DNA from: Candidatus Wildermuthbacteria bacterium
GTDB taxonomy: Bacteria; Patescibacteriota; Minisyncoccia; Minisyncoccales; UBA10102
Length of the DNA: 64,000 bases
Assembly (NCBI GenBank): GCA_016203455.1
Contig: JACQMR010000014.1
Coordinates: 1 to 64,000 of the forward strand
Direction of reading: 5' to 3'
The translations under genes were made by a program, and so were the position numbers. Positions 1-64,000 of the stretch are shown here, in pieces. Every line of letters begins with the position of its first letter. Position 1 is the stretch's first letter. The notes under the pieces are model-generated. The model was not told where the DNA came from, made no database searches, and was given only the letters and a program-made list of their open reading frames with translations.

Positions 1-1
1 A

Positions 2-367
2 TTTGGCGCGGTCGCTTATCCTTCGCGGCAGACATTTCACGGAGTAGGTGCGACCAAAGAAACATTCGAAAATTTCGATACATGGATTTTATCCGTAACG
101 GAGAAGGGATTCAGACCGCTATTCGTTAGCGATAATCCGGCCTACGACTGGCAATTCATAAATTACTATTTCCATCTCTTTCTCGGCAGAAATCCTTTCG
201 GCCATTCAGCAAGACGAATCGGTGATTTCTATGCCGGACTCACGGGTGACTTCACGAATGCGAGCTCATGGAAAAAGCTACGAGTTACAGCGCACGATCA
301 CAATCCTGTTAATGATGCCATGGGCAACCTCGAAGCGTTCGAGAGGATATTAAACAGTGAAAGATAA
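2..367 (+). CDS. 3'-5' exonuclease, DEDDh type (C-terminal part, cut by window edge)
   Basis: The frame is open from base 2 to a TAA at 365-367, so only about the last 121 residues are present and the start lies outside the window. Two exonuclease signatures are visible: a motif II-like SDNPAYDW segment and a motif III-like HNPVNDA with the His-x4-Asp spacing of DEDDh nucleases. A segment RRIGDFYAGL between them resembles the Rv2179c-like 3'-5' exoribonuclease group. Motif I is not visible. It would trim single-stranded RNA or DNA ends. It sits 15 nt upstream of the defence-type operon and on the same strand. Family assignment is by motif recognition only. Confidence 0.6.
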   Translation, partial: FGAVAYPSRQTFHGVGATKETFENFDTWILSVTEKGFRPLFVSDNPAYDWQFINYYFHLFLGRNPFGHSARRIGDFYAGLTGDFTNASSWKKLRVTAHDHNPVNDAMGNLEAFERILNSER

Positions 368-382
368 TCGCCAATAAAATAT

Positions 383-574
383 ATGCCAAAGGAAATCTCC
401 AATAAAACCACAGAAGAGACTTACTACAAATGCACTCATTGCGGAGATGAGATTTTTTGGAATACCCATAAAAAGCTCACCTACTGCAAATGTAAGAAAA
501 TCTCAATTGATGGTTGCGAGGATTATATCCGTATTGGTGGCAATGAGGGCGACTATATGGTGATCAAAAAATAA
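383..574 (+). CDS. small zinc-ribbon-like protein, unknown function
   Basis: This 63-residue protein has Cys-x2-Cys (CTHCG) near residue 17 and a Cys-x-Cys pair (CKC) about 17 residues later, plus a further Cys at about residue 45. That pattern suggests a small metal-binding fold. The C-terminal part (YIRIGG, DYMVIKK) looks like a compact beta sheet. The start follows an AT-rich leader with no Shine-Dalgarno motif, like the other genes of this block. It ends 4 nt before the Z1 ATPase gene, so it is probably co-transcribed with it. I do not recognise a named family; a regulatory or nuclease-accessory role in the defence operon is only a guess. Confidence 0.6.
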   Translation: MPKEISNKTTEETYYKCTHCGDEIFWNTHKKLTYCKCKKISIDGCEDYIRIGGNEGDYMVIKK

Positions 575-578
575 ATTT

Positions 579-2774
579 ATGCCGATCCAAAAAGGAAATT
601 TCTATAATACCCTCACTGCAAATCGTAAAGACGACGATGCTTTAAAAGCTTGTATTGAAGATACTGTCGAGAAATTGATGGCTTCAGATACTAGTACAAA
701 AAAGCCGGGCATTCTGCTTGGTAAGGTTCAAAGTGGTAAGACAAGAACTTTCCTCGGTGTGATGGCTCTTGCATTTGATAACGGTTATGACATTGCGATC
801 ATTCTTACAAAAGGAACGAAGCCACTCACTGAACAGACACTGAAGCGGTTGCATGAAGACTTCGGCCAGTTTGAGGAAGACAACAAGGCCCAAGTTTATG
901 ACATCATGTTTTTCCCGAAAAATATGGTGCCGTACGAACTAAGCCAGAAGCTTATTATCGTTGCCAAGAAAGAAATCAACAATCTCAAGCGGGTTCTGGA
1001 TGATCTCACGAATACTTACCCCGACCTTAAGAACAAAAAGATTCTTATCATTGATGATGAGGCTGATTTCGCAAGTATTAGTTTTCATAAAGAAAAAGAG
1101 AGCGGACTGGTTGAACAAGGGAAGATCGCCAAGCAGATTGATGAAATAAGAACCAAAGTCGAGCAGTCAGACTTTTTGCAGGTAACCGCAACACCATACT
1201 CTCTGTATCTCCAGCCGGATGATGACGAAAGTGAAGATGGACTTTTCCCTCCCAAGCGGCCAGCTTTTACAGTGCTTGTGCCTATTCATAAAGATTATGT
1301 GGGTGGAGACTATTATTTTATTGAAAGCGAAAAAGAAGGAACGGCCGCTTCTTATGTTTACGAGGAAGTCCCACCGGAAGAGCTCGAAATCTTGAAGGCT
1401 ACAAAAAAGCTAAAAAGAGCTGACCGCCGATCATTCAAAATCGAAGAGGTGTTTACTAGCCCGTCGACCAAGACGATCAGGAATTCAATCATGAATTTCA
1501 TTGTCGGAGGCTGTATCCGGCGCATTCAGCAGGAGGAATCCGGACAAAAACAGGAAAATTACAGTTTCGTTATTCATACAGAGCAATCACGAAGCTCACA
1601 CAATTGGCAGGAAGATGTTGTAAATAAGCTTAACGAAGAGCTGATAAAAATCGCAAAGGAAGACCGGACTCTCTTTGATCAGTTGGTTAAAGACGCATAC
1701 GACGATCTGAAAAAGTCTATTGAACTTACAGACATCAAACTTCCGGAATTTGCTACTGTTTTACAGAATGTATCCAAAGCATTGATCGATGGGATGCTTG
1801 TCGTTGAAAAGGTTAATTCCGACAAAGACGTTAAGGCACTACTCGACATCAAAGGACAACTTAGACTGCGAACTCCTCTTAACATTTTTATTGGCGGACA
1901 GATTTTGGACCGTGGTATCACTATAAAAAACATGATCGGCTTTTACTATGGCCGAAATCCGAAGAAATTTCAGCAGGATACGGTTTTGCAACACTCGCGT
2001 ATGTACGGTGCTCGATCCAAAGAAGATTTGGCGGTTACACGTTTTTACACCACGCGTGGTATTTACGAAATCATGCGCCGGATTCACGAATTTGATAACA
2101 CGCTCCGGGAAGCATTCCTGAATGGCTCGCACGATAAAGGAGTTTATTTCATTCGGAAAGACGCCAGTGACAAACTTGCGCCATGTTCTCCGAACAAAAT
2201 AATGCTTTCCAACATCACTACTCTAAAGCCATATAAGAGACTTCTACCGATCGGCTTTCAGACGGATTATAAAAGCAATATCAAGAAAGACATAGAAGAA
2301 CTCGATAAAGAAATTAATGATCTGAAGGTCACGGCATCATCTGATCACTTCATGATTTCGGTGGATCAGGCTCTCGGTCTGCTTGATAAGATAAAAAAGA
2401 CTTTTGTTTCTGAAGAACAAGGGTATGAGTGGGACGTAAAGGCGCACAAGGCAAGTATTGAACACTTATCAAAAAACTCCCTCGACGCTTCACAAAAAGG
2501 CAAGGTATGGGTGGTAATCCGAACCGACAGTAATATTAATCGGAAGAAAGCGGACGGACGTTTTTCCGATGGACCCGATGGTGGTAGCGGTGAGACCGCT
2601 CGTACCGTTGCAATTAGAATTGCGGAAGATATCCCGGCTCTTATTCTGATTCGGGTAAACGGAAATGAGTCGGAAGGGTGGAAAGGATCATCGTTCTGGT
2701 GGCCAATCGTTATGGCTCCCAAGAACACACTCCCGACAATTTTTGCGAGTGAGACCGTAAATAACAATCAATAA
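579..2774 (+). CDS. Z1-domain ATPase (putative endonuclease/helicase-like defence protein)
   Basis: The 731-residue protein carries the hallmarks of the Z1 domain (Pfam Z1), a superfamily 2-like P-loop module found in restriction and phage-defence operons. Walker A is GKVQSGKT (residues about 48-55), Walker B is IIDDEAD (about 157-163), and motif III is VTATPY (about 202-207). The conserved Z1 block with GGQILDRG starts near 437 and is followed by QHSRMYGAR, an arginine-finger-like motif. It probably couples ATP hydrolysis to DNA translocation or recognition. It is separated by 1 nt from the methyltransferase gene downstream and by 4 nt from the small gene upstream. Usual Z1 partners (GHKL ATPase, AIPR) are not in the window. 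Confidence 0.85.
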   Translation: MPIQKGNFYNTLTANRKDDDALKACIEDTVEKLMASDTSTKKPGILLGKVQSGKTRTFLGVMALAFDNGYDIAIILTKGTKPLTEQTLKRLHEDFGQFEEDNKAQVYDIMFFPKNMVPYELSQKLIIVAKKEINNLKRVLDDLTNTYPDLKNKKILIIDDEADFASISFHKEKESGLVEQGKIAKQIDEIRTKVEQSDFLQVTATPYSLYLQPDDDESEDGLFPPKRPAFTVLVPIHKDYVGGDYYFIESEKEGTAASYVYEEVPPEELEILKATKKLKRADRRSFKIEEVFTSPSTKTIRNSIMNFIVGGCIRRIQQEESGQKQENYSFVIHTEQSRSSHNWQEDVVNKLNEELIKIAKEDRTLFDQLVKDAYDDLKKSIELTDIKLPEFATVLQNVSKALIDGMLVVEKVNSDKDVKALLDIKGQLRLRTPLNIFIGGQILDRGITIKNMIGFYYGRNPKKFQQDTVLQHSRMYGARSKEDLAVTRFYTTRGIYEIMRRIHEFDNTLREAFLNGSHDKGVYFIRKDASDKLAPCSPNKIMLSNITTLKPYKRLLPIGFQTDYKSNIKKDIEELDKEINDLKVTASSDHFMISVDQALGLLDKIKKTFVSEEQGYEWDVKAHKASIEHLSKNSLDASQKGKVWVVIRTDSNINRKKADGRFSDGPDGGSGETARTVAIRIAEDIPALILIRVNGNESEGWKGSSFWWPIVMAPKNTLPTIFASETVNNNQ

Positions 2775-2775
2775 T

Positions 2776-5292
2776 ATGCCAAAGAAACCATCTAAAAAAG
2801 AAAAAGAGATAAAGATCGAGGCATACTCCCATCTCGGTAAGAAGCGCAAGAACAACCCACCGATTGGTTTGGTCTCGAGCCAGACGGATAAGCTCAACGG
2901 ATACACCAAATATGCACACGATCCCTACATCGATCCTCACTTGAGCTGGGCTGGAAAAAAAGAGGGTCAAGAAGTGAATGTTCGCAACATAAGTTTACAC
3001 GTTCACGAACGCATCGACTCGACACGTGTCATTCGTGCATTTCTAAAAAAGAAAACCGAATCGCGTCAGCAACAGCTCTCACTTTTTCAATCGCAAGAGA
3101 ACGCATTGCCACTAGGCAAGGCCTTTGAATTTTATAGCCATGATCAAGACTGGACGAACCGCCTTATTGCCGGTGATTCTCTCCTGGTAATGAACAGTCT
3201 ACTCAAAAAAGAAGGTATGGCCGGTGAAGTTCAGATGGTCTACATCGATCCTCCCTATGGCATCAAATACAATTCAAATTTCCAGCCGTTCGTTAACAAG
3301 CGCGAAGTCAAAGACAACAACGATGCCGACATTCCGGCAGAACCGGAAACGATCAAGGCATTCCGGGATACTTGGGAACTTGGCATCCACAGCTATTTGA
3401 CGCACCTCAATGACCGGCTCCTTTTGGCAAAAGATTTGCTCAATGAATCAGGTAGTTGCTTCGTTCAGATTAGCGACGAAAATGTTCACCATGTGCGCGA
3501 GTTGATGGATGAGGTTTTTGGGAAAGAAAACTTTGTATCACAGATTTCTTTCAAAAAGACCGGTGGTCTTGGAGCAGATACTCTTGATAATGTCGCTGAT
3601 TATCTCGTTTGGTATGCGAAAGATAAAAAGAAAATAAAATATCGACAACTCTACCAATACAAGTTATCTACAGATGGCTACGAGGCTTACAACAAAGTTG
3701 AGTTGGAAGATGGTAGTTACCGGAACATGACCAAAGAAGAAGTGAATGATTGGTCGTTGGTCAAAGACGGAAAAATTTTCAGGTTACAAATTTTACAATC
3801 CTCAGGAAGTGGGGTTAAAGAACAACCCTTTGAATACGAAGGTAAAATATATAAACCATCTCCCGGCATGCACTGGAAAACAGACGTTGACGGCTTAAAG
3901 GAACTTGCTCGTGCGGGAAGAATTGTACCTGCGGGGAATTCATTTTCATACAAACGTTTTATAGATGACTTTCCAATTAGTCCTCTCATAAACATTTGGG
4001 ACGACACTGTTTCTGGAAGCGGAATGAATAAAGTATATGTAGTGCAAACCAACCAACTCGTTATTCAACGTTGTATGCTCATGACTACCGATCCGGGTGA
4101 TCTAGTTATTGACCCAACATGTGGCTCTGGTACTACGGCTGTCCTTGCTGAAGAGTGGGGTCGCCGATGGATTACTTGTGATACATCGCGTGTCGCCACT
4201 ACTCTAGCGAAGCAAAGACTAATGACCGCATATTTCGATTACTTCAAGCTCGCACATCCAACAGAAGGTGTTTCAAGCGGATTTGAGTATAAAACGGCTC
4301 CACATATTACACTTAAATCAATTGCAAATAACGAGCAAGCTCCGGTGGAAGTTTTATATGATCAGCCACTTGTTGATAAATCAAAAGTCCGCGTAGCGGG
4401 ACCTTTCACTGTTGAGGCATTGCCAAGTTTGCGTACCAAACCATTTGACGGCAAAGAGCCGAAGATCGCTACACAGGGAGACGAGATTGCCCGAACCGGC
4501 GAGACGGCTAATCAGACCGTATGGCGTGATGAGCTTAAAACCAGTGGTATCCGTGCGACTGGAGGTAAGGTGATTAATTTCTCACGCATTGAACCAATGG
4601 CCGGTACCCGGTTTATCCATGCCAGTGCAGAAATCCTCGACGAGAAAGGATCAAACAAAAAAGCCATCATCAGTTTTGGACCGGATTACGGTGCACTCGA
4701 GCAGAGGCATGTTGAAGAAGCGATAAACGAAGCACGTAAGCTGAAAGACACGCCCGACTTTGTTATTTTCGCCGCATTCCAATTTGATCCAGAAGCGGCA
4801 AAAGATATTGATCAGATTAAATGGCCGGGTGGGACTATACTTAAAGCCCAGATGAGTGTTGATCTCTTGACTGCCGATCTACGCAAAAAGCGATCCTCAA
4901 ATCAAAGTTACTGGCTTATCGGTCAACCGGACGTTGAGGTGGTAAAAAATAAAGACGGCACATACAAAGTTGTCGTTTGTGGTTTTGATTATTACAATCC
5001 GATAACTGGAGAAATTGATTTCGGTGACACACGTCGCATTGCCATGTGGATGCTCGACAGCGATTACGATGAGCAAAGCATCCTACCAGAGCAGATATTT
5101 TTCCCCATGAAAGACCCGAAGCATGACTGGAGCTCGCTTGCCAAAACTCTGAACGGTGCGGTTGATCAGGATTTGATCGAGCTCTTTACAGGAGTCGAAT
5201 CTTTGCCATTTGTTCCGGGTGAGCATAAAAAAGTGGCTGTGAAAATCATTGACGACCGTGGTATTGAATCATTTGTCATTAAAAATTTATGA
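2776..5292 (+). CDS. DNA adenine-N6 methyltransferase, type III Mod-like
   Basis: This 838-residue protein has the catalytic motif IV DPPYG near residue 158 and the AdoMet-binding motif I DPTCGSGTT near residue 446. That order is the beta class of amino-methyltransferases, as in type III Mod subunits. The roughly 290 residues between them would be the target-recognition region. About 350 residues follow motif I, more than in a typical Mod, and may mediate subunit contact. It should methylate adenine in host DNA to protect it from the neighbouring nuclease. The gene overlaps the helicase-nuclease gene by 4 nt (ATGA), so translational coupling as a Mod/Res pair is likely. Confidence 0.88.
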   Translation: MPKKPSKKEKEIKIEAYSHLGKKRKNNPPIGLVSSQTDKLNGYTKYAHDPYIDPHLSWAGKKEGQEVNVRNISLHVHERIDSTRVIRAFLKKKTESRQQQLSLFQSQENALPLGKAFEFYSHDQDWTNRLIAGDSLLVMNSLLKKEGMAGEVQMVYIDPPYGIKYNSNFQPFVNKREVKDNNDADIPAEPETIKAFRDTWELGIHSYLTHLNDRLLLAKDLLNESGSCFVQISDENVHHVRELMDEVFGKENFVSQISFKKTGGLGADTLDNVADYLVWYAKDKKKIKYRQLYQYKLSTDGYEAYNKVELEDGSYRNMTKEEVNDWSLVKDGKIFRLQILQSSGSGVKEQPFEYEGKIYKPSPGMHWKTDVDGLKELARAGRIVPAGNSFSYKRFIDDFPISPLINIWDDTVSGSGMNKVYVVQTNQLVIQRCMLMTTDPGDLVIDPTCGSGTTAVLAEEWGRRWITCDTSRVATTLAKQRLMTAYFDYFKLAHPTEGVSSGFEYKTAPHITLKSIANNEQAPVEVLYDQPLVDKSKVRVAGPFTVEALPSLRTKPFDGKEPKIATQGDEIARTGETANQTVWRDELKTSGIRATGGKVINFSRIEPMAGTRFIHASAEILDEKGSNKKAIISFGPDYGALEQRHVEEAINEARKLKDTPDFVIFAAFQFDPEAAKDIDQIKWPGGTILKAQMSVDLLTADLRKKRSSNQSYWLIGQPDVEVVKNKDGTYKVVVCGFDYYNPITGEIDFGDTRRIAMWMLDSDYDEQSILPEQIFFPMKDPKHDWSSLAKTLNGAVDQDLIELFTGVESLPFVPGEHKKVAVKIIDDRGIESFVIKNL

Positions 5293-7985
5293 GCCAGAAA
5301 CATATCGACAAACTGATAGTCAACGACGCATACGCTGAACCCACACAGCACTGGGCGTATTTGCGTGAGAAGCAGGAGTTTGAATTACGTGAAGGACGAC
5401 GCAAGGCCGGTTACTGGAAACTCTCCGGTGTTGGTCGCAGAGGTACGGATGATCAGGGTGAGTTTGTTCCGATAGAACTGGTCAATCAAATCCGTCCGCG
5501 CGTGCTGGAATGGAAGGCAAAAGGATATCCGAATGTTACCGGCACGACCCGCAAGCTTCTTGAATTCTGGAATGATACGACTCAACGTCAGTATCCGTTT
5601 TTCTGGTGTCAGCTTGAAGCTATTGAGACAGCTATCTGGCTTAACGAAGCAAGCCCGAGCGAAAAAACCGGCATAACTATTCCGATTGAGGAAGAAGGTT
5701 GGCAGAGACAGTGCCTCAAAATGGCAACCGGGACTGGCAAGACCGTGGTCATGTCCATGCTTATTGCATGGCAAGCCTTGAATAAAATCGCAAACAATGG
5801 CGATGCACGATTTTCAAAAAATATACTTATTATTGCTCCGGGACTTACTGTTCGTGACCGATTGCGTGTGTTGAAACCTGAACGAGAGGATAACTTTTAT
5901 CAGAAGTTTAATATCGTGCCGTCTTCGATGTGGCAGGAACTTCTGGATGCGAAGATTGTTATTGAAAACTGGCACACTCTGGCTCCGGTCAATGAAAACT
6001 ACGGACCTAAGGTGGTTAAGAAGGGACCGGAAAGCGACGAAGCTTTTGTTCGACGTGTGGTTCCTGATTTCGGCGGAGCTACAAATGTACTGGTCATCAA
6101 CGACGAAGCGCATCATTGTCACCGTCCAGCTGTCGATGAGGAAAAAGAGGAGCAGGAAAAAGCGACCATCTGGATCAGCGGTATTGATCGTCTCCACCGG
6201 GCCCGGGGACTGCTTCGCACATACGATCTCACCGCTACGCCATTCAAGCCGACTGGTAGTAATAATCAGGGCGAGCAGTTGTTTGGTTGGATCGTGAGCG
6301 ACTTCGGCTTGAACGATGCTATTGAGAGCGGTCTGGTAAAAACGCCGAAGGTGGCGGTACGCGATGACGCATCCATAGGGGATGATTTTAAATCAAAGCT
6401 TTTCCATATTTACCCTGAAATCAAAGACGATGTGAATCGCAATGTTGATCCACAGGAAGGACTGCCGGACTTACTCACCCAGGCAATCGATATTCTTGGT
6501 GCCGACTGGCTGAAGGAAAAAGAAGACTGGTTGAAATTGCGCCCGACGATAAAGACGCCACCGGTAATGATTATGATCTGTAACAAGACCAACACAGCGG
6601 CCAGAATAGAATACGCTATCAAGAACGGCCATGTCATTACACGCGAGTTGAGCGATAAAGAGGGTTTGCTTCGCATTGATCAGGACGCACTTGATAAAGT
6701 TGAGTCAGACGAAGCTGGAGAAATGACTAAAAATAAACGCGAGCTTGCCGAATCCATTCGTGAAAAGGTAAACACTGTTGGCAAAGAAGGAAAGCCCGGA
6801 GAAAAGGTTCAGTGTGTTATCGGTGTGAACATGCTCTCCGAAGGTTGGGACGCGCAGACTGTTACCCACATTCTCGGTATCCGTGCATTTACCAGCCAGC
6901 TCTTATGTGAGCAGGTTGTTGGTCGTGGGCTCCGCAGAATTTCCTACGATAATCTTTCCGAGCCGGAATACGTCACCGTGTTCGGTGTACCTTTTACCTA
7001 TCTGCCGGTTGAAGAGAAACCGGGACCGCCACGACCGCCGGTTGCTAAAACAAAAATTGAACCGATTCAAGAAAGAAAGACTCTTGAGATTCGCTGGCCA
7101 CATGTTTTGCGTGTGGATTATAAGCTCAATTATTTTCTAGAGCTGGACTGGGACAAGCTTACTCCCCTCGAGCTGTCAGCGGAAGAAACGAGAACAGTTG
7201 TTGAATTAGCCCCTGTCATTGATGGCAAGCCAGACCTATCCCGGCTTACAGAAGTTGATTTAAGAAGTATTGGTAGCGAGAAACGATTCCAAACCGTTAA
7301 ATTACAAGCGGCGGTTCGGTTGCGTGAACGGCTTGCCAAAAATTGGGATGGTGATCCGGCTAGTCATATCAGTCAGCTTCTACGGATGATTGAAGAATTT
7401 ACTGACTCAAAGAAACTGGTTATCAAAGTGCCAAAATTTGAACATACGGAACTACTTCGCCGGATTGTTGTTGCCCTTAATATCCAGCGTATTGTTGAGC
7501 ATCTATCAGCTTTCATAAAAAGCTCAAGCTCGGAAGATCCGGTCGCCATATTCGATTCTGTCCGTCCGGTGCGAAGTACGGCCACAGCTCCGGTATGGTA
7601 TACGAGTAAGCCAACACAGCCGGTCGAAAAAAGTCAGATCAGCCACATTGTGATCGACAGTAAATGGGAAGGCTCTGTCGCATTTGAGCTGGAACACGAG
7701 CGCATGCCGGGCCTTGTCTCGTGGGTGAAAAATGACCACCTCGGCTTCGAGATTTATTATCTCTGGAAAGGTAAAGTACATACATACTATCCAGACTTTA
7801 TTATCAAATTCGAGGACGACAGATACGTCATGCTCGAAGTAAAGGGACAGAAGACCGAGCAGGATGAAGCTAAATGGGCGGCCGCCAGGGAGTGGATTCG
7901 GGCAGTCAATCTTTCCGGTAACTTTGGCACATGGGACTTCCGTGCGATCGAGAAACCAAAGGATTTGTTTGAGGTGGTTGGATAA
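5289..7985 (+). CDS. Restriction helicase-nuclease, type III Res-like (BPTD_3080-type)
   Basis: The 898-residue protein combines a superfamily 2 helicase with a C-terminal nuclease. Visible motifs are Walker A GTGKT (about 148-152), DEAHH (about 272-276), LTATPF (motif III), and motif VI QVVGRGLRR (about 542-550). Near the C terminus YPDF (about 834-837) and EVKGQ (about 850-854) form a PD-(D/E)xK nuclease core. This is the architecture of Res subunits that translocate on DNA and cut it. It shares a 4-nt overlap with the methyltransferase and lies 7 nt before the Shedu-type gene. The name follows the family I recall for this Mod/Res pairing. Confidence 0.87.
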   Translation: MSQKHIDKLIVNDAYAEPTQHWAYLREKQEFELREGRRKAGYWKLSGVGRRGTDDQGEFVPIELVNQIRPRVLEWKAKGYPNVTGTTRKLLEFWNDTTQRQYPFFWCQLEAIETAIWLNEASPSEKTGITIPIEEEGWQRQCLKMATGTGKTVVMSMLIAWQALNKIANNGDARFSKNILIIAPGLTVRDRLRVLKPEREDNFYQKFNIVPSSMWQELLDAKIVIENWHTLAPVNENYGPKVVKKGPESDEAFVRRVVPDFGGATNVLVINDEAHHCHRPAVDEEKEEQEKATIWISGIDRLHRARGLLRTYDLTATPFKPTGSNNQGEQLFGWIVSDFGLNDAIESGLVKTPKVAVRDDASIGDDFKSKLFHIYPEIKDDVNRNVDPQEGLPDLLTQAIDILGADWLKEKEDWLKLRPTIKTPPVMIMICNKTNTAARIEYAIKNGHVITRELSDKEGLLRIDQDALDKVESDEAGEMTKNKRELAESIREKVNTVGKEGKPGEKVQCVIGVNMLSEGWDAQTVTHILGIRAFTSQLLCEQVVGRGLRRISYDNLSEPEYVTVFGVPFTYLPVEEKPGPPRPPVAKTKIEPIQERKTLEIRWPHVLRVDYKLNYFLELDWDKLTPLELSAEETRTVVELAPVIDGKPDLSRLTEVDLRSIGSEKRFQTVKLQAAVRLRERLAKNWDGDPASHISQLLRMIEEFTDSKKLVIKVPKFEHTELLRRIVVALNIQRIVEHLSAFIKSSSSEDPVAIFDSVRPVRSTATAPVWYTSKPTQPVEKSQISHIVIDSKWEGSVAFELEHERMPGLVSWVKNDHLGFEIYYLWKGKVHTYYPDFIIKFEDDRYVMLEVKGQKTEQDEAKWAAAREWIRAVNLSGNFGTWDFRAIEKPKDLFEVVG

Positions 7986-7992
7986 TAAAGAT

Positions 7993-9120
7993 ATGCAAAA
8001 TAAAAAGAATGAGTATGTAATAAAGAGCACTTTTTACGGCAAAAAGCTGAACGGCCTTAAGATTTATTATTTCGGCAATGAACAGCCGAAGATTTTACGA
8101 AAAGACGGCGGTGGATTTAATGGCGGCAAGCATATTCTTGAAGTCCTATCTCATAAACTTAAAAAGTTTGAATTCATAATCACAGGTGAAAAACGTAGTC
8201 AAATTAAGAAAATCGGCAAGAAGTATTTCGTATACTTTACTCTTACCGATATCAGATTGCTCAACAACTCAACTTTCCAGAAAAAACGAGAAGTCGGATT
8301 GAAGCTGACGAATAATTATCTGAGCTCGGTTTTCCCCAAGATTTTTACAACAAAAGAGAAGTTTTTTACTTACGAGCGAGGTATGATCGCCGAACTGCTA
8401 ACTAAAGACTTTAATCCGGCCATACTTTCACGAGATGATCTCAATGCACTGACTGCATTTCTCCCTAAGATTTATAGTCGTGCCAAGGGTAAAAATCTCG
8501 ATGTCACCTCCGTTTATAAAAATAAGCAGAGTATACAGCTACTCTACCTGGAAAAGTTGATCAGCGACTTTGACGATAGAACCAAGAAAAAATATGGGGA
8601 GAGCAACTGGCAGGACTATTTTAGAAAGTACATCCTGCTTTTTCAGGACGGCTATATTAAAAAATTAGAGAAAATTAACATCGGGGTGGATATTCGTTTT
8701 CCGGATTTTTGCGTAATCACCACCGATGATTATCTTGATGTCATCGAGATTAAAGTTCCGTCTGCCCGGTTGCTTCTGCAAGATAAGAGCCATAAAAACT
8801 ATTATTGGAGTGGCGAAATATCCAAAGCGATATCGCAAACCGAAAAATATCTCGATTCAATAACCAAGAATGCTGATCAAATTCGCCGTGTGTTGGCCGA
8901 TAAGCTTGGTATTAACCTACGGATCATCAAACCCCGCGGAATTATTATTGCCGGCACTACTGCCGAATTTGAAAAGAACAAAGAAAAAGCGGATGACTTT
9001 CGTTTACTTAACGAGGGGTTAAAAAATATAACTGTAATACCATACGACGAAATGTCCCGGCGCGTACGTAATACAATTCATGTTATACGTGACCTTAAAA
9101 ATATTAAAAAGAAAAAATAA
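7993..9120 (+). CDS. sduA: Shedu-type defence nuclease (SduA, DUF4263)
   Basis: I place the start at ATG 7993, giving 375 residues; an upstream in-frame start at 7864 would lie inside the Res gene. The C-terminal half has the DUF4263 signature: WQDYFRKY near the domain start, RFPDF around residues 236-240, an E-x-K core in VIEIKVP around 250-256, and the helix YYWSGEISKAISQTEKYLD. These match the PD-(D/E)xK nuclease of Shedu, a single-gene anti-phage system. The N-terminal half (about 190 residues) is the variable sensor region of such proteins. It follows the Res gene by 7 nt, so here Shedu is apparently embedded in a larger operon. Confidence 0.85.
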   Translation: MQNKKNEYVIKSTFYGKKLNGLKIYYFGNEQPKILRKDGGGFNGGKHILEVLSHKLKKFEFIITGEKRSQIKKIGKKYFVYFTLTDIRLLNNSTFQKKREVGLKLTNNYLSSVFPKIFTTKEKFFTYERGMIAELLTKDFNPAILSRDDLNALTAFLPKIYSRAKGKNLDVTSVYKNKQSIQLLYLEKLISDFDDRTKKKYGESNWQDYFRKYILLFQDGYIKKLEKINIGVDIRFPDFCVITTDDYLDVIEIKVPSARLLLQDKSHKNYYWSGEISKAISQTEKYLDSITKNADQIRRVLADKLGINLRIIKPRGIIIAGTTAEFEKNKEKADDFRLLNEGLKNITVIPYDEMSRRVRNTIHVIRDLKNIKKKK

Positions 9121-9137
9121 ACTTAAAATATAATAAT

Positions 9138-9449
9138 ATGACAAATCTAAAACAACATTTGATTGACGAAATTGTGGGCGAGATTACCGTCAAGGACCGG
9201 GAAATTCAGGAGTCTGATCAGGAGATCACAATCCTCGGTGCAAAGCTCAAGGTTGAGAATAAAACCCTGGGCATGCAGGACTTAAAAGAGCACCTAAAAG
9301 AAGACTTTAAGTATTCGGCTCAAGCACTTGAGGGTATACTCGCCCAGGAACAGCAGAGAAACGCTGAGCTTAAGAAAGACCTGGAAATGCTCAAGTATCG
9401 CAAAGCAGTGATCGAAAGCCAGTTTTCCGATAACGAATTAGATCATTAA
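9138..9449 (+). CDS. coiled-coil protein, unknown function
   Basis: This 103-residue protein is strongly charged, with heptad-like Leu/Ile spacing over nearly its whole length (for example LKEHLKEDF and AELKKDLEMLKYRK). It has no signal peptide, membrane segment or recognisable catalytic motif. It lies 17 nt after the Shedu-type gene and 3 nt before the TspO fusion gene, so it is the last soluble member of the defence-type operon. It may be an accessory or oligomerisation partner. No family is recognised. Confidence 0.65.
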   Translation: MTNLKQHLIDEIVGEITVKDREIQESDQEITILGAKLKVENKTLGMQDLKEHLKEDFKYSAQALEGILAQEQQRNAELKKDLEMLKYRKAVIESQFSDNELDH

Positions 9450-9452
9450 TTT

Positions 9453-10460
9453 ATGAGTAATACTTTTAAATTGATCATCGCTATCGTAGTTTCCGAGCTA
9501 GCCGGTATTATCGGCTCGGTGTTTACGACTCCGTCCATTGCTGGCTGGTACGTAGGAATCGTGAAGCCGGCTCTCAATCCTCCGGCATGGGTATTCGGAC
9601 CCGTCTGGACAACACTCTTTGCGCTTATGGGTATCGCGGCATACCTTGTTTGGAAAAAGGGACTAGATCGCAGGGATGTAAAAATCGCCCTCGGTATATT
9701 CCTCGGTCAGCTCGTCTTAAACACGTTCTGGTCGATTATCTTTTTCGGTCTGCACAGTCCCGGTGGTGCGCTTATTGAGATCGTATTCCTCTGGCTTGCT
9801 ATTCTTGCCACGATCATCGTTTTTGCGAAAATCTCCAAACCGGCTGCTTGGCTTCTCGTGCCATATATTCTCTGGGTCAGTTTTGCTGGATATCTGAATT
9901 ATTCGATTTGGCAATTAAACACTTCGGATTCCAATCAGGTCGCTTGCACTCAGGAAGCCAAACAATGCCCGGATGGTTCATACGTCGGCCGCACCGGACC
10001 CAAGTGCGAGTTCACCGCATGTCCGGGTGGAAATAATGACTTTTGGAAAACCATGACGGACAGCAAAACCGGCATGACGTTCCAGTATCCGGAAACTTTG
10101 CTCACTACCTACATCCATACGCAGGACTGGCCACCACAAATTCAGGTTCTGAACGAACCATATACTTGTACTGAAGCTGGATCAGAAACCGCTCGGGCCG
10201 GTAAGACAGAAAAGCGTTTGGTTGATAATCGTGAGTATTGTCGCACAAGCATTGTGGAAGGCGCGGCCGGCAGTATTTATACGCAATACGCCTACGCGTT
10301 TCCGAAAGACAATAAGACTATTATTTTCACCTTTACCACTCGCGCTACACAATGCGGCAATTATGACGAAGCCGATCGTAAAGCGTGCGAGGGCGAACGC
10401 GAGACATTTGATCTTGATAGTGTTGTAGATCGCATGGCGCGAAGCATAAAACAGCAATAA
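9453..10460 (+). CDS. TspO/MBR-family membrane protein with extra C-terminal extracytoplasmic domain
   Basis: Residues 1 to about 155 form a TspO (tryptophan-rich sensory protein, peripheral benzodiazepine receptor) domain with five hydrophobic segments. Conserved family pieces include KPALNPPAWVFGPVWT and NTFWSIIFFGL. TspO proteins bind tetrapyrroles and take part in stress signalling. The family is normally about 155-180 residues. Here about 180 more residues follow: a Cys-rich motif (CTQEAKQCPDGSYVGR, then two more Cys within about 15 residues), then a soluble domain with several cysteines. The extension should lie outside the membrane. The gene is 3 nt from the coiled-coil gene, and its stop overlaps the next start by 1 nt. 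Confidence 0.8.
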   Translation: MSNTFKLIIAIVVSELAGIIGSVFTTPSIAGWYVGIVKPALNPPAWVFGPVWTTLFALMGIAAYLVWKKGLDRRDVKIALGIFLGQLVLNTFWSIIFFGLHSPGGALIEIVFLWLAILATIIVFAKISKPAAWLLVPYILWVSFAGYLNYSIWQLNTSDSNQVACTQEAKQCPDGSYVGRTGPKCEFTACPGGNNDFWKTMTDSKTGMTFQYPETLLTTYIHTQDWPPQIQVLNEPYTCTEAGSETARAGKTEKRLVDNREYCRTSIVEGAAGSIYTQYAYAFPKDNKTIIFTFTTRATQCGNYDEADRKACEGERETFDLDSVVDRMARSIKQQ

Positions 10461-10621
10461 TGAGAAAGAAGCGGAATCCAAAATTTAAGGTTGAGGTGAT
10501 TTATAAAGATGTCCCGGACAAGAAGGACAGGGTACGTCAGCTCTGGGATTTGATGGTTGCCTTACCTGATCCGGAGAAAGCAAATAATAAAAGCCATGAT
10601 TCCATCAAAAAAGAAAATTGA
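10460..10621 (+). CDS. small basic protein, unknown function
   Basis: This 53-residue ORF begins at an ATG that shares one base with the TspO stop (taATG), suggesting coupled translation. It is rich in Lys and Arg at the N terminus. It contains the segment KVEVIYKDVPDKKDRVRQ, which resembles short ORFs I associate with recombinase neighbourhoods in Patescibacteria and Firmicutes. Its 3' end overlaps the next ORF by 26 nt in another frame. No catalytic motif is visible. Such small ORFs are typical of mobile-element borders, but the function is unknown. Confidence 0.45.
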   Translation: MRKKRNPKFKVEVIYKDVPDKKDRVRQLWDLMVALPDPEKANNKSHDSIKKEN

Positions 10622-10841
10622 TGAGCTAAAAGAATTGGTTAAGCGAGAATTCGGTGTTGAGTGGACTGATCGTGATGCCTCGGACGCCGCCTATAATCTC
10701 GTTAATTATTATGATGCCCTTATGCGTTTCGCAGGGGAGGATATCCAGAAGTATATCGACACCGGTGGTGAACCGAGTTTCGCAGGACCGGACTATGATA
10801 AGTGGCTTTCTGAGCAAGCGGAAATCGTCAAAAAGATTTAG
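10596..10841 (+). CDS. small acidic helical protein, unknown function
   Basis: The ATG at 10596 gives 81 residues; a TTG start 39 nt further upstream is possible but less likely. The sequence is mostly helical (DELKELVKREFGVEW, then DASDAAYNLVNYYDALMRF) with an acidic C terminus, and has no membrane segment. It overlaps the preceding 53-residue ORF by 26 nt. It is the last intact gene of the left-hand block; beyond it lie a stem-loop and a truncated gene. I recall similar short proteins in pairs next to recombinases, but cannot verify this here. Confidence 0.5.
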   Translation: MIPSKKKIDELKELVKREFGVEWTDRDASDAAYNLVNYYDALMRFAGEDIQKYIDTGGEPSFAGPDYDKWLSEQAEIVKKI

Positions 10842-10908
10842 GCGGATAGAAACTCTAAATCCAAAAAACCGAAAGATTAGAATTGTTAAGCAATTATGAC
10901 TCGATATA

Positions 10909-10939
10909 ATTTGCTTAATTTTTGAGAAGTTAAGCAAAT
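10909..10939. repeat. perfect 10-bp inverted repeat (stem-loop)
   Basis: ATTTGCTTAA at 10909-10918 and TTAAGCAAAT at 10930-10939 are exact reverse complements with an 11-nt loop. A third related copy, ATTGTTAAGCAAT, lies just upstream near 10882-10894. The element lies in the 417-nt gap between the last left-block gene and the next intact gene. It could be a transcription terminator for the operon (the loop starts with five T) or a recombination site. The rest of the gap shows nothing else I can name except the gene remnant at 11051-11212. Confidence 0.55.
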
Positions 10940-11050
10940 CGTCCCACGCTTTCAAAATTCGTTTTACGGCTCGACTGGTTCGCAATTGGTGGCAAACTCT
11001 TACTCTCGGCACAAAGCTCGCCACAAGGGCACACGGTGGGCAAGAATTGG

Positions 11051-11212
11051 TTACTTACCGGCATTGAGGAAGTCATAGTTGTAAAACTTCGCAACTTTCT
11101 TGATATTGTTCATGTTTTCGCGTACCGTGATCATATACTGCTTGTCCTCGAGTACGGTTATGAGACCGGACAAGCCGCGACCCCAATCAGAGACCGAGCA
11201 AGGCGGAAAATT
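11051..11212 (-). pseudogene. 3' remnant of a reverse-strand gene
   Basis: On the minus strand the last 39 or so codons before a TAA at 11053-11051 read like a genuine protein C terminus. They include the segments LITVLEDKQYMITVRENM, NNIKKVAKFYNYDF and the ending LNAGK. Upstream the frame closes at 11215 after about 53 codons with no plausible start. The protein family is not recognised. It looks like the end of a longer gene cut off at about 11,165-11,215. This is the border between the left defence block and core genes, so it marks a recombination or assembly breakpoint. Confidence 0.45.
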
Positions 11213-11243
11213 TCATTGCCCCTGGGCCAAAGCGTTGCCGGCG

Positions 11244-11252
11244 TGTTATAAT
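11244..11252 (+). promoter_or_regulatory. extended -10 promoter
   Basis: TGTTATAAT (11244-11252) is a consensus -10 hexamer with the upstream TG of extended -10 promoters. It lies 6 nt before the ATG at 11259, so the transcript would be nearly leaderless. No well-placed -35 box is seen. Confidence 0.6.
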
Positions 11253-11258
11253 GAAACC

Positions 11259-11798
11259 ATGGAAGACATGGAGAGTTTTATTACCATAGCTGAAGCATCG
11301 CGGGAATTTTCAAAGACCGACGGGTTGATTATGCGCCTGGTAAAAGACGCGCTTTCTCAAGGCGCGCAAGAGCAAGATGTGTGCAAAAAAGAGATGAGAG
11401 GGGGAAGAATGATGTTTTTGGTGAACAAATCGTTTATTTCAGAGCTGATTTCAGGAGATGAGACGCGGATGCGAGAACCGCGCGAAGAACAGCGGGTTTT
11501 TGGTTCTGTGGCGCGCGCGGAACAAGGCGCGCCCGCGGAAGAGCCGGCATACGCAATTTCCGATCTCATTCAGGCGAAAAACGAGATGATCTCCACTCTT
11601 CAAAAAGTGGTTGATGTGAAAGACGGCCAGATTCAGGACTTGAGCCGGAAAATAGACCAGCTCATTGAGCGGGATCACGAAACGAACATTCTTTTAAAAG
11701 GATTGCAGGATAAGATTTTGCTTTTAGAGCAAAATCCCGAAGGTCAGCGGGCGCAAGACGCCACGAAGAGAGAGGATGCTGTGAAAGAGAAGAAATGA
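11259..11798 (+). CDS. hypothetical protein, HTH-like N terminus plus coiled coil
   Basis: I choose ATG 11259 because it directly follows an extended -10 promoter. The result is 179 residues. The first 70 residues (ITIAEASREFSKTDGLIMRL, then a GGRMMFLV hairpin) resemble a winged helix-turn-helix of the kind used in small DNA-binding or plasmid proteins. A Pro/Glu-rich linker follows. Residues about 105-165 form a long charged coiled coil (QKVVDVKDGQIQDLSRKIDQ and beyond). No enzyme motif is present. Its stop overlaps the start of the next membrane protein gene by 4 nt, so the two are co-translated. Confidence 0.55.
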   Translation: MEDMESFITIAEASREFSKTDGLIMRLVKDALSQGAQEQDVCKKEMRGGRMMFLVNKSFISELISGDETRMREPREEQRVFGSVARAEQGAPAEEPAYAISDLIQAKNEMISTLQKVVDVKDGQIQDLSRKIDQLIERDHETNILLKGLQDKILLLEQNPEGQRAQDATKREDAVKEKK

Positions 11799-12070
11799 TG
11801 GAGAAATTGCGCTGGTTCTTTGGGGAATTTCATTCAGGAGCGGTTAATCAGATAGCGCATTTTATAGGGTTTTTGTTGCTTGGTTTTGGCTTGGGAGCGG
11901 GGAGATGGGAGTTTGTGGGCGTTTCGGGGGTTTTTATGATGGCCGGAAATCTCTATAATTATGCTCGCGGGAGATACAGAAAAGAGTTCTGGGAAACTTT
12001 GCCTTTGCAGATAGTGAGTTGGGCTGCGTGCGTGGCCGGGGCTTTCTTTGCGGCGAATGCGTTGAAATGA
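11795..12070 (+). CDS. small membrane protein, unknown function
   Basis: The 91-residue protein has two hydrophobic stretches: IAHFIGFLLLGFGLGAG followed by VGVSGVFMMAGN, and near the C terminus LQIVSWAACVAGAFFAANA. It starts with ATGATG overlapping the stop of the coiled-coil gene by 4 nt. A strong terminator follows at 12103. Its partner status with the upstream HTH/coiled-coil protein is suggested only by this coupling. No family is recognised. Confidence 0.6.
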   Translation: MMEKLRWFFGEFHSGAVNQIAHFIGFLLLGFGLGAGRWEFVGVSGVFMMAGNLYNYARGRYRKEFWETLPLQIVSWAACVAGAFFAANALK

Positions 12071-12102
12071 ATATTGTAGAGCCGCGGGTTTGTATCAACA
12101 AT

Positions 12103-12127
12103 AAAACCCCTCTAAAAGAGGGGTTTT
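12103..12127. terminator. bidirectional rho-independent terminator
   Basis: AAAACCCCTC (12103-12112) pairs with GAGGGGTTTT (12118-12127) around a 5-nt loop. The stem has A and T runs on both sides, so it can end the plus-strand pair upstream and the minus-strand acidic protein gene downstream. Confidence 0.85.
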
Positions 12128-12164
12128 ATGTCGCCCGGGGATGGGGCGCAAGTTCGGATGTAAA

Positions 12165-12311
12165 TTACTTCCAGTCGGTTGTTTCGTCTCCTTCTTCCTG
12201 TTCCTCCCCCGCCTCGGCCTCTTCGGTCTCCTCGTCTTCTTCCGCGGGCATTCCGGTTTCATCCTCGCCTTCAAAGGCGAACGCTCCCATGTGTTCTTTC
12301 TCTGGCATCAT
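12165..12311 (-). CDS. small highly acidic protein, unknown function
   Basis: The minus-strand ORF can be read further upstream, but the likely start is the ATGATG at 12311-12306, giving 48 residues. The beginning EKEHMGAFAFEG is followed by a run of Glu/Asp (about half of the residues) and a C-terminal DETTDWK. Very short acidic proteins of this kind are familiar from patescibacterial genomes, but no function is known. No Shine-Dalgarno motif is seen. It ends 38 nt from the shared terminator at 12103-12127. Confidence 0.5.
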   Translation of the reverse strand: MMPEKEHMGAFAFEGEDETGMPAEEDEETEEAEAGEEQEEGDETTDWK

Positions 12312-12582
12312 AAAAAATAATGGATAAGTTTTTCTCGCGACCTTTTGGCGTATTCCTGTTTTCAGCGTAATACAAAAGCCATTATTGGAAATACAGAGAA
12401 ACTTGTCAATACGGGCAAGGCATGTTTTTCCACAGGGTAGCAGAATTGATTTTGGCAATGCGGTATCCGGCAGTTTAGAGCCAAGTCCCGCAGTATGCTT
12501 CGCGCCCTGCTTTTGGGTACAATTGGCATTGCCGTATCCCTTGTTTTGTGATATTCTATATGTCATGGCGGACTTCGCAAGA

Positions 12583-12656
12583 GTCCCTGTAGCTCAATTG
12601 GATTGAGCAGTTCCGTCCTAAGGAAAAGATTGGAGGTTCGAGTCCTCCCAGGGACA
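12583..12656 (+). tRNA. tRNA-Arg (CCT)
   Basis: Acceptor GTCCCTG pairs with CAGGGAC. The D arm is GCTC/GAGC, the anticodon loop GTCCTAA gives CCT, and the T arm contains GGTTCGAGTCC. CCA is not encoded. It leads a plus-strand cluster with tRNA-Ala and tRNA-Ser. Confidence 0.93.
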
Positions 12657-12657
12657 C

Positions 12658-12729
12658 GGGCCTGTAGCTCAACGGCAGAGCACCTGGCTGGCAGTCAGGG
12701 GGTTGTGGGTTCAAATCCCATCGGGTCCA
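12658..12729 (+). tRNA. tRNA-Ala (GGC)
   Basis: The loop CTGGCAG gives anticodon GGC. Acceptor GGGCCTG pairs with CGGGTCC including two G-U pairs, the D stem is GCTC/GAGC, and the T loop TTCAAAT is present. It lies 1 nt after tRNA-Arg. Confidence 0.92.
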
Positions 12730-12738
12730 CCGCGTCGT

Positions 12739-12825
12739 GGAGGCGTGCGAGAGCGGTTGAATCGGACAGTTTCGAAAACTGTTATGGCCGTAAGGCCATC
12801 GAAGGTTCGAATCCTTCCGCCTCCG
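12739..12825 (+). tRNA. tRNA-Ser (CGA)
   Basis: Acceptor GGAGGCG pairs with CGCCTCC. The anticodon stem-loop ACAGTTTCGAAAACTGT gives CGA, and the long variable arm GGCCGTAAGGCC is typical of class II tRNAs. A GC-rich palindromic mosaic begins directly at its 3' end. Confidence 0.93.
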
Positions 12826-13093
12826 CCTTCGGTCCGCCGAAGCGGACCTACGGCGTGACGCAGTCCGCCAGTAGGTGTGCGAAGGCGACCTTCGCCACGC
12901 TGAAGCGTGGCTACGGCGTGACGCAGTCCGCAGTAGATACGCGAAAGCGGGCTTCGGTCCGCCGAAGCGGACCTACGGCCTGGCTACGCCAAATGGCTAT
13001 GCCATGGCGAGCGTGACAAAGTCCGCCAGTAGGTGTGCGAAGGCGACCTTCGCCACGCTGAAAACTACACCGCGCTGAAAGCGGCTTCGCAAT
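12826..13093. repeat. GC-rich palindromic mosaic element, copy A (3' of tRNA-Ser)
   Basis: This stretch has no gene but consists of nested short palindromes. GGTCCGC/GCGGACC occurs at the start and again near 12957. Other modules are GTGACGCAGTCCGC, GCGAAGGCG and the segment GCCAAATGGCTATGCCATGG. The same modules make up the regions after the other two tRNA-Ser genes (48451 and 52668). The last part, CTTCGCCACGCTGAAAACTA, also recurs near 49502. It is non-coding by its stop pattern and repetitiveness and looks like a mobile or templated repeat. Confidence 0.8.
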
Positions 13094-13102
13094 CATAGTA
13101 TT

Positions 13103-13474
13103 ATGCTATCTATGTTTTCAAGAAATAAAGAGAACGCGGAGCTTTTGCCAAAAGAGCTTGAAAAGAGAGTAAAAGCTCTGGAGGGGCGCGCCGAAAAACT
13201 TGTTCAGGATATGCGCGTTCTTGAGGATGAGTTTAAAAGCGCGGTAACGAAGATCGGGATTGTGCGCTTCAATCCTTTTCGCGAGGCCGGAGGAGATCAA
13301 AGCTTTTCCGTGGCGTTTTTAAACAAAGAACACAGCGGCGTGGTGGTAACCTCGCATTACGGCAAGGATATCAACAGGATTTACGCCAAAGAAGTTCAAA
13401 CCGGCGCGTCTCCCTATGCTTTGTCCGAGGAAGAGAAAGAAGCCATTGAGAAGGCGATAGCGCGCGCAACATAA
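13103..13474 (+). CDS. DUF4446-family protein
   Basis: The 123-residue protein begins with a coiled-coil segment (LPKELEKRVKALEGRAEKL). It continues into the conserved DUF4446 core with VRFNPFREAGGDQSFSVAFL, then GVVVTSHYGKDI and the ending ALSEEEKEAIEKA. The family is common in Firmicutes and Patescibacteria; members usually have an N-terminal membrane anchor, which is absent here, so this version is probably cytosolic. Function is unknown. It lies 24 nt upstream of infB on the same strand, suggesting co-transcription. An alternative start is the ATG at 13112. Confidence 0.8.
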   Translation: MLSMFSRNKENAELLPKELEKRVKALEGRAEKLVQDMRVLEDEFKSAVTKIGIVRFNPFREAGGDQSFSVAFLNKEHSGVVVTSHYGKDINRIYAKEVQTGASPYALSEEEKEAIEKAIARAT

Positions 13475-13498
13475 CAGATAACCGATAACAAAAGACCC

Positions 13499-14968
13499 AT
13501 GGCAACAAGACCTCCTATTGTAGTTATGCTGGGACATGTGGATCATGGGAAGTCCTCTTTGCTTGAGGCGATTAAAGAAGAGTTTCGCATTACGGCAAAA
13601 GAGGCGGGAGGCATAACCCAGCGCATTGGCGCCTATGTCGCGGAAATCGGCGGGAAATCCATAACATTTTTGGATACGCCGGGACACGAGGCGTTTTCCG
13701 CAATGAGATCTCGCGGAGCAAAAGCCGCGGATATAGGGGTTCTGGTGGTCGCCGCGGACGACGGGGTTCAGACGCAGACCAAAGAGGCCATTCGTCAGGC
13801 AAAGGAAGCGCGCATTCCCTTGGTGGTCGCCATTAATAAAGCAGATAAACCCGGGGCGGAGCCAGAGAAAATAAAACAGCAGTTGGCCCAAGAGGAAGTG
13901 CTGGTGGAGGCCTTTGGAGGGCAGACGCCGTGCGTGCTGACCTCCGCGGTTTCAAAGCAAGGCATTCAGGAGCTTTTGGAAATGATTTTGTTGATTGCTG
14001 AAGTTGAAGACCTTTCCGCCGATGCAAGCGCGCCTGCCCGCGGACTGGTTATTGAGGCCTTCCTGGATCAAAAAAGAGGTCCCGCGGCCTCCCTTTTGGT
14101 GTTAGACGGCACATTGCGCGCGGGAGATATTGTGGGCACTCAAACGGCATGGGGCAAGGTAAAGATTTTGGAGGATTCCCGGGGTATTTCCGCGGAGAGC
14201 GCGCTCCCCTCTTTTCCCTGTCTTGTTGTGGGGCTTCAGGGAGTTCCCGGGGTGGGAGAAGAGTTTCATGTTTTTTCGCGCGAAGAAGATGCGGTAAAAA
14301 ATATTGTTCCTGTTGTGGCGCAAGAGTTTCACAGGCACAAGGCGGCGGAGGGCGTTCCCACTCTTGATATTATCTTGAAGGCGGATGTTCAGGGTTCTTT
14401 AGAAGTGGTGAAAAGCGTATTATTGAAGATTCCGCAAGAAAAGATTGCTTTGCGCTTCGTGAATGAAAGTGTTGGAGAGATTGGAGAGAGTGATGTGAGG
14501 ACGGCGGCAGGCACCAAGGCCAGGATTATAGCGTTTCGCGCCAAGTCGCAGGCCGGCATGGCGGATTTGGCGGAACGAGAAGGAGTGGTTATAGAGACAT
14601 TTGAAGTGATTTACGATCTTATTCAGCGCGTGCGCGACCTTATGGAAAAAGGCATGGCCGCCGAGACGGTAAAAAGGGAGCTTGGGTCTCTAAAAGTATT
14701 GGCCGTATTTCTCGCGGATAAAAACAGGCAGATTGTCGGGGGGAGAGTGGGGTCCGGAGAGATTTTGAAAGGCAGTAAACTTGAGGTTACGCGAGGAGAA
14801 CAGGTGGTGGGCCAGGGGAAGGTGGTAAACCTGCAAAAGCAGAAAAAGGACGCGGGCAAGGCAATCGCGGGTGAAGAATGCGGCATACTGTACGAGGGGC
14901 CAGAGAAGATTCAGCAGGGGGATATATTAAGGGCTTTTGTTATAGAAACTCAATTAGCGGTATTGTGA
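13499..14968 (+). CDS. infB: translation initiation factor IF-2
   Basis: IF-2 is the GTPase that brings fMet-tRNA to the 30S subunit and promotes subunit joining. All G motifs are visible: GHVDHGKSS (G1, residues about 12-20), DTPGHEAF (G3), and NKADKPG (G4), followed by beta-barrel domain II and the C-terminal fMet-tRNA-binding domain. At 489 residues it is only the core; the long N-terminal extension and IF2_N domain of other bacteria are missing, as is usual in reduced CPR genomes. The ATG at 13499 directly precedes TRPPIVVMLGHVDHG, so no extension is hidden. Its TGA overlaps the GTG of rbfA. Confidence 0.97.
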   Translation: MATRPPIVVMLGHVDHGKSSLLEAIKEEFRITAKEAGGITQRIGAYVAEIGGKSITFLDTPGHEAFSAMRSRGAKAADIGVLVVAADDGVQTQTKEAIRQAKEARIPLVVAINKADKPGAEPEKIKQQLAQEEVLVEAFGGQTPCVLTSAVSKQGIQELLEMILLIAEVEDLSADASAPARGLVIEAFLDQKRGPAASLLVLDGTLRAGDIVGTQTAWGKVKILEDSRGISAESALPSFPCLVVGLQGVPGVGEEFHVFSREEDAVKNIVPVVAQEFHRHKAAEGVPTLDIILKADVQGSLEVVKSVLLKIPQEKIALRFVNESVGEIGESDVRTAAGTKARIIAFRAKSQAGMADLAEREGVVIETFEVIYDLIQRVRDLMEKGMAAETVKRELGSLKVLAVFLADKNRQIVGGRVGSGEILKGSKLEVTRGEQVVGQGKVVNLQKQKKDAGKAIAGEECGILYEGPEKIQQGDILRAFVIETQLAVL

Positions 14969-15306
14969 CCGAACGCGTTCCACAAGTAAATGAGTTATTG
15001 CGGAAAGAAATCGGGGCAATCCTCTTGAGGGAGTTGGATGTGGAAGACGGCGTATTGGCAACTCTTACCAGAGTTGAGGCAACTCCTAATTTGCAGTCAG
15101 CCCGGGTTTATATTAGTGTGATGCCAGAAGAAAAAGGGCTGGATTTCGTGAAGTCATTGAAGTATCAGGTGTATCAGGTTCAGCAGGAATTAAACAGGCG
15201 TTTGAAGATGCGCCCTGTTCCCAAGATAGAATGGCGTTTGGAAACAAAAACCGCTGAAGCGCACAAGATAGAGAAATTGCTGGATAGCATAAAAAAGGAA
15301 GGGTAA
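14965..15306 (+). CDS. rbfA: ribosome-binding factor A
   Basis: RbfA is a 30S maturation factor that binds helix 1 of 16S rRNA and aids cold adaptation. The 113-residue protein has the KH-like fold signatures: VNELLRKEIGAILLREL at the N terminus, LTRVEATPNLQSARVYISV in the middle, and LKMRPVPKIEWRLE toward the end. The start is a GTG at 14965 overlapping the infB stop (GTGA), so translation is coupled, matching the usual infB-rbfA order. Length is normal for the family. A tRNA-Cys gene begins 1 nt after the stop. Confidence 0.93.
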   Translation: MTERVPQVNELLRKEIGAILLRELDVEDGVLATLTRVEATPNLQSARVYISVMPEEKGLDFVKSLKYQVYQVQQELNRRLKMRPVPKIEWRLETKTAEAHKIEKLLDSIKKEG

Positions 15307-15307
15307 T

Positions 15308-15379
15308 GGCCGAGTAGCCAAGTGGTAAGGCAAGGGTCTGCAAAACCCTTATACATGGGTTCAATTCCCATCTCGGCCT
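15308..15379 (+). tRNA. tRNA-Cys (GCA)
   Basis: Acceptor GGCCGAG pairs with CTCGGCC, the anticodon loop TCTGCAA gives GCA, and the T loop TTCAATT is present. It starts immediately after rbfA and is probably processed from the same transcript. Confidence 0.93.
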
Positions 15380-15403
15380 CACGAGATGCGCAGGAAAGCG
15401 AAT

Positions 15404-15487
15404 GCCCGGGTGTCGGAACTGGCAGACGAGGGGGACTTAAAATCCCGTGACCGCAAGGTCGTGTGGGTTCAAATCCCACCCCGGGCA
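15404..15487 (+). tRNA. tRNA-Leu (TAA)
   Basis: Acceptor GCCCGGG pairs with CCCGGGC. The anticodon is TAA, with a class II variable arm (GTGACCGCAAGGTCGT). It is followed at once by a terminator. Confidence 0.93.
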
Positions 15488-15492
15488 CAAAA

Positions 15493-15521
15493 AAACAGTC
15501 CGCCGTTGAGGCGGACTGTTT
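15493..15521. terminator. bidirectional rho-independent terminator
   Basis: AAACAGTCCGCC (15493-15504) pairs with GGCGGACTGTTT (15510-15521) around GTTGA, flanked by A and T runs. It ends the infB-rbfA-tRNA unit and can also end the minus-strand 3D-domain gene. Confidence 0.88.
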
Positions 15522-15545
15522 TTGTTCAAATGTCCTATGGTTGTC

Positions 15546-16049
15546 CTAGTCCTCCAGCACCTCAATATGGGTATCTTTTGCTCCAAATTCTTTGGCTTGT
15601 TCGTAGTTTGAGAACCAGACATCCACCATGTACTGTTTTCTCGGGTGCATGCGGTCTTCAACGACAAACACTTTTTCTCCGTATACTTCGGGCAACCTTA
15701 TCTTTGTGCCAAAAGGGAGGAAGTTTGCCGCCACAATTCCGTCTCGCACAAGTGTTCCGGATGCCGTAATGAACGGGGTGTCGTCTGTTTGTTCGGGCGT
15801 TGAGGAATATCCGGTCGCTATGATGTGTATGACTCGCTCCACGCGTTTGGGCGTGTCAAGGAGAGATACCGCCACCAACGCTCCCTGGGAGAAGATAAGC
15901 TCTTCCCCATGCGTTGTTTGAAAAAATGAAGTTGCGATTTCTGTCCTGGGAGACGGATCCCCTGCCGTTTCCGGCGCTTGAGCGGGAGAGAGCAGGGTGC
16001 CAAACATGGCTATTCCTGCAAGCATATTGCGCGTATTGCTTTGTTTCAT
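15546..16049 (-). CDS. secreted 3D-domain protein (cell-wall lytic-type)
   Basis: This 167-residue protein has an N-terminal signal peptide (KQSNTRNMLAGIAMFGTLL, then SPAQA). The C-terminal half matches the 3D domain named for its three conserved aspartates: FITASGTLVRDGIVAANF, LPFGTKIRLP, VVEDRMH and VDVWF. The fold is the double-psi beta barrel shared with lytic transglycosylase MltA and EG45-type proteins. It probably acts on peptidoglycan outside the cytoplasmic membrane. It is a single-gene unit with its own promoter at 16081-16109 and a shared terminator at 15493-15521. Confidence 0.82.
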   Translation of the reverse strand: MKQSNTRNMLAGIAMFGTLLSPAQAPETAGDPSPRTEIATSFFQTTHGEELIFSQGALVAVSLLDTPKRVERVIHIIATGYSSTPEQTDDTPFITASGTLVRDGIVAANFLPFGTKIRLPEVYGEKVFVVEDRMHPRKQYMVDVWFSNYEQAKEFGAKDTHIEVLED

Positions 16050-16080
16050 AAAAATATACCCTTTTCAGGGTATGGACATA

Positions 16081-16109
16081 AGTATACTATAGTTAGGACA
16101 AAAAGTCAA
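16081..16109 (-). promoter_or_regulatory. sigma70-type promoter for the 3D-domain gene
   Basis: On the minus strand TTGACT (16109-16104) and TATACT (16086-16081) are separated by exactly 17 nt, close to consensus. The 5' leader to the ATG at 16049 would be about 25 nt and contains a short hairpin, ATACCC/GGGTAT. Confidence 0.75.
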
Positions 16110-16173
16110 GAGCGGTCATTGATAGGACATCAATGCCTGGTATGGGGTGTTTGGAATTCTCCACAGCGGTTAT

Positions 16174-16201
16174 TTGACACGGGTTTTCCGAATGATAAAA
16201 T
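16174..16201 (+). promoter_or_regulatory. sigma70-type promoter for nrdR
   Basis: TTGACA (16174-16179) and TAAAAT (16196-16201) with a 16-nt spacer lie about 65 nt upstream of nrdR. I looked for an NrdR-box pair between it and the gene and did not find a convincing one. Confidence 0.65.
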
Positions 16202-16272
16202 ACAAAGTGCGCGAAGGATTTTTCTTGTATGGTTTTTGATAATCTGTATACAATCTGTTGATTTGATATGGC

Positions 16273-16728
16273 ATGAAATGTCCTGTTTGCAGAAAGGAAA
16301 CGCAGGTGACAAATTCCAGATCGGCCGATCAGGAGCGCGCCATTAAGCGCCGAAGGGTATGTTTGGCTTGTAAGCGCAGATTCACCACATACGAACGGAT
16401 AGAATTATTCGGGTTGGAGGTTCAGAAGCGCGACGGTTCCAGGGAACCCTACGCCCGCCATAAGCTGGAATTGGGCCTCCGAAAGGCCTTGGAGAAACGG
16501 CCGGTATCAGAGGAGCAGTTCCAGAAGATGGTTGCCATGATTGAGAATGATATTTTCAATTTGGAAAAAGAAGCCGTCTCTTCAGAGGAAATCGGGCATA
16601 GTGTTCTTTCGCGTCTTCAAGATGTTGATAAGGTTGCGTATTTGAGATTTGCTTCCGTGCACCGTAATTTCAGGAGTCCAAAAGCGTTTGAGAAAGAGAT
16701 TCAAAAGTTAGAAAAATCAGGTCGTTAA
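16273..16728 (+). CDS. nrdR: transcriptional repressor NrdR
   Basis: NrdR is the nucleotide-sensing repressor of ribonucleotide reductase genes. The 151-residue protein has the N-terminal zinc ribbon (CPVC at residues 3-6, and CLAC about 28 residues later) followed by RRFTTYER, the conserved DNA-binding edge. The ATP-cone domain includes VQKRDGSREPY and the C-terminal LQDVDKVAYLRFASVHRNF. Length is standard. It sits directly upstream of the class II reductase gene, consistent with local control. The spacer to nrdJ is 41 nt and contains a GC-rich palindrome. Confidence 0.97.
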   Translation: MKCPVCRKETQVTNSRSADQERAIKRRRVCLACKRRFTTYERIELFGLEVQKRDGSREPYARHKLELGLRKALEKRPVSEEQFQKMVAMIENDIFNLEKEAVSSEEIGHSVLSRLQDVDKVAYLRFASVHRNFRSPKAFEKEIQKLEKSGR

Positions 16729-16740
16729 TTCCATTTATTA

Positions 16741-16756
16741 GCCCCGCGCGCGGGGC
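16741..16756. repeat. 16-bp perfect GC palindrome between nrdR and nrdJ
   Basis: GCCCCGCGCGCGGGGC is its own reverse complement. No T run follows, so it is not a classical terminator. It could modulate read-through from nrdR or translation of the reductase, whose ATG lies 13 nt downstream. Confidence 0.6.
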
Positions 16757-16769
16757 ATCCCTCTCGCTT

Positions 16770-19199
16770 ATGCTCAAACTCTCAAAGAAGGAAAAAGAAT
16801 CCGTAAACAGCCGGTTTTCAGAGAACGCGCTCAAGATGATGAAGAAGCGTTATCTCGCCCAAGATCGGGAGGGAAATCCAGAAACCCCGGCGGATATGTT
16901 TTTGAGAGTCGCGAATTCCATAGCTGAAGTTGAAAAAAAATACGGGAAAGACGAACGGGCCGCGGAGGCGGTTGCGCGGGATTTTTTTGATGTTATGGCG
17001 AGCAAGGAATATACCCCGGCTGGGCGCACGCTCACGAACGCGGGGTCTGACACCCCGCTTATCGCCAACTGCATTGTTCTGCCCATTCATGACTCCATGG
17101 AGAGCATTTTTCAGACATTGCGAGACGCCGCCCTGCTCCAGCAGGCGGGATCCGGTTTGGGTTTTGACTTGTCTGAAATGCGTCCGGCCGACTACCCCAC
17201 GAAGAAGTCGCGCGGAAAAGCGTCCGGACCCGTTTCTTTCTTAAAGGTGTATGACGCGGCCTTCGCGACCATAAAACAGCAGGGCCGGCACGGGGCAAAT
17301 ATGGCCATGATGCGCGTTGATCATCCCGATGTTTTGGACTTTATCACCGCGAAAACCGTGGAGGGGGAGCTTCGCAATTTTAATATCTCCGTCACGGTGA
17401 CGGACGAGTTCATGGAACAGCTCCAGAAGAATCCCGACAAACAGTGGTACTGCTCGTTTAACGGCAAAAAGGTAAAGCCGCGAAAAGTGTTTCGCCATCC
17501 CAATGGAGCGGTGGACAGGGCCGAAGACATGGAGATCACCGCTCAAGAACTTTTTGATAAAATTGTGGATTACGCCTGGTTAAACGGAGAGCCGGGTATT
17601 GCCTTTATAGACACCATTAACCGCACCAATCCGTTGCCGGATATGGGTCCCATAGCGTGTTCCAACCCTTGCGGCGAACAGTTTTTGCACCCGTATGATA
17701 ATTGCAATTTGGGATCCATTAACCTTGCGTTGTTCGTAAAGGACAAGAAAGTGGACTGGAAGCGGCTGAAGTTTGTTACCCGTTCTGCAACCCGGCTTAT
17801 GGATAATGTGATTGATAAGTTTGATTTTCCCGTTCAGCAGGTAACGGATCTTGCCATGAACAACAGAAGAATCGGTTTGGGCATTATGGGGTTCGCGGAT
17901 ATGCTGTACCAAATGGGCGTGCGGTACGACTCCAAAGAAGGATTCGCCACGGCGGAAAGAGTAATGGGATTCATCAACAAGGAGGCATACGGCATGTCTC
18001 AAGAGCTGGCGAAAGAAAAGGGTTCCTTCCCTAACTATGAAAAAAGCGTGTTCGCCAAAAAGAAAGCTCCGCACGCCACAGCTCAAGAGTGGGGCATTGG
18101 AAAGCCCATGAGAAACGCCGCGCTGACAACCGTTGCTCCCACAGGGTCAATTTCCATGATGTTTGATGTGTCTTCCGGCATTGAGCCAAATTTCGCGCTG
18201 GCGTATATCAAACAAGATAAGGACGGCTTGCAATACAAGTATTTCAACTCGCATTTTAAAAAGTCGCTTGACGCCCTGAAGTTCTCCAAAGAAGAGCAGG
18301 AGAGCATCTTAAAGGAGGTTATTGATAAAGGCACCATTCAGCATTTGGAATATCTGCCCAAAGAATTGCGCGAGACATTTGTGGTTGCCATGGATATTTC
18401 GGGGCTCAATCACATGAAAATGCAGGCCGCGTTTCAGAAGCATGTGGACAATTCAATTTCCAAGACCGTGAACTTTCCCAACTCTGCCACCAAAGAAGAG
18501 ATTGCCGACACTTTTGTTCAGGCCTGGCGCATGGGATGCAAGGCGTGCACGGTGTACAGGGATGGCAGCAGGGTTATTCAGATTCTCAATGTGGGAACCG
18601 GAGAGAATATCATTGCTCCAACCGAAACCCCGGTTAAAGGATTGAAAGAAAAAGAAGTTCCGATGGTGCCGCAAATTGGGACTCCCCGTCCCAGACCGGA
18701 GATTATGTCCGGCAAGACCTATCGCATTAAAACCGGATACGGAAAGCTGTATATCACCATTAACAATGATGAAAAGGGCGTGCCGTTTGAAGTGTTTGCC
18801 ACCATTGGAAAATCAGGCGGATTCTTTCAGGAGCAATCAGAGGCGATTTGTCGTTTAATCTCGCTTTCTTTGAGATCGGGCGTGAGGCCTCAAGAAGTAG
18901 TTGGCCACTTGAAAGGAATCAGAGGCCCCATGCCGGTCTTTACCGACAAAGGCACCGTACTTTCTTTGCCGGATGCCTTGGGTAGAACTTTGGAACAGCA
19001 CATAGGAGCGGTGACTCAAGTAGAAGATGTGCTTGCCCGGCCTGAAAAGCAGGAAGTACTCCCGTTCGCGGGCGCGGGAGAAAAAATAGATATGGCGGAT
19101 TTTGGTTTTATGCCAGGATGCCCGGAGTGCGGTTCGCAACTGGTCATGCAGGAAGGATGCATTTCATGCAAGAGTTGCGGGTTTAGCAGATGCAGTTGA
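16770..19199 (+). CDS. nrdJ: adenosylcobalamin-dependent ribonucleotide reductase (class II)
   Basis: It reduces ribonucleotides to deoxyribonucleotides using an adenosylcobalamin-derived radical. The 809-residue protein shows GRTLTNAGSDTPLIANC near residues 86-101 with a redox Cys, LLQQAGSGLGFDLSEMRP, and the active-site loop NPCGEQ at 299-304 with the radical Cys. APTGS at about 456 is the phosphate-binding loop and GCKACTVYRDGSR lies near 590. A C-terminal extension has CPEC and CKSC pairs, a zinc-ribbon-like redox tail. There is no oxygen requirement and no NrdB partner. The neighbouring adenosyltransferase (4 nt downstream) supplies its cofactor, and NrdR upstream is the likely regulator. 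Confidence 0.96.
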   Translation: MLKLSKKEKESVNSRFSENALKMMKKRYLAQDREGNPETPADMFLRVANSIAEVEKKYGKDERAAEAVARDFFDVMASKEYTPAGRTLTNAGSDTPLIANCIVLPIHDSMESIFQTLRDAALLQQAGSGLGFDLSEMRPADYPTKKSRGKASGPVSFLKVYDAAFATIKQQGRHGANMAMMRVDHPDVLDFITAKTVEGELRNFNISVTVTDEFMEQLQKNPDKQWYCSFNGKKVKPRKVFRHPNGAVDRAEDMEITAQELFDKIVDYAWLNGEPGIAFIDTINRTNPLPDMGPIACSNPCGEQFLHPYDNCNLGSINLALFVKDKKVDWKRLKFVTRSATRLMDNVIDKFDFPVQQVTDLAMNNRRIGLGIMGFADMLYQMGVRYDSKEGFATAERVMGFINKEAYGMSQELAKEKGSFPNYEKSVFAKKKAPHATAQEWGIGKPMRNAALTTVAPTGSISMMFDVSSGIEPNFALAYIKQDKDGLQYKYFNSHFKKSLDALKFSKEEQESILKEVIDKGTIQHLEYLPKELRETFVVAMDISGLNHMKMQAAFQKHVDNSISKTVNFPNSATKEEIADTFVQAWRMGCKACTVYRDGSRVIQILNVGTGENIIAPTETPVKGLKEKEVPMVPQIGTPRPRPEIMSGKTYRIKTGYGKLYITINNDEKGVPFEVFATIGKSGGFFQEQSEAICRLISLSLRSGVRPQEVVGHLKGIRGPMPVFTDKGTVLSLPDALGRTLEQHIGAVTQVEDVLARPEKQEVLPFAGAGEKIDMADFGFMPGCPECGSQLVMQEGCISCKSCGFSRCS

Positions 19200-19203
19200 A
19201 CGA

Positions 19204-19746
19204 ATGGGCTTTTTCTATACAGGCAAAGGGGACGCCGGGCAGTCGCTGATTGGCGGTAAAAAATACCCCAAAGACTCTCCCATTGTTATGGCTTTGGGGG
19301 ACCTGGATGAGCTGAATTCTTTTTTGGGATTGGCACGAAGTTCTTGCGAGTCAAAGACGCTAAACAAAAAATTGTTTGCGGTTCAAGAAGATCTCTTTAT
19401 CATTCAAGCGCGGGTTGCCTGGCTTATGTTCCAAAAGTTCCGGGCCCCGCAGATGACCCAAGAGAAGGTGAGCATGCTTGAGCAAGCGATTGAGGAGATG
19501 GAAAAACAGATTGACCCTGAACGCGGCTTTGTTGTTCCGGGCGAGCACGCGGTTTCTGCGTGGCTGGATGTTGCCAGGGCTGTCTCCAGAAGGGCGGAAC
19601 GCAGTATTGTCGCCCTTTCTGGAAGGCGGAAAATTCCCCGGGAAATTCTTGCATACATGAACCGGCTCTCCAGTTATTTATACGCCTTGGCGAGAATGGA
19701 GATCGCGAAAGCAAAGATACGAGAACGAAAACCACACTATCTGTAA
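19204..19746 (+). CDS. ATP:cob(I)alamin adenosyltransferase, PduO type
   Basis: It converts corrinoid to adenosylcobalamin, the cofactor of the class II reductase just upstream. I use ATG 19204, 4 nt after the nrdJ stop, giving 180 residues; a longer frame would run back into nrdJ. Family motifs are FYTGKGDAGQSLI at the N terminus, MALGDLDELNSFLGLAR, and the C-terminal helix with VARAVSRRAERSIVAL and MNRLSSYLYALAR. The residues binding ATP and cobalamin in PduO/MMAB proteins fall in these motifs. The genome can therefore activate salvaged B12. The next gene starts 4 nt downstream. Confidence 0.93.
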   Translation: MGFFYTGKGDAGQSLIGGKKYPKDSPIVMALGDLDELNSFLGLARSSCESKTLNKKLFAVQEDLFIIQARVAWLMFQKFRAPQMTQEKVSMLEQAIEEMEKQIDPERGFVVPGEHAVSAWLDVARAVSRRAERSIVALSGRRKIPREILAYMNRLSSYLYALARMEIAKAKIRERKPHYL

Positions 19747-19750
19747 TTGT

Positions 19751-20296
19751 ATGAAAGAAAAGGCATTTTGGATATTTTTGTTGGTTGCCGCGGCTGGGGC
19801 AATCGGAGCGCGCTTGCTTCCCCACCCGCCTAATTTTGCCGCTATTGGGGCTTTGGCCTTGTTCGCGGGGGTGTATGCCCCGCGGGGGGCAAGATGGGCT
19901 GTTTTTGCGCCATTGGGCGCGATGTTCGCGAGCGACCTCCTTCTTGGTTTTGATGAAGTCAGGGTAACGCTTTTTGTATACGGGAGTTTTCTTTTATATG
20001 GGTTGCTTGGGATGCTGGCAGGCACATATAAAGGGGCGTGGGGCAAGATTTCCGCGTGTCTGGGAGGATCTCTTTCTTTCTTTGTTATAACAAACTGGGC
20101 TGTCTGGGCGTTTTCTTCGCTCTACTCTCATACCGCAAGCGGTCTTTTGCTTTCATACGGCATGGCTCTTCCCTTTTTTAAGTATACTTTGCTTGGGGAT
20201 ATGTTTTTTTCCGCCGTGTTGTTTGGCGCGTATTATCTTGTTTTGAAATTATTGCCACAAAAGGGGATATTCAAAACTACATCGGTTGAGTTTTGA
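19751..20296 (+). CDS. DUF6580-family membrane protein, candidate B12 or precursor importer
   Basis: The 181-residue protein has about five hydrophobic segments and the DUF6580 pattern: RLLPHPPNFAAIGALALFAG, then GARWAVFAPLGAMFASDLLL. Proteins of this size and topology resemble the S components of energy-coupling-factor transporters, which bind one vitamin each. Its position 4 nt after the cobalamin adenosyltransferase, in the same run as the B12-dependent reductase, suggests uptake of cobalamin or another corrinoid. That substrate is inference; no ECF ATPase is in the window. An inverted repeat that could terminate the unit follows at 20311. Confidence 0.75.
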   Translation: MKEKAFWIFLLVAAAGAIGARLLPHPPNFAAIGALALFAGVYAPRGARWAVFAPLGAMFASDLLLGFDEVRVTLFVYGSFLLYGLLGMLAGTYKGAWGKISACLGGSLSFFVITNWAVWAFSSLYSHTASGLLLSYGMALPFFKYTLLGDMFFSAVLFGAYYLVLKLLPQKGIFKTTSVEF

Positions 20297-20310
20297 GATT
20301 TAAGAGGATA

Positions 20311-20333
20311 AAAACTAATCCCGGCTTAGTTTT
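20311..20333. terminator. probable terminator after the nrd/B12 unit
   Basis: AAAACTAA (20311-20318) pairs with TTAGTTTT (20326-20333) around TCCCGGC. The T run is inside the stem, so strength is uncertain. It separates the plus-strand reductase unit from the convergent tRNA cluster. Confidence 0.5.
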
Positions 20334-20339
20334 GCGCGG

Positions 20340-20410
20340 AGCGGGTAAGGGGAATCGAACCCCTATACTCTGATTGGCAACCTGATGCACTACCACTGTG
20401 CTATACCCGC
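20340..20410 (-). tRNA. tRNA-Gly (GCC)
   Basis: On the minus strand acceptor GCGGGTA pairs with TACCCGC, and the anticodon loop TTGCCAA gives GCC. The anticodon stem TCAGG/TCAGA contains an A-A mismatch and a G-T pair, unusual for a functional tRNA. The other arms are regular. Confidence 0.88.
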
Positions 20411-20418
20411 AATATCTG

Positions 20419-20490
20419 TGCCGCGGGAGTGAATTGAACACTCGACGCCAGCCTCTTCAGGGCTGCGCTCTACCACTGAGCTACCGCGGC
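20419..20490 (-). tRNA. tRNA-Phe (GAA)
   Basis: Acceptor GCCGCGG pairs with CCGCGGC, and the anticodon loop CTGAAGA gives GAA. The T arm loop reads TTCAATT. It is the middle gene of a minus-strand trio with tRNA-Val and tRNA-Gly. Confidence 0.93.
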
Positions 20491-20512
20491 CTGTTTATGG
20501 ATTTCGTTCGTG

Positions 20513-20586
20513 TGGGCGGTATAGGATTCAAACCTATGGCCTACTGTGTGTAAAACAGTCGCTCTAATCAGCTGAGCTAACCGCCC
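20513..20586 (-). tRNA. tRNA-Val (TAC)
   Basis: Acceptor GGGCGGT pairs with ACCGCCC. The anticodon stem ACTGT/ACAGT encloses TTTACAC, giving TAC. It is the promoter-proximal gene of the minus-strand tRNA trio. Confidence 0.93.
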
Positions 20587-20685
20587 CTATCCGCCTCATT
20601 TCTATGAGGATTGTAGCACGGATAAAGAGAAAACGCCAGAGTGGATTAATCTGTTTTGAGCGTATCCGTTTTTTGAAAGGAGTGG

Positions 20686-21957
20686 TTACCAACCCAGGAA
20701 GAAAAACTCAAAGAGCCACACGCCAATGGCCGCAAAAAATCCAAGAAGGGCCGGTATAAAAGCAATGCGGAAATATTTCATAAAGGTGAGCTCTTTAACC
20801 ATGCCCATGGCAATGACCCCCGCGGCAGAACCTATAACCAGCAAAGATCCTCCGGTTCCTACGGTAAGGGCGAGGAGAATCCAAAGAGAATCAATCGGTG
20901 TGTGCATAATATCAATCGCGATCGCGGTAAGGGGAATGTTGTCTACAATCGCCGAAAGCATGCCGAGGGCCGCGTTTGCTCCCACCATGCGCCAGAGCGA
21001 GGGTTCTTGTCCGTAGAGCATGTGCGAGACATTCTCCAGTACGCCAATCGCGTTAAGGGCCGAAACGGCAAGCAGTATTCCCATGAAAAACTTGATGGAG
21101 GCAATATCAATGCGCTTGATAAACTCTTCTATGCTTGCCTGAAGATGCGTGTGTCTTGGATTTTTGCCATGCTTTAGGAGATCAACCGTAAGCCATACTA
21201 CTCCTAATCCAAAAAGGAGTCCCATATAGGGCGGCAATCCCATTAAGCTTGCCGTGAGCGGCAGAAGGAAAGCGGCGAATGTTATGGCGATGACGAACTT
21301 TTCGGAAGGGTGAAGTTTTTGGACTATTTCAGTGGTAATATCTTGCGTTTCTTTTTTTATAGTCCGGGCGATAAGGAACGCGGAAACCCCGAACAGGGCG
21401 AGAGCGGGAAGGAATGCCTTGTATATGATTTCAAGGGTTCCGAATTTTCCCGCCAGCCAGAGCATGATGGTGGTGATATCTCCAATGGGAGAGAACGATC
21501 CGCCCGCGTTCGCGGCAATAACCACAAGAACCACCGCTTTTAGCAGGTTTTGTCCTTTGAAAAATTTTGTGGAGATTTGCGTCATGACAATGGATGTGGT
21601 GAGGTTGTCAATAACCGCGGAAAGCAAAAATGCCGTACCCCCCACAATAACAAGCTGGGCGCGCTCCCCTACTTTTAGGGCGAAAAGTTTGCCTCGTATG
21701 ACATCAAAAAATCTGTAATGCAATAGAATCTCCACGAGAGACATGGCCGCGAGCAGGAATCCGATAAGGCCAAAGATTTCTCCTCCGGTTTCGGCTATCT
21801 CGTGGCCGAGAATTTCGGGTTTTGCAATCGCCACCATGGTCCATAACACCGCCCCTGTGATAAGGGCGAATGCCGCCTTGCTTATTCTAAATGTGCTTTC
21901 CATGGCAATGCCGATATATCCTAAAACGAAAATGGCGGAAGCGATAAATGAGATCAT
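20686..21957 (-). CDS. NhaD-type sodium/proton antiporter
   Basis: This 423-residue integral membrane protein belongs to the ion transporter superfamily with ArsB and NhaD. It has about eleven hydrophobic segments. Conserved pieces are SAVIDNLTTSIVM, then ANAGGSFSPIGDITTIML in the first half and SAIVDNIPLTAIAID in the second half; the two DN motifs are the inverted-repeat hairpins that bind Na+. It would exchange Na+ (or Li+) for protons across the cytoplasmic membrane. The gene stands alone on the minus strand. Immediately upstream of its start lies the 293-nt structured element at 21990-22282, which could be its leader RNA. Confidence 0.87.
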   Translation of the reverse strand: MISFIASAIFVLGYIGIAMESTFRISKAAFALITGAVLWTMVAIAKPEILGHEIAETGGEIFGLIGFLLAAMSLVEILLHYRFFDVIRGKLFALKVGERAQLVIVGGTAFLLSAVIDNLTTSIVMTQISTKFFKGQNLLKAVVLVVIAANAGGSFSPIGDITTIMLWLAGKFGTLEIIYKAFLPALALFGVSAFLIARTIKKETQDITTEIVQKLHPSEKFVIAITFAAFLLPLTASLMGLPPYMGLLFGLGVVWLTVDLLKHGKNPRHTHLQASIEEFIKRIDIASIKFFMGILLAVSALNAIGVLENVSHMLYGQEPSLWRMVGANAALGMLSAIVDNIPLTAIAIDIMHTPIDSLWILLALTVGTGGSLLVIGSAAGVIAMGMVKELTFMKYFRIAFIPALLGFFAAIGVWLFEFFFLGW

Positions 21958-21989
21958 ATAGTTCTCTGTTTTTATTGATTTTGTTTTTT

Positions 21990-22282
21990 AACAAGGAAAA
22001 CAGCATTCGCAAGCGATTGCGAGTTTCGGATTGTTGCGCCGTATTGAGTTGTAGCGTGAGCCGGAAAAACGGGATACTTTTTCATACAAAAACCGAGTGC
22101 GATGCAAAACCGAGCTGATACGCCGGTGGAGTACTCTTCACCGGTCTTGAGGTCATATAAGGAGAACAGGCAGTGCGCCGGTTACGCATCGCGCGTTTTC
22201 TTTTGAAAAAGCGGGATGCGTAACTGTCTCACATGCCGAGAGGACTCCTTATGTGGCCCGCGGGTCTTGAATTATCCTTGTT
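21990..22282. ncRNA. structured RNA candidate, about 293 nt, orientation uncertain
   Basis: This fills most of a 417-nt gap that has no convincing gene. Nested helices can be drawn. AACAAGGA (21990-21997) pairs with TCCTTGTT (22275-22282) and closes the element. TCGCAA/TTGCGA (22007-22022) has a GCGA loop, and CCGGTG/CACCGG (22123-22144) is a second hairpin. CATATAAGGAG (22154-22164) pairs with CTCCTTATGTG (22245-22255), and inside it GTTACGCATC (22181-22190) pairs with GATGCGTAAC (22215-22224). The GNRA-type loop favours the plus strand; the position before the antiporter start favours the minus strand. It lacks the conserved cores of tmRNA, RNase P or SRP RNA that I know. Confidence 0.5.
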
Positions 22283-22374
22283 TATACTGCTTATTGATTA
22301 CCGTATCGCGGGTAACAAAGCAACAATAGGATACCCAAGAAAGAATGTCAATCGCAGGATCAGTAAAAATAAAG

Positions 22375-22457
22375 TGCGCGAGAGAGGAGTTGAACCTCCA
22401 CGAGCTTGCGCTCACTACCCCCTCAAAGTAGCGTGTCTGCCGTTTCACCACTCGCGC
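22375..22457 (-). tRNA. tRNA-Leu (GAG)
   Basis: On the minus strand acceptor GCGCGAG pairs with CTCGCGC. The anticodon stem CTACT/GGTAG encloses TTGAGGG, giving GAG, and a class II variable arm (GAGCGCAAGCTC) follows. Confidence 0.9.
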
Positions 22458-22466
22458 AGGGGAATA

Positions 22467-22904
22467 TTAACCAGCAGAAAGTTCTTTTTCCGCGAGAGTA
22501 TCATGCTCCGCAACGGGCTCTTCCGCGATCTGTTGTTTTTGCGGCGTTTCTATATTGAATTCTTTTGCCTTAAGGCGGGCGTTTTTCCCTTTGGCTTCCC
22601 GCAAATAGTAGAGCTTTGCTCTGCGCACTTTGGATCTTCGCATAATCTCAAATTTCTCTATCATGGGAGAATGCAAAGGGAAAATCCGCTCAACGCCTAT
22701 GCCTTGGGAGATTTTTCGCACAGTGATTGTCGCTTCAACTCCTTTGCCGTGTTTTCTGGCGAGAACAACTCCCTCAAACACTTGGATGCGCTCTTTGTCG
22801 CCTTCTTTGATTTTCTGGTGTACGCGAACAACATCTCCGGGCCGTGTTTCCGGGATGTCTTTTCGTATTGTGCTTGTTCTGACTGCCTCTAAAGCGTGTA
22901 CCAT
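22467..22904 (-). CDS. rplS: 50S ribosomal protein L19
   Basis: L19 sits at the subunit interface of the ribosome. The start chosen is ATG 22904 ([19 protein letters not shown]), giving 145 residues; the longer open frame upstream lacks family similarity. Conserved segments are [31 protein letters not shown] and [16 protein letters not shown], followed by [14 protein letters not shown]. The family core is about 115 residues; here about 30 extra residues ([17 protein letters not shown] and on) form an acidic C-terminal tail. It reads away from the pseudouridine synthase gene, 41 nt upstream on the same strand. Confidence 0.95.
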
Positions 22905-22945
22905 AACAGTATTAAGGGTATCACAGAGGCGGAGGAATTGCAAGA

Positions 22946-23620
22946 TTATTCTGGCGATTCGGTGAGCAGAGAAAGAACGGCCCCAAGGTCTTTTGGGAGA
23001 GGGGCGGTGTAAGAAGTTTTCCCGGGAATGGTTATGGAAATCGCATGCAGAAATTGTCTTTCCAGTCCCGTGGGCGGTTTGTTGCCCTTAAAGCCGTACA
23101 GCGCGTCCCCCGCCAAAGGGAATCCTTTGTGAGCCAGATGAGCCCGTATTTGGTGTTTTCTGCCTGTCTTGGGAAACAGGCGCAGAAGCGTGAACCCTTC
23201 CGCGTAGCGTTTTTGAACTTCATACTCGGTAACCGCGTCTCTGGCGGTTTCGTATCCTTCCTGTCCCAAGAGAAATCCCCTTTGCTTTCTGCGGTCTGCC
23301 GGAGATCTATTGAGCCGGGCATCCATGAGTCCCCCGGGTTCTCGCATGATTCCGTGCGCCAAAGCAATATATTCTTTTTGTATCTCTCTGTTTTTGAATT
23401 GCGCCTGTAGCAGTTCCAAAGATTCTTTGTTTTTTGCCACAAGCAAAACGCCCGAAGTGTCTTTGTCTAGGCGATGAGCGATGCCGTATCGTAATTCCGG
23501 CCCAAAGATATTAAGCTCGGGGCGCTCTTTTGCAAGCGTGGGCCCCAGGGCTTCAATATCCAAGCCAGCCGGTTTATCCACAACCAGCAAATCCGCATCT
23601 TCGTGGAGTATGGGTATCAT
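22946..23620 (-). CDS. RluA/RluD-family pseudouridine synthase
   Basis: It isomerises uridine to pseudouridine in rRNA or tRNA. The 224-residue protein contains the catalytic motif HRLDKDTSG (near residue 48, with the nucleophilic Asp) and the family elements [10 protein letters not shown], then KEYIALAHG, and the substrate-side [17 protein letters not shown] with GDALYG. There is no S4 domain at the N terminus, so it is shorter than E. coli RluD and resembles RluA in size. It is co-directional with rplS. The exact RNA target cannot be told from sequence. Confidence 0.9.
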
Positions 23621-23626
23621 GTCAAG

Positions 23627-23700
23627 TGGGCGGTACAGGGGTCGAACCTGTTACCTTCACAATGTCAATGTGACGCTCTAACCAGTTGAGCTAACCGCCC
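23627..23700 (-). tRNA. tRNA-Val (GAC)
   Basis: Acceptor GGGCGGT pairs with ACCGCCC. The anticodon stem TCACA/TGTGA encloses TTGACAT, giving GAC. It lies just upstream of the pseudouridine synthase gene on the same strand. Confidence 0.92.
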
Positions 23701-23710
23701 TTTTGTTTGG

Positions 23711-23783
23711 TGGGCCAGAAGGGATTCGAACCCCCAACCACCCGGATATAAGCCGGATGCGCTAACCGTTGCGCCACTGGCCC
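23711..23783 (-). tRNA. tRNA-Ile (TAT)
   Basis: On the minus strand acceptor GGGCCAG pairs with CTGGCCC. The anticodon stem TCCGG/CCGGG encloses CTTATAT, giving anticodon TAT, with discriminator A. It would read the AUA codon directly. Most bacteria instead use a CAT anticodon modified to lysidine by TilS, so this is unusual. Confidence 0.9.
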
Positions 23784-23786
23784 TTG

Positions 23787-24449
23787 TCATTTTACGCTAT
23801 TATGGATTACTTTGATGCTCATTGCGACTACCTCCGCAAGTTTTGTATTGTACGCAATTACATTGCATGTGCCATGTCCAAAACTTCCTTTGTGATTGAT
23901 GCGTTTTTGCAAACTTTCTTTAAAATAAGGAGTAGTAAACTGGGCTTGGGGGATATTGAGTATCGTTGCCCAATACTCAATTTCTTTTTTAGCTGTCATG
24001 TCTCTGTATAGCTGGAGTCTTATCTTTATTTTTTCTTTTGGAACGCACAGAGCCTGCGTTAGCCAGCAGATATAAAATCTAATCATCCCGGGGTCTGTGT
24101 TTGACAGAATGATGCTGTTGGTTTGCGATTTACTTCCTTCTCCCCAATGTAGACAGAGTCCGCTCAACAGGAGTTCTCGTGTGCTTAAGGGAAGAAGATA
24201 TTTTTTCTGCGCGGAGTAAATCGTTTCTAATCTTTCTTCTCGTTTACCGCGCATTGTTGCGCGAAACCTTTCAATTCTTTGTTCATTCCAATCACGCAGT
24301 TCTCGGATCCTTTCTTTTGATAAGGGATAGTTCCGTAACCATATACTTAATGTACCCTTGCTTACTCCTAATATTTTTTTGATTTGACTATAGCTTTCTC
24401 CTTGTTGCCTTCGTCGCAACGCTTCTTCGCGTTCTTTAAGTTTGGCCAT
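23787..24449 (-). CDS. HTH protein with C-terminal LAGLIDADG-like domain (uncertain)
   Basis: The 220-residue protein starts with a helix-turn-helix of the Hin/Xre kind (SYSQIKKILGVSKGTLSIWL, residues about 19-38). The C-terminal 120 residues contain GLCLHWGEGSK, SNTDPGMIRFYICWL, and KKEIEYWATILNIPQAQF, ending with HGTCNVIAYN. This arrangement recalls HTH plus LAGLIDADG-type folds seen in WhiA-like proteins and homing endonucleases, but the acidic LAGLIDADG helix itself is not clear. It may be a DNA-binding regulator or a degenerate endonuclease. It sits 3 nt upstream of the tRNA-Ile gene, a position where mobile genes insert. Confidence 0.55.
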   Translation of the reverse strand: MAKLKEREEALRRRQQGESYSQIKKILGVSKGTLSIWLRNYPLSKERIRELRDWNEQRIERFRATMRGKREERLETIYSAQKKYLLPLSTRELLLSGLCLHWGEGSKSQTNSIILSNTDPGMIRFYICWLTQALCVPKEKIKIRLQLYRDMTAKKEIEYWATILNIPQAQFTTPYFKESLQKRINHKGSFGHGTCNVIAYNTKLAEVVAMSIKVIHNSVK

Positions 24450-24524
24450 AGATGAACCAATGAATTAGGAAGTTCTCAAGGCAGTTCACTAGTTTAATAT
24501 AGCAAAAAGATTCTCAAAGAGCAA

Positions 24525-26360
24525 TTATGTTTTGTTTGGTTTCTTTCCCACAATCCGTTCAAACTCCTCTTGTTCTATCGTTTCTTTTTGTATCAGAATA
24601 TCGGCTATCTTTTCAAGTGTTGCCCGCTTTTGGCGCAGGATTTTCTCCGCCGCCTTTTTTGCGGTTTCCAAAAGCGTAGTTACTTCTTTATCTATTTCTT
24701 CCGCCGTCTTTTCAGAGTAGTTTTTGATTTCTCCCCCGAATCCTCCGGGGTATTCTTCGCGTCCTTCCCCGCCAAAAACGACGGGTCCGAGTTTGGCGGA
24801 CATGCCGTATTCTCTTACCATTCCGCGCGCAACCGCGGATGCTTTCTCCAGGTCGTTTGAAGGACCCGTGGAAACATTTTTGAAGATCAGCGTTTCCGCG
24901 GCGTATCCGCCCAAGAGCACCGCGAGTTCGCCGGCAAACTCCGTTTTTGTTCTCATGTGCCGGTCTTCGGAAGGAAGCTTTAGGGTGTATCCTCCGGCCC
25001 TGCCGCGAGAAATAATAGAAACCTTGCGCACCGGATCTCCAAAAGGCATGGAAGCGGCAACCAGGGCGTGTCCGGCTTCGTGGTACGCCGTTACCCGTTT
25101 TTCCTGCTTTGAAAGGGCATGGCTTTTGCGCTCGGGCCCCAGGAGCACTTTGTCTATGGATTCCAGCAGTTCCGCCTGGGAGATACTTGTCTTGTTGCGC
25201 CGCGCCGCGAATATGGCCGCTTCGTTCATCAAGTTTTCAAGGTCCGCTCCGGAAAACCCCGGCGTTCGTTCCGCGACTTCCCGCAGGTTTACTCCCTGGG
25301 CAAAAGGTTTTCCTTGCGCGTGCACTTTTAGTATGGCGTCTCTGTCTCCCACATCCGGAAGATCCAGGGTTATTCTGCGGTCAAATCTTCCGGGGCGCAA
25401 AAGCGCGGCGTCAAGGACATCCGGCCTGTTTGTCGCGGCAATGACAATGCAGGTGGAATCGCGCTCAAACCCGTCCATTTCCACGAGTATCTGGTTGAGC
25501 GTTTGTTCTCGTTCATCGTGTCCTCCGCCATACCCGAATCCTCTGTGTCTTCCTATGGCATCCAGTTCGTCAATGAAGATAATGCTTTTCTCCGCTTTTT
25601 TGGCTGTTGCGAAAAGGTCCCGCACCCTTCCCGATCCAACTCCCACGAACATTTCAATAAATTCAGAGCCGGACGCTGAAAAAAACGGCACTCCCGCCTC
25701 GTTGGCAACCGCCCGCGCGAGCAAGGTCTTTCCCGTTCCGGGAGGGCCTATGAGAAGCACGCCTCTGGGTATTTTTGCTCCCATGAGCAGATATTTCTTG
25801 GGGTTTTTCAGAAAATCCACAACCTCTTGCACTTCCTCTTTTGCCTCTTTGAGTCCGGCAACATCTTTGAACATTACTTTGTTCTTGGTATTGCCGTCAG
25901 CCCCAAAGAGCTTTGCTTTAGCTCGGGTAAAATCAAATGCCTGGCCCAGGCCTGTTTTCGCTTGGCGAAAGATAAAAAAGAAAAACAGGACAAAAAACAA
26001 AATAGGCAGAATAATAACGGAGAGAGGCGTTATCCACGCCAAGAATCCGGTTTCCGCCTTGCTTTGTATGTTTGCCCCGCCCAGTTTTTCTTGGGTTACC
26101 CCCAAATTAAGCAAGGTTTGCGAAAGCGCGGCATCCTGCTCTTTGAGGGATTCTTTCTTGGTTTCATCTTGATACAGAATTTCAATGCGGCCGCCAAGCA
26201 CCGCAATTTCTTTTACGGCCCCTTTTTGAATGTCCGCGGCCAGTTGCGTAAGAGAAATTTGCTCTGTTTTTTGAAACGGGCGCGCGAACGCCGAAAAAAG
26301 CGCGGAAACTCCCAGCAGAATGACAACGACGAGAAGAAAATTCTTTCCCAAATGTTTCAT
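24525..26360 (-). CDS. ftsH: ATP-dependent zinc metalloprotease FtsH
   Basis: FtsH is the membrane-anchored AAA+ protease that degrades misassembled membrane proteins and regulatory proteins. The 611-residue protein has an N-terminal membrane segment (NFLLVVVILLGVSALFSAF), an extracytoplasmic loop, a second membrane segment (VIILPILFFVLFFFFIF), then the AAA domain with Walker A GPPGTGKT (around 204-211), Walker B IIFIDELDAIG and SRH NRPDVLDAALLRPGRFDR. The zinc site HEAGH is near residue 426. Length and order are standard. It is transcribed alone; the ATP-grasp gene and a terminator lie upstream of it on the same strand. Confidence 0.97.
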   Translation of the reverse strand: MKHLGKNFLLVVVILLGVSALFSAFARPFQKTEQISLTQLAADIQKGAVKEIAVLGGRIEILYQDETKKESLKEQDAALSQTLLNLGVTQEKLGGANIQSKAETGFLAWITPLSVIILPILFFVLFFFFIFRQAKTGLGQAFDFTRAKAKLFGADGNTKNKVMFKDVAGLKEAKEEVQEVVDFLKNPKKYLLMGAKIPRGVLLIGPPGTGKTLLARAVANEAGVPFFSASGSEFIEMFVGVGSGRVRDLFATAKKAEKSIIFIDELDAIGRHRGFGYGGGHDEREQTLNQILVEMDGFERDSTCIVIAATNRPDVLDAALLRPGRFDRRITLDLPDVGDRDAILKVHAQGKPFAQGVNLREVAERTPGFSGADLENLMNEAAIFAARRNKTSISQAELLESIDKVLLGPERKSHALSKQEKRVTAYHEAGHALVAASMPFGDPVRKVSIISRGRAGGYTLKLPSEDRHMRTKTEFAGELAVLLGGYAAETLIFKNVSTGPSNDLEKASAVARGMVREYGMSAKLGPVVFGGEGREEYPGGFGGEIKNYSEKTAEEIDKEVTTLLETAKKAAEKILRQKRATLEKIADILIQKETIEQEEFERIVGKKPNKT

Positions 26361-26398
26361 GGTATTGCCATTGTAGCAGAGATATTATCAATTTCAAC

Positions 26399-26449
26399 AA
26401 AACCGCTTAATCCTTAACCCCGTTAAGGTGGGGATAACTAGGCGGTTTT
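26399..26449. terminator. terminator built around a DnaA-box-type palindromic repeat
   Basis: AAAACCGC (26399-26406) pairs with GCGGTTTT (26442-26449), enclosing the repeat CCTTAACCCCGTTAAGG plus TGGGGATAAC (26412-26438). The nested stem followed by T residues on either strand suggests a terminator for the ATP-grasp gene, whose stop codon lies inside it. The repeat belongs to the family also seen at 31204, 62526 and 62970; here its DnaA-like box has one mismatch. Confidence 0.65.
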
Positions 26450-27919
26450 CGGGTCTGGTGTCTGTTGATCTTTGCGCAGTCCCGCAGAAATAGTAGATAT
26501 AATCTCTGCAATGTGCGGACGAAGGGTTTCTGAAGAAGTTGCTATGGATTGGCGGAAGATAAGCTTGAATAAGCTGGGAACATTACCAATAACCGGCTTC
26601 CCTGGGCGTGGCATGGAGTCAAGCATAAGAAATTCGGAATCGTTCTTTATTTCCCATGGGAATGCCTGTTCTCTTTGGAAAGTTAATTCTTTATGTTCCG
26701 CGTTAAAAGAATATATGCCAGGGCGCAGAGGGATATTCATTTTGTATACGCCTTCTCTGGATATAAAGATATGAGAAATGGGTACGCGTTTTTGAAGCGC
26801 GGTATTTGCCGAGTTAAAATCAAAGCGATATTCGCCCGCGAGATGTTCTGCGATGTGGAAAAAATCCATGGGAGGCGTTTCTCTTTCTCCCAATATGCCT
26901 AGAGAGTAGATATGCAGGTCTTCCGGGGACTGGGGCACGCATTCTTTCGCGTATATGAGCTTTGTTTTTTGATCATACATGAATGAAACGCCAAAGATTC
27001 CTTTGTATCCGTTTTTTGCAAGCGTCTCCCCGGTTTTTTCTACGATATTTCTTGCGGCAAGTTCAATGTTTTCTTCCCAGGAACAAAACCCAAGATCATG
27101 CCCAACTTGTAATCCCCCGGGTTCTTTACCGGCGAGCGTTTCTTTTATATCCATAAGCTGGAGTTGAAGCGAAGAAGAAAGTATGCCTTGACGCGTAACG
27201 CACCCTGCCATAAAAAGCGTAAGGCCTTGGAGTATTCTGGTAATATGCACCTCTTCAAATTTTTGGTTTAGGGAAAGAGCGGTCATCATGTCTTCCCAAT
27301 CGTCTTCGTTTTGGATGATAAAGGGGGTTTGTTCAATGCCGGTATTGGAAAAAGCGCGCTGCACTAGAAAGGGCATTTTATGTTGGTCTATAAATTGTTG
27401 AAAGGTATATGCGAGAAACTGTTCTCTGGGTACGCGCATGCTCCCCATATTCGGCAGGTGCATACTCCCCAGAAGATTATGAAAGTCGGTTTTAAGCCAT
27501 ACAGCTTGAAATGTTTCTGGCTTATTGCCTATCCATTCAATGTTTTGCTCCTCAAGTTTTTTAACGATGTCCGGGGTTATTCTGTGAAGAAGTAAACGAA
27601 CAGGCATTTTTCGCGACTTAAGAAAAGCGTGGAAGGCGTAGTTTCCAAGAAGATAGCTTGCGGAGTGTATTTTCTCTGCCGCTTTTGGAAACTTTTCTTC
27701 CATGCAGAAGATTGAAGAATATCCGTACGCGCGGAGAATATCTACATCGGCCGTATCTTTGGCGGTATATATGGTGTAGTTCTGGAGAAAAAAAGAAGGC
27801 ACAACGCGGGGGTAGGGAACCATGCCAAAACCAATAAGCGTTTTCTCTTGCATAAGAGAAAGCGTTTCTTTGAGATTTGGCACGATTCTCTGCCATGATG
27901 AGGGGAGGTTTGAATGCAT
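26438..27919 (-). CDS. ATP-grasp domain protein, substrate unknown
   Basis: The 493-residue protein has the ATP-grasp pattern. PFLVQRAFSNTGIEQTPFII around residues 184-203 resembles the first nucleotide-binding strands, and GYKGIFGVSFMYD with IYAKECVPQ near 310-335 corresponds to the Mg-ATP-binding end of the fold. ATP-grasp enzymes join a carboxylate to an amine or thiol through an acyl phosphate. The N-terminal 180 residues form a preATP-grasp-like domain (GYSSIFCMEEKFPKAAEKI). No signal peptide is present. It has no obvious pathway neighbours, and the last codons form part of the terminator stem. Confidence 0.75.
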   Translation of the reverse strand: MHSNLPSSWQRIVPNLKETLSLMQEKTLIGFGMVPYPRVVPSFFLQNYTIYTAKDTADVDILRAYGYSSIFCMEEKFPKAAEKIHSASYLLGNYAFHAFLKSRKMPVRLLLHRITPDIVKKLEEQNIEWIGNKPETFQAVWLKTDFHNLLGSMHLPNMGSMRVPREQFLAYTFQQFIDQHKMPFLVQRAFSNTGIEQTPFIIQNEDDWEDMMTALSLNQKFEEVHITRILQGLTLFMAGCVTRQGILSSSLQLQLMDIKETLAGKEPGGLQVGHDLGFCSWEENIELAARNIVEKTGETLAKNGYKGIFGVSFMYDQKTKLIYAKECVPQSPEDLHIYSLGILGERETPPMDFFHIAEHLAGEYRFDFNSANTALQKRVPISHIFISREGVYKMNIPLRPGIYSFNAEHKELTFQREQAFPWEIKNDSEFLMLDSMPRPGKPVIGNVPSLFKLIFRQSIATSSETLRPHIAEIISTISAGLRKDQQTPDPKTA

Positions 27920-27963
27920 AGGCGTTGAGTTATTATACGATTTTTGACTAATAAAAACAGTTG

Positions 27964-27994
27964 AGGCCCGGGAAAGTATGAGTTTCTCGGGCCT
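27964..27994 (-). terminator. rho-independent terminator for the 28012-28893 gene
   Basis: AGGCCCG and CGGGCCT with adjoining GAAA/TTTC pairs form a stem between 27964 and 27994. On the minus strand a TGTTTTTA tract follows about ten bases on. Confidence 0.65.
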
Positions 27995-28011
27995 TTGTTC
28001 GCCTCCTTAAT

Positions 28012-28893
28012 TCAGGAAATTTTTAGAACTGGGCGGAACTCCCCGGGTTTCCGGGGGGTCCCGATTTGCGTGGCTCGCACCCAGGTCATGGGCGCGAGCG
28101 AGATCCGGGGATTACCTTCTTGGCGTTCCAATGCCTTGAAGTGAATGAACAGGATTTCGTTTTTTTCCACCTTGCCCGTGGCGAGGTACTTGGTAACGCC
28201 GTGCGTTGTGAGCGCGTGGCCAACCCCTGCGATTGGGGAAAAGTAGAGTATGGCGGCCCCCTGGTCGCCGTAAGGGTTGGGGCCGGGATTCCACCGGCCC
28301 GTGGAGCGGGGTGCCGTGGCCGGCACCACAATCCCCTGGTCTTTGAAGACCTCGGGGAGGTGTTTAGCCACTCCGCCCCACAGCTTTTCGTACCCGGCGC
28401 AACCCGGATACGCGAACCGCGCCGTGGGCGTGAATGCCAGACCCTCGGGGGTCTGGCTTGCCCAGCCCTGCCATTGTCGCTGGGCAACGACAAAGAATTT
28501 TTTCCCACGGGTGGCGATCCCGATCTCGGTTTGGGTCATCAACCCAGACCGGCCGAAGGCCACAACACGGAAGTTGTCCACAGGTTCTTCCCGAGTGAAC
28601 GGGAAGCCGTTATTTTGCCAGGTCACCGGGACCTGGAAAAGAAACGGGTTTCCGGGGGTAAGGGGGCGGTGTTCCGAGTTTTGTTGCTCGGAACTTTTTC
28701 CGCTCTTCCCCCAGAAGACCACCTGGGGGAGCTTGGAGGTGGCAGTAGGTGCTACTACCACATCCACGGAATCCGGGTGGTGCGCTAGCAACTCGGCGAA
28801 CACGCCGAGGTATGGGATTCGCACGGTCCCCTGCTGTTCCAGGAAGACCGCGCTGATCTCCAGACCCGCCGTTTTCATGTCGGCCATAGCCAT
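28012..28893 (-). CDS. orphan hypothetical protein, GC-rich, strong ribosome-binding site
   Basis: This 293-residue protein has no signal peptide, membrane segment or catalytic motif I recognise. Recurrent features are beta-rich stretches (GKKFFVVAQRQWQGW; NEILFIHFKALERQ) and a Pro/Gly-rich middle (TGRWNPGPNPYGDQG). Its start ATG 28893 is preceded by AGGAGG at 28902-28897, one of the few canonical Shine-Dalgarno motifs in the window, and its base composition is visibly richer in G and C than its neighbours. It has its own terminator. Together this suggests an acquired gene. A second in-frame ATG six bases downstream is also possible. Confidence 0.7.
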   Translation of the reverse strand: MAMADMKTAGLEISAVFLEQQGTVRIPYLGVFAELLAHHPDSVDVVVAPTATSKLPQVVFWGKSGKSSEQQNSEHRPLTPGNPFLFQVPVTWQNNGFPFTREEPVDNFRVVAFGRSGLMTQTEIGIATRGKKFFVVAQRQWQGWASQTPEGLAFTPTARFAYPGCAGYEKLWGGVAKHLPEVFKDQGIVVPATAPRSTGRWNPGPNPYGDQGAAILYFSPIAGVGHALTTHGVTKYLATGKVEKNEILFIHFKALERQEGNPRISLAPMTWVRATQIGTPRKPGEFRPVLKIS

Positions 28894-29088
28894 GATCCTC
28901 CTCTGTGTGAAGCAAAACTGCCATATCTATATCACCTTTTTGCTCCAATGTCAATACTATGTTCTTGTACCGATTTTTTACCGAAAGCCGGCTTCTCTTG
29001 CCGCAGTTCTGTTTCTCGCAATCTTTATCTCCTAATTCTTAACCTTTTGACTCGTGTGTAACTTAGTTATGTGTAACTTAGTTAAACT

Positions 29089-29129
29089 AAACTGTGGATA
29101 ACTTGGTCGGGCCAAGTTATCCACAGTTT
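29089..29129. repeat. 18-bp perfect inverted repeat with two DnaA boxes
   Basis: AAACTGTGGATAACTTGG (29089-29106) and its exact reverse complement (29112-29129) flank a 5-nt loop. Each arm holds a perfect DnaA-box consensus: TGTGGATAA at 29093-29101 and TTATCCACA at 29117-29125. Just upstream are two short copies of GTGTAACTTAGTTA (from 29058 and 29071) and a small palindrome TTAGTTAAACTAA. Confidence 0.85.
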
Positions 29130-29172
29130 AGGCAGACTAAGTTTAAGAGAGAAATGGTGGTACTATGGGCGT

Positions 29173-30060
29173 ATGGTGTACGGGATAAAAAGGGTAAAAC
29201 GCGCAAAAAAGGGTTTAGCGGGCTTACTTCTGTTTTTTCTTCTATTTCCTTTTGTTGTTTGGGCGCAGATGGGGAATGTTGCCGTTAATGAGATTGTTTT
29301 GCCCGCGGGGGTAGCTGGAACTGCACAGGGGTTATACGGGGATGCGGTGATAATCAACGAGATTGCGTGGATGGGAAGTTTTGCGCCTGGCGTGGATGCA
29401 AAGCAAGGTTGGAGATATGAATGGCTGGAATTGTATAATGCTGGGGCGAAGGAACAATCGCTGGAGGGGTGGGACATAGAGCTAATACAAGGCGAGAAGA
29501 TCATGTTTTCCATATCTCTTTCGGGTGTCATTGGTTCAAACGGGTTTTATCTTGTTGGGGCGTCCAAAAAGATCCCGGATATTGATATAAGTTATGAAAA
29601 TTTGGCGGGCAAGTTTGCCAACTCTGGCATGGAGGTTGCGTTAAAAGACGGGTCGGGTTTAGTGGTTGATGCCGTTGATGCTTTGAAGGGCTGGCCTGCC
29701 GGAGATAACGAAACCAAGCGCACCATGGAACGAAAAAGCGTAGTGGGGTCAGACCCCACTACGCAGGGCGGGTGGATTACGAGTGAGAATCCGGGAGGCA
29801 CGCCAAAGGCAAAAAATAGCGCGGGGTTTAAGGATAACTCCGCGGCAGGAAAATCCGAGAGAGAAACGGAGGCGGGTTTTGGCGTTGGCAATGTTTTTCA
29901 AAACAAGAAAGACGCCAGCCAAGCGTCTTTCTTGAATTTCTCTACTATAAAGAGTTCGCCTATTCTGCCGGCTTTGTCTCTGGCTCTGGTGTTTTGTCTG
30001 GCTCTGGTTTTTCTGCGGAGGCGTTTGGCGCGGCAGGCGACCCGGCGGATTGGAGTTTAA
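29173..30060 (+). CDS. secreted lamin-tail-domain protein with C-terminal membrane anchor
   Basis: The 295-residue protein begins with a basic region and signal peptide (LAGLLLFFLLFPFVVWAQ). Residues about 58-200 match the lamin tail (LTD) fold: VIINEIAWMGS, then YEWLELYNAG, LEGWDIEL, and GFYLVGAS. Bacterial LTD proteins are surface or secreted adhesive/nuclease-associated modules. A low-complexity linker leads to a C-terminal membrane helix (ILPALSLALVFCLALVFL) followed by a basic tail. Its last 101 bases overlap convergently with the 3' end of rpsA, and the rpsA terminator lies inside its coding sequence. Confidence 0.78.
   Translation: MVYGIKRVKRAKKGLAGLLLFFLLFPFVVWAQMGNVAVNEIVLPAGVAGTAQGLYGDAVIINEIAWMGSFAPGVDAKQGWRYEWLELYNAGAKEQSLEGWDIELIQGEKIMFSISLSGVIGSNGFYLVGASKKIPDIDISYENLAGKFANSGMEVALKDGSGLVVDAVDALKGWPAGDNETKRTMERKSVVGSDPTTQGGWITSENPGGTPKAKNSAGFKDNSAAGKSERETEAGFGVGNVFQNKKDASQASFLNFSTIKSSPILPALSLALVFCLALVFLRRRLARQATRRIGV
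29904..29934 (-). terminator. rpsA terminator, inside the LTD gene
   Basis: CAAGAAAGACGC (29904-29915) and GCGTCTTTCTTG (29923-29934) form a perfect 12-bp stem. On the minus strand it lies 26 nt after the rpsA stop and is followed by a T-rich tract (TTTTG). It is simultaneously coding for the convergent LTD protein. Confidence 0.75.
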
Positions 30061-31150
30061 GAGACATGCGGTGTTCTTCGGGGCTGATGTCTATGATATA
30101 AAACGGATATGTTTCTCCGGCTTTTAAGGCGTCTTCCATTGCTTTTCTGGAGCCGAACTCTGAAATGTGGCACAAGCCCTGGATTTTTGCCTCTATCTCC
30201 ACGAATGCTCCAAAGGGATTGATCTTGGTAACTTTCCCTTGCACCTTGTCGTCTTTTTTATATTTTTTACTCGCTTCTTTCCACGGGTCTTCCTTTAGGG
30301 TTTTTAAGGAAAGCGAAGCTCTTCCGTTGGAAACATCAATGATTTGGGCTTTTACCCTATCTCCAACTTTCAGGAAATGAGAGGGATTTTCAATAATTTG
30401 CCAGTCAATTTCTGAAATATGAATGAGTCCTTCAATCTCGTCTCCCGGGCCCCCAAATTTCACAAACGCGCCAAAATCAACCACTCCGGTAATGGTTCCT
30501 TCCACAACATCTCCCGCTTTGTATTGGGCGAGAATCTCCTTGATTTTTCTGCGTTCTTTTGAGCGTTCAGACAGTATGATTTTTTCTTCTTTCGGGTCCA
30601 GGTCAAACACTTCAACCTCCAGTTCTTCGCCCATGAATTTTTGCAGGGCCTGTAAAATGCGGGAAGAATCCCCGTCTTCCACCTTTGGGTAGTGTTCCTG
30701 GGAAAGCTGGGATACGGGCAGAAATGCCTGCTGTCCTTTGATTTCAGCGAGCAATCCGCCTTTGTTGGCCCCTATGATTTTTACCTTGATAAGTTCTTCT
30801 TTTTCTTTAAGGGATTTGAGCGTGTCCCAGGTGAGTTCCCTGCCCGCTTCTTTGAGCGAGAGTTCAATGTATCCGTCTTCGTTTTCCAATTCTGTGATTT
30901 TTGCCGCCACGAGATCTCCTATTTTTACATTTTTGAGCCGCGCTTTTTCATCCAGGAATTCTCTGCCGTAGATAATGCCCACTCCTTGAGGGCCCAAATC
31001 AAAATAGAGGGCGGATCTTCCAATGCCGACTGCTTTTCCTTCCACAATTTCCCCCACGCGATAGGGGTGCAGGGCATCCGTCCTGGCGGGAGCTTGCGCT
31101 AACATGGTTTGCATATTCTCTACCTTATCCGCCGTTGCCTTTTTTGTCAA
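29960..31150 (-). CDS. rpsA: 30S ribosomal protein S1 (four S1 domains)
   Basis: S1 binds mRNA and helps recruit it to the 30S subunit. The 396-residue protein has four S1/OB repeats. The first starts at VGEIVEGKAVGIGRSALYFD. The second, at EELIKVKIIGANKGGLLAEI, ends in AFLPVSQLS. The third contains VVEGTITGVVDFGAFVKFGG with GLIHISEIDW, and the fourth contains VQGKVTKINPFGAFVEIE with GLCHISEFG. The tail is Pro/Glu-rich. Six domains are usual in Proteobacteria; four is typical of Firmicutes-like and CPR S1. Given the scarcity of Shine-Dalgarno motifs here, S1 may matter for initiation. It overlaps the LTD gene tail to tail. Confidence 0.93.
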   Translation of the reverse strand: MTKKATADKVENMQTMLAQAPARTDALHPYRVGEIVEGKAVGIGRSALYFDLGPQGVGIIYGREFLDEKARLKNVKIGDLVAAKITELENEDGYIELSLKEAGRELTWDTLKSLKEKEELIKVKIIGANKGGLLAEIKGQQAFLPVSQLSQEHYPKVEDGDSSRILQALQKFMGEELEVEVFDLDPKEEKIILSERSKERRKIKEILAQYKAGDVVEGTITGVVDFGAFVKFGGPGDEIEGLIHISEIDWQIIENPSHFLKVGDRVKAQIIDVSNGRASLSLKTLKEDPWKEASKKYKKDDKVQGKVTKINPFGAFVEIEAKIQGLCHISEFGSRKAMEDALKAGETYPFYIIDISPEEHRMSLKLQSAGSPAAPNASAEKPEPDKTPEPETKPAE

Positions 31151-31203
31151 CGAACAGCGAGCTACAAACTAGGCAGTTAGCTTGTAGGATTTTCGCACTT
31201 AAT

Positions 31204-31245
31204 CCTTAACCCCGTTAAGGTGTGGATAACTTAAAGGGGTTAAGG
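31204..31245. repeat. DnaA-box-type palindromic repeat, copy 2
   Basis: CCTTAACCCCGTTAAGG followed by TGTGGATAAC (31204-31230) carries a perfect DnaA box (TGTGGATAA, 31221-31229). CCTTAACCCC (31204-31213) also pairs with GGGGTTAAGG (31236-31245), making a second, larger hairpin. It lies between the divergent rpsA and MBL-fold genes. Confidence 0.8.
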
Positions 31246-31298
31246 ATGGAAATTTTATGATGGTTGAAACAGGTTTTTTTGCGTGGTAGTATGCGGGT

Positions 31299-31958
31299 AT
31301 GCAGATACTTTGGAAAGGGCAATCGTGTTTTTATGTAACCTGCGCTCCCGTCAAACAAGATCAGGCGCGCGTGTTAATGGACCCGTTTGATGAGTCGGTT
31401 GGATTAAAAATGTCTCCGGTTGAGGCGGATATTGTTACGGTTTCTCACGGCCACGCGGATCACAGCAATGTGAAAGCCGCTAAAGGCGCTCCTTTTGTCA
31501 TAAACACTCCGGGCGAGTATGAGGTAAAAGGCGTGTTTATCCAGGGCATTCCAAGCTATCATGACGATGCAAAAGGGAAAGAGCGCGGGGCAAATACCAT
31601 ATTTACCGTAACTGTTGAAGGCATAACTCTGTGTCATCTTGGAGATCTTGGCCAAAAAGAACTCGCGGCAGACCAGCTAGAGAAGATTGGATCCGTGGAC
31701 ATTCTCATGATCCCCGTTGGGGGCGTGTATACGATAACAGGGGAAGAAGCCGCCAAAATAATTGGGCAAATAGAGCCAAAGATCGTTATTCCCATGCATT
31801 ACGCGCTTCCGGGGTTAACGCCAAAGCTGAATTCGGTTGATGAGTTTTTGCGCACCATGGGAAAAAAGGGATTGGAGGCCCAGCCAAAGCTTGTGGTGAA
31901 AGAGAAAGATATCGCGGCAGAGCGAGATGAGGTGGAAATTGCGGTTTTGCAGGCATGA
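31299..31958 (+). CDS. metallo-beta-lactamase-fold hydrolase (UlaG/UPF0173-like)
   Basis: The 219-residue protein has the MBL metal-binding motif SHGHADHSN (H-x-H-x-D-H, near residue 50) and downstream histidines in LCHLGDLGQ and MHYALPG that complete a dinuclear metal site. The N terminus ILWKGQSCFYV and the GANTIFTVTVEG segment resemble the UlaG/UPF0173 branch, which includes phosphodiesterase- and lactonase-type enzymes. It is probably cytosolic. It is transcribed away from rpsA, with a repeat in the shared upstream region. The substrate cannot be inferred. Confidence 0.85.
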   Translation: MQILWKGQSCFYVTCAPVKQDQARVLMDPFDESVGLKMSPVEADIVTVSHGHADHSNVKAAKGAPFVINTPGEYEVKGVFIQGIPSYHDDAKGKERGANTIFTVTVEGITLCHLGDLGQKELAADQLEKIGSVDILMIPVGGVYTITGEEAAKIIGQIEPKIVIPMHYALPGLTPKLNSVDEFLRTMGKKGLEAQPKLVVKEKDIAAERDEVEIAVLQA

Positions 31959-32058
31959 TGTAGATGTTTTGAGTTGTGGGCGTCGCTTAGCTCGCGGTTT
32001 TTTGTGGAACCGCCCCCCGCGTTCTTTACTGCTAAGCAAAAGGTTTCCATGCTCGGCA

Positions 32059-32194
32059 TACTGTTTTTACGCGACCACCTTGTTCCGCCCCCGGCGGGGC
32101 GGACGGGTTGCGCTCTCGGTCTGCCACCCCTTGTCCCGCGGGGACTTCGGGGACCATGCTGGCAGACCTCCGAGAGCTCGCTCTAAAAACAGTA
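32059..32194. ncRNA. inverted-repeat-bounded structured element (RNA or MITE-like)
   Basis: The 310-nt gap between the MBL gene and the next gene holds this 136-nt element. Its ends TACTGTTTTTA (32059-32069) and TAAAAACAGTA (32184-32194) are exact inverted repeats. Inside, GCTCTCGG (32112-32119) pairs with CCGAGAGC (32170-32177), TCTGCCA (32120-32126) pairs with TGGCAGA (32160-32166), and smaller GC-rich hairpins (CCGCCCC/GGGGCGG; GTCCC/GGGAC) fill the loops. Before it, around 31990-32037, lie two simpler hairpins including GCGGTT/AACCGC. It matches no RNA family I know; a miniature inverted-repeat transposable element is the main alternative. Confidence 0.5.
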
Positions 32195-32268
32195 CCGCCT
32201 CGCATTTCCCCGTTTAGGCATTCAGTTATTGGGATTGGGCATTGATTAGAAATTAGGAATTAGAAATT

Positions 32269-32505
32269 GTGGCGCGATTCATTAAAAAAGTGCAAAACCT
32301 TCCCGAGAGTTCCAGGCGGGTTATCCTGTGGAGCATTATGGGTGTTTTAGCGGCAGGGTTGGTGTTTTTTTGGGGCAGGGATGCTATACAAACAATACGG
32401 GGATTGGGCGCGTCAGCCGGTCCGGCCGATGGGAAAGAATCATTGGATCAAGTGATTCAAAAATTTCAACAAGAATTGGAATATGCCCGACAACAAGAAC
32501 AATAA
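32269..32505 (+). CDS. small single-pass membrane protein
   Basis: A GTG start at 32269 gives 78 residues: a basic N terminus ([14 protein letters not shown]), one membrane segment ([17 protein letters not shown]), then a soluble C-terminal helix ([20 protein letters not shown]). Its end overlaps the gyrA start by 23 nt, so translation of the two may be linked. Short proteins of this shape are common in CPR genomes without known function. A copy of an AT-rich repeat (ATTAGAAATTAGGAATTAG) precedes the start. Confidence 0.6.
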
Positions 32506-34993
32506 AAATAAAGATACGGCGGAAATCTCCACCATGGGCGAGGTGCGCCCGCGCGAGATTTCGGAAGAAATGCGTTCTTCGTATCTTGATTACGCGATGT
32601 CTGTTATTGTGGCGCGCGCTTTGCCGGATGTGCGAGACGGGTTAAAACCCGTGCACCGCAGGATTTTGTACGCCATGTTTGAAGACGGCCTCACGCACGG
32701 GGCAAAATACAGAAAGTCAGCCACGGTTATCGGATCCGTGCTTGGGCGCTATCATCCCCACGGGGATATTGCCGTATACGATGCCTTGGCTCGTTTGGCG
32801 CAGGATTTTTCAATGCGCTATACGCTTATTGACGGCCAGGGAAACTGGGGGTCCATAGACGGGGATTCTCCCGCCGCGTACAGATACACCGAGGCAAGGA
32901 TGTCTCGCATGGGCGAGTTTCTTTTGCAAGATATCGGGAAAAACACGGTGGATTTTCTGGACAACTACGACGGCACCAGAAAAGAACCCACGGTTTTGCC
33001 CGCGCCTGTCCCCCAGCTGTTGCTAAACGGAACTTTGGGCATTGCAGTGGGCATGGCAACAAACATTCCGCCCCACAATATTTCAGAACTGGTGGACGCT
33101 TTAGAGCATCTCATTAAAAATCCCAAAGCAACCACGGAGGATCTTTTTGAGTTTATCAAAGGGCCTGATTTTCCCACCGGCGGCATTATTTTTAACAGGA
33201 AAGAAATCATTGAGGCATATTCCCAGGGGAAAGGCCCCATTGTGATGCGAGGCAAGGCGGATGTCGCGGAGGACGAGAAAAAAACGCAGATTATCATAAC
33301 CGAGATTCCGTATCAGGTGACAAAATCCACCCTTGTGGAGCAGTTTGCCAATCTGGTGCAAGAGAAAAAAGTGGAAGGCATACGTGACATTAGAGACGAG
33401 TCGGATAAAGACGGCATGCGCATCGTGTTTGATTTGCAAAAAGACGCGTATCCCCAGAAGATTTTGAACCGTCTGTACAAATTTTCAGACCTGCAAAAGA
33501 CATTTCACTTGAATATGCTCGCTCTTGTTGACGGCATTCAGCCCAAGGTGCTGTCTTTGGTTGAGGTGCTTTCCGAGTTTATAAAGCACAGAAGGTCTGT
33601 GGTAACAAGGCGGGTTCAGTATGATTTGGATAGAGCAAAAGAACGAGAGCATATTTTGGAGGGGTTGCATAAGTGTCTTGCAAACATTGACAAGGTTATC
33701 AAGATTATTCGCGGAGCGAATGATCGGGATGACGCCAGAGTGAAATTAATGGCAGAATTTCGTTTGTCTGAAATTCAGGCAAATGCCATTTTGGATATGC
33801 GCCTGGCGCAACTGGCGCGTTTGGAACGCCTGAAAATTGAAGATGAATTGAAGGCGATTCGCGCCATGATTCAAGAACTTACGCTCATTTTGGGTTCTCC
33901 AAAAAAGATTGACGAAGCAATTATGCAAGGGTTCAAGGAGGCCAGGCAGTTGTTCGGGGATGAGAGAAAGACCAGGGTGCAGATACAAGGAGTGAGCGAG
34001 ATTGCCGAAGAAGACCTTATCCCGCAGGAGGAAACCGTTATCGTGTTGACGCAGGGCGGATATGTAAAGCGCATCAATCCGGCAACATACAAGCTCCAGA
34101 AGCGCGGCGGCAAAGGCATTGTGGGCATGAAAACCGTCGCGGAAGACATTGTGGAGCATTTTTTGTATTGCAATACGCACGATTCTTTGATGGTGTTTAC
34201 CGACTCTGGCAAGGTGTTTCAGATTCCCGCGTATGAGGTGCCGGAAGGCACCAGGGTTGCCAAGGGCAGAGGCCTCCTGAATTTTGTGGAATTAGCTCCT
34301 CAAGATAAGGTGCTTAATCTGTTTGCTTTGGGCAAAAAAGACGACGAGAGGGGAATACGGTATATGGTTATGGCGACAAAGAACGGGGTTGCCAAGAAAA
34401 CCCCGCTTGAGGATTTTAAAAATGTGAGAAAATCCGGCCTTATCGCCATTTCTTTAAAGAAAGGAGACGCCCTATGCCAGGTGCGAAAGAGTACCGGAGA
34501 GGATAATATAATCGTAACCACTCAAAAGGGGCAGTCCATCAGGTTTGAGGAGGCGGATGTGCGGCCCATGGGAAGAACGGCTTCCGGCATTAGGGCGATT
34601 CGTCTCAAAAAAGGAGACGAGGTGGTTGGCATGGATGTTATCGCGAAACAATCCAAGGTTCAGAATCCAAACGCCAAACAGGAAGCGGAGGCGGATTATC
34701 TTTTGGTGCTTTGCGAGAATGGGTACGGTAAAAGAACTCATCTAGATGAATACAGGACGCAGACAAGAGGGGGCAGCGGCATTAAAACCGTGCAGGTTAC
34801 TCCAAAAACCGGAGAGCTGGTATACGCCAAGGCGCTTTCTGGCGCCGAGGAAGACCTTATCGTTATTTCACAGCAGGGGCAGGTAATTCGCACGCCTATA
34901 GCGGATATTGCCAAAATAAGCAGATCCACCCAGGGAGTGAGAGTTATGAAGTTAGATGAAGGGGATAAAGTTGTATCCGCGGCGTGTTTGTAA
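32483..34993 (+). CDS. gyrA: DNA gyrase subunit A
   Basis: GyrA is the cleavage-religation subunit of gyrase, which introduces negative supercoils. The 836-residue protein contains the N-terminal core [20 protein letters not shown], the quinolone-resistance region ([15 protein letters not shown]), and the catalytic tyrosine in RYTEARMS (Tyr about 135). The C-terminal six-bladed wheel includes the GyrA box QKRGGKG (within [13 protein letters not shown]), which distinguishes gyrase from topoisomerase IV. The wheel contains a possible short repeat-derived insert ([13 protein letters not shown]). gyrB is not in the window. Length is normal. Confidence 0.97.
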
Positions 34994-35001
34994 TACAGTA
35001 T

Positions 35002-35475
35002 ATGAATATGCGCGAAAGCACGGCAAAGACGATGGTGGCGGGTGCGTTGGCGCTTTTATTCGCGCTGGCGTTCTTTTCTGTCGCGTCTGCCGAGAATCCG
35101 GACGGTTCATGCAGGCCATGTGAAACCGACGCGCAATGTCGTGATGGTTTCCAATGCGTAGGAGATACGGATATTACAGACGGCAAAGCCCAGGGGGTAT
35201 GCCAAAATCCAGACAGTATTGCGATATGCAATCCTTTGCGGGCCCCCGGTTTTACAGACATTATTAAAAATATCCTTACCATAATTTTTAACCTCGCATT
35301 GGTTATTACCCCCGTTATCATTGTTGTTGCCGGAGTCATGTTTCTTACCGCCGCCGGAGATCCGGCAAAAATCAGCAAGGCAAAGCAGATGTTGCTGTGG
35401 ACCGCCGTTGGACTTGTCGTCATTCTTTCTGCGCGCGGGGTTGCGCTGATTGTGCGCGCGATCATAGGATTTTGA
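35002..35475 (+). CDS. TrbC/VirB2-like pilin family protein, paralogue 1
   Basis: I start at ATG 35002 (157 residues). It has a signal peptide (TAKTMVAGALALLFALAFF, then SVASA), a Cys-rich head (six Cys in SCRPCETDAQCRDGFQC and a following CQN), and two C-terminal membrane helices (LTIIFNLALVITPVIIVVAG and MLLWTAVGLVVILSARG) joined by TAAGDPAKISKAKQM. That two-helix tail is the layout of TrbC/VirB2 conjugative pilins. It is the most divergent of five tandem copies. It may assemble into a surface fibre or secretion conduit. Confidence 0.75.
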   Translation: MNMRESTAKTMVAGALALLFALAFFSVASAENPDGSCRPCETDAQCRDGFQCVGDTDITDGKAQGVCQNPDSIAICNPLRAPGFTDIIKNILTIIFNLALVITPVIIVVAGVMFLTAAGDPAKISKAKQMLLWTAVGLVVILSARGVALIVRAIIGF

Positions 35476-35569
35476 CAAGGGCATTTGTATGCTATACTTA
35501 TGAAAGGTCGTATGTATGATAAGTTTTGAGCGCAGAGTACTACTTAATAAATATAAATCGTAATTCATA

Positions 35570-36037
35570 ATGAAAAAACTATTGGGAGTTTTGTTAGTAG
35601 CAGGTCTTTTTTCTGTAATGGGGTTTTCTAGTGTTTCCGCTACGATAGGTGTGGAATGTTCAAGCGATGCGGGATGTAATAATGGTGAGTTTTGCGATAC
35701 CGGTAGCACGCCAAATGTATGCGCGGCAGAAGTGTCGGGTACTCCCGGCAATCTTAATCAGCCCGCGGATTCTTTGCCGACAACCGGTATTCCCACAAGC
35801 GGTACTGACTTGATTGATCGCATTGCTCTTATCGGCAATTGGATATTCGCCATCTTTTTGGCAATTTCCGTTATTTACATTGTTCTTGCCGCGTTTGAGT
35901 TTGTTACGGGCGCCGGAGATCCGGCAAAGGTGTCCGGAGCCAGGCAAAAACTCATTTATGCCGCGGTTGGAATTGGCGTGGCTCTGCTTGCCGCCGGAAT
36001 TGATGACATTGTAAGAAGCATTGTTGTTGGTAGCTAG
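35570..36037 (+). CDS. TrbC/VirB2-like pilin family protein, paralogue 2
   Basis: The 155-residue protein has a signal peptide (KLLGVLLVAGLFSVMGF, SSVSA), a short Cys-rich head (CSSDAGCNNGEFC), a linker LPTTGIPTSGTDLIDRIAL, and two membrane helices ending in GIGVALLAAGIDDIVRS. The loop between helices, TGAGDPAKVSGARQKLIYA, is shared almost exactly with paralogues 3 and 4. The start ATG 35570 follows an AT-rich leader. Head and tail evolve differently: the tail is nearly identical in DNA among copies 2-4, the head is not. Confidence 0.75.
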   Translation: MKKLLGVLLVAGLFSVMGFSSVSATIGVECSSDAGCNNGEFCDTGSTPNVCAAEVSGTPGNLNQPADSLPTTGIPTSGTDLIDRIALIGNWIFAIFLAISVIYIVLAAFEFVTGAGDPAKVSGARQKLIYAAVGIGVALLAAGIDDIVRSIVVGS

Positions 36038-36073
36038 CGCACGCCCGCAAAGAGAATATACATTTATGCCTTC

Positions 36074-36454
36074 ATGAAGTTCTCTATTATTAACTTTGCT
36101 CTTGGTTTTCTTTTTGCGGGCGTATTTGCTCCTCTCTCTGTGTTTGGAGATACGCCGACAAACCTGCCTCCAACAAATTTTAGATTCCCCTCCATTAGCA
36201 AGCTTCCCGTAACGGGGAGCGATCTTCTTGACAGAATAGGCCTTATTGGCAACTGGATATTCGCCATCTTTTTGGCAATCTCCATCATTTACATTGTCCT
36301 TGCCGCGTTTGAGTTTGTTACGGGAGCCGGAGAGCCGGCAAAGGTTTCCGGCGCCAGAATGAAGCTCATCTATGCCGCGGTTGGAATTGGCGTAGCTCTG
36401 CTTGCCGCCGGAATTGATGACATTGTAAGAAGTATTGTCGTGAATACTCCTTAA
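36074..36454 (+). CDS. TrbC/VirB2-like pilin family protein, paralogue 3 (minimal head)
   Basis: The 126-residue copy has a signal peptide (FSIINFALGFLFAGVFAPLS) but no Cys-rich head: a short linker (LPPTNFRFPSISKLPVTG) leads directly to the two-helix tail with TGAGEPAKVSGARMKLIYA. It may represent the basic structural subunit. Its TAA shares one base with the next start (taATG), so copies 3 and 4 are probably translated together. Nucleotide identity with copies 2 and 4 in the tail is very high over about 230 nt. Confidence 0.75.
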   Translation: MKFSIINFALGFLFAGVFAPLSVFGDTPTNLPPTNFRFPSISKLPVTGSDLLDRIGLIGNWIFAIFLAISIIYIVLAAFEFVTGAGEPAKVSGARMKLIYAAVGIGVALLAAGIDDIVRSIVVNTP

Positions 36455-37143
36455 TGGCTGTTTGCATGGAGATGATCATACATATGGCATATCGTAAAAA
36501 GATAAACGCAGTCATTCTTGGTATTGGTTTGCTTATTTCTTTGGCTGGCATTCCATTTAGTGCATTCGGATTAGCGGAGACGACAAATGTGTTTTTTACG
36601 TCCTGCGAGGTTTCAGATACTACTGCTCTCCCCCAATGCACTGGGGGTCTGGTGTGTGAACCTTTTGAAGGAACATCTCGTTGCCTCTTGGTAATTGGGG
36701 CGTCTTGTGGTACTGATAAACCGGTATGTCAAAGTGGTTCTCGGTGCGTTGTTAAGGAAACTGGAGCTGATCTTGATGAATCCGGGGGGACTACGGCAGA
36801 AAGCGGTGATAATGAATGTCGTGTAGGGAGTTCTGCCGGCCCAGGTCCAGGAGGCGGTTTGCCAGGCGGCAATTTTAGATTGCCAAACGAAACCGAGATC
36901 CCCATCTCTGGCACGGCCCTTTTGGAAAAAGTGGGCGTGATTGGCAACTGGGTTTTCGCCATATTTCTTGCCATTTCTCTTATCTACATTATTCTTGCCG
37001 CGTTTGAGTTTGTTACGGGCGCAGGAGAACCCACCAAAGTTTCAGGAGCAAGGCAAAAACTCATTTATGCCGCGGTTGGAATTGGCGTGGCCCTGCTTGC
37101 CGCCGGAATTGATGACATTGTAAGAAGCATCGTTACCACATAA
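36454..37143 (+). CDS. TrbC/VirB2-like pilin family protein, paralogue 4 (long head)
   Basis: The longest copy (up to 229 residues). The first ATG 36454 overlaps the previous stop; ATG 36484 (MAYRKKINAV) is an alternative with a more usual signal peptide (VILGIGLLISLAGIPFSAFG). The head is large, with about nine Cys (CEVSDTTALPQC, then GLVCEPF, CLLVIGASCG, CQSGSRC) and a Gly/Pro-rich linker (AGPGPGGGLPGG). The two-helix tail is the shared module. Such heads could be exposed on a fibre or bind a partner cell. Confidence 0.75.
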   Translation: MAVCMEMIIHMAYRKKINAVILGIGLLISLAGIPFSAFGLAETTNVFFTSCEVSDTTALPQCTGGLVCEPFEGTSRCLLVIGASCGTDKPVCQSGSRCVVKETGADLDESGGTTAESGDNECRVGSSAGPGPGGGLPGGNFRLPNETEIPISGTALLEKVGVIGNWVFAIFLAISLIYIILAAFEFVTGAGEPTKVSGARQKLIYAAVGIGVALLAAGIDDIVRSIVTT

Positions 37144-37151
37144 AGAGCCGC

Positions 37152-37619
37152 ATGAAGATGAGAGGTTTATTTGCGATTGTCGCTTTGTTTGGGATATTGA
37201 TGGCGGCCGGGAGCGTTGGTTTGCCGCAATCTGTTTTTGCGGCTGGGCTAGTTACGGAAGGCGGTGAGTGCTCAAGGGCCGCGGGTGCGGTTGATGCGGA
37301 AAAGTGCGCGGAAGGTCTTGTATGCATTGGAGGCACCGATACCGCTCCAGGCGAATGTTTGCCCGAGTTGCCGGAGGGTCCACAAACCCCCGGGGAGGTG
37401 TTAGATACCATTGAGGTTATCGCGAACTGGGTGTTTGCAATTTTTCTTGCCGCATCGGTTATTTTTCTTGTATGGGGGGCGTTTGAATTTATGCTGGCGC
37501 AGGGAGATCCCGCAAAGATTTCCGCCGCCAAACAGCGGCTTCTATACGCGGTTGTGGGCATTGGACTTGCAATGCTCGCGAATGGCGTAGACGATATATT
37601 GAGAAGCATTCTTACCTAA
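37152..37619 (+). CDS. TrbC/VirB2-like pilin family protein, paralogue 5
   Basis: The 155-residue protein has a signal peptide (GLFAIVALFGILMAAGSVG), a Cys-rich head (GGECSRAAGAVDAEKCAEG, then LVCIGG and ECLPEL), and a divergent two-helix tail (VIANWVFAIFLAASVIFLVW; YAVVGIGLAMLANGVDDILR). The interhelix loop LAQGDPAKISAAKQRLL keeps the same pattern (GDPAK, S/A, AKQ). It starts 8 nt after copy 4, so copies 3-5 form a unit. The PAP2 gene follows 17 nt later. Confidence 0.75.
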   Translation: MKMRGLFAIVALFGILMAAGSVGLPQSVFAAGLVTEGGECSRAAGAVDAEKCAEGLVCIGGTDTAPGECLPELPEGPQTPGEVLDTIEVIANWVFAIFLAASVIFLVWGAFEFMLAQGDPAKISAAKQRLLYAVVGIGLAMLANGVDDILRSILT

Positions 37620-37636
37620 AACGCCGCCGCCGGCGC

Positions 37637-38701
37637 TTGATGATGTTTTTGCGAACGCGCGTTTCATGGCTTAATATCTGCATTGTATTGCCGATTGTTT
37701 TGTTTGGTTTTTTGTTTTTGGCCTTGAGTTTTAATAAAGCAAAAGACGGAGGCATTTTTTTGTATTACGCGAATATCGCCGGGGACTCGGGCGCGAGCGT
37801 CTTGCGCTGGGCCTGTTTGTTTTTAGTTGTCGTGTTCGCGGTGCGCCTGGCGTTTCTTTTGCTGTATTTTGGGCTTCGTTCCAGGCCTCTTGGCGAGTTT
37901 TTGGCATCCGTGTTTTCGTTTCAAAGCGTTTGGATTTACGCAAAGGCCCGTTTGTTTCTTTTTGGCGCGCTTTTTTTTGGCATTGCGCTGTTTGGTTTGG
38001 CGATCGGGCAGGTAAATGTTTTTAGCGCGGACCATTTGCAGGACGCTTTGCTTGTGAAAGCAGACCTCTTTTTAACCGGAACATTCCCCGCGTTTGAGCT
38101 TGCCAAGATTTCTTATCCCGCGGCATTCGCGCGTTTGGTGGAGTTTTCTTTCTTTTATCTTGGCATTGGCATGGTGTTTTTTGCCGCGTATGTTTTTTTG
38201 CGGAACAAGGAGTTGTTTCGGGAAATGCTTGCCGCGTTTTTTTTGGCCAACCTTTTTATGCTGGCAGGATGGATAGCGTTTCCCGCCTTGAGTCCGCATG
38301 ACAGGTTTTTGGATAATGCGTACGCGCTTCCCGTATCTGCCGAGATGCAAGCGCGAGTTAGCGCGTATCGCCCGCAAGCCGAGATTCAAAGCGTGCTGGA
38401 AAGCGTGCGGAGCACGAAAGACGCGACTTTAAAAACTCTTCCCACCACAGCCATGCCAAGCGCTCATGTGGTATGGTCGCTTATGTTGTTGTTTTTTGCG
38501 GCGCGAGTTTCTCTTGTTGCCGGGTTGATTGCGAGTCCGTTTGCGTTCATGTCTTTGTTTGGCACGGTATTTTTTGCCCAGCATTATTTTGTGGACATAC
38601 CTGCCGGTATTTTGGTGTTCGCGGTTGTCATGCTGTGCATCCGCGCGTTGAAACGCGCGGACGAACAAAATCTTGCCCAAGGCGGCAATCCTGCTGTTTG
38701 A
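37637..38701 (+). CDS. PAP2-superfamily membrane phosphatase/phosphotransferase (Aur1/Ipt1-like)
   Basis: The 354-residue membrane protein has about seven hydrophobic segments. The catalytic PAP2 motifs are PSAH (in TTAMPSAHVVW, about residue 270) and a later His in FFAQHYFVDIPAG (SRxxxxxHxxxD-like). It belongs to the branch that transfers head groups to lipids or dephosphorylates lipid phosphates in the cytoplasmic membrane. It follows the pilin-like array with 17-nt spacing, so it may be co-transcribed, but a functional link is not evident. The substrate is unknown; lipid carrier recycling is one possibility. Confidence 0.75.
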   Translation: MMMFLRTRVSWLNICIVLPIVLFGFLFLALSFNKAKDGGIFLYYANIAGDSGASVLRWACLFLVVVFAVRLAFLLLYFGLRSRPLGEFLASVFSFQSVWIYAKARLFLFGALFFGIALFGLAIGQVNVFSADHLQDALLVKADLFLTGTFPAFELAKISYPAAFARLVEFSFFYLGIGMVFFAAYVFLRNKELFREMLAAFFLANLFMLAGWIAFPALSPHDRFLDNAYALPVSAEMQARVSAYRPQAEIQSVLESVRSTKDATLKTLPTTAMPSAHVVWSLMLLFFAARVSLVAGLIASPFAFMSLFGTVFFAQHYFVDIPAGILVFAVVMLCIRALKRADEQNLAQGGNPAV

Positions 38702-38815
38702 CATTGCTTTTTTGGGAACGCAACGATACAATGCGTCTGGAATATAAATACAGCATCGTCTTTATGATGTTTTATCCCCATTACCTGGTTGTGCTAGAAA
38801 AAGGCAGAGAGTGAT

Positions 38816-38884
38816 GGTTTCCGCCCTCTTGGGCAGACCCCGGGAAACCTTCGTATGCCGTCCGCTCAAAGCGGACATGGCATA
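38816..38884. other. paired hairpins in non-coding gap, possible small RNA
   Basis: In the 224-nt gap before tRNA-Leu, GGTTTCC/GGAAACC (38816-38849) encloses the hairpin GCCC-TCTT-GGGC. Next to it TATGCC/GGCATA (38854-38884) encloses GTCCGC/GCGGAC with a TCAAA loop. I see no ORF here. It could be a small structured RNA or a repeat. Confidence 0.4.
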
Positions 38885-38903
38885 ACAAAGTAGGTTTCCC
38901 CGC

Positions 38904-38925
38904 AAAAAACAAGCAGTTGTTTTTT
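38904..38925 (+). terminator. A/T-stem hairpin immediately before tRNA-Leu
   Basis: AAAAAACAA (38904-38912) pairs with TTGTTTTTT (38917-38925) around GCAG and abuts the first base of the tRNA at 38926. It may terminate upstream transcription or shape tRNA 5' processing. Confidence 0.5.
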
Positions 38926-39007
38926 GCGCCCGTGGTGGAACTGGCAGACACGCCAGCCTTAGGAGCTGGTGCCGCGAGGTATGGAGGTTCAAATCCTCCC
39001 GGGCGCA
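38926..39007 (+). tRNA. tRNA-Leu (TAG)
   Basis: Acceptor GCGCCCG pairs with CGGGCGC. The anticodon stem-loop CCAGCCTTAGGAGCTGG gives TAG, and a class II variable arm (GTGCCGCGAGGTAT) is present. A terminator follows. Confidence 0.93.
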
Positions 39008-39027
39008 CAGAGTATAATGGTAAAACA

Positions 39028-39057
39028 AAAAAAGTAGGCGATTCCGCCTATTTTTTT
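39028..39057. terminator. bidirectional terminator between tRNA-Leu and hsp20
   Basis: TAGGCG (39035-39040) pairs with CGCCTA (39045-39050) around ATTC, with an A run before and a seven-T run after. It serves the tRNA and the convergent Hsp20 gene. Confidence 0.85.
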
Positions 39058-39064
39058 GGTTTTG

Positions 39065-39607
39065 TTATATTTTAACCTTGATCTTGCGCGTTCTTTGCCG
39101 TTCAATCTTTGGAATGCGCAAGGTAAATATTCCCTCTTTCATGCTTGCTTCCGCCCTGGAAGCGTCCACTTCTTCTGGCAGAATGATCTGGCGGGAGAAA
39201 GCTCCCCAGTAACATTCTTGGTAGTAATAGTTTTTTCCTTGCTCCTCCGCTACATTTTTTCGTTCGCCCGCAATGGTAACCGCGTCATTTTCTATGGTAA
39301 TATCTAAATCCTCCGGCTTTACTCCTGCTACGGTGGATTGTATGACAATATCTTTGTCTGTTTGGTACACATCAACCGCGAGTTCGCCCTCGGGCTCAAA
39401 CCACTCCGCGTTCCCCCCCTCTTTTTTGGGCAGGGGTTTTTCTTCGGTTTTTGCGACAGACGCTTTTACGGTTATTTTCTTTGTTTTTCCATCCATGGTT
39501 TTTTGTTGCGCGCGGGGTTCCGCCGGTTCGTTCTTTGATGTTTCTCTGGCATCTCCATCTTCTTCTATGCCCATGCTGTTTCGCAATTTTTCAAAAAAAG
39601 AAGCCAT
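39065..39607 (-). CDS. Hsp20/alpha-crystallin small heat-shock protein
   Basis: This small chaperone holds unfolding proteins in solution. I start at ATG 39607 (180 residues); a TTG two codons upstream is less likely. The alpha-crystallin domain spans about residues 70-170, with ELAVDVYQTDKDIVIQSTV, GVKPEDLDITIENDAVTI, the arginine-containing RQIILPEEVD, and GIFTLRIPKI. The IPK segment is close to the C-terminal IxI/V motif. The N-terminal 65 residues are a Lys/Glu-rich low-complexity arm longer than usual. It is downstream of prsW with a 20-nt gap, and the two may be co-transcribed with valS. Confidence 0.92.
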   Translation of the reverse strand: MASFFEKLRNSMGIEEDGDARETSKNEPAEPRAQQKTMDGKTKKITVKASVAKTEEKPLPKKEGGNAEWFEPEGELAVDVYQTDKDIVIQSTVAGVKPEDLDITIENDAVTIAGERKNVAEEQGKNYYYQECYWGAFSRQIILPEEVDASRAEASMKEGIFTLRIPKIERQRTRKIKVKI

Positions 39608-39627
39608 GCTCAATGCGGTGTTGTTTG

Positions 39628-40329
39628 TTATCGTTTTTTTTGCAATGCCTTAAACGCGAATGAAAGGAAGATCGCGGTCCCCAGGACAATGGCAAGGGGA
39701 ATAAAAATCTGTCTCGCGCCTTCTGTTTTTAGTATATAGAAGTTAAAGAGGTAGTGCAAGGTTCCGGCCGCGCCAATACCCAGGGTAAAATAGAGCAGTT
39801 TTTTCTTTGGATCAAAAATGGTGAGCGCCAAAAAGAAGCCAAACAATCCCGAAACCAAAGCGTGCAGAAAAGTCGCCCCCACGAGCCGCATGGAGCTTAA
39901 AAAGAGGATGTCTGTGGTGAGGGCAAGGGGGCCAAGGCGAAAGAGCATGAGCATGTTTTCCGCGGCGGCAAATCCCAGGGCGGCGGCAATCATGTAGACC
40001 ATGAGATCCACGGGTTCGTCCATGTTTCTGTTTTTGTAAACCGTAAGCCGCACAACCAGGAATTTCGTGAATTCTTCAATGATTGCTATGCCAAAAAACA
40101 TGTATAAGAAAGTTTCCGCCGGGTTGGGGAGAGAAAGCGCGGAAAACAGGGATTTGGACGAAAGTTCAAGAATGACCGCCGGGATCGTGGAGGCCATGCC
40201 CCAAAAGAAAACCTTGCGTATGAGAGAGCCGGGTTCCGGATGTCTGTCTTTGCGAAGGTAAAAAGCAAGCCAGAGAATGCTTGGAGCGAATCCAAACAAG
40301 ATAAAGAGCGCGTAGTTTATTATTTCCAT
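39628..40329 (-). CDS. PrsW-family intramembrane metalloprotease
   Basis: The 233-residue protein has about seven membrane segments and the three PrsW zinc motifs: EEFTK (in IAIIEEFTKFLVVR), ENMLML (in GFAAAENMLMLF) and an H in FLHALVSGLFG. PrsW proteins cleave anti-sigma factors or other membrane substrates inside the bilayer. The substrate here is unknown. Its first codons overlap the end of valS by 10 nt, and Hsp20 follows 20 nt downstream, which suggests a valS-prsW-hsp20 transcript possibly tied to envelope or heat stress. Confidence 0.88.
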   Translation of the reverse strand: MEIINYALFILFGFAPSILWLAFYLRKDRHPEPGSLIRKVFFWGMASTIPAVILELSSKSLFSALSLPNPAETFLYMFFGIAIIEEFTKFLVVRLTVYKNRNMDEPVDLMVYMIAAALGFAAAENMLMLFRLGPLALTTDILFLSSMRLVGATFLHALVSGLFGFFLALTIFDPKKKLLYFTLGIGAAGTLHYLFNFYILKTEGARQIFIPLAIVLGTAIFLSFAFKALQKKR

Positions 40330-42617
40330 GTTTCCACGAGCAAAAGATCTTTTTTATTTTGAAAAGGCATTTCCCGATAGATTGCTTCCGTTACAAACGG
40401 AGTAAAAGGATGCAGGCATGTGAGCAGTCCCCGCATGACTTCTTTAAGAACGAATTGTCTGCCGGCTTTTTTTTGCGCGTTTTGGAGAACGGTTTTGGAA
40501 TCCTCCAGCACCTTGTCGGCGAATGCGTGCCAGGCGTAATGGTAGAGTTCCTCGGCGGCCTGGGAAAGCCGGAATGCTTCAAGATGTTTTGTGGCGCTTT
40601 TCCGTATGTTCAAAAAATCAGCAAGGATTTTTTTATCTTCTTTTGAAAGCGCGGGTTTTTTTTCAAGATCAAGATCTCCCGCGTTCATTGCCACAAATCT
40701 GCCGATATTCCAGAGTTTATTGGTAAAATTCCGGTACCCGCGCACCCGGTCTTCAGAGAGCTTGAGATCGTTGCCCGGGCCCGCTCCGATAATCAAAGAA
40801 AGCCGGGTGGCGTCCGCTCCGTATTTGTCTATCATGTCTAAGGGGTTGATGATGTTGCCCAGCGATTTTGACATTTTTCTTCCCTGGTTGTCCCGCACCA
40901 GGCCGTGCAGGTACACGGTCTTAAAGGGAATCTGCCCCGTAAGATATGTTGACAGTAAGATCATGCGCGCGACCCAGAAAAAAAGAATGTCGTATCCGGT
41001 TTCCAAAACACTGGTAGGATGGTAATTTGCAAAATCATTCTGTTGCCCTGGTTTACCCTGAGCGAGGCCGTGTTTTGTGGCCGAGTCGAAGGGCCATCCA
41101 AGAGTTGAGAATGTCCAAAGTCCGGAGGAAAACCAGGTATCCAAGGTGTCCTGGTCTTGTTGCGGAGTGCATGACCCGCAGATTGGGCATTTCGTTGGTT
41201 TTTCCGCCGCGACAAACATATTGATATTTTGGTCATTGGGATTTTGAATTTGTTTGGAAATTGGAAATTGGGAATTGGAAATTTCTTGTGTACAGTAGTA
41301 AACGGGTATCTGGTGTCCAAACCATATCTGCCTGGAAACGCACCAGTCGCGCAGGTCATTGATCCAGTGGTAGTAAACTTTTTCAAACCGTTTGGGCAAT
41401 ATTTCTATTTGTTTTGTTTTTACCGCATGCAACATGAGTTTCTTGAGCGTGGTTTTCTCTCCTTTGCGTATTCCTTTGAGTCCCGCGTGCGGGAAAGAAA
41501 ACTCTTTTGTAACCGCCACAAACCACTGCCGCATGATTTGCGGCTCAATAACTCCTCCGCCTCGGGAATTGGTGGCGACCCGATGGATGTAGGTTGCGTC
41601 TGTGCTTGCCAGGAGCCCTTTCTCTTGGAGCCGTTGTACAATGAGAGGCCGCGCCTTGGAAATATGCGTACCCGCCAGGGTCCCCGCTATAGGCAGAAGT
41701 TTTCGTTTAAGATCTATAATCTGCTCTTTTTCCAGGTTGTGCCGCGCCGCTATCTCAAAGTCAACGCGGTCATGCCACGGGGTAATGGTCATTACCCCTG
41801 TCCCGAATTCCATGTCAACCGCCGTGTCTTTAATAACGGTTGCCGTTATTTTCCCGTTCAGCCAGTCAACTTGAAGGGTTTGTCCGTGCGAATATTGCGC
41901 GTACCGCTTGTCTTTTGGGTGCATAACAACGAATTTATCCCCAAACTTTGTTTCCGGGCGCGCGGTTCCAATAATAAAGGGTCCGTATTTGAGGTAATAA
42001 AATGGGGCGGTTTCTTCTTTCCATTCTATTTCGTCGTCAGACACGGTGGTCTGCATTTTCGGGTCCCAGTTTACAATGCGGTCTCCGCGGTATATAAGCC
42101 CCTGATCATACATGGTTTTAAACGCCGTTCGCACGGCTTTGTTTCTTGGTTCGTCCAGCGTGTACGCTTCCCTGCTCCAGTCAAGCGAAGCCCCCATTTT
42201 TTTTACCTGATGCACAATGGTGTCGTGGCTTTCTTTGGCGAATTGTTGCACGAGCGCCAGGAGTTTTTCACGGCCCACATCGTATCTCGTTTCTTTTGTT
42301 TTTTTGTATAAGTCGCTTTCTACTTTTGCCTGCGTGGCAATTCCCGCGTGATCCGTCCCCGGGATCCACAGGGTTTTCTCGCCCTTCATTCTGTGATAGC
42401 GAACGAGCGTATCTTCAATGGCAAGCATTGACGCGTGTCCCATGTGCAGAGTTCCGGTTACATTGGGGGGAGGCAGAACAATGGAAAACGCTTTCGCGTT
42501 TTTTTGGCATACGCCTTTTTTGATGCACTCGTCCGGGTTGAAATATCCGCTCTGTTCCCAGAGTTTGTATATGTTGTCTTCGGTTTCTTTCGCGTTGTAT
42601 GCTGTAGGCAGTTCCAT
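40320..42617 (-). CDS. valS: valyl-tRNA synthetase
   Basis: It charges tRNA-Val and edits mischarged Thr. I start at ATG 42617 (MELPTAYNAKETEDN), giving 765 residues; the frame upstream reads through a repeat. The class I signatures are HMGHA (in VTGTLHMGHASM) and KMSKSLGN. GTDHAGIATQ, TRPETKFGDK and DTWFSSGLW are also present. The C-terminal coiled-coil arm of longer ValRS is missing. Two stretches look like repeat-encoded inserts: residues about 442-465 (ISNSQFPISKQIQNPN) before KCPICG, and about 507-525 (TKHGLAQGKPGQQND) before HPTSVLETGYDIL. Both are in frame. Confidence 0.96.
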   Translation of the reverse strand: MELPTAYNAKETEDNIYKLWEQSGYFNPDECIKKGVCQKNAKAFSIVLPPPNVTGTLHMGHASMLAIEDTLVRYHRMKGEKTLWIPGTDHAGIATQAKVESDLYKKTKETRYDVGREKLLALVQQFAKESHDTIVHQVKKMGASLDWSREAYTLDEPRNKAVRTAFKTMYDQGLIYRGDRIVNWDPKMQTTVSDDEIEWKEETAPFYYLKYGPFIIGTARPETKFGDKFVVMHPKDKRYAQYSHGQTLQVDWLNGKITATVIKDTAVDMEFGTGVMTITPWHDRVDFEIAARHNLEKEQIIDLKRKLLPIAGTLAGTHISKARPLIVQRLQEKGLLASTDATYIHRVATNSRGGGVIEPQIMRQWFVAVTKEFSFPHAGLKGIRKGEKTTLKKLMLHAVKTKQIEILPKRFEKVYYHWINDLRDWCVSRQIWFGHQIPVYYCTQEISNSQFPISKQIQNPNDQNINMFVAAEKPTKCPICGSCTPQQDQDTLDTWFSSGLWTFSTLGWPFDSATKHGLAQGKPGQQNDFANYHPTSVLETGYDILFFWVARMILLSTYLTGQIPFKTVYLHGLVRDNQGRKMSKSLGNIINPLDMIDKYGADATRLSLIIGAGPGNDLKLSEDRVRGYRNFTNKLWNIGRFVAMNAGDLDLEKKPALSKEDKKILADFLNIRKSATKHLEAFRLSQAAEELYHYAWHAFADKVLEDSKTVLQNAQKKAGRQFVLKEVMRGLLTCLHPFTPFVTEAIYREMPFQNKKDLLLVETWK
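41041..41096. repeat. palindromic repeat inserted in valS
   Basis: The DNA contains CCCTGAGCGAGGCC and GGCCGAGTCGAAGGG around GTGTTTTGT, an imperfect hairpin of a type frequent in CPR intergenic regions. It encodes TKHGLAQGKPGQQ, absent from other ValRS at this position as far as I know. Confidence 0.6.
41222..41290. repeat. AT-rich iterated repeat inserted in valS
   Basis: Iterations of GGAAATTGGGAATTGGAAAT encode ISNSQFPISKQIQNPN. The same pattern (AATTNGNAATT) occurs in the gaps at 45783 and 32252 and inside tsaD and the prepilin peptidase gene. Confidence 0.6.
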
Positions 42618-42814
42618 GGGGCCAGTTTTTAGTTGATAGTTTTTAGTTTTTATAAAACCGGCAGGATGCATTATTCAATGGCTGAATGGTTATATGGCTC
42701 AAAGGGTACGCCATTAAGTCATTTGACCATACAACCACAGAACCACTTTTTTCTATTCCCGATCTCTTCTGCAAGATACAAAATACTAGATACAAGCATG
42801 GTTTGAGCTTTTCT

Positions 42815-43936
42815 TTATCCTATCCTTACATTGGGTTGAGCTTCAATAGTGTCGGGGTTTTTGGGGTATAATCCCTTACGGAACAAAAAATATCCGGATA
42901 CCGCGGGCATTATTCCGTTATCCGTGCAGAGAAACGGGGAAGGCGCGAAAAGTTTCGCGCCGGATGCGCGTTCTTTCATGGATTTTTGCAATCGCGTTCG
43001 CAATTCTTGGTTTGCCGATACGCCTCCTCCCAGGAGAATACTTTTCGCGCCGTATTGTTCCGCGGCTTTCATCGTTTTTACAATAAGCACATCCGCGATG
43101 GCCTGCTGAATTTCACGCGCCATTTCTTGGATATATTCTTTTGACTGCCGCGTTTTTTCGTCTGTTTCTTTGTGTTTGTAAAGCACCGCGGTTTTAAGTC
43201 CTGAAAAGCTGAAATCAAAATCCTTTGTGTGCATCATAGGCCTTGGTAAAACAATTTCTAATTTAGAATTTAGAATCTTCTTTGTCGTTTGAGCGGCAAG
43301 GAGGGTGGGCCTGCCCGCCATAGCCGCTTTGGCTATGGCGGGACCCCCGGGATACCCAAGCCCCAGGATTCTGGCGGTTTTGTCAAACGCTTCTCCGGCC
43401 GCGTCATCTCGGGTTTCTCCGATTACCTTGTACTCCCCCATTGCTTTGGCGACTATGATTTGCGTGTGGCCCCCAGAAACCAAAAGAGCTATGGCCGGGA
43501 ATACGCGCTTTGCGCTTTGCAGGCGGAATGTTTTTGGCTCTGTTTCTTTAAGCAGGGCGCAAAGCAGGTGCCCTTCCATGTGATTTGCTGGAACAAGAGG
43601 GATGTTCCAGCTCCGCGCGAGGTCTTTCGCAAAGTTGACTCCCTCCCAAAGGCACGGAGAAAGCCCGGGGCCATAAGTAACGGCGATTGCCCGGATGCCC
43701 GGGTTTTTCCTTGGGAGGCGCGCTTTTGAAAGAACAGCGGAAAGCGCGATGGGGAGATTTTCTTTATGCGCCCGTTTTGCCTCGTTGGGGTATACTCCGC
43801 CATACTTTTTATTAAGCTCCGTTTGCGAAGAAATGGCATGGGCAAGAATGTTAAAGAGGGGCCGTACCGTTCCGGTTGCTTCCAGGACGGCTATGCAGGT
43901 GTCGTCGCACGAAGTTTCAATGCCGAGGATTTTCAT
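42815..43936 (-). CDS. tsaD: tRNA threonylcarbamoyltransferase TsaD (t6A37 synthesis)
   Basis: TsaD transfers threonylcarbamoyl to A37 of ANN-decoding tRNAs. The 373-residue protein has ILGIETSCDDTCIAV at the N terminus, the iron-binding HMEGH (around residue 118-122), LVSGGHTQI, GEAFDKTARILGLGYPGGP, FSFSGLKTA and the C-terminal GGGVSANQELR. Family length is about 330-345; the excess comes from two repeat-derived stretches, AKAAMAGRPT (encoded by a palindrome at 43314-43342) and ILNSKLEIV (encoded at 43252-43278). Partner genes tsaB, tsaC and tsaE are not in the window. The last 30 residues are unusual (GLYPKNPDTIEAQPN). Confidence 0.96.
   Translation of the reverse strand: MKILGIETSCDDTCIAVLEATGTVRPLFNILAHAISSQTELNKKYGGVYPNEAKRAHKENLPIALSAVLSKARLPRKNPGIRAIAVTYGPGLSPCLWEGVNFAKDLARSWNIPLVPANHMEGHLLCALLKETEPKTFRLQSAKRVFPAIALLVSGGHTQIIVAKAMGEYKVIGETRDDAAGEAFDKTARILGLGYPGGPAIAKAAMAGRPTLLAAQTTKKILNSKLEIVLPRPMMHTKDFDFSFSGLKTAVLYKHKETDEKTRQSKEYIQEMAREIQQAIADVLIVKTMKAAEQYGAKSILLGGGVSANQELRTRLQKSMKERASGAKLFAPSPFLCTDNGIMPAVSGYFLFRKGLYPKNPDTIEAQPNVRIG
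43252..43278. repeat. AT-rich repeat inserted in tsaD
   Basis: AATTTCTAATTTAGAATTTAG belongs to the same AATT-iterated family as the valS and pilD inserts and encodes ILNSKLEIV between the ALA-rich helix and PRPMMHTKDFDFSFSG. Confidence 0.6.
43314..43342. repeat. 12-bp perfect palindrome inside tsaD
   Basis: CCCGCCATAGCC and GGCTATGGCGGG flank GCTTT, a perfect hairpin within codons for PAIAKAAMAGR. The conserved GGPAIAK of TsaD overlaps its start, so part may be coincidental, but the perfect symmetry is not required by the protein. Confidence 0.55.
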
Positions 43937-44010
43937 GTTCGTATGTTTTTGAGCATAGCGGACAGGTTGATTTTTTGCAATTTTCTGGTATACAATACAC
44001 AGCAGTATTT

Positions 44011-44086
44011 GGTCCCATCGTCTAGTTTGGTCTAGGACGCCGGGTTTTCATCCCGGAAATCAGGGGTTCAAATCCCCTTGGGACCG
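44011..44086 (+). tRNA. tRNA-Glu (TTC)
   Basis: Acceptor GGTCCCA pairs with TGGGACC. The anticodon stem CCGGG/CCCGG encloses TTTTCAT, giving TTC. A promoter-like TTGATT plus TATACA (16-nt spacer) lies just upstream of the gene, ending about 15 nt before it. Confidence 0.93.
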
Positions 44087-44201
44087 CAGTACCAAAGCAA
44101 GCAACCTGCGTTGCTTGCGTGGGGATTTGAAGGGTTTGAAGTTATGCCGGCAGGCATCTGAAAACCCCGGGTCAAACAATCCCCTTGATCCCCTTTTTTA
44201 C

Positions 44202-45767
44202 ATGAACACCCTACCCGCGTCTTATCTCCATATCGGCAAGGCCGCCGATCTCGCGGACCCGGGCGACCGGAGATTGTTTCGGTTTTTTGAAATATTGCCG
44301 GGCCTGTTGTCTTGGGGCACCCTATTGGGTTCCGTGATATTTTCGTGGCTGTTCCCTTCGTGGACGGCGTTTTTTATGATGGCCTTTGTGGTGTATTGGG
44401 TATTGAGAATGTTGTATTTTCTTTTCTATCTTGCCGCGGGGTATAGAAAAATGCGCCGGCATGAAAAGAAAGATTGGTTGCGGGAGCTTTCCCGTTTGAA
44501 CGCGTCCGTGAGTCCTTTGGGCATTACATCCTGGAAGGATGTGTATCATTTGGTGATTATGCCTTCGTACAAGGAACCCCTTGAGGTTTTGCGGGCGAGT
44601 TTTTCCGCGCTTGCCCGGACGCGGTACCCAAAAGACAGAATTATTGTCGTGTTGGGCATTGAGCAGAGAGAAGGTCAGGAGGCGAGAGACAAGGCCGCCG
44701 TTCTTTTGCGCGAGTTTGGCTCTTCTTTTTTTCATTTTCTTGTAACCGAGCATCCGCAAGATATTTTGGGAGAGATCACGGGCAAGGGCTCAAACGAGTC
44801 ATTCGCGGCGCGCGCGGCAAAAACAGAAATCATAGACGCTCTGAAAATCCCGTATAACCGGGTTATTGTTTCATCTTTGGACGCGGATACCGTGGTATTT
44901 CCCCAGTATTTTTCATGTCTTTCCTGGCACTATATTGCCGCCAAACATCCAACGAGAACGAGTTTTCAGCCCATTCCTTTGTATATTAACAATATCTGGC
45001 AGGCGCCCCCAATCTCCCGCGTGTTCGCGTTTTCTTCCACATTCTGGCATACCATGAATCAGCAAAGGCCCGAGAAACTTATTACCTTTTCCTCGCACGC
45101 GATGTCGTTTTCCGCGCTGGTGGATGTCGGTTTTAAGGCGGTCAATGTGGTGAGCGACGATTCCCGTATTTTTTGGCAGTGTTTTTTTAAATATCACGGA
45201 GATTATCGCGTGGAATCTTTGCATTACCCCGTTTCCATGGACGCGAATGTCGCGCCGCGATTATTTGGAACCATGAAAAACATTTACCGCCAGCATAGGC
45301 GATGGGCATACGGATGCGGGGAGATCGCGTACGCGTTTTTTGGATTTGTAAAAGACAAAAGCATATCGCGCTCGCGCAAGTTCTCTTTGGGTTTTGAGCT
45401 TCTGGAGTCGCACTGGTCGTGGGCAACATCTTCCATATTGCTGTTTATGTTGGGGCATTTGCCCTCTATTCTGGGAGGCGAGGAATTCTCCAGAACGCTT
45501 TTGTCATACAATCTTCCACGCTTTACCAGCGATATTCTTACGATTTCCATGATTGGCGTTGTTATGGTGGCGGCATTGAGCATATCTTTGCTTCCGCCGA
45601 GAAAACCTTCGTTCGGGAAATTAAGGGTTATATGGTTCGGGGCGCAGTGGTTCATACTCCCTTTCGTGATGATCTTTTTTATGGCCCTTCCCGCTTTGGA
45701 GGCGCAGACCCGCTGGATGCTGGGCAGGTATCTCGGTTTTTGGGTTACGCCAAAAACGAGGAGGTAA
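44202..45767 (+). CDS. family 2 glycosyltransferase, cellulose-synthase-like membrane enzyme
   Basis: I start at ATG 44202 (521 residues), since the upstream frame crosses the tRNA 3' flank. Two membrane segments near residues 30-80 precede the GT-A catalytic domain. The domain shows MPSYKEPLEVL, the DAD metal motif in SSLDADTVVF, SDDSRIFWQ and the product-binding QHRRW, as in processive GT2 enzymes. The C-terminal third has further membrane helices (SWATSSILLFMLGHLP; ILTISMIGVVMVAALSISLL; WFILPFVMIFFMALPAL). It likely builds a surface polysaccharide or lipid-linked sugar at the cytoplasmic membrane. It is a single-gene unit after tRNA-Glu. Confidence 0.85.
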   Translation: MNTLPASYLHIGKAADLADPGDRRLFRFFEILPGLLSWGTLLGSVIFSWLFPSWTAFFMMAFVVYWVLRMLYFLFYLAAGYRKMRRHEKKDWLRELSRLNASVSPLGITSWKDVYHLVIMPSYKEPLEVLRASFSALARTRYPKDRIIVVLGIEQREGQEARDKAAVLLREFGSSFFHFLVTEHPQDILGEITGKGSNESFAARAAKTEIIDALKIPYNRVIVSSLDADTVVFPQYFSCLSWHYIAAKHPTRTSFQPIPLYINNIWQAPPISRVFAFSSTFWHTMNQQRPEKLITFSSHAMSFSALVDVGFKAVNVVSDDSRIFWQCFFKYHGDYRVESLHYPVSMDANVAPRLFGTMKNIYRQHRRWAYGCGEIAYAFFGFVKDKSISRSRKFSLGFELLESHWSWATSSILLFMLGHLPSILGGEEFSRTLLSYNLPRFTSDILTISMIGVVMVAALSISLLPPRKPSFGKLRVIWFGAQWFILPFVMIFFMALPALEAQTRWMLGRYLGFWVTPKTRR

Positions 45768-45901
45768 CCCAGAAACCGAATTTCTAATTTTTCAATTTTT
45801 AATTTCCAATGAATGAGTTAATGTCTTAATTTTTTAAACATTAGGTCATTGGAATTTGTTTGTAATTTGGTGCTTGGAATTTTTCTGCTTTCGGCAGTCA
45901 T

Positions 45902-48082
45902 TTATTCCATGTGGAGCCGTTCTCTGTAATGTTGCGTGATTTCTTTGAGCAAGGGATGGCGCGCCAAAGAAATATCGCTGTCCAGAACTGATTTTGCCGC
46001 TTCCCTTGCTTTTGCCACAAGCTTAAGATTGGTGAGATTTGCCATGGCAAAATCGGGAATCCCCCACTGTTTGGTTCCGGCAAAGTCCCCCGGCCCCCTT
46101 AATTGCAGGTCTTTTTCCGCAAGGAGAAATCCGCTGTTTGACTCAACAAGGGCGCGCAGGCGCGCTTGGGTTTGGGCGGATCTGGACTCTGTAAACAAAA
46201 AGCAGTATGACTGATGGTCTGATCTCCCCACCCTTCCCCTAAACTGGTGGAGTTGAGCCAGCCCAAAACGGTCAGCGCCCTCTATCATCATGACGCTCGC
46301 GTTGGGGATATCCACGCCCACTTCAACCACCGAGGTTGAAACCAGTATGTCTGTTTTTCCGCGCTTGAATTTTTTCATAACTTCTTCTTTCTCTCTCGCG
46401 GGCATTTTTCCGTGAAGCATGGCGACGCGCAGTTCCGGAAACACTTCTTTCGCGAGTTTCTCGTATTCTTCTTTCACTGTTTTTATTTCTGTTACTGGTT
46501 GCGTGTTATTTGTGGAGGGTTCTATCCTTGGGCAGATTACAAAAACCTGTCGTCCTTTTTCAACTTCTTTTTTCATGAATACATAAGCGGCGCCGCGGTC
46601 TTTGGGAGCTATGACTTTGGTTTCTATGGGTTTTCTTCCTATTGGGAGTTCGTCTATAACCGTGGGGTCTAAATCCCCGTACAGCGTCATGGCGAGAGTT
46701 CTGGGTATGGGGGTCGCGGTCATGGAAAGAAAATGAGGAGTTAAGATAGTTTGCTTGCCCCGAGCTTTGTCGAGGGGTAGTTTGCTTGCCCCGAGCTTTG
46801 TCGAGGGGTAGTTTGCTTGCCCCGAGCTTTGTCGAGGGGTAGTTTGCAGGTGGGCTCTTTGCCTAACTCCAAAGCGGTGCTGTTCATCTACCACCACAAG
46901 GGCAAGGTTGGAAAATCGCACTTTGTCTTGTATGAGGGCGTGCGTGCCAATGAGGATGTCTATGGCCCCTTCTTTTGCTTTTTGGAGGAGTTTGGCGCGC
47001 GAGATTTCAATGGAATCGTTTGGGAGTTTGGGAGATATGAACAGGTCGGAAGATCCGGTGAGCAGGCCAATGGTCGCCTTGAAAGGAGCAAGAGAGGAGC
47101 CAATGGTTTTGAAATGCTGGCGCGCCAAAATTTCAGTGGGCGCGAGGAACGCGGCCTGAAAGCCGGCTTTCACGCACGCGAGAGCGGCCATGGCCGCCAC
47201 GACGGTTTTGCCTGATCCCACATCGCCCTGCAATATCCGGTTCATGGGCCTGGGTTTTTCCATGTCTTTAAGAATGAGCCACGCGGCTTTTTTTTGGCCG
47301 TCCGTAAGGGTAAACGGGAGTTTCGCGATAAATCGCTTCATCATGTCTACGGACAATGGGATGGACGGCGCTTTGATCTCCGCGAGTTTTTTTCGTTCCG
47401 TGAGTATGAATAATGAAATATAAAAAAGTTCTTCAAATGAAAAGCGTTCTCTCGCGAGATCCGCCTGTTTTTGAGAGTCGGGAAAATGGACTTGCCGCAG
47501 AGCGGCGGCAAACGGCAAGAGATTGCATTCTTTTTGAACGGATTGAGGCAGAGCGTCCTCCAGAGCATTTCCAATCGCGTTAAGAATTGAGTGGATGATA
47601 AATCGGAGCCATTTTGAAGACACTCCCTTTGTCTCCGCGTACACGGGAGCGATACGCCCTATATGAATGGGGCTGGGGCCTTCTTTTTCATGCGCGGGGT
47701 TAGACACAAAAATTCCGGTTTTGTCCCGGAGCACTTTGCCGCAAAGCAATATTTTTTCGCCGGCCCCGAATGTTTGCGCCAGATACGGCTGATTGAGCCA
47801 TACGACGCGCGCGCTTCCGGTCGCGTCAGAAAATATCCCTTCAACCACGGACACCTGCTTTATGAATGTTCTTTTTTCTTGAACATTTGCGATCGTGCCG
47901 GAAAGGCAGAATTCCTTGCCCTCCGTAATCTTTGAAACGGGGGTAATGACGGACAGGTCCCGGTATGTTTTGGGAAAATGAAACAAGAGATCTCGCGCCG
48001 TTAAAATTCCCATGCCTTTCAGCCGTTTTTGATACACCGGCCCCACGCGGGGTACTTCAGATAGAGGAGATGAAAGGTTCAT
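45902..48082 (-). CDS. recG: ATP-dependent DNA helicase RecG
   Basis: RecG remodels stalled replication forks and Holliday junctions. The 726-residue protein has the N-terminal wedge (OB) domain, Walker A GDVGSGKT, VVDEQHRFG (DEAH-like motif II), MTATPIPRT (motif III), and FRGRVGRSDHQSYCFL (motif VI), with the C-terminal TRG segment. Residues about 415-445 (PRQSSGQANYPSTKLGAS and KLPLDKARG) are not RecG sequence but the translation of a 31-bp tandem triplicate at 46748-46840, sitting between RAHLQTT and the motif III strand. The frame is kept because three copies give 93 nt. Confidence 0.96.
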   Translation of the reverse strand: MNLSSPLSEVPRVGPVYQKRLKGMGILTARDLLFHFPKTYRDLSVITPVSKITEGKEFCLSGTIANVQEKRTFIKQVSVVEGIFSDATGSARVVWLNQPYLAQTFGAGEKILLCGKVLRDKTGIFVSNPAHEKEGPSPIHIGRIAPVYAETKGVSSKWLRFIIHSILNAIGNALEDALPQSVQKECNLLPFAAALRQVHFPDSQKQADLARERFSFEELFYISLFILTERKKLAEIKAPSIPLSVDMMKRFIAKLPFTLTDGQKKAAWLILKDMEKPRPMNRILQGDVGSGKTVVAAMAALACVKAGFQAAFLAPTEILARQHFKTIGSSLAPFKATIGLLTGSSDLFISPKLPNDSIEISRAKLLQKAKEGAIDILIGTHALIQDKVRFSNLALVVVDEQHRFGVRQRAHLQTTPRQSSGQANYPSTKLGASKLPLDKARGKQTILTPHFLSMTATPIPRTLAMTLYGDLDPTVIDELPIGRKPIETKVIAPKDRGAAYVFMKKEVEKGRQVFVICPRIEPSTNNTQPVTEIKTVKEEYEKLAKEVFPELRVAMLHGKMPAREKEEVMKKFKRGKTDILVSTSVVEVGVDIPNASVMMIEGADRFGLAQLHQFRGRVGRSDHQSYCFLFTESRSAQTQARLRALVESNSGFLLAEKDLQLRGPGDFAGTKQWGIPDFAMANLTNLKLVAKAREAAKSVLDSDISLARHPLLKEITQHYRERLHME
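46748..46840. repeat. 31-bp tandem repeat, three copies, inside recG
   Basis: Three identical units occupy 46748-46778, 46779-46809 and 46810-46840; each begins AGTTTGCTTGCCCCGAGC and ends TTTGTCGAGGGGT. A fragment (AGTTTGC) follows. Because 31 is not a multiple of three, the three copies are read in three frames, and only the triplet keeps recG open. Confidence 0.92.
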
Positions 48083-48090
48083 TGTGTTGG

Positions 48091-48162
48091 TGTCCCCACG
48101 AGGAATCGAACCTCGATCTCAAGCTCCGCAAGCTTGCGTCCTGTCCGTTGGGCTATGGGGAC
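48091..48162 (-). tRNA. tRNA-Arg (GCG)
   Basis: On the minus strand acceptor GTCCCCA pairs with TGGGGAC. The anticodon stem CAAGC/GCTTG encloses TTGCGGA, giving anticodon GCG. Most bacteria read CGU/CGC with an ACG anticodon deaminated to inosine, so this is uncommon. Confidence 0.9.
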
Positions 48163-48240
48163 ATGAGTCGGTTATATCATATATCCGCAGGGAGTTCCAC
48201 ATTTGAAAATATACGAGAAATGAGATATACATATGTTCAA

Positions 48241-48320
48241 GGAGAGGTGGCTGAGAGGGTTGAACGGAAGCGAGCGCCCCGTTCAACGGGAATCAAAAGA
48301 TTCCCGGGCGGCCTATCAGC
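48241..48320 (+). pseudogene. truncated tRNA-Ser copy (5' end only)
   Basis: GGAGAGGTGGCTGAGAGG (48241-48258) is identical to the first 18 nt of the intact tRNA-Ser 123 nt downstream. No matching CCTCTCC acceptor strand follows. Instead two hairpins (GTTGAACG/CGTTCAAC and GGGAATC/GATTCCC) occupy the rest. It looks like a duplicated and interrupted tRNA at an integration hot spot. Confidence 0.6.
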
Positions 48321-48363
48321 ACAATTTTTATCCGCTCTTGTTGCACAAGAGCATTATAGTAAT

Positions 48364-48450
48364 GGAGAGGTGGCTGAGAGGCCGAAAGCGGCACGCTGCT
48401 AATGTGTTAGGGGAGAAATCCCCTCGTGGGTTCGAATCCCACCCTCTCCG
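48364..48450 (+). tRNA. tRNA-Ser (GCT)
   Basis: Acceptor GGAGAGG pairs with CCTCTCC. The anticodon loop CTGCTAA gives GCT, and the class II variable arm (GGGGAGAAATCCCC) is clear. Its 3' end runs straight into the palindromic mosaic copy B. Confidence 0.93.
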
Positions 48451-48695
48451 CCTTCGCTCGCCGAAGCGGCGAGCTACGGCGGACGCAGTCCGCCAGTAGA
48501 TCGTCGCGAAGGCGGGCTTCGGCCTGGCTACGCCAAATGGCTATGCCATGGCGAGCGGACGCAGTCCGCTAGAAGCCCCGAACTTTGCGAAGGCGGGCTT
48601 CGCCACGCCGAAGCGACGAGCTACGGCCTGGCTACGCCAAATGGCTATGCCATGGCGAGCGGACGCAGTCCGCCAGTAGATCGTCGCGAAGGAGA
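48451..48695. repeat. GC-rich palindromic mosaic element, copy B (3' of tRNA-Ser)
   Basis: The region starts CCTTCGCTCGCCGAAGCGGC with the hairpin CTCGCCG/CGGCGAG. It then contains GGACGCAGTCCGCCAGTAG twice and the module GGCTACGCCAAATGGCTATG twice, ending GATCGTCGCGAAGG. No ORF is plausible. It is the longest of the three copies, with an internal duplication. Confidence 0.82.
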
Positions 48696-48709
48696 GATTC
48701 GTAAAAATT

Positions 48710-48946
48710 ATGTACACCGTCTATATTCTGAAATGTGCCGATGGAAAACCCTACACCGGTTGTACTGAAAATCTTGAAGAAAGATTGGAGCGTCATAATA
48801 ATGGATATGTACCAGCAACGGAGAATCTACGCCCCATAGAACTCGTTACTCATATAGTTTTCAGCGACAAATATAAAGCTTTTGAATTTGAGAAGTATCT
48901 AAAATCAGGATCTGGCCGAGCGTTCTTAAGCAGGCATTTAATCTGA
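48710..48946 (+). CDS. GIY-YIG endonuclease-domain protein
   Basis: The 78-residue protein is a stand-alone GIY-YIG nuclease domain of the YhbQ/UPF0213 kind: YTVYILKCADG (GIY strand), PYTGCTENLEERLERHNNG (YIG strand with the conserved Arg) and a C-terminal KAFEFEKYLKSGSG with the catalytic Glu region. Homologues act on DNA structures or are of unknown role; many are mobile. It lies 15 nt after the palindromic mosaic copy B, at the left edge of the AT-richer island, and could be linked to movement of that element, which is inference. Confidence 0.85.
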   Translation: MYTVYILKCADGKPYTGCTENLEERLERHNNGYVPATENLRPIELVTHIVFSDKYKAFEFEKYLKSGSGRAFLSRHLI

Positions 48947-48966
48947 AAAGTGATAAAATGTAAGAA
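48942..48966 (+). promoter_or_regulatory. 25-nt duplicated promoter-like element, copy 1
   Basis: The 25 nt beginning TCTGAAAAGTGATAAAATG and ending TAAGAA occur identically at 51490-51514. GATAAAAT resembles a -10 box. Each copy precedes a gene start by 22-105 nt and each is followed by a GAAGG tract. Confidence 0.55.
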
Positions 48967-48987
48967 TCTTGAAGGAATCCGAACTAT

Positions 48988-49401
48988 ATGAAAATAGGCA
49001 TAATTGGAAGCATGCAATATACAGAGAAAATGCTTGAAGCTCGTGACGAGCTTATTAAGCGTGGGCATGATGCGTTTGTGACGAATCTTGCCTCTCCTTT
49101 CGTTGGCAAGACTGACGAAGAGAAAGAGAAAATAAAAATAGATCAGAAAAATAACTTAGACGCTATCCGAGAATTTTGGCGTCTCATGCAGGGTGCCGAT
49201 GCAGTCTTGGTTATGAATTTTGATAAATATGGAGTCAAAAACTATATTGGCGGAAACACTCTCATGGAAATAGGATTCGCCCATGTTCTAGATCAAAAAG
49301 TATTTTTATACAATCCAATCCCTGAAATTCCTTATTACAAGTCTGAGATTGAGGCAGTAAAGCCAGTGATAATCAATGGTGATTATTCTTTAGTGAAATA
49401 A
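48988..49401 (+). CDS. nucleoside 2-deoxyribosyltransferase-like protein
   Basis: The 137-residue protein has a Rossmann-like start (MKIGIIGSMQYTEKMLEARD) and the later segments GADAVLVMNFDKYG, YIGGNTLMEIGFAHVLDQK (the Glu in TLMEIGFA matches the nucleophile of NDT-like enzymes) and VFLYNPIPEIPYYKSEIEA. NDT-fold proteins cleave or exchange the N-glycosidic bond of nucleosides or NAD-like molecules. A salvage role is possible; related folds also serve in NAD-based defence. It is preceded by the duplicated promoter element. Confidence 0.7.
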   Translation: MKIGIIGSMQYTEKMLEARDELIKRGHDAFVTNLASPFVGKTDEEKEKIKIDQKNNLDAIREFWRLMQGADAVLVMNFDKYGVKNYIGGNTLMEIGFAHVLDQKVFLYNPIPEIPYYKSEIEAVKPVIINGDYSLVK

Positions 49402-49403
49402 CT

Positions 49404-49532
49404 ATGGCAAAATCAAAGACAATCAAAAAGCATCTTGGTATCTCGCCAGAATGTCTGGTAGGGCCGTCCTATTGGTTCAAAGTTCCGGGCATCGCCACTG
49501 CCTTCGCCACGCTGAAAACTATGCCCTGCTGA
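49404..49532 (+). pseudogene. truncated gene ending in repeat sequence
   Basis: The ATG at 49404 begins KSKTIKKHLGISPECLVGPS, a plausible protein N terminus of unknown family, 2 nt after the previous stop. From about 49490 the frame continues into the mosaic repeat fragment (CTTCGCCACGCTGAAAACTA) and stops at 49530-49532 after 42 codons. The repeat seems to have replaced the rest of the gene. Confidence 0.5.
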
Positions 49533-49545
49533 AAGCGGGCTTCGC
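49490..49545. repeat. fragment of the GC-rich mosaic element (copy D)
   Basis: The tract from GCCTTCGCCACGCTGAAAAC to AAAGCGGGCTTCGC matches the ends of copies A (13047-13091) and C (52840-52882). It is not next to a tRNA. It interrupts the gene that starts at 49404. Confidence 0.7.
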
Positions 49546-49622
49546 TTTTTATCCCCCTTAAATGTTTGGGTTACTTGGTAAACTTAGTTAAAATAAGTTT
49601 ACGCGCGCCTTGAAATAAATTT

Positions 49623-50318
49623 ATGAAAAGACCATACACAACATTGTTTCTGTTGGTTTCGGTAGACGGGAAAATTTCTACCGGAGATACCGATATTATG
49701 GATATTGATAAGGATTACAAACTTATTAATGGAGTTAAAGAGGGCAATAAGCAGTACTACGATCTTGAACAGCAGACCGATTTATATTCTCTCAATTCTG
49801 GGAGAGTTTTTGAAAAGATTGGGATGAATGAAAAAACGGATGAGCCGCAGAAAACTCCCGTGAGTTTCATTGTTATTGATAATAAGCCCCATTTGAATAA
49901 AAAGGGCACGACTTACTTAGCAAAGAAAAGTAAGACACTTTATGTCGTTACAACGAATCCTGATCATCCGGCTTTTGAACTTAAAAAAGAATTCCCTAAC
50001 ATTGAAATACTTAAATACGAGGGAAAAATTGATTTAGCGGATACGCTTAAAAAACTGAAACAGGAGTACGGCGTTGACCGCATTACAATCCAAACTGGTG
50101 GCACAATGAACGCCTCGTGGGTTCGCGAGGGGTTGATTGATAGGTTGTTGCTTGTGGTTGCTCCCGCTATGGTTGGCGGTAAAGATACCTCTACTTTAAT
50201 GGATGGCGAATCATTACATTCCGAAGATGAACTTTTCAAAATAAAATCGCTTGAACTTGTTCAAGCAAAGCCATTGGAAAATTCATATTTGCTTTTAGAG
50301 TACAATGTCAAAAACTGA
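49623..50318 (+). CDS. dihydrofolate reductase/RibD C-terminal-family reductase
   Basis: The 231-residue protein matches the RibD C-terminal domain/DHFR superfamily: RPYTTLFLLVSVDGKIS at the N terminus, LNSGRVFEKIG, VDRITIQTGGTMNASWVREG and LLLVVAPAMVGGKD. RibD-type enzymes reduce a pyrimidine ribosyl intermediate in riboflavin synthesis; stand-alone members are often of unknown use or confer folate-analogue tolerance. No riboflavin genes are near. An AT-rich palindrome (GTAAACTTA/TAAGTTTAC, 49577-49601) lies just upstream and may be regulatory or repetitive. Confidence 0.8.
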   Translation: MKRPYTTLFLLVSVDGKISTGDTDIMDIDKDYKLINGVKEGNKQYYDLEQQTDLYSLNSGRVFEKIGMNEKTDEPQKTPVSFIVIDNKPHLNKKGTTYLAKKSKTLYVVTTNPDHPAFELKKEFPNIEILKYEGKIDLADTLKKLKQEYGVDRITIQTGGTMNASWVREGLIDRLLLVVAPAMVGGKDTSTLMDGESLHSEDELFKIKSLELVQAKPLENSYLLLEYNVKN

Positions 50319-50413
50319 AAAATAAGTATGGATGTTCCAGCGTAACGCCATACCTTGACGCGCAAATTGGTTTTGGTTGTCAAAAACTCAACGAACAATA
50401 TGCAAAAAATGGA

Positions 50414-50442
50414 GCGTAAACTTAGTAAAACTAAGTTTACGC
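50414..50442. repeat. 12-bp perfect inverted repeat
   Basis: GCGTAAACTTAG and CTAAGTTTACGC flank TAAAA. A related palindrome is at 49577-49601. The surrounding 395-nt gap (50319-50713) also contains a GC-rich imperfect repeat GCCTGCCCGC/GCAGGCGGGG (50468-50499) and no convincing gene. Confidence 0.75.
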
Positions 50443-50713
50443 GCCACCCAACCCCACCCGCTCGCCTCGCCTGCCCGCAGAAGTTTCAACGCAGGCGGGG
50501 CCCAGCCAGTGGAAAAACTAAATCCGATGTAGTTTTGCGCTTTGAGCTTGCATTGTATTATAAGAGTGTAATTATGTATAATAAGAGCGCAAGCTCTTCT
50601 CTCTTAGAAATTGATTTGCCTTAGTTGCGGATAAGGAGCATATGTTTTTCTTTTAACCTGTATTTCCAAGCAAGAAACCAATATAGTGTAAGAATTCTGG
50701 AAAAGGTTGAGCT

Positions 50714-51307
50714 ATGGACGAAAAAACAATACAAACTTACAATCAAATGGCAAAAGAGTACGATGACGAGACCATCGACTTTTGGCAAAAATTTCCTAGA
50801 ACATTTTTTGACAAATTCGCGGCGCTTGTAAAAGGCAAGGTACTGGATGTTGGAAGCGGGCCAGGAAGAGACGGTCTTCTGCTCCAAGAGAGAGGACTTG
50901 AAGTGATATGTCTCGATGCCTCCGAAGCGATGGTTAATCTTTGTAAAGAAAAAGGACTGCAGTCGGTGGTTGGAGATTTCATCTCCATGCCGTTTGAGGA
51001 TAATTCGTTTAATGGTGCATGGGCGTACACATCGCTTCTTCATGTTTCAAAGGCAGACATATCTCGTGCCTTGAATGAAATACGCAGGGTGTTAAAGGAT
51101 GGGGGGATTTTCGGATTGGGCATGATAGAAGGAGATACAGAAGAGTACAGAGAGAGTGCGGGTGTGAATATGCCGCGATGGTTTAGTTTTTATCGGAAAG
51201 AAGAATTGGAGAAGTTGCTGGAAAACCACGGTTTTCGGGTTTTATATTTTGAGGAACTTAAGCCCCGCGCCAAAAACTATCTGCATTTTATTACTCAAAA
51301 GCAATAG
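50714..51307 (+). CDS. class I SAM-dependent methyltransferase
   Basis: The 197-residue protein has the Rossmann methyltransferase signature: motif I VLDVGSGPGRDGLLL (residues about 43-57), motif II VICLDASEAMV, the SVVGDFISMPF segment and LKDGGIFGLGMIEGD. It is of the UbiE/small-molecule type. The substrate is unknown. It begins with ATG 50714. It belongs to the AT-rich island and has no functional partner nearby, apart from the AdoMet decarboxylase 0.9 kb downstream, which also uses AdoMet. Confidence 0.85.
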   Translation: MDEKTIQTYNQMAKEYDDETIDFWQKFPRTFFDKFAALVKGKVLDVGSGPGRDGLLLQERGLEVICLDASEAMVNLCKEKGLQSVVGDFISMPFEDNSFNGAWAYTSLLHVSKADISRALNEIRRVLKDGGIFGLGMIEGDTEEYRESAGVNMPRWFSFYRKEELEKLLENHGFRVLYFEELKPRAKNYLHFITQKQ

Positions 51308-51317
51308 GCAGTAGTTT

Positions 51318-51422
51318 TCAGCCGCTGGGTAGTGTCGCTATAATCGGCATGAGCGCGATTATTCCCAATATGAAGCTGAAAACCGCGAATTTTGACAGAG
51401 GTCTGTGTGATTGGTTTAGCAT
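51318..51422 (-). CDS. small hydrophobic protein, possible leaderless gene
   Basis: A 34-residue minus-strand ORF starts at ATG 51422 and encodes KFAVFSFILGIIALMPIIAT, a membrane segment reminiscent of the first helix of DUF4190-type proteins. A TATAAT box (51434-51429) lies 6 nt before the ATG, so transcription would be leaderless. The stop is at 51318. It could be a genuine short membrane protein or a truncated relic. The rest of this 311-nt gap holds the second copy of the duplicated promoter element. Confidence 0.4.
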   Translation of the reverse strand: MLNQSHRPLSKFAVFSFILGIIALMPIIATLPSG

Positions 51423-51489
51423 ATTTTCATTATATCATAATATCATATTGTGCTCCCGGCCTTTCTAGAACTTACTTTGCCTAATCTGT

Positions 51490-51514
51490 TCTGAAAAGTG
51501 ATAAAATGTAAGAA
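51490..51514 (+). promoter_or_regulatory. 25-nt duplicated promoter-like element, copy 2
   Basis: Identical to 48942-48966. It lies about 105 nt upstream of the antitoxin start. Following it are a GC hairpin (CCCGT/ACGGG, 51550-51565) and the probable start region of the toxin-antitoxin pair. Confidence 0.55.
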
Positions 51515-51618
51515 CCCCGAAGGGAACAGAATGCCATTTGTGGTGTCCGCCCGTAGTTCTTGACGGGCGCGAAGAAGCGTGAGAGTATATGATTGTAATA
51601 CAAATAACTACATTCCTT

Positions 51619-51837
51619 ATGCGTTCTATTGTTAATATTTCTCTTCCGCGCGAACTCAATAAAATTGTGGAACGGTTAGCAAAGAAAGGGAATTATGCCA
51701 CGAAAAGCGAATTTTTACGCGAGGTGATCCGCGAGAGAATCGAGGAAGAAAATGTACTTTCCCAGATTCAAAAAAGCGAGGTTGAATTTAAAACAGGCAA
51801 GGGCAAAGTATTGCGTTCATTAAAGGAGCTTCGTTGA
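51619..51837 (+). CDS. ribbon-helix-helix antitoxin
   Basis: I start at ATG 51619, giving 72 residues; an upstream ATG in frame at 51589 is less likely. The N terminus RSIVNISLPRELNKIVERLA is the beta strand plus helix of a ribbon-helix-helix DNA-binding protein, followed by KSEFLREVIRERIEEE. The C-terminal part would wrap the toxin. Antitoxins of this kind repress their own operon. The RelE/ParE-like toxin gene follows 13 nt downstream. This gives a complete type II toxin-antitoxin module within the tRNA-Ser-bounded island. Confidence 0.82.
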   Translation: MRSIVNISLPRELNKIVERLAKKGNYATKSEFLREVIRERIEEENVLSQIQKSEVEFKTGKGKVLRSLKELR

Positions 51838-51850
51838 ATCTGTTCTTTGA

Positions 51851-52114
51851 ATGGAAATTCTTTACTCGCCGGAGTTTAAGCGAAGATACCAGCGACTCTC
51901 CCCTCTCGTTAAGAAAAGAGCCGAAGCAAAAGAAAGAGTTTTTCGCAAAGATCCTTTTCATCCCCAACTCAAAACCCATAAACTGCGCGGGCGTTTGGAT
52001 AATTTTTGGGCATTTTCTGTTGATTATCAGTTCCGCATTGTCTTTGCATTTTTTGGAGAGAAAGAAGTGCGATTTTACGCGATAGGAGATCATTCGCTTT
52101 ATAAGAAATTTTAG
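51851..52114 (+). CDS. RelE/ParE-superfamily toxin
   Basis: The 87-residue protein has the compact RelE fold: MEILYSPEFKRRYQRLSPLV (strand and helices), HPQLKTHKLRGRLDNFWAF, the central strand YQFRIVFAF and the C-terminal EVRFYAIGDHSLYKKF with a conserved His/Tyr end. YafQ/RelE members are ribosome-dependent mRNA endonucleases; ParE members poison gyrase. The His and Arg near the C terminus fit a YafQ/RelE-like nuclease. The gene is paired with the RHH antitoxin 13 nt upstream. Confidence 0.85.
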   Translation: MEILYSPEFKRRYQRLSPLVKKRAEAKERVFRKDPFHPQLKTHKLRGRLDNFWAFSVDYQFRIVFAFFGEKEVRFYAIGDHSLYKKF

Positions 52115-52193
52115 AGCGGTACGGTAAAAAATGTGTGAGCTTTTAGCGCGGTGTGTCTTGCGTTTTGGGTAAAATGTCTGTACAAGGGAAGCT

Positions 52194-52571
52194 ATGAGAG
52201 CAAACTACACCAAAACCTACCACATTATCTTTGACGCTTTTGGGGTGGCAAAAGAGCTGTTAAACAGCGAGGAGTTCGCGTTAAAGATTCTTTTGGAAGT
52301 TCCAAAACTCATCGGCATGAAAATTCTTTCCGGGCCCAATTTGGTGCGGGATTACGACCGGGGGCATGAGGGAGTTACCGGATTTGCCATTGTGGATTTT
52401 TCCCATGTTTCTTTGCATACTTTTGTGGCAACGCAAGAAATTTTTCTGGATATATTTTCATGCAAGCCGTTTGACTACGCGGCCGTGAGAGAGTATTTAT
52501 ACGGCGCGTTGCGGGTGAATCCGGATCAGGTGGAAACGGTTGAGGTTGCGTATCCGTGGGAAAAAGAATAG
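52194..52571 (+). CDS. speD: S-adenosylmethionine decarboxylase proenzyme (SpeH-like)
   Basis: The enzyme self-cleaves to form a pyruvoyl group and decarboxylates AdoMet to provide aminopropyl groups for spermidine. The 125-residue protein matches the short bacterial class 1B family. FSHVSLHT corresponds to the ESHIS-H/T cleavage and catalytic region, with the conserved Ser as future pyruvoyl. FLDIFSCKPFD contains the catalytic Cys. Glu in the canonical ESH motif is replaced by Phe, which is unusual. No spermidine synthase gene is in the window. It is followed after 9 nt by tRNA-Ser. Confidence 0.8.
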   Translation: MRANYTKTYHIIFDAFGVAKELLNSEEFALKILLEVPKLIGMKILSGPNLVRDYDRGHEGVTGFAIVDFSHVSLHTFVATQEIFLDIFSCKPFDYAAVREYLYGALRVNPDQVETVEVAYPWEKE

Positions 52572-52580
52572 TTAATGAAG

Positions 52581-52667
52581 GGAGGGGTGCCTGAGTGGTT
52601 GAAAGGGACAGTCTTGAAAACTGTTAGGGGCGCAAGTTCCTCGTGAGTTCGAATCTCACCCCCTCCG
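52581..52667 (+). tRNA. tRNA-Ser (TGA)
   Basis: Acceptor GGAGGGG pairs with CCCCTCC. The anticodon stem ACAGT/ACTGT encloses CTTGAAA, giving TGA, with a class II variable arm (GGGGCGCAAGTTCCTC). The mosaic copy C starts at its 3' end. Confidence 0.93.
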
Positions 52668-52885
52668 CCTTTGCTCGCCGAAGCGGCGAGCTACGGCGGA
52701 CGCAGTCCGCCAGTAGATCGTCGCGAAGGCGGGCTTCGCCCGCCGAAGCAAAGCTTCGTCGGGCTTCGGCCTGGCTACGCCAAATGGCTATGCCATGGCG
52801 AGCGTGACGCAGTCCGCAGTAGATACGCGAAGGCGGGCTTCGCCATGCTGAAAGCTACGCCCTGCTGAAAGCGGGCTTCGCCGAT
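52668..52885. repeat. GC-rich palindromic mosaic element, copy C (3' of tRNA-Ser)
   Basis: It starts CCTTTGCTCGCCGAAGCGGC, closely matching copy B, and contains GGACGCAGTCCGCCAGTAG, an extra hairpin around GCGGGCTTCGCCCGCCGAAG, the GGCTACGCCAAATGGCTATG module, and ends with GCTGAAAGCGGGCTTCGCC like copy A. It touches the 3' end of the convergent methyltransferase gene. Confidence 0.82.
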
Positions 52886-52886
52886 C

Positions 52887-53534
52887 TTATTTATCTCCCG
52901 CCACAATTTGCGCCAGTCCTTTATAGTAGGTTTTCTTTGAGATGTTTTTAAACCCGATTTCTGCGAGTTCGTTTTGCAGGTCCTCTGCAAAAATGCCGTA
53001 GGCGTCTTTGTTCTCCACAAGAAAAAATTGAATGAAAAGAGGAACGCGAAAGATAGGGTTTTTTGGCATGTGGTATTCATATATGGCGAATCTCCCGCCC
53101 GGCTTTAGAATCCGGTATGCTTCTTTCATCACTTGTATTCTTTGCGCGTGGGGCAGGTCGTGTATGGCAAAAGATATTGCCGCAAAGTCGGCAAATGCGG
53201 AGGGATAGGTTGCGCGGGTTGCGTCTTGCAAAGAAAACTCAATACGCGCGTTGAGTGTTCTTGCTTTTGTTTTTGCCACGGAGAGCATTCGTTCAGAAAG
53301 GTCCGAGGCGTGTATAACGGCTTCGGGAAAAGTGTCGCGCATGGCAAACGCGTTTTCTCCGGTACCTGTGGCAAGGTCAACCAGCGCACGGGCATTTTTT
53401 GGTATCCATTCTATTATGTTGCCGCGCAATTTTCTCGGATTTCCAAACGAGGCGCAGAAAACCCACGCGTCGTATATCTTTGGAAAAAGCCAAGAGTCAA
53501 ACAGCGAGCGAAAATACTTTGGTTTTCTTTCCAT
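52887..53534 (-). CDS. UbiE-like SAM-dependent methyltransferase
   Basis: The 215-residue protein has motif I LVDLATGTGENAFAM (residues about 52-66), motif II VIHASDLSERML, a post-I region FSLQDATRATYP, and AYRILKPGGRFAIYEYH near 145-160. This is the UbiE/COQ5-type class I fold; in bacteria with quinones UbiE methylates menaquinone, but nothing here suggests quinone synthesis. A role on a lipid or small molecule is possible. It is transcribed toward the mosaic repeat and divergently from pilM, with only about 57 nt between the starts. Confidence 0.8.
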   Translation of the reverse strand: MERKPKYFRSLFDSWLFPKIYDAWVFCASFGNPRKLRGNIIEWIPKNARALVDLATGTGENAFAMRDTFPEAVIHASDLSERMLSVAKTKARTLNARIEFSLQDATRATYPSAFADFAAISFAIHDLPHAQRIQVMKEAYRILKPGGRFAIYEYHMPKNPIFRVPLFIQFFLVENKDAYGIFAEDLQNELAEIGFKNISKKTYYKGLAQIVAGDK

Positions 53535-53591
53535 GTGTTCTATGATAAATGAAATCTCTCCGTATGTGAAGTTTCTCTATATGATATTACA

Positions 53592-54689
53592 ATGACACCG
53601 GGTTCTTTTAGAGTTTTGCCCTCTTCTTGCCTTGGGATTGATATTGGCACTTCCGCGCTTAAGGTGATGGAGCTTTCCCGTTGGGGGAAACGGTTGAGCG
53701 TAAAAAATTACGGGGAAATGCAGGCGGGGTCTTTGTATGACAGGCCGTTTCGCACGGCCGAGAAGAATTCTCTGTCGCTTTCCAGCAAGGATTTGGCCAG
53801 GGCTTTGCAGGGGATCATTGAGGAGGCAAAGATGCAAACGCGCCGCGCTGTATTTTCCATACCGGATTTTTCCAGTTTTTTCGCGCATTTTGAGCTTCCT
53901 CCCATGGCAGATGAAGAAATTCCGCAGGCGGTGCAATATGAAGCCCGAAAGTTCGTGCCGATTCCTTTTTCCGAAGTAACTTTTGACTGGCAGATTATCA
54001 ACAATCGCAAAGGCGTGAGAAAAAATGATCCCGCCAAGATTTTGCTGGTCGCGGTGCCAAATGAAGTCATCAATCAATACAGAGAAATCGCCGAACTCGC
54101 GAAACTTCGGCTTCTTACCCTGGAAGCGGAGGTGTTTTGCGTTATTCGCTCTTGCGCGCGCGAAGCGAAAGGTTCAGTAATTTTGCTTGATATGGGCGTC
54201 CAAACAACAACAATCAATGTGGTGACAGACGGCATATTGAGAAATTCCCGGAGCGTGGATTTGGGTGGAGGCAGTTTCGCGGAGCGCGTCTCCCAGTCGT
54301 TTTCCATAGATAGAAAGCGCGCCGAAGAACAAAAGAATCTCAAAGGGCTTGCCGACCCCCAGATTTTTCAAATTCTGGCGCCATTGCTGGATGAGGTTGT
54401 AGCAGACATAAGGCGCGTTGAGGAGGGGTTCCGGTCTGAAGGCCCCGTTGTAAACAGAGCGGAAGTAAACGGAGAGCATCAAAAAAAAATAGGGAAAATT
54501 TTGCTTGCCGGAGGATCCGCCTTGCTTCCCGGATTGGCCCCGTATCTAAAAGATGCTCTGGGCATAGAAACGCAAATCGCCGATCCTTTTCGCGAGATCT
54601 TTTATCTTCCCGCGTTAGAGAGTAGAATAAAAAGCATGGGGCCGGCATGGGCGGTCTCGGCGGGCGCGGCGTTAAGAGGACTGGAGTAA
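53592..54689 (+). CDS. pilM: type IV pilus assembly protein PilM
   Basis: PilM is the actin-like ATPase at the cytoplasmic side of the type IV pilus alignment complex. The 365-residue protein has the actin-fold phosphate loops: LGIDIGTSALKVMELSR at the N terminus (residues about 14-30), VILLDMGVQTTTINVV near 197-212, and LLAGGSALLPGLAPYL in the C-terminal part. FELPPMADEEIPQAVQYEA is a PilM-type subdomain. It heads the pilM-N-O set. A frame on the opposite strand is a shadow. Confidence 0.92.
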   Translation: MTPGSFRVLPSSCLGIDIGTSALKVMELSRWGKRLSVKNYGEMQAGSLYDRPFRTAEKNSLSLSSKDLARALQGIIEEAKMQTRRAVFSIPDFSSFFAHFELPPMADEEIPQAVQYEARKFVPIPFSEVTFDWQIINNRKGVRKNDPAKILLVAVPNEVINQYREIAELAKLRLLTLEAEVFCVIRSCAREAKGSVILLDMGVQTTTINVVTDGILRNSRSVDLGGGSFAERVSQSFSIDRKRAEEQKNLKGLADPQIFQILAPLLDEVVADIRRVEEGFRSEGPVVNRAEVNGEHQKKIGKILLAGGSALLPGLAPYLKDALGIETQIADPFREIFYLPALESRIKSMGPAWAVSAGAALRGLE

Positions 54690-54854
54690 CGAATAACCGA
54701 TAACACATAACGAATAACCAAACTCTCGCCTCTTATTTCCCGTTTGAAAATTAGAGCATTGAAAATTGATTAGGAATTTTGTACCAGGTTTTCTAAAAGC
54801 TATCCTTCCACGCTGGTCAGGACAAGTAAACTACATACTAAAAACTGATTTTTC

Positions 54855-55400
54855 ATGGAGATTATTCCAAAAATACCCCAGAAACATTCTCTCGTTTCAA
54901 GCGTTCTTTTTTTCGTTTCCATAGCGGGATTCGCGGCCGCATTGGGCGGGTTCTGGCTATTCTTTTTTCTTGAAGCGAGAGGGCAGGGCGATGTTGAGCG
55001 GTTAACCGCGGCTTTGGGAGCGGGGAAAACCCAAGAAGAAATCGCGCTGGAAGATTCCGTGGGGGGGCTTAAGAAAAAACTGGATGATTTTACGGGCGTT
55101 ATTTCCAGCCGCAAGGACTTTGCTCCCGCTTTCGCGTTCTTGGAAAACGCCGTTCATCCCGCCGTGGTGTTTAGCTCGGTGTCCATGGGATCTGAAAGTT
55201 CCAGGGTTCAGTTGCGCGGAACGGCCGATTCGTATGTGTCTTTGGAGGAACAGCTCGCGGTTTTTAAGGCCAGACCGGAAACGAGGAGCGTATCCCTTAC
55301 GGATTTTCAGGGAGGGGAAAGTTCGGGCGTTTCTTTTCAGGTTGAACTGGAATTTCCGGCGGATTTTTTTCAGGATACATTAGAGCGAGAAACTCCATGA
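54855..55400 (+). CDS. pilN: PilN-like inner-membrane alignment protein
   Basis: The 181-residue protein has one N-terminal membrane segment (SSVLFFVSIAGFAAALGGFW, residues about 16-35) and a periplasmic-type domain with a coiled-coil part (GGLKKKLDDFTGVISSRKD). It continues with FAFLENAVHPAVVFSSVSM and QLRGTADSYVSLEEQLAVF, consistent with PilN. The family usually has a short cytoplasmic N terminus that binds PilM; here it is IIPKIPQKHS. It overlaps the pilO-like gene by 4 nt. The 165-nt gap upstream contains ATAACCGATAAC-type and AATT-type repeats. Confidence 0.75.
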   Translation: MEIIPKIPQKHSLVSSVLFFVSIAGFAAALGGFWLFFFLEARGQGDVERLTAALGAGKTQEEIALEDSVGGLKKKLDDFTGVISSRKDFAPAFAFLENAVHPAVVFSSVSMGSESSRVQLRGTADSYVSLEEQLAVFKARPETRSVSLTDFQGGESSGVSFQVELEFPADFFQDTLERETP

Positions 55401-55918
55401 ACCGGACTTTTTTCACGGTGATTTTATTATGTTCCGCCCTGGGAGTAGGCATCTTTTTAACCTGGCCAAAGTTTCAGGAATACTCGGTGGTTGCGGAGCA
55501 ATCCCAGAGTAAACGGAAAGAACTGCAAAGCAGAGAAGAATATTTCGCGCGTCTTCGCGAGGTGAAAGAAGGCCTGGCGGCGTACGCGGACAAGATAGCA
55601 AAAGTTGACGCCGCCGTACCCGCGGATTCCCAACTGCCCGCTTTGTACGATTCTTTGCAGAAAGAAGCGTCATTTTCCGGCCTTGTTCTTAGAGGGTTAT
55701 CCATCTCTCCCCAACCTGGGAGCGAGGCGGGATCCGCGCAGTTGCGCTTGATTCCCGCAACCATGAATCTTACCGGTTCTTACGGGGCGATAAAGCAGTT
55801 TCTTTTGAATATAAAAACCGCTTCCCGCGTTGCGAGCATTCAGTCGGTTGCTTTTGGAGGAGATCAGGCGGGAACGACATTTTCCTTGAGCGTTGGCCTT
55901 ACGGCGTATTCTTACTAA
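55397..55918 (+). CDS. pilO: PilO-like pilus alignment protein
   Basis: The 173-residue protein has an N-terminal membrane segment (FFTVILLCSALGVGIFLTW), a coiled-coil (QSQSKRKELQSREEYFARLREVK is its core) and a C-terminal ferredoxin-like domain with LRLIPATMNLTGSYGAIKQF, a PilO signature around residue 115-135. PilO pairs with PilN to align the outer and inner parts of the pilus machine. It starts at an ATG overlapping the pilN stop (ATGA), so the two are translationally coupled. Confidence 0.8.
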   Translation: MNRTFFTVILLCSALGVGIFLTWPKFQEYSVVAEQSQSKRKELQSREEYFARLREVKEGLAAYADKIAKVDAAVPADSQLPALYDSLQKEASFSGLVLRGLSISPQPGSEAGSAQLRLIPATMNLTGSYGAIKQFLLNIKTASRVASIQSVAFGGDQAGTTFSLSVGLTAYSY

Positions 55919-55936
55919 CTTTTTTTGGCTATTTTC

Positions 55937-56212
55937 ATGGCGCGTACAATTCTTGAACAAAAAAAAATACAGCGGTATCTTATCGCGGCTTTGGTAGCTG
56001 TAATGTTTATAACCGCGGTTGTTTTATGGCTGGGATTTTTTAAGAAAACTCCGGCGGCGCCGGCGTCCGGAGGGGCCGCCGGTATTCCCATGAGAACCAT
56101 TGATATTGATACCCGTCTTTTTGAGAACCCCATTTTTGATATTTTGAGAAGTCCCCGGGAAGCGGTGAGGATTCCAGAATCGGTGGGAAGGGAGAATCCT
56201 TTTGTAAAGTAA
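55937..56212 (+). CDS. small single-pass membrane protein of the pilus locus (PilP position)
   Basis: I use ATG 55937 (91 residues); a TTG four codons upstream is possible. The protein has one membrane segment (YLIAALVAVMFITAVVLWLGF) and a short C-terminal soluble part with DTRLFENPIFDILR and SVGRENPFVK. The final 'NPF' ending resembles the PilP-like lipoprotein/linker motif position in other pilus operons. It lies between PilO and PilB, 18 nt after PilO. Its role as a linker is inferred from position. Confidence 0.55.
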   Translation: MARTILEQKKIQRYLIAALVAVMFITAVVLWLGFFKKTPAAPASGGAAGIPMRTIDIDTRLFENPIFDILRSPREAVRIPESVGRENPFVK

Positions 56213-56214
56213 CC

Positions 56215-57951
56215 ATGGACATCGTAAAGATTCTTATTCAAAGAAATATCATAGACCGCGCAACGGCTTTGCTCATTGAGGCGGAGGCAAAAAAGAACCA
56301 GGTGCCGGTTGACGATCTTTTGCTTGCCAAGAAAGCGATAGACGAAGAAATGCTGTTTTCCGTGAAGTCGGAGGTTTTGGGCATTCCTCTCCGCTATCCT
56401 AACGCCAAAGATATTCCTCTTAAGGTTTTAGAACTCATTCCGGAAGATTCAGCCCAGCATTACAGTATGATTCCGGTGGCGCAAAAGGGGGGTGTCGTGG
56501 AGGTGGGCATGATCCATCCCGAGGATTCTTTGGCGCAAGAAGCCCTGAAGTTTCTTTCGCGAAGAGGAGCGTTTTCGTGGAAAGAGGTGCTTGTGACTCC
56601 TTCGGTATTTGAGGCCATACTGCGTTCGTATCGCAATCAAAAAGAAGAATCGTCCGGAGCGTTGAAGGATTTACAGGAAGCGCTGGATGAAAAGCAGGAA
56701 GCGGGCAAAAAATCGGAAGCAAAGTTTCAGCGGCTGGTTGAGGAGGCGCCCGTAACCAAGATGGTCGCCGTGGTTTTGAGGAACGCCGTGGAAGGCAAGG
56801 CGTCAGACATTCATATAGAGCCGGGCAAAGAGCAAAGCAGGGTGCGGTTCAGATTTTTGGGAGAATTGTTTTCTTCCCTGTTTTTGCCAAAGAGCGTGCA
56901 TAACGCGGTGGTGGCGAGAATCAAGATACTTTCGCAGTTAAAAATAGATGAAACGCGGATTCCCCAGGACGGACGGTTTTCCATGGTTATTGACGAGCGC
57001 GGGGTTGATTTTCGCGTGTCTACCTTTCCTACCGCGCTTGGAGAAAAGGTGGCGATCCGCGTGCTGGACCCCGATATAGGCATGAAAAGTTTGCAGGATT
57101 TAGGTCTTCGGGGCGATTCTTTGCAAAAGGTTGAGCGGGCGGCGGGCAAGCCCTTTGGGCTTGTGCTGGTTACTGGTCCAACGGGTTCCGGTAAAAGCAC
57201 AACGCTGTATGCCATGTTGCAGAGCGTGCGCCGCGATTCGTTAAATGTGGTAAGTTTGGAAGATCCGGTGGAGTATTTAATGGATGGCGTGAATCAGTCG
57301 CAGATGAAACCGGAGATTGGGTATGATTTTGCCCAGGGTTTGCGCCAGATCTTGCGTCAGGACCCCGATATTATCATGGTTGGAGAGGTGCGAGATAAAG
57401 AAACCGCGACCCTGGTGGTGCATGCCGCGCTTACCGGCCATGTGGTGCTTTCCACATTGCACACGAATAACGCGATCGGGGCGATCCCGAGATTGCTTGA
57501 TATGGGAGTGGATAAATACCTGATTGCCCCCACCATAAGCGCGGCGCTTTCCCAGCGTCTTGTGCGCAGATTATGCGATAACTGCAAAGAGAAAGTTGAA
57601 CCGCAAAAAGGCATTAAGGAACTTATTCTGCAAGAACTTCAGCGCATGCCTCAAAAGAGATCGGGTCCCGAATTGGAATACGCGGCAACCGGAGGCAAGG
57701 ATCTTGCGATTTTTGAACCAAAAGGATGCAGAGAATGTTCCAGCATAGGATACACGGGGCGTATTGGCATATTTGAAGTTTTGGAGATGACAGATGAACT
57801 CGCGGGAATTGTTATCGGAGCTCCGTCGGAGGCGGAGATAGAAAAGGAGGCGGTCCGGCAAGGCATGATGACAATGCGCCAGGACGGCATTCTCAAGGTT
57901 TTAGACGGCATGACAAGCATGGCGGAAGTGATTCGCGTAACCGAAGAATAA
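56215..57951 (+). CDS. pilB: type IV pilus extension ATPase PilB
   Basis: PilB powers pilus polymerisation. The 578-residue protein has the N-terminal MshEN-type domain, the linker NAVEGKASDIHIEPG, Walker A GPTGSGKST (around residue 321-329), the Asp box LEDPVEYLMDGVNQ, Walker B LRQDPDIIMVGEVRDKETA, and the His box VLSTLHTNN. Between Walker B and the C terminus is a tetracysteine zinc motif: CDNC and CREC. Length and order are standard for PilB/GspE. It starts with ATG 56215, 2 nt after the preceding gene. Confidence 0.96.
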   Translation: MDIVKILIQRNIIDRATALLIEAEAKKNQVPVDDLLLAKKAIDEEMLFSVKSEVLGIPLRYPNAKDIPLKVLELIPEDSAQHYSMIPVAQKGGVVEVGMIHPEDSLAQEALKFLSRRGAFSWKEVLVTPSVFEAILRSYRNQKEESSGALKDLQEALDEKQEAGKKSEAKFQRLVEEAPVTKMVAVVLRNAVEGKASDIHIEPGKEQSRVRFRFLGELFSSLFLPKSVHNAVVARIKILSQLKIDETRIPQDGRFSMVIDERGVDFRVSTFPTALGEKVAIRVLDPDIGMKSLQDLGLRGDSLQKVERAAGKPFGLVLVTGPTGSGKSTTLYAMLQSVRRDSLNVVSLEDPVEYLMDGVNQSQMKPEIGYDFAQGLRQILRQDPDIIMVGEVRDKETATLVVHAALTGHVVLSTLHTNNAIGAIPRLLDMGVDKYLIAPTISAALSQRLVRRLCDNCKEKVEPQKGIKELILQELQRMPQKRSGPELEYAATGGKDLAIFEPKGCRECSSIGYTGRIGIFEVLEMTDELAGIVIGAPSEAEIEKEAVRQGMMTMRQDGILKVLDGMTSMAEVIRVTEE

Positions 57952-57955
57952 CACT

Positions 57956-58336
57956 ATGAAGATATTTTTGGTGGAAGACGATCCTTTGTTGATAGATATT
58001 TACGGCACAAAATTTCGCAACGCGGGTTTTGAGGTGGAGAATTCAGACAACGGGGAAAAAGCGGTGGGCGCGATTATGAAAAGCGATCCGGACGCGATTG
58101 TGCTGGATTTGGTTTTGCCCCATTTAGACGGCTGGGGCGTATTGTCCGCTTTGCGGAAGCAAAAAAAACTGGACAAGGTAAAGATTATGATTCTTTCCAA
58201 CCTTGGGCAAGACGAGGAGATTAAAAAAGGATATGATATGGGAGCAAACGCGTATTTGGTAAAGGCGCATAACACGCCGAGTCAGGTTGTTGAAGGCGTG
58301 AGAAAAATGCTTGCCGGAAAAAGGAGCAGTAAATAA
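57956..58336 (+). CDS. single-domain response regulator
   Basis: The 126-residue protein is a receiver domain only: FLVEDDPLL near the N terminus (acidic pair), the phosphoacceptor Asp in AIVLDLVLP (around residue 49), MILSNLGQDEE (Thr/Ser switch position) and the conserved Lys in AYLVKAH. There is no output domain, so it acts by binding a partner. It lies 4 nt after pilB and 8 nt before pilT; such CheY-like proteins control pilus dynamics in other bacteria. No histidine kinase is in the window. Confidence 0.9.
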   Translation: MKIFLVEDDPLLIDIYGTKFRNAGFEVENSDNGEKAVGAIMKSDPDAIVLDLVLPHLDGWGVLSALRKQKKLDKVKIMILSNLGQDEEIKKGYDMGANAYLVKAHNTPSQVVEGVRKMLAGKRSSK

Positions 58337-58344
58337 CCAAAACC

Positions 58345-59412
58345 ATGTCTGTTGAAAACTCTATAGAAGAATTGCTGGAGCTTACCATGCAAGAGAAGGC
58401 GTCTGACCTCCATGTTTCCGTTGGGCATCCTCCTGTTTTGCGCATTGAGGGGAAACTGGTCCCGCTGATAAAAAAGAAGGTCGTGAACGAGGAAACCGTG
58501 GTTGATCTCCTCTCTCCCCTGCTTTCCCAAGAACAGCGCGCGCGCCTGGATAATGAAAAAGAGGTGGATTTTTCGTACAGTTTTAAGGGAGAGGCAAGAT
58601 TCAGGGTTAACTTGTTTTACCAGTCGGGGTCTTTGAGCGCGGCTTTGCGCCTGGTTCCAACGGAGATTAAGACGGTGGAGGGGCTGAATCTTCCTCCGGT
58701 GCTTCATAAATTCACCCAGGCGAATCAGGGATTCGTGGTTATTACCGGGCCTTCCAGCCACGGGAAATCCACGACGCTGGCGGCGTTGATTGACGAGATC
58801 AATCACACAAGGGCGGATCATATTATTACAATTGAAGACCCCATTGAGTATATTTTTAAAGACGACAAGGCGGTGATTGATCAGCGCGAGGTGCACCAAG
58901 ATACCGCAAGTTTTTCTTCCGCTTTGCGCGCCACTTTTCGTCAGGACCCCGATGTGATTATGGTGGGGGAAATGCGGGACGCGGAAACCATAGCCACCGC
59001 CATTACGGCGGCTGAAACGGGGCATCTGGTGTTTGCCACTTTGCATACCAATTCGGCTTCCCAGACCGTGCACAGAATCGTGGATTCTTTCGCCCCGGAA
59101 CAGCAAGCCCAGGTGCGTGCCCAGCTTTCCGGATCCTTGCTTGGCGTGGTTTCCCAGCGGCTGGTTCCCAGCATTAAGGGCGGGCTGGTTCCCGCCGTGG
59201 AGGTGATGATTTCAAATCCGGCGGTTGCCAATCTTATCAGGGAGAACAAGATTCATGAACTGCCTTTGGTGATTGAAACATCCGCGGAGATGGGCATGAT
59301 CTCTTTGAACCGCTCTCTCGCGAATCTCGTGAAAGCAAGGCAAGCCACATTGGAGAATGCCCTTGCCTATTCCTTGAATCCCGTGGAGTTGCGCGCCCTT
59401 GCCAGAAATTAG
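58345..59412 (+). CDS. pilT: type IV pilus retraction ATPase PilT
   Basis: PilT drives pilus retraction for twitching and DNA uptake. The 355-residue protein has LLELTMQEKASDLHVSVGHP at the N terminus, Walker A GPSSHGKST (around residues 135-143), the Asp box IEDPIEYIFKD, Walker B FRQDPDVIMVGEMRDAET, and HLVFATLHTNSASQT. The Walker A is a variant (GPSSHGKST instead of GPTGSGKST) but keeps GxxxxGKS/T. The C terminus is standard. It is placed between the receiver gene and pilC in the usual order, though with no overlap. Confidence 0.95.
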   Translation: MSVENSIEELLELTMQEKASDLHVSVGHPPVLRIEGKLVPLIKKKVVNEETVVDLLSPLLSQEQRARLDNEKEVDFSYSFKGEARFRVNLFYQSGSLSAALRLVPTEIKTVEGLNLPPVLHKFTQANQGFVVITGPSSHGKSTTLAALIDEINHTRADHIITIEDPIEYIFKDDKAVIDQREVHQDTASFSSALRATFRQDPDVIMVGEMRDAETIATAITAAETGHLVFATLHTNSASQTVHRIVDSFAPEQQAQVRAQLSGSLLGVVSQRLVPSIKGGLVPAVEVMISNPAVANLIRENKIHELPLVIETSAEMGMISLNRSLANLVKARQATLENALAYSLNPVELRALARN

Positions 59413-59451
59413 CAGTTTCTAAAAACTAAAAACTACAAACTAAAAACTAGT

Positions 59452-60657
59452 GTGAAGTTTAATTATCAGGGACGGGACAAAAAGGGGCAGACGCAAGCAG
59501 GCACGGTGGAGGCCTCTTCACAAGAGGCGGCTTTGCGCGTGCTGGGGACAAACGGGCTGTTTGTGACCATTTTGGAAGCCGCCGGAGAGCGGCCCATATA
59601 CGCCAGGCGCATAAAACTGTTTGACCGAGTTGGCGCCAGGGAGTTAATGATGTTTTCCCGCCAGCTGTCCGTGATGTTTCAGTCGCGCGTGTCTTTGGTG
59701 GAAGCGCTGGAGATTTTGGGTTCTCAAACCAGGAGCCCCATGTTTAAAGAAAAGATCTTTCAAATTTCCTCCGCCATTGAGGGCGGCACGCCTTTTTCTG
59801 ACGCCCTGGCAAATCATCCCGATGCCTTCTCCTCTTTTTATGTGAATATGGTGAAATCCGGAGAGGCGTCCGGAACATTGTCCGATGTGTTGAATTATCT
59901 GGCAGAGCACATGGAGCGGGAGTACCAGCTTTCAAGCAAAATCAAGAGCGCCATGATTTATCCCGCGTTCGTTTTGTTTCTGTCTTTCGCGGTGCTGTTT
60001 TTGATGATGTTTTTTGTTATTCCCAATCTTACGCGCGTGCTTGAAGAAACCGGCCAGGAGCTTCCCGCCGTTACCAAAGCGGTTATGGGCCTTGCCGCGT
60101 TTACAAGGGGATTTTGGTGGCTTATATTCCTTGCAATCGGGGGGAGTATGTTTGGGATCTTGCAATGGAGAAAGACCAAAGAGGGGCGGAGATTTTTTAG
60201 CGAATTTTCCCTGCGCGTTCCCTTGCTTGCCCCGTTTTTGCGCATGGTGTATCTTTCCAGGTTTGCGGAAAATCTCGCCACCCTTATAGCGGGCGGCTTG
60301 CCCATTGTCCAGTCCCTGGATATTACTTCGCAGATTGTGGGGAACGATGTGTATCAAGATATTATTCAGGAAGCAAAGGTTGAGGTGCAGAAAGGAAACA
60401 GTATCAGCGCGGTGCTTCAACAGCATCCTCTTGAATTTCCGCCCGTGTTTACGCAAATGGTGTTTGTGGGAGAGAAGTCCGGCACCATGGACAAAACTTT
60501 GGCTAATATCGTGGGGTTTTACCAAAAAGAAGTTGAGCGGCAGGTGGACGCTTTTTTGAGCATTTTAGAGCCGTTGTTTATAGTGATTTTGGGAGTGATT
60601 ATCGGGGGTCTTATGGCTTCGGTGCTTCTGCCTTTGTACCAGATGAGCGCGGCGTGA
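59452..60657 (+). CDS. pilC: type IV pilus platform protein PilC
   Basis: PilC is the inner-membrane platform on which PilB and PilT act. The start is a GTG at 59452, since no ATG is placed better; the result is 401 residues beginning KFNYQGRDKKGQTQAGTVE. Two T2SSF domains are visible: MMFSRQLSVMFQSRVSLVEAL and RFAENLATLIAGGLPIVQSL. Membrane segments include the end of each domain (FVLFLSFAVLFLMMFFVIPN) and the C terminus (FIVILGVIIGGLMASVLL). The upstream gap contains an AT-rich iteration (AACTAAAAACTACAAACTAA) like the one near 42650. Confidence 0.95.
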   Translation: MKFNYQGRDKKGQTQAGTVEASSQEAALRVLGTNGLFVTILEAAGERPIYARRIKLFDRVGARELMMFSRQLSVMFQSRVSLVEALEILGSQTRSPMFKEKIFQISSAIEGGTPFSDALANHPDAFSSFYVNMVKSGEASGTLSDVLNYLAEHMEREYQLSSKIKSAMIYPAFVLFLSFAVLFLMMFFVIPNLTRVLEETGQELPAVTKAVMGLAAFTRGFWWLIFLAIGGSMFGILQWRKTKEGRRFFSEFSLRVPLLAPFLRMVYLSRFAENLATLIAGGLPIVQSLDITSQIVGNDVYQDIIQEAKVEVQKGNSISAVLQQHPLEFPPVFTQMVFVGEKSGTMDKTLANIVGFYQKEVERQVDAFLSILEPLFIVILGVIIGGLMASVLLPLYQMSAA

Positions 60658-60667
60658 TGAGCTCGTA

Positions 60668-60695
60668 TTGCGCGGATATAGCGTGTAGATATAAT
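60668..60695 (+). promoter_or_regulatory. promoter of the first pilin gene, leaderless
   Basis: TTGCGC (60668-60673) and TATAAT (60690-60695) are 16 nt apart. The ATG at 60704 is only 9 nt past the -10 box, so the transcript would be leaderless. Confidence 0.65.
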
Positions 60696-60703
60696 AAAAG
60701 AAC

Positions 60704-61180
60704 ATGAAGAAAGGGTTTACATTAATTGAATTGCTGGTTGTTATTACTATTATAGGAATCTTGTCTTCCACCATTCTGGTTTCTTTGGGGTCTGCGCGCG
60801 CGAAAGCGAGAGACGCCAGAAGGCAGTCAGACCTGCACCAGATCGCGCTCGCCTTGGAGCTTGCGTATTCTGATGCCGAGAAATACACCCAATACAATGC
60901 CGCCACGGTGCCGCCAAAGATTCCCTGCACAAACACGGGGTGTACCGGCATTGGGGACGGGCAGTATTTAGACCCGGTGCCGCAAGATCCGCAGGGAGTT
61001 CCCTACCAGTGGCTCAATAATGTGAATACTCTGCTTACCAACTGCGGATCGCAGAATTTTTGCGCGTATACTCCCCTGGAATCGGGCGGATGGTTTGCCG
61101 GTTCTGAAAAGGGCACCAGAAAACTGGACTATGACCCTGCCACAGGAGGACCAAGACCGGGAAAATGCCCTTGCTGGTAG
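60704..61180 (+). CDS. type IV pilin 1
   Basis: The 158-residue prepilin has the class III signal: MKKG, then FTLIELLVVITIIGIL; the peptidase cuts after the Gly and the Glu at +5 is kept. The N-terminal alpha helix is followed by SARAKARDARRQSDLHQIAL, as in the other two pilins. The C-terminal head has seven Cys (CTNTGC, then CGSQNFC and CPCW at the end), suggesting disulphide bonds. It lies after pilC with its own promoter. It is probably a major or adhesive subunit of the pilus. Confidence 0.93.
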   Translation: MKKGFTLIELLVVITIIGILSSTILVSLGSARAKARDARRQSDLHQIALALELAYSDAEKYTQYNAATVPPKIPCTNTGCTGIGDGQYLDPVPQDPQGVPYQWLNNVNTLLTNCGSQNFCAYTPLESGGWFAGSEKGTRKLDYDPATGGPRPGKCPCW

Positions 61181-61245
61181 CGCTTGAAAAGAGATATGCT
61201 ATAATAAAACAATTATGAACGGTCGAAAACAAAACAGATACGCGT

Positions 61246-61779
61246 ATGAATATATTTGCAACATTGCATAAAAATAAGAATAAGAAAAAAGGATTCACGC
61301 TCATTGAGCTGTTGGTTGTTATTGCCGTCATTGGAATGTTGGCTTCCATTGCGTTGGTTTCTTTTGGTCCCGTAAGGGCAAAAGCCCGGGACGCAAAGAG
61401 AATTACGGATTTGGGACAGATGATGACTATTATTTTGTCTGAACAAGCGAGCGGACAGGAGGGCAATTTTCTTGGTTGCGATACCGCCGATGAAGGTCTT
61501 GAAGCTTGTACCGGCCCCGGTCTTCTTTCTGAATTTTCCAAATTTAAAGATCCGGTAACCCCCGGGACACCATGTACATCCGGGAGTACGAGCACTTGCC
61601 AGTATTCCGTTAGCAAGAAAGATGGAAGTGCTGGCAATCCAACGCTTATTGATTTTCAGATTTGTTTTTCTCTTGAACAGCCAGCTCCCACGCTTGGAGG
61701 TGGCATGGCGCAATGGAAAAATAGGATAGTTTACGATGCGACAAGCGGCGCAAAATTCGAATCAGGAGTATGTAATTAG
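61246..61779 (+). CDS. type IV pilin 2
   Basis: The 177-residue prepilin has a longer leader (MNIFATLHKNKNKKKG) before FTLIELLVVIAVIGMLASIA. The +5 Glu is present. The shared stretch VRAKARDAKRITDLGQM lies between helix and head. The head differs from the other two pilins, with Cys residues around LGCDTADEG, LEACTGPG, CTSGSTSTCQYS and a final VCN. The extended -10 box TGCTATAAT (61197-61205) lies 40 nt upstream. Its variety suggests a minor pilin or alternative subunit. Confidence 0.92.
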   Translation: MNIFATLHKNKNKKKGFTLIELLVVIAVIGMLASIALVSFGPVRAKARDAKRITDLGQMMTIILSEQASGQEGNFLGCDTADEGLEACTGPGLLSEFSKFKDPVTPGTPCTSGSTSTCQYSVSKKDGSAGNPTLIDFQICFSLEQPAPTLGGGMAQWKNRIVYDATSGAKFESGVCN

Positions 61780-61882
61780 TTGTCCGTTAGTTTTTTTGGA
61801 AGCTGGATTAGCGGGATAAAATATGCAAAAGGTCGATTGATAAAATGACAGATAAAGAGATTGAATAAACATATATACAAGC

Positions 61883-62368
61883 ATGATAAAATTCAAGCAA
61901 AAAGGTTTTACGCTTATTGAGTTATTGGTGGTTATTGCCATTATCGGTATTTTGGCGGGAATCGTGCTGGTATCTTTGGGAGGCGCGAGAGCAAATGCCA
62001 GAGACGCCAGAAGACAGTCAGACATGAGGCAGATAAATACCGCCATGGAATTGTGCTATCAGGATGCCGCCTGCGAGGGTTCTGCGGCAGACGAATATCC
62101 TATTGCCGATGTTACGGGGACTGGCATTGGAACATATTTGGCAACTGTGCCTACTGACCCGTCCGGTGATGTTTACACATGGATTGATAACAGCGCTGAC
62201 GATCAGAGCTATTGTATTTTCGCCATCTTGGAAGCAAACGCTCCCGCAGATACGGTAACTATTATTACCGCGGGGCCTGGTGGCGTGAAGCAGAAAGATG
62301 TTGCGGACACCGCGGCAGATATCGATGTGCCCGATGTGTTGCCAACTCTTGCAAACTGCACGGATTAG
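61883..62368 (+). CDS. type IV pilin 3
   Basis: The 161-residue prepilin starts MIKFKQKG, then FTLIELLVVIAIIGILAGIV with +5 Glu. The conserved ARANARDARRQSDMRQINT follows. The head has four Cys in CYQDAACEG, YCIF and CTD. The first 55 residues are very similar in all three pilins; the heads are not, which suggests tandem duplication followed by head diversification. It is 103 nt after pilin 2. A cluster of palindromes follows it. Confidence 0.93.
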   Translation: MIKFKQKGFTLIELLVVIAIIGILAGIVLVSLGGARANARDARRQSDMRQINTAMELCYQDAACEGSAADEYPIADVTGTGIGTYLATVPTDPSGDVYTWIDNSADDQSYCIFAILEANAPADTVTIITAGPGGVKQKDVADTAADIDVPDVLPTLANCTD

Positions 62369-62377
62369 TTGTGTCTG

Positions 62378-62454
62378 CCTTAACTGAGTTAAGGATTTAG
62401 TGAAACTTAGCCGAGCTAAGTTGTATAAAAGCAGAAACTTAGTTTAACTAAGTT
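62378..62454. repeat. three short palindromes (TTAA/TTAG family)
   Basis: CCTTAAC/GTTAAGG (62378-62394), AACTTAGC/GCTAAGTT (62404-62422) and AACTTAGTT/AACTAAGTT (62436-62454) follow pilin 3. They share sequence with the palindromes near 29060-29090 and 49577. Confidence 0.8.
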
Positions 62455-62483
62455 GTAGCCGAGCGGTTTCTATATCGCGAGTT

Positions 62484-62518
62484 CTAAACCGGGTTTGGAT
62501 TTTCCAAGCCCGGTTTAG
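62484..62518 (+). terminator. 16-bp hairpin, probable pilin-operon terminator
   Basis: CTAAACCGGGTTTGGA (62484-62499) pairs with TCCAAGCCCGGTTTAG (62503-62518) around TTT with one G-U pair. The T tract after it is short (TTAATTT), so termination is probable rather than certain. Confidence 0.6.
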
Positions 62519-62520
62519 TT

Positions 62521-62572
62521 AATTTCCTTAACCCCGTTAAGTTATCCACACCTTAACGGGGTTAAGGAAATT
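62521..62572. repeat. 21-bp perfect inverted repeat with a DnaA box in the loop
   Basis: AATTTCCTTAACCCCGTTAA plus G (62521-62541) pairs exactly with its complement at 62552-62572. The 10-nt loop is TTATCCACAC, a perfect DnaA-box consensus (62542-62550). It is the most complete member of the family at 26412, 31204 and 62970. Confidence 0.88.
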
Positions 62573-62643
62573 TTGAAATTGTTTTGGTTATTCGTTATTT
62601 GTTTATAGTTATTTGTTGCTCACGCCGTGGTATAGTTAAAAAA

Positions 62644-63570
62644 ATGGAATATATTATTGTAGGAACGGTGTTTTTGTTTGGTCTTGCCGCAGGGAGTTTT
62701 TTGAACGCGTTTTTGTACAGAATGGCGCTGGCGGACGGGTTAGAAAATGGCCCGAAAGACGCAGAAACGAGCATATCAAAAGGCAGATCGTATTGTCCCA
62801 AGTGCGGGCACAAGCTTTCCTGGCAAAACCTTATTCCCCTTGTAAGTTTTGTTTTGCTGGGCGGGAAATGCGGACATTGCAAAAAACCAGTTTCTTTTCA
62901 GTACCCTTTGGTTGAATTGGCCGTTGGCCTGGTATTCCTGCTTGCTTGGTATCTTGCCGCTTCCGGTGAAGTTATCCACACCTTAACGGGGTTAAGGATT
63001 GGGTATTTGGCGGCTGTGGGGAGTTTGCTGATTGGGATTTTTGTCTATGATTTGAAGCACTTTATTATTCCCGATAAGCTTATTTTCTCCGCGATTGGCC
63101 TGGCAGTACTTTGGAGAATCTTTGAGTTTTTGTTTGCCCTGACCAGCGTGGAAGGGTGGCTTGAACCCTGGGATTTCATTAGAAATTTTGAATTAGGAAT
63201 TAGAAATTCCGCCCTTTTTATAAATCCATTGGCAAGCGCTTTGGGAGCGTCCTTTTTCTTTCTTTCTATCTATGTTTTGTCAAAAGGGCGGGCTATGGGC
63301 TTTGGCGATGTAAAGCTGGCGTTTTTCATGGGTCTGTTTTTGGGCTGGCCGAATATCCTTGTCGCTTTATTTTTTGCCTTTTTCTTGGGCGCTGTGGCCG
63401 GTGTTTTTCTGATACTGCAAAAAAAGAAGGGCTGGAGATCGCAAGTTCCTTTTGGCCCGTTTCTCGTAGCGGGCGTTCTTTTCGCGCTGCTGTTTGGGGA
63501 TACACTCGCGCGTTTATATCTTTCCTTGATTGGCTGGCAGGTGTATAATGATGTAATAATAATTTTATAA
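62644..63570 (+). CDS. pilD: type IV prepilin peptidase/N-methyltransferase
   Basis: PilD cleaves prepilin leaders and methylates the new N terminus. I start at ATG 62644 (308 residues). The N-terminal methylase zinc pairs CPKCGHKLSW and CGHCKKPVSF are visible, as are the catalytic aspartates in FVYDLKHFIIPDKL and MGFGDVKLAFFMG. Two stretches look repeat-derived: VIHTLTGLRI (residues about 109-118, from the DnaA-box repeat) and NFELGIRNSA (about 180-190, from the AATT repeat), both in loops. It closes the pilus locus, and a further gene follows 9 nt on. Confidence 0.93.
   Translation: MEYIIVGTVFLFGLAAGSFLNAFLYRMALADGLENGPKDAETSISKGRSYCPKCGHKLSWQNLIPLVSFVLLGGKCGHCKKPVSFQYPLVELAVGLVFLLAWYLAASGEVIHTLTGLRIGYLAAVGSLLIGIFVYDLKHFIIPDKLIFSAIGLAVLWRIFEFLFALTSVEGWLEPWDFIRNFELGIRNSALFINPLASALGASFFFLSIYVLSKGRAMGFGDVKLAFFMGLFLGWPNILVALFFAFFLGAVAGVFLILQKKKGWRSQVPFGPFLVAGVLFALLFGDTLARLYLSLIGWQVYNDVIIIL
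62970..62996. repeat. DnaA-box-type repeat inside pilD
   Basis: GTTATCCACACCTTAACGGG plus GTTAAGG is identical to the corresponding half of the 62521-62572 element. It is read as codons for VIHTLTGLR. Confidence 0.85.
63172..63213. repeat. AATT-iterated repeat inside pilD
   Basis: GAATTAGGAATTAGAAATTC belongs to the same family as the inserts in valS and tsaD and the gap sequence before 32269. It is read as NFELGIRNS. Confidence 0.7.
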
Positions 63571-63579
63571 CCAATTTGT

Positions 63580-64000
63580 ATGTTTAGCATGGAAAAATCG
63601 GGTTCTTCAAAGATGATTATCATGGGAGTTATCGGGGCGGTGGTTTTATTGGGGGCGGTGTTGTATTTCGCGGGCGGGTCAAAAAAAGTTGGGCAGACAG
63701 CAACGCCGCCGGCGAGCCAGACCGCCGTTCCTCCGGTTGAGGTTCGCAGTATCGCGGGGCGCGTAACCGCCGTGGATGCCGCGGCAAAATCGTTTACCTT
63801 GCTTCAGGCAAGAGAAAAAAGGGAGATAAAGATTCAGCTTGGGGAAGCCACAAATTTTGTGCGCCTGGTATTTCCGTTTGACATAGCAAATCCTCCGGCA
63901 GACGCCACCTTTACTCCGGAACGCCAGCAGGTAACAATTGCTAACCTAAAAGTGGGAGACCAGGTGTTTGTAAGAGCCGCCGAAGTCATACAACCTGCAG
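63580..64000 (+). CDS. membrane-anchored OB-like (DUF5666-type) protein, 3' end outside window
   Basis: The frame from ATG 63580 stays open to the window end (about 140 codons). A membrane anchor (MIIMGVIGAVVLLGAVLYFA) is followed by a Pro/Thr-rich linker and a beta-rich domain (SIAGRVTAVDAAAKSFTLLQ, then VTIANLKVGDQVFVRA) like DUF5666-type domains, which are found in many extracytoplasmic CPR proteins. It follows pilD by 9 nt, so it belongs to the same transcript. Its role in pilus biology is unknown. Confidence 0.7.
   Translation, partial: MFSMEKSGSSKMIIMGVIGAVVLLGAVLYFAGGSKKVGQTATPPASQTAVPPVEVRSIAGRVTAVDAAAKSFTLLQAREKREIKIQLGEATNFVRLVFPFDIANPPADATFTPERQQVTIANLKVGDQVFVRAAEVIQPA

Follow-up and report, generated by a model that had tools for sequence, protein, structure and literature searches.

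The window, a 64,000-nt stretch of a Candidatus Wildermuthbacteria contig (family UBA10102, order Minisyncoccales), harbors an array of VirB2-like pilin genes linked to gyrA, and on balance these probably encode headed and headless subunits that co-assemble in a T4SS-built structure, with tails kept uniform by gene conversion. The array consists of five consecutive ORFs on the + strand at 35002-37619, starting 8 nt past the gyrA stop codon (Table 1). All of them match the T4SS_pilin family (PF18895), in agreement with their first-pass annotation as five tandem pilin-like genes with differing heads; a pilus function is inferred. The PF18895 gathering score (26.6 bits) is exceeded by p1, p2, p3 and p5, whereas p4 lies slightly under it (23.1 bits), despite a strong match of its tail to a profile trained on the family. 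A weak match to a mycoplasma ICE pilin-like family was also observed. The signal peptide and two-helix VirB2-type tail ascribed earlier to every copy are borne out by PF18895, by hydropathy and by a model of p3. A simple hydropathy scan finds an N-terminal hydrophobic, signal-like segment in all five proteins and only one hydrophobic segment in the tail of p5, and the AlphaFold2 model of p3 is a two-helix hairpin (residues 48-83 and 88-123, pLDDT mostly 80-93). Foldseek comparison of this model with the PDB gave nothing at E<=0.001 (best E 1.2), which is uninformative for a helical hairpin; a profile search of PDB sequences gave no matches, and a promoter and terminator scan across the array showed no excess over chance.

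Table 1. Coordinates of gyrA, the five array genes and their tails in the window
Feature	Position	Strand	Evidence
gyrA	32483..34993	+	ORF; conserved upstream neighbour of the array across family and order
p1, type A pilin	35002..35475	+	PF18895 E=2.5e-9; groups with gyrA-proximal copies elsewhere
p1 two-helix tail	35251..35469	+	profile match
p2, type B pilin, one 4-Cys head module	35570..36037	+	PF18895 E=2.2e-7
p2 tail, mosaic	35810..36025	+	profile match; alignment; mosaic test
p3, headless type B pilin, 0 Cys	36074..36454	+	PF18895 E=5.9e-7; AlphaFold2 hairpin
p3 tail	36224..36439	+	profile match
p4, type B pilin, 8-Cys head	36484..37143	+	PF18895 E=8.1e-5; family profile 4.6e-29
p4 tail	36922..37134	+	profile match
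p5, type B-like pilin, third subtype, 4-Cys head	37152..37619	+	PF18895 E=2.6e-11
p5 tail	37401..37613	+	profile match

The position of the array is shared well beyond this genome. PF18895 genes are present in all 25 genomes (18 genera) sampled from the family, and the loci examined there contain arrays of 2-6 copies after gyrA and before hsp20 and valS. The region 3' of gyrA was also analyzed for 31 further families of the order (57 genomes), and of the 56 genomes that could be evaluated 53 have a pilin there: a pilin tail occurs within 3.5 kb in 52 genomes and at 4.7 kb in G104, three genomes have none, and one region is incomplete. Outside the order, no pilin was found after gyrA in 27 loci (1.5-kb flank, with two flanks shorter), a difference giving a Fisher p of 8e-19 when genomes are counted as independent despite their common ancestry. 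The relatives retrieved through gyrA include Candidatus Paceibacterota (L060), also with pilins after gyrA. The best explanation is that the array is a syntenic, vertically inherited gyrA-linked locus typical of the order.

The array genes are of two types. Profiles trained on the gyrA-proximal (A) and distal (B) tails of one family were applied to the other families, where 48 of 53 arrays have an A-scoring first gene, and the later genes score as B (63), A (11) or undecided (9). A motif [NS]P[LIVF] ahead of helix 1 is carried by 43 of 59 A tails versus 2 of 66 B tails. In the window, p1 is of type A, with the motif "NPL", and p2-p5 are B-like. This scoring and the motif split indicate that the core of the array is an ordered A-B pair, and the fixed order suggests that the two are partner subunits. 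Since the same gene pair is found at gyrA across almost the whole order, the locus probably encodes a surface structure that is old and conserved and whose tips can change.

Some additional features are present at these and other loci. A class I methyltransferase of ~171 aa (PF13847) separates gyrA from the first pilin in 47 of the 57 regions (e.g. L220, L245), often ending 4-5 nt ahead of pilin A; it occurs neither in the arrays of the window's family nor in 401 kb of the window's genome. A 1155-aa ORF after gyrA in L145 (5412-8879) bears two tandem pilin tails, B-like then A-like, and the pilin tail after gyrA in G104 (L259) carries a head of ~1300 residues with 110 Cys. Finally, the extra pilin gene beside rpsO (S15) in the window's genome and two relatives (L011:268-693; L269:9162-9614; L270:9195-9599) is another conserved pilin locus.

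The numbers of cysteines in p1 to p5 are 6, 4, 0, 8 and 4. The heads had been described as ranging from none in copy 3 to about nine Cys in copy 4; the former holds, whereas nine Cys in p4 would require the further in-frame ATG upstream, at 36454, as start. The p1 head ends in a CNPL motif followed by the type A tail, the p2 head is a module of spacing C-x5-C-x5-C-x8-C, and the p4 head can be read as a pair of 4-Cys modules. The framework C-x5-11-C-x5-C-x4-14-C recurs in the window's family. A single universal 4-Cys module was considered and rejected because it holds for this family, whereas in other families of the order the Cys frameworks differ or the heads are large, being Cys-rich or of Ig/Fn3 type. 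Weak matches of the p2 head to Dickkopf_N (PF04706, E=0.0019, 18.9 vs 25 bits) and Myxo_Cys_RPT (TIGR04201, 16.9 vs 25 bits) fall below the curated cut-offs and are a resemblance only; the modules have in common a 4-Cys spacing C-x5-C-x5-C, from which the frameworks of the other families depart. The model of the p4 head has a pLDDT of about 40-58, and we make no claim on its fold. With head starts set by a simple signal-peptide rule, the Cys count is even in 65 of the 69 Cys-bearing heads shorter than 150 aa (family and order; binomial p = 1.6e-15), which points to exported domains that would be disulphide-bonded. A VKOR disulphide oxidase is encoded in the genome.

Heads are optional and lineage-specific: among the 53 arrays outside the family, 22 contain headless copies only, 20 both headed and headless ones, and 11 lack a headless copy. 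Such frequent headless copies would anchor nothing if the tail were a two-helix membrane anchor of separate, non-polymerising surface proteins (adhesins, receptors) for which no T4SS is needed. This alternative is possible, although rather unlikely. PF18895 tails also terminate very large Fn3/Ig-type proteins, as expected of a generic anchor, and a close-packed pilus hardly has room for heads that run from several hundred to 1300 residues; however, the fixed-order A/B pair suggests partners, and the homogenisation of the tails is better explained by shared packing. The anchor explanation also gains from the lack of linkage between the array and virB4, and from the array being kept in G005 and G079, two near-complete but fragmented drafts in which VirB4 was not detected. 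Both observations count against the T4SS-built pilus that we prefer.

The tail DNA of copies 2-4 had been called nearly identical over about 230 nt. The strong similarity is confirmed, but the wording overstates it: pairwise identity over 216 nt is 87% for p2/p3, 83% for p2/p4 and 81% for p3/p4 (86-93% at the protein level), with 92-97% in the last third (72 nt). A repeat finder reports a direct repeat of 238 nt shared by p2-p5, whose copies are 100/85/80/60% identical to that of p2. The similarity of the p2-p4 tails is far above chance and above the between-genome level, third-position identity exceeding 50% in just one of 600 between-genome tail pairs. In the tail tree, p1 belongs to another class than p2-p5, and p5, which has a 'GPQ' linker, groups with G002_3 and G004_3 as a separately conserved subtype. 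The clustering of p2, p3 and p4 in this tree (96/82) would also fit recent duplicates whose tails are conserved by constraint, with no gene conversion, but this is very improbable given the composition of p2, whose start and linker are closer to a copy from another genus than p4 is. The p2 linker and first ~20 tail codons resemble G004_2, from another genus, at 21 of 27 informative sites, and the remainder of the tail resembles p4 at 47 of 50, the last third being 97% identical; none of 2000 permutations was as extreme. Moreover, tracts of third-position identity at p<0.01 were detected in 9 of 209 within-array pairs versus one of 600 between-genome pairs. The strongest, in G006 (43 codons) and G002 (22 codons), have diverged sequence on both sides and likewise argue against simple duplication; the p2/p4 pair alone gives p = 0.058. 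Gene conversion between tails, proposed in the first-pass annotation, is supported by the p2 mosaic and by these synonymous-identity tracts in relatives. As to the diversifying selection on heads also proposed there, the heads diverge more than the tails in those ortholog pairs open to measurement; dN/dS was discarded as a test of positive selection because synonymous sites are saturated between genomes.

The window's genome is a 519-kb draft (83% complete) of the Patescibacteria with ten PF18895 matches, and its bacterium is probably host-dependent. A search for a VirB4-type ATPase and VirB6-like genes elsewhere in the genome had been proposed, and both were found on another contig (C3), in a T4SS-like cluster coding for an Ig/Fn3-type protein, a 1446-aa protein, PrgI, a TrsD-like protein, VirB4 and a pilin; the objection that such arrays might occur in genomes devoid of T4SS-like genes therefore does not apply here. 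Of the components of an MPF_FATA-type Patescibacteria T4SS (monoderm-type VirB4, PrgI/VirB3 and TrsD), VirB4 scores 371 bits against an NCBIfam cut-off of 325 (NF045971), PrgI (VirB3) exceeds its Pfam cut-off, and the TrsD-like protein is a weak match only (E=0.0086). The VirB6 Pfam model PF04610 has no match in the genome; the VirB6-like 1446-aa protein has a first hydrophobic segment and about six further ones, all within its first 330 residues. An absence of VirB4 according to Pfam PF03135 was misleading, as the protein was found with the P-loop_TraG and NCBIfam models. The gene directly upstream of the VirB6-like one (L011:7531-9876) codes for 781 aa with an Ig-type domain, a weak Fn3 match and a weak C-terminal T4SS_pilin match. 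In about nine genomes of the order, including G088, G126 and G059 (L301-L303), VirB4 is enlarged to ~1000-1330 aa, in one ORF, by a large insertion, which begins right after the Walker A GKS in the three examined (G088, G126 and G059) and contains Intein_splicing and LAGLIDADG_3 domains in G088; it is a predicted intein in the T4SS ATPase.

As the array lies on contig C9 and virB4 on C3, the array is not encoded in the T4SS operon. Where one contig carries both, tens of kb separate them (~70 kb in the single-contig G002). Encoding in the T4SS operon is not a defining requirement in the phylum, since in 813 of the 1948 assemblies that have both VirB4 and a pilin, no pilin lies near virB4 (PMC12102498). 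The absence of VirB4 in genus g2 was rejected as proof of independence, because the contig of G003 breaks off within the T4SS locus, at an Fn3-pilin-like gene. Nearly all genomes of the order have VirB4 (111 of 119), and a hairpin tail suits the lining of a VirB2-type channel, so that the array could provide alternative subunits lining or capping the channel of the virB4 machine, with heads as outer tips and no long pilus. We consider this improbable, given that virB4 has its own adjoining pilin and that the array tails are of different subtypes in the tail tree.

The likely picture is that of a putative pilus with decorated subunits. The array proteins would be exported via their signal peptides, each subunit forming a helical hairpin in the membrane, its short charged loop on the inner side and its N-terminal head on the outer side. 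Its core would be one type A and one type B subunit, B having been amplified in this lineage and its copies bearing up to two small disulphide-bonded modules, or none at all. With a tail in common, subunits with and without heads could pack into what is probably one filament or membrane assembly, which the VirB4/VirB3/VirB6-like machine from elsewhere in the genome would build. In such a co-assembly the heads would be displayed for contact with another cell, and gene conversion would keep the tail, as packing surface, uniform while heads change. Of the surface system for contact with a host or DNA suggested in the first-pass annotation, the host cell thus remains plausible, on indirect grounds, and no evidence was found for DNA. 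Little is known about how Patescibacteria recognize other cells and hold on to them, and a locus that nearly every genome of an order has next to a housekeeping gene, its anchor constant and its disulphide heads particular to the lineage, is a specific candidate for deciding which cell is bound. Synteny alone is enough to find the array, which allows its heads to be compared between strains whose hosts are known. A wider proposal, which we offer tentatively and consider doubtful, is that of an order-wide, gyrA-linked two-subunit (A+B) system distinct from the virB4-linked pilin, a modular surface filament with swappable heads, disulphide-bonded or of Ig/Fn3 type, and a conversion-uniform tail, whose heads set the host specificity of these epibionts.

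Trw of Bartonella is a Gram-negative system with arrays inside the T4SS operon. Its VirB2/VirB5 paralogue arrays are likewise tandem, sequence-variable pilin genes, their variation being thought to vary the host-binding surface, but added disulphide head modules, as in the present array, are not described in the available part of that source (PMC12857230). In Ca. Southlakia epibionticum, also a Patescibacteria genome with several VirB2-like pilins and a Gram-positive-type T4SS, the pilin series is essential (Wang et al. 2023, PMC10633639); it lies inside the T4SS cluster, whereas the present array is beside gyrA and far from virB4. Also close are the Patescibacteria VirB2 arrays catalogued by Quinonero-Coronel et al. 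2025 (PMC12102498), with 2-11 tandem PF18895/VirB2-like pilin genes per array in the same phylum, whose variation is proposed to aid adaptation to different hosts. Within-array identity there averages 25% (maximum 54%), in contrast to 86-93% for the p2-p4 tails. That study analyzes mainly the virB4 neighbourhood, and its main text mentions no gyr, fibronectin or disulphide, and cysteine just for a peptidase; gyrA is absent from the main texts of both Patescibacteria studies (supplements aside), and our literature searches found no report of a gyrA-linked pilin array. Pilin arrays in Patescibacteria are thus already known; what appears to be new relative to the literature found is the gyrA locus, the A/B pair, the logic of the Cys heads and the putative conversion, and the array hints that these minimal genomes have a second set of pilins, unlinked to virB4.
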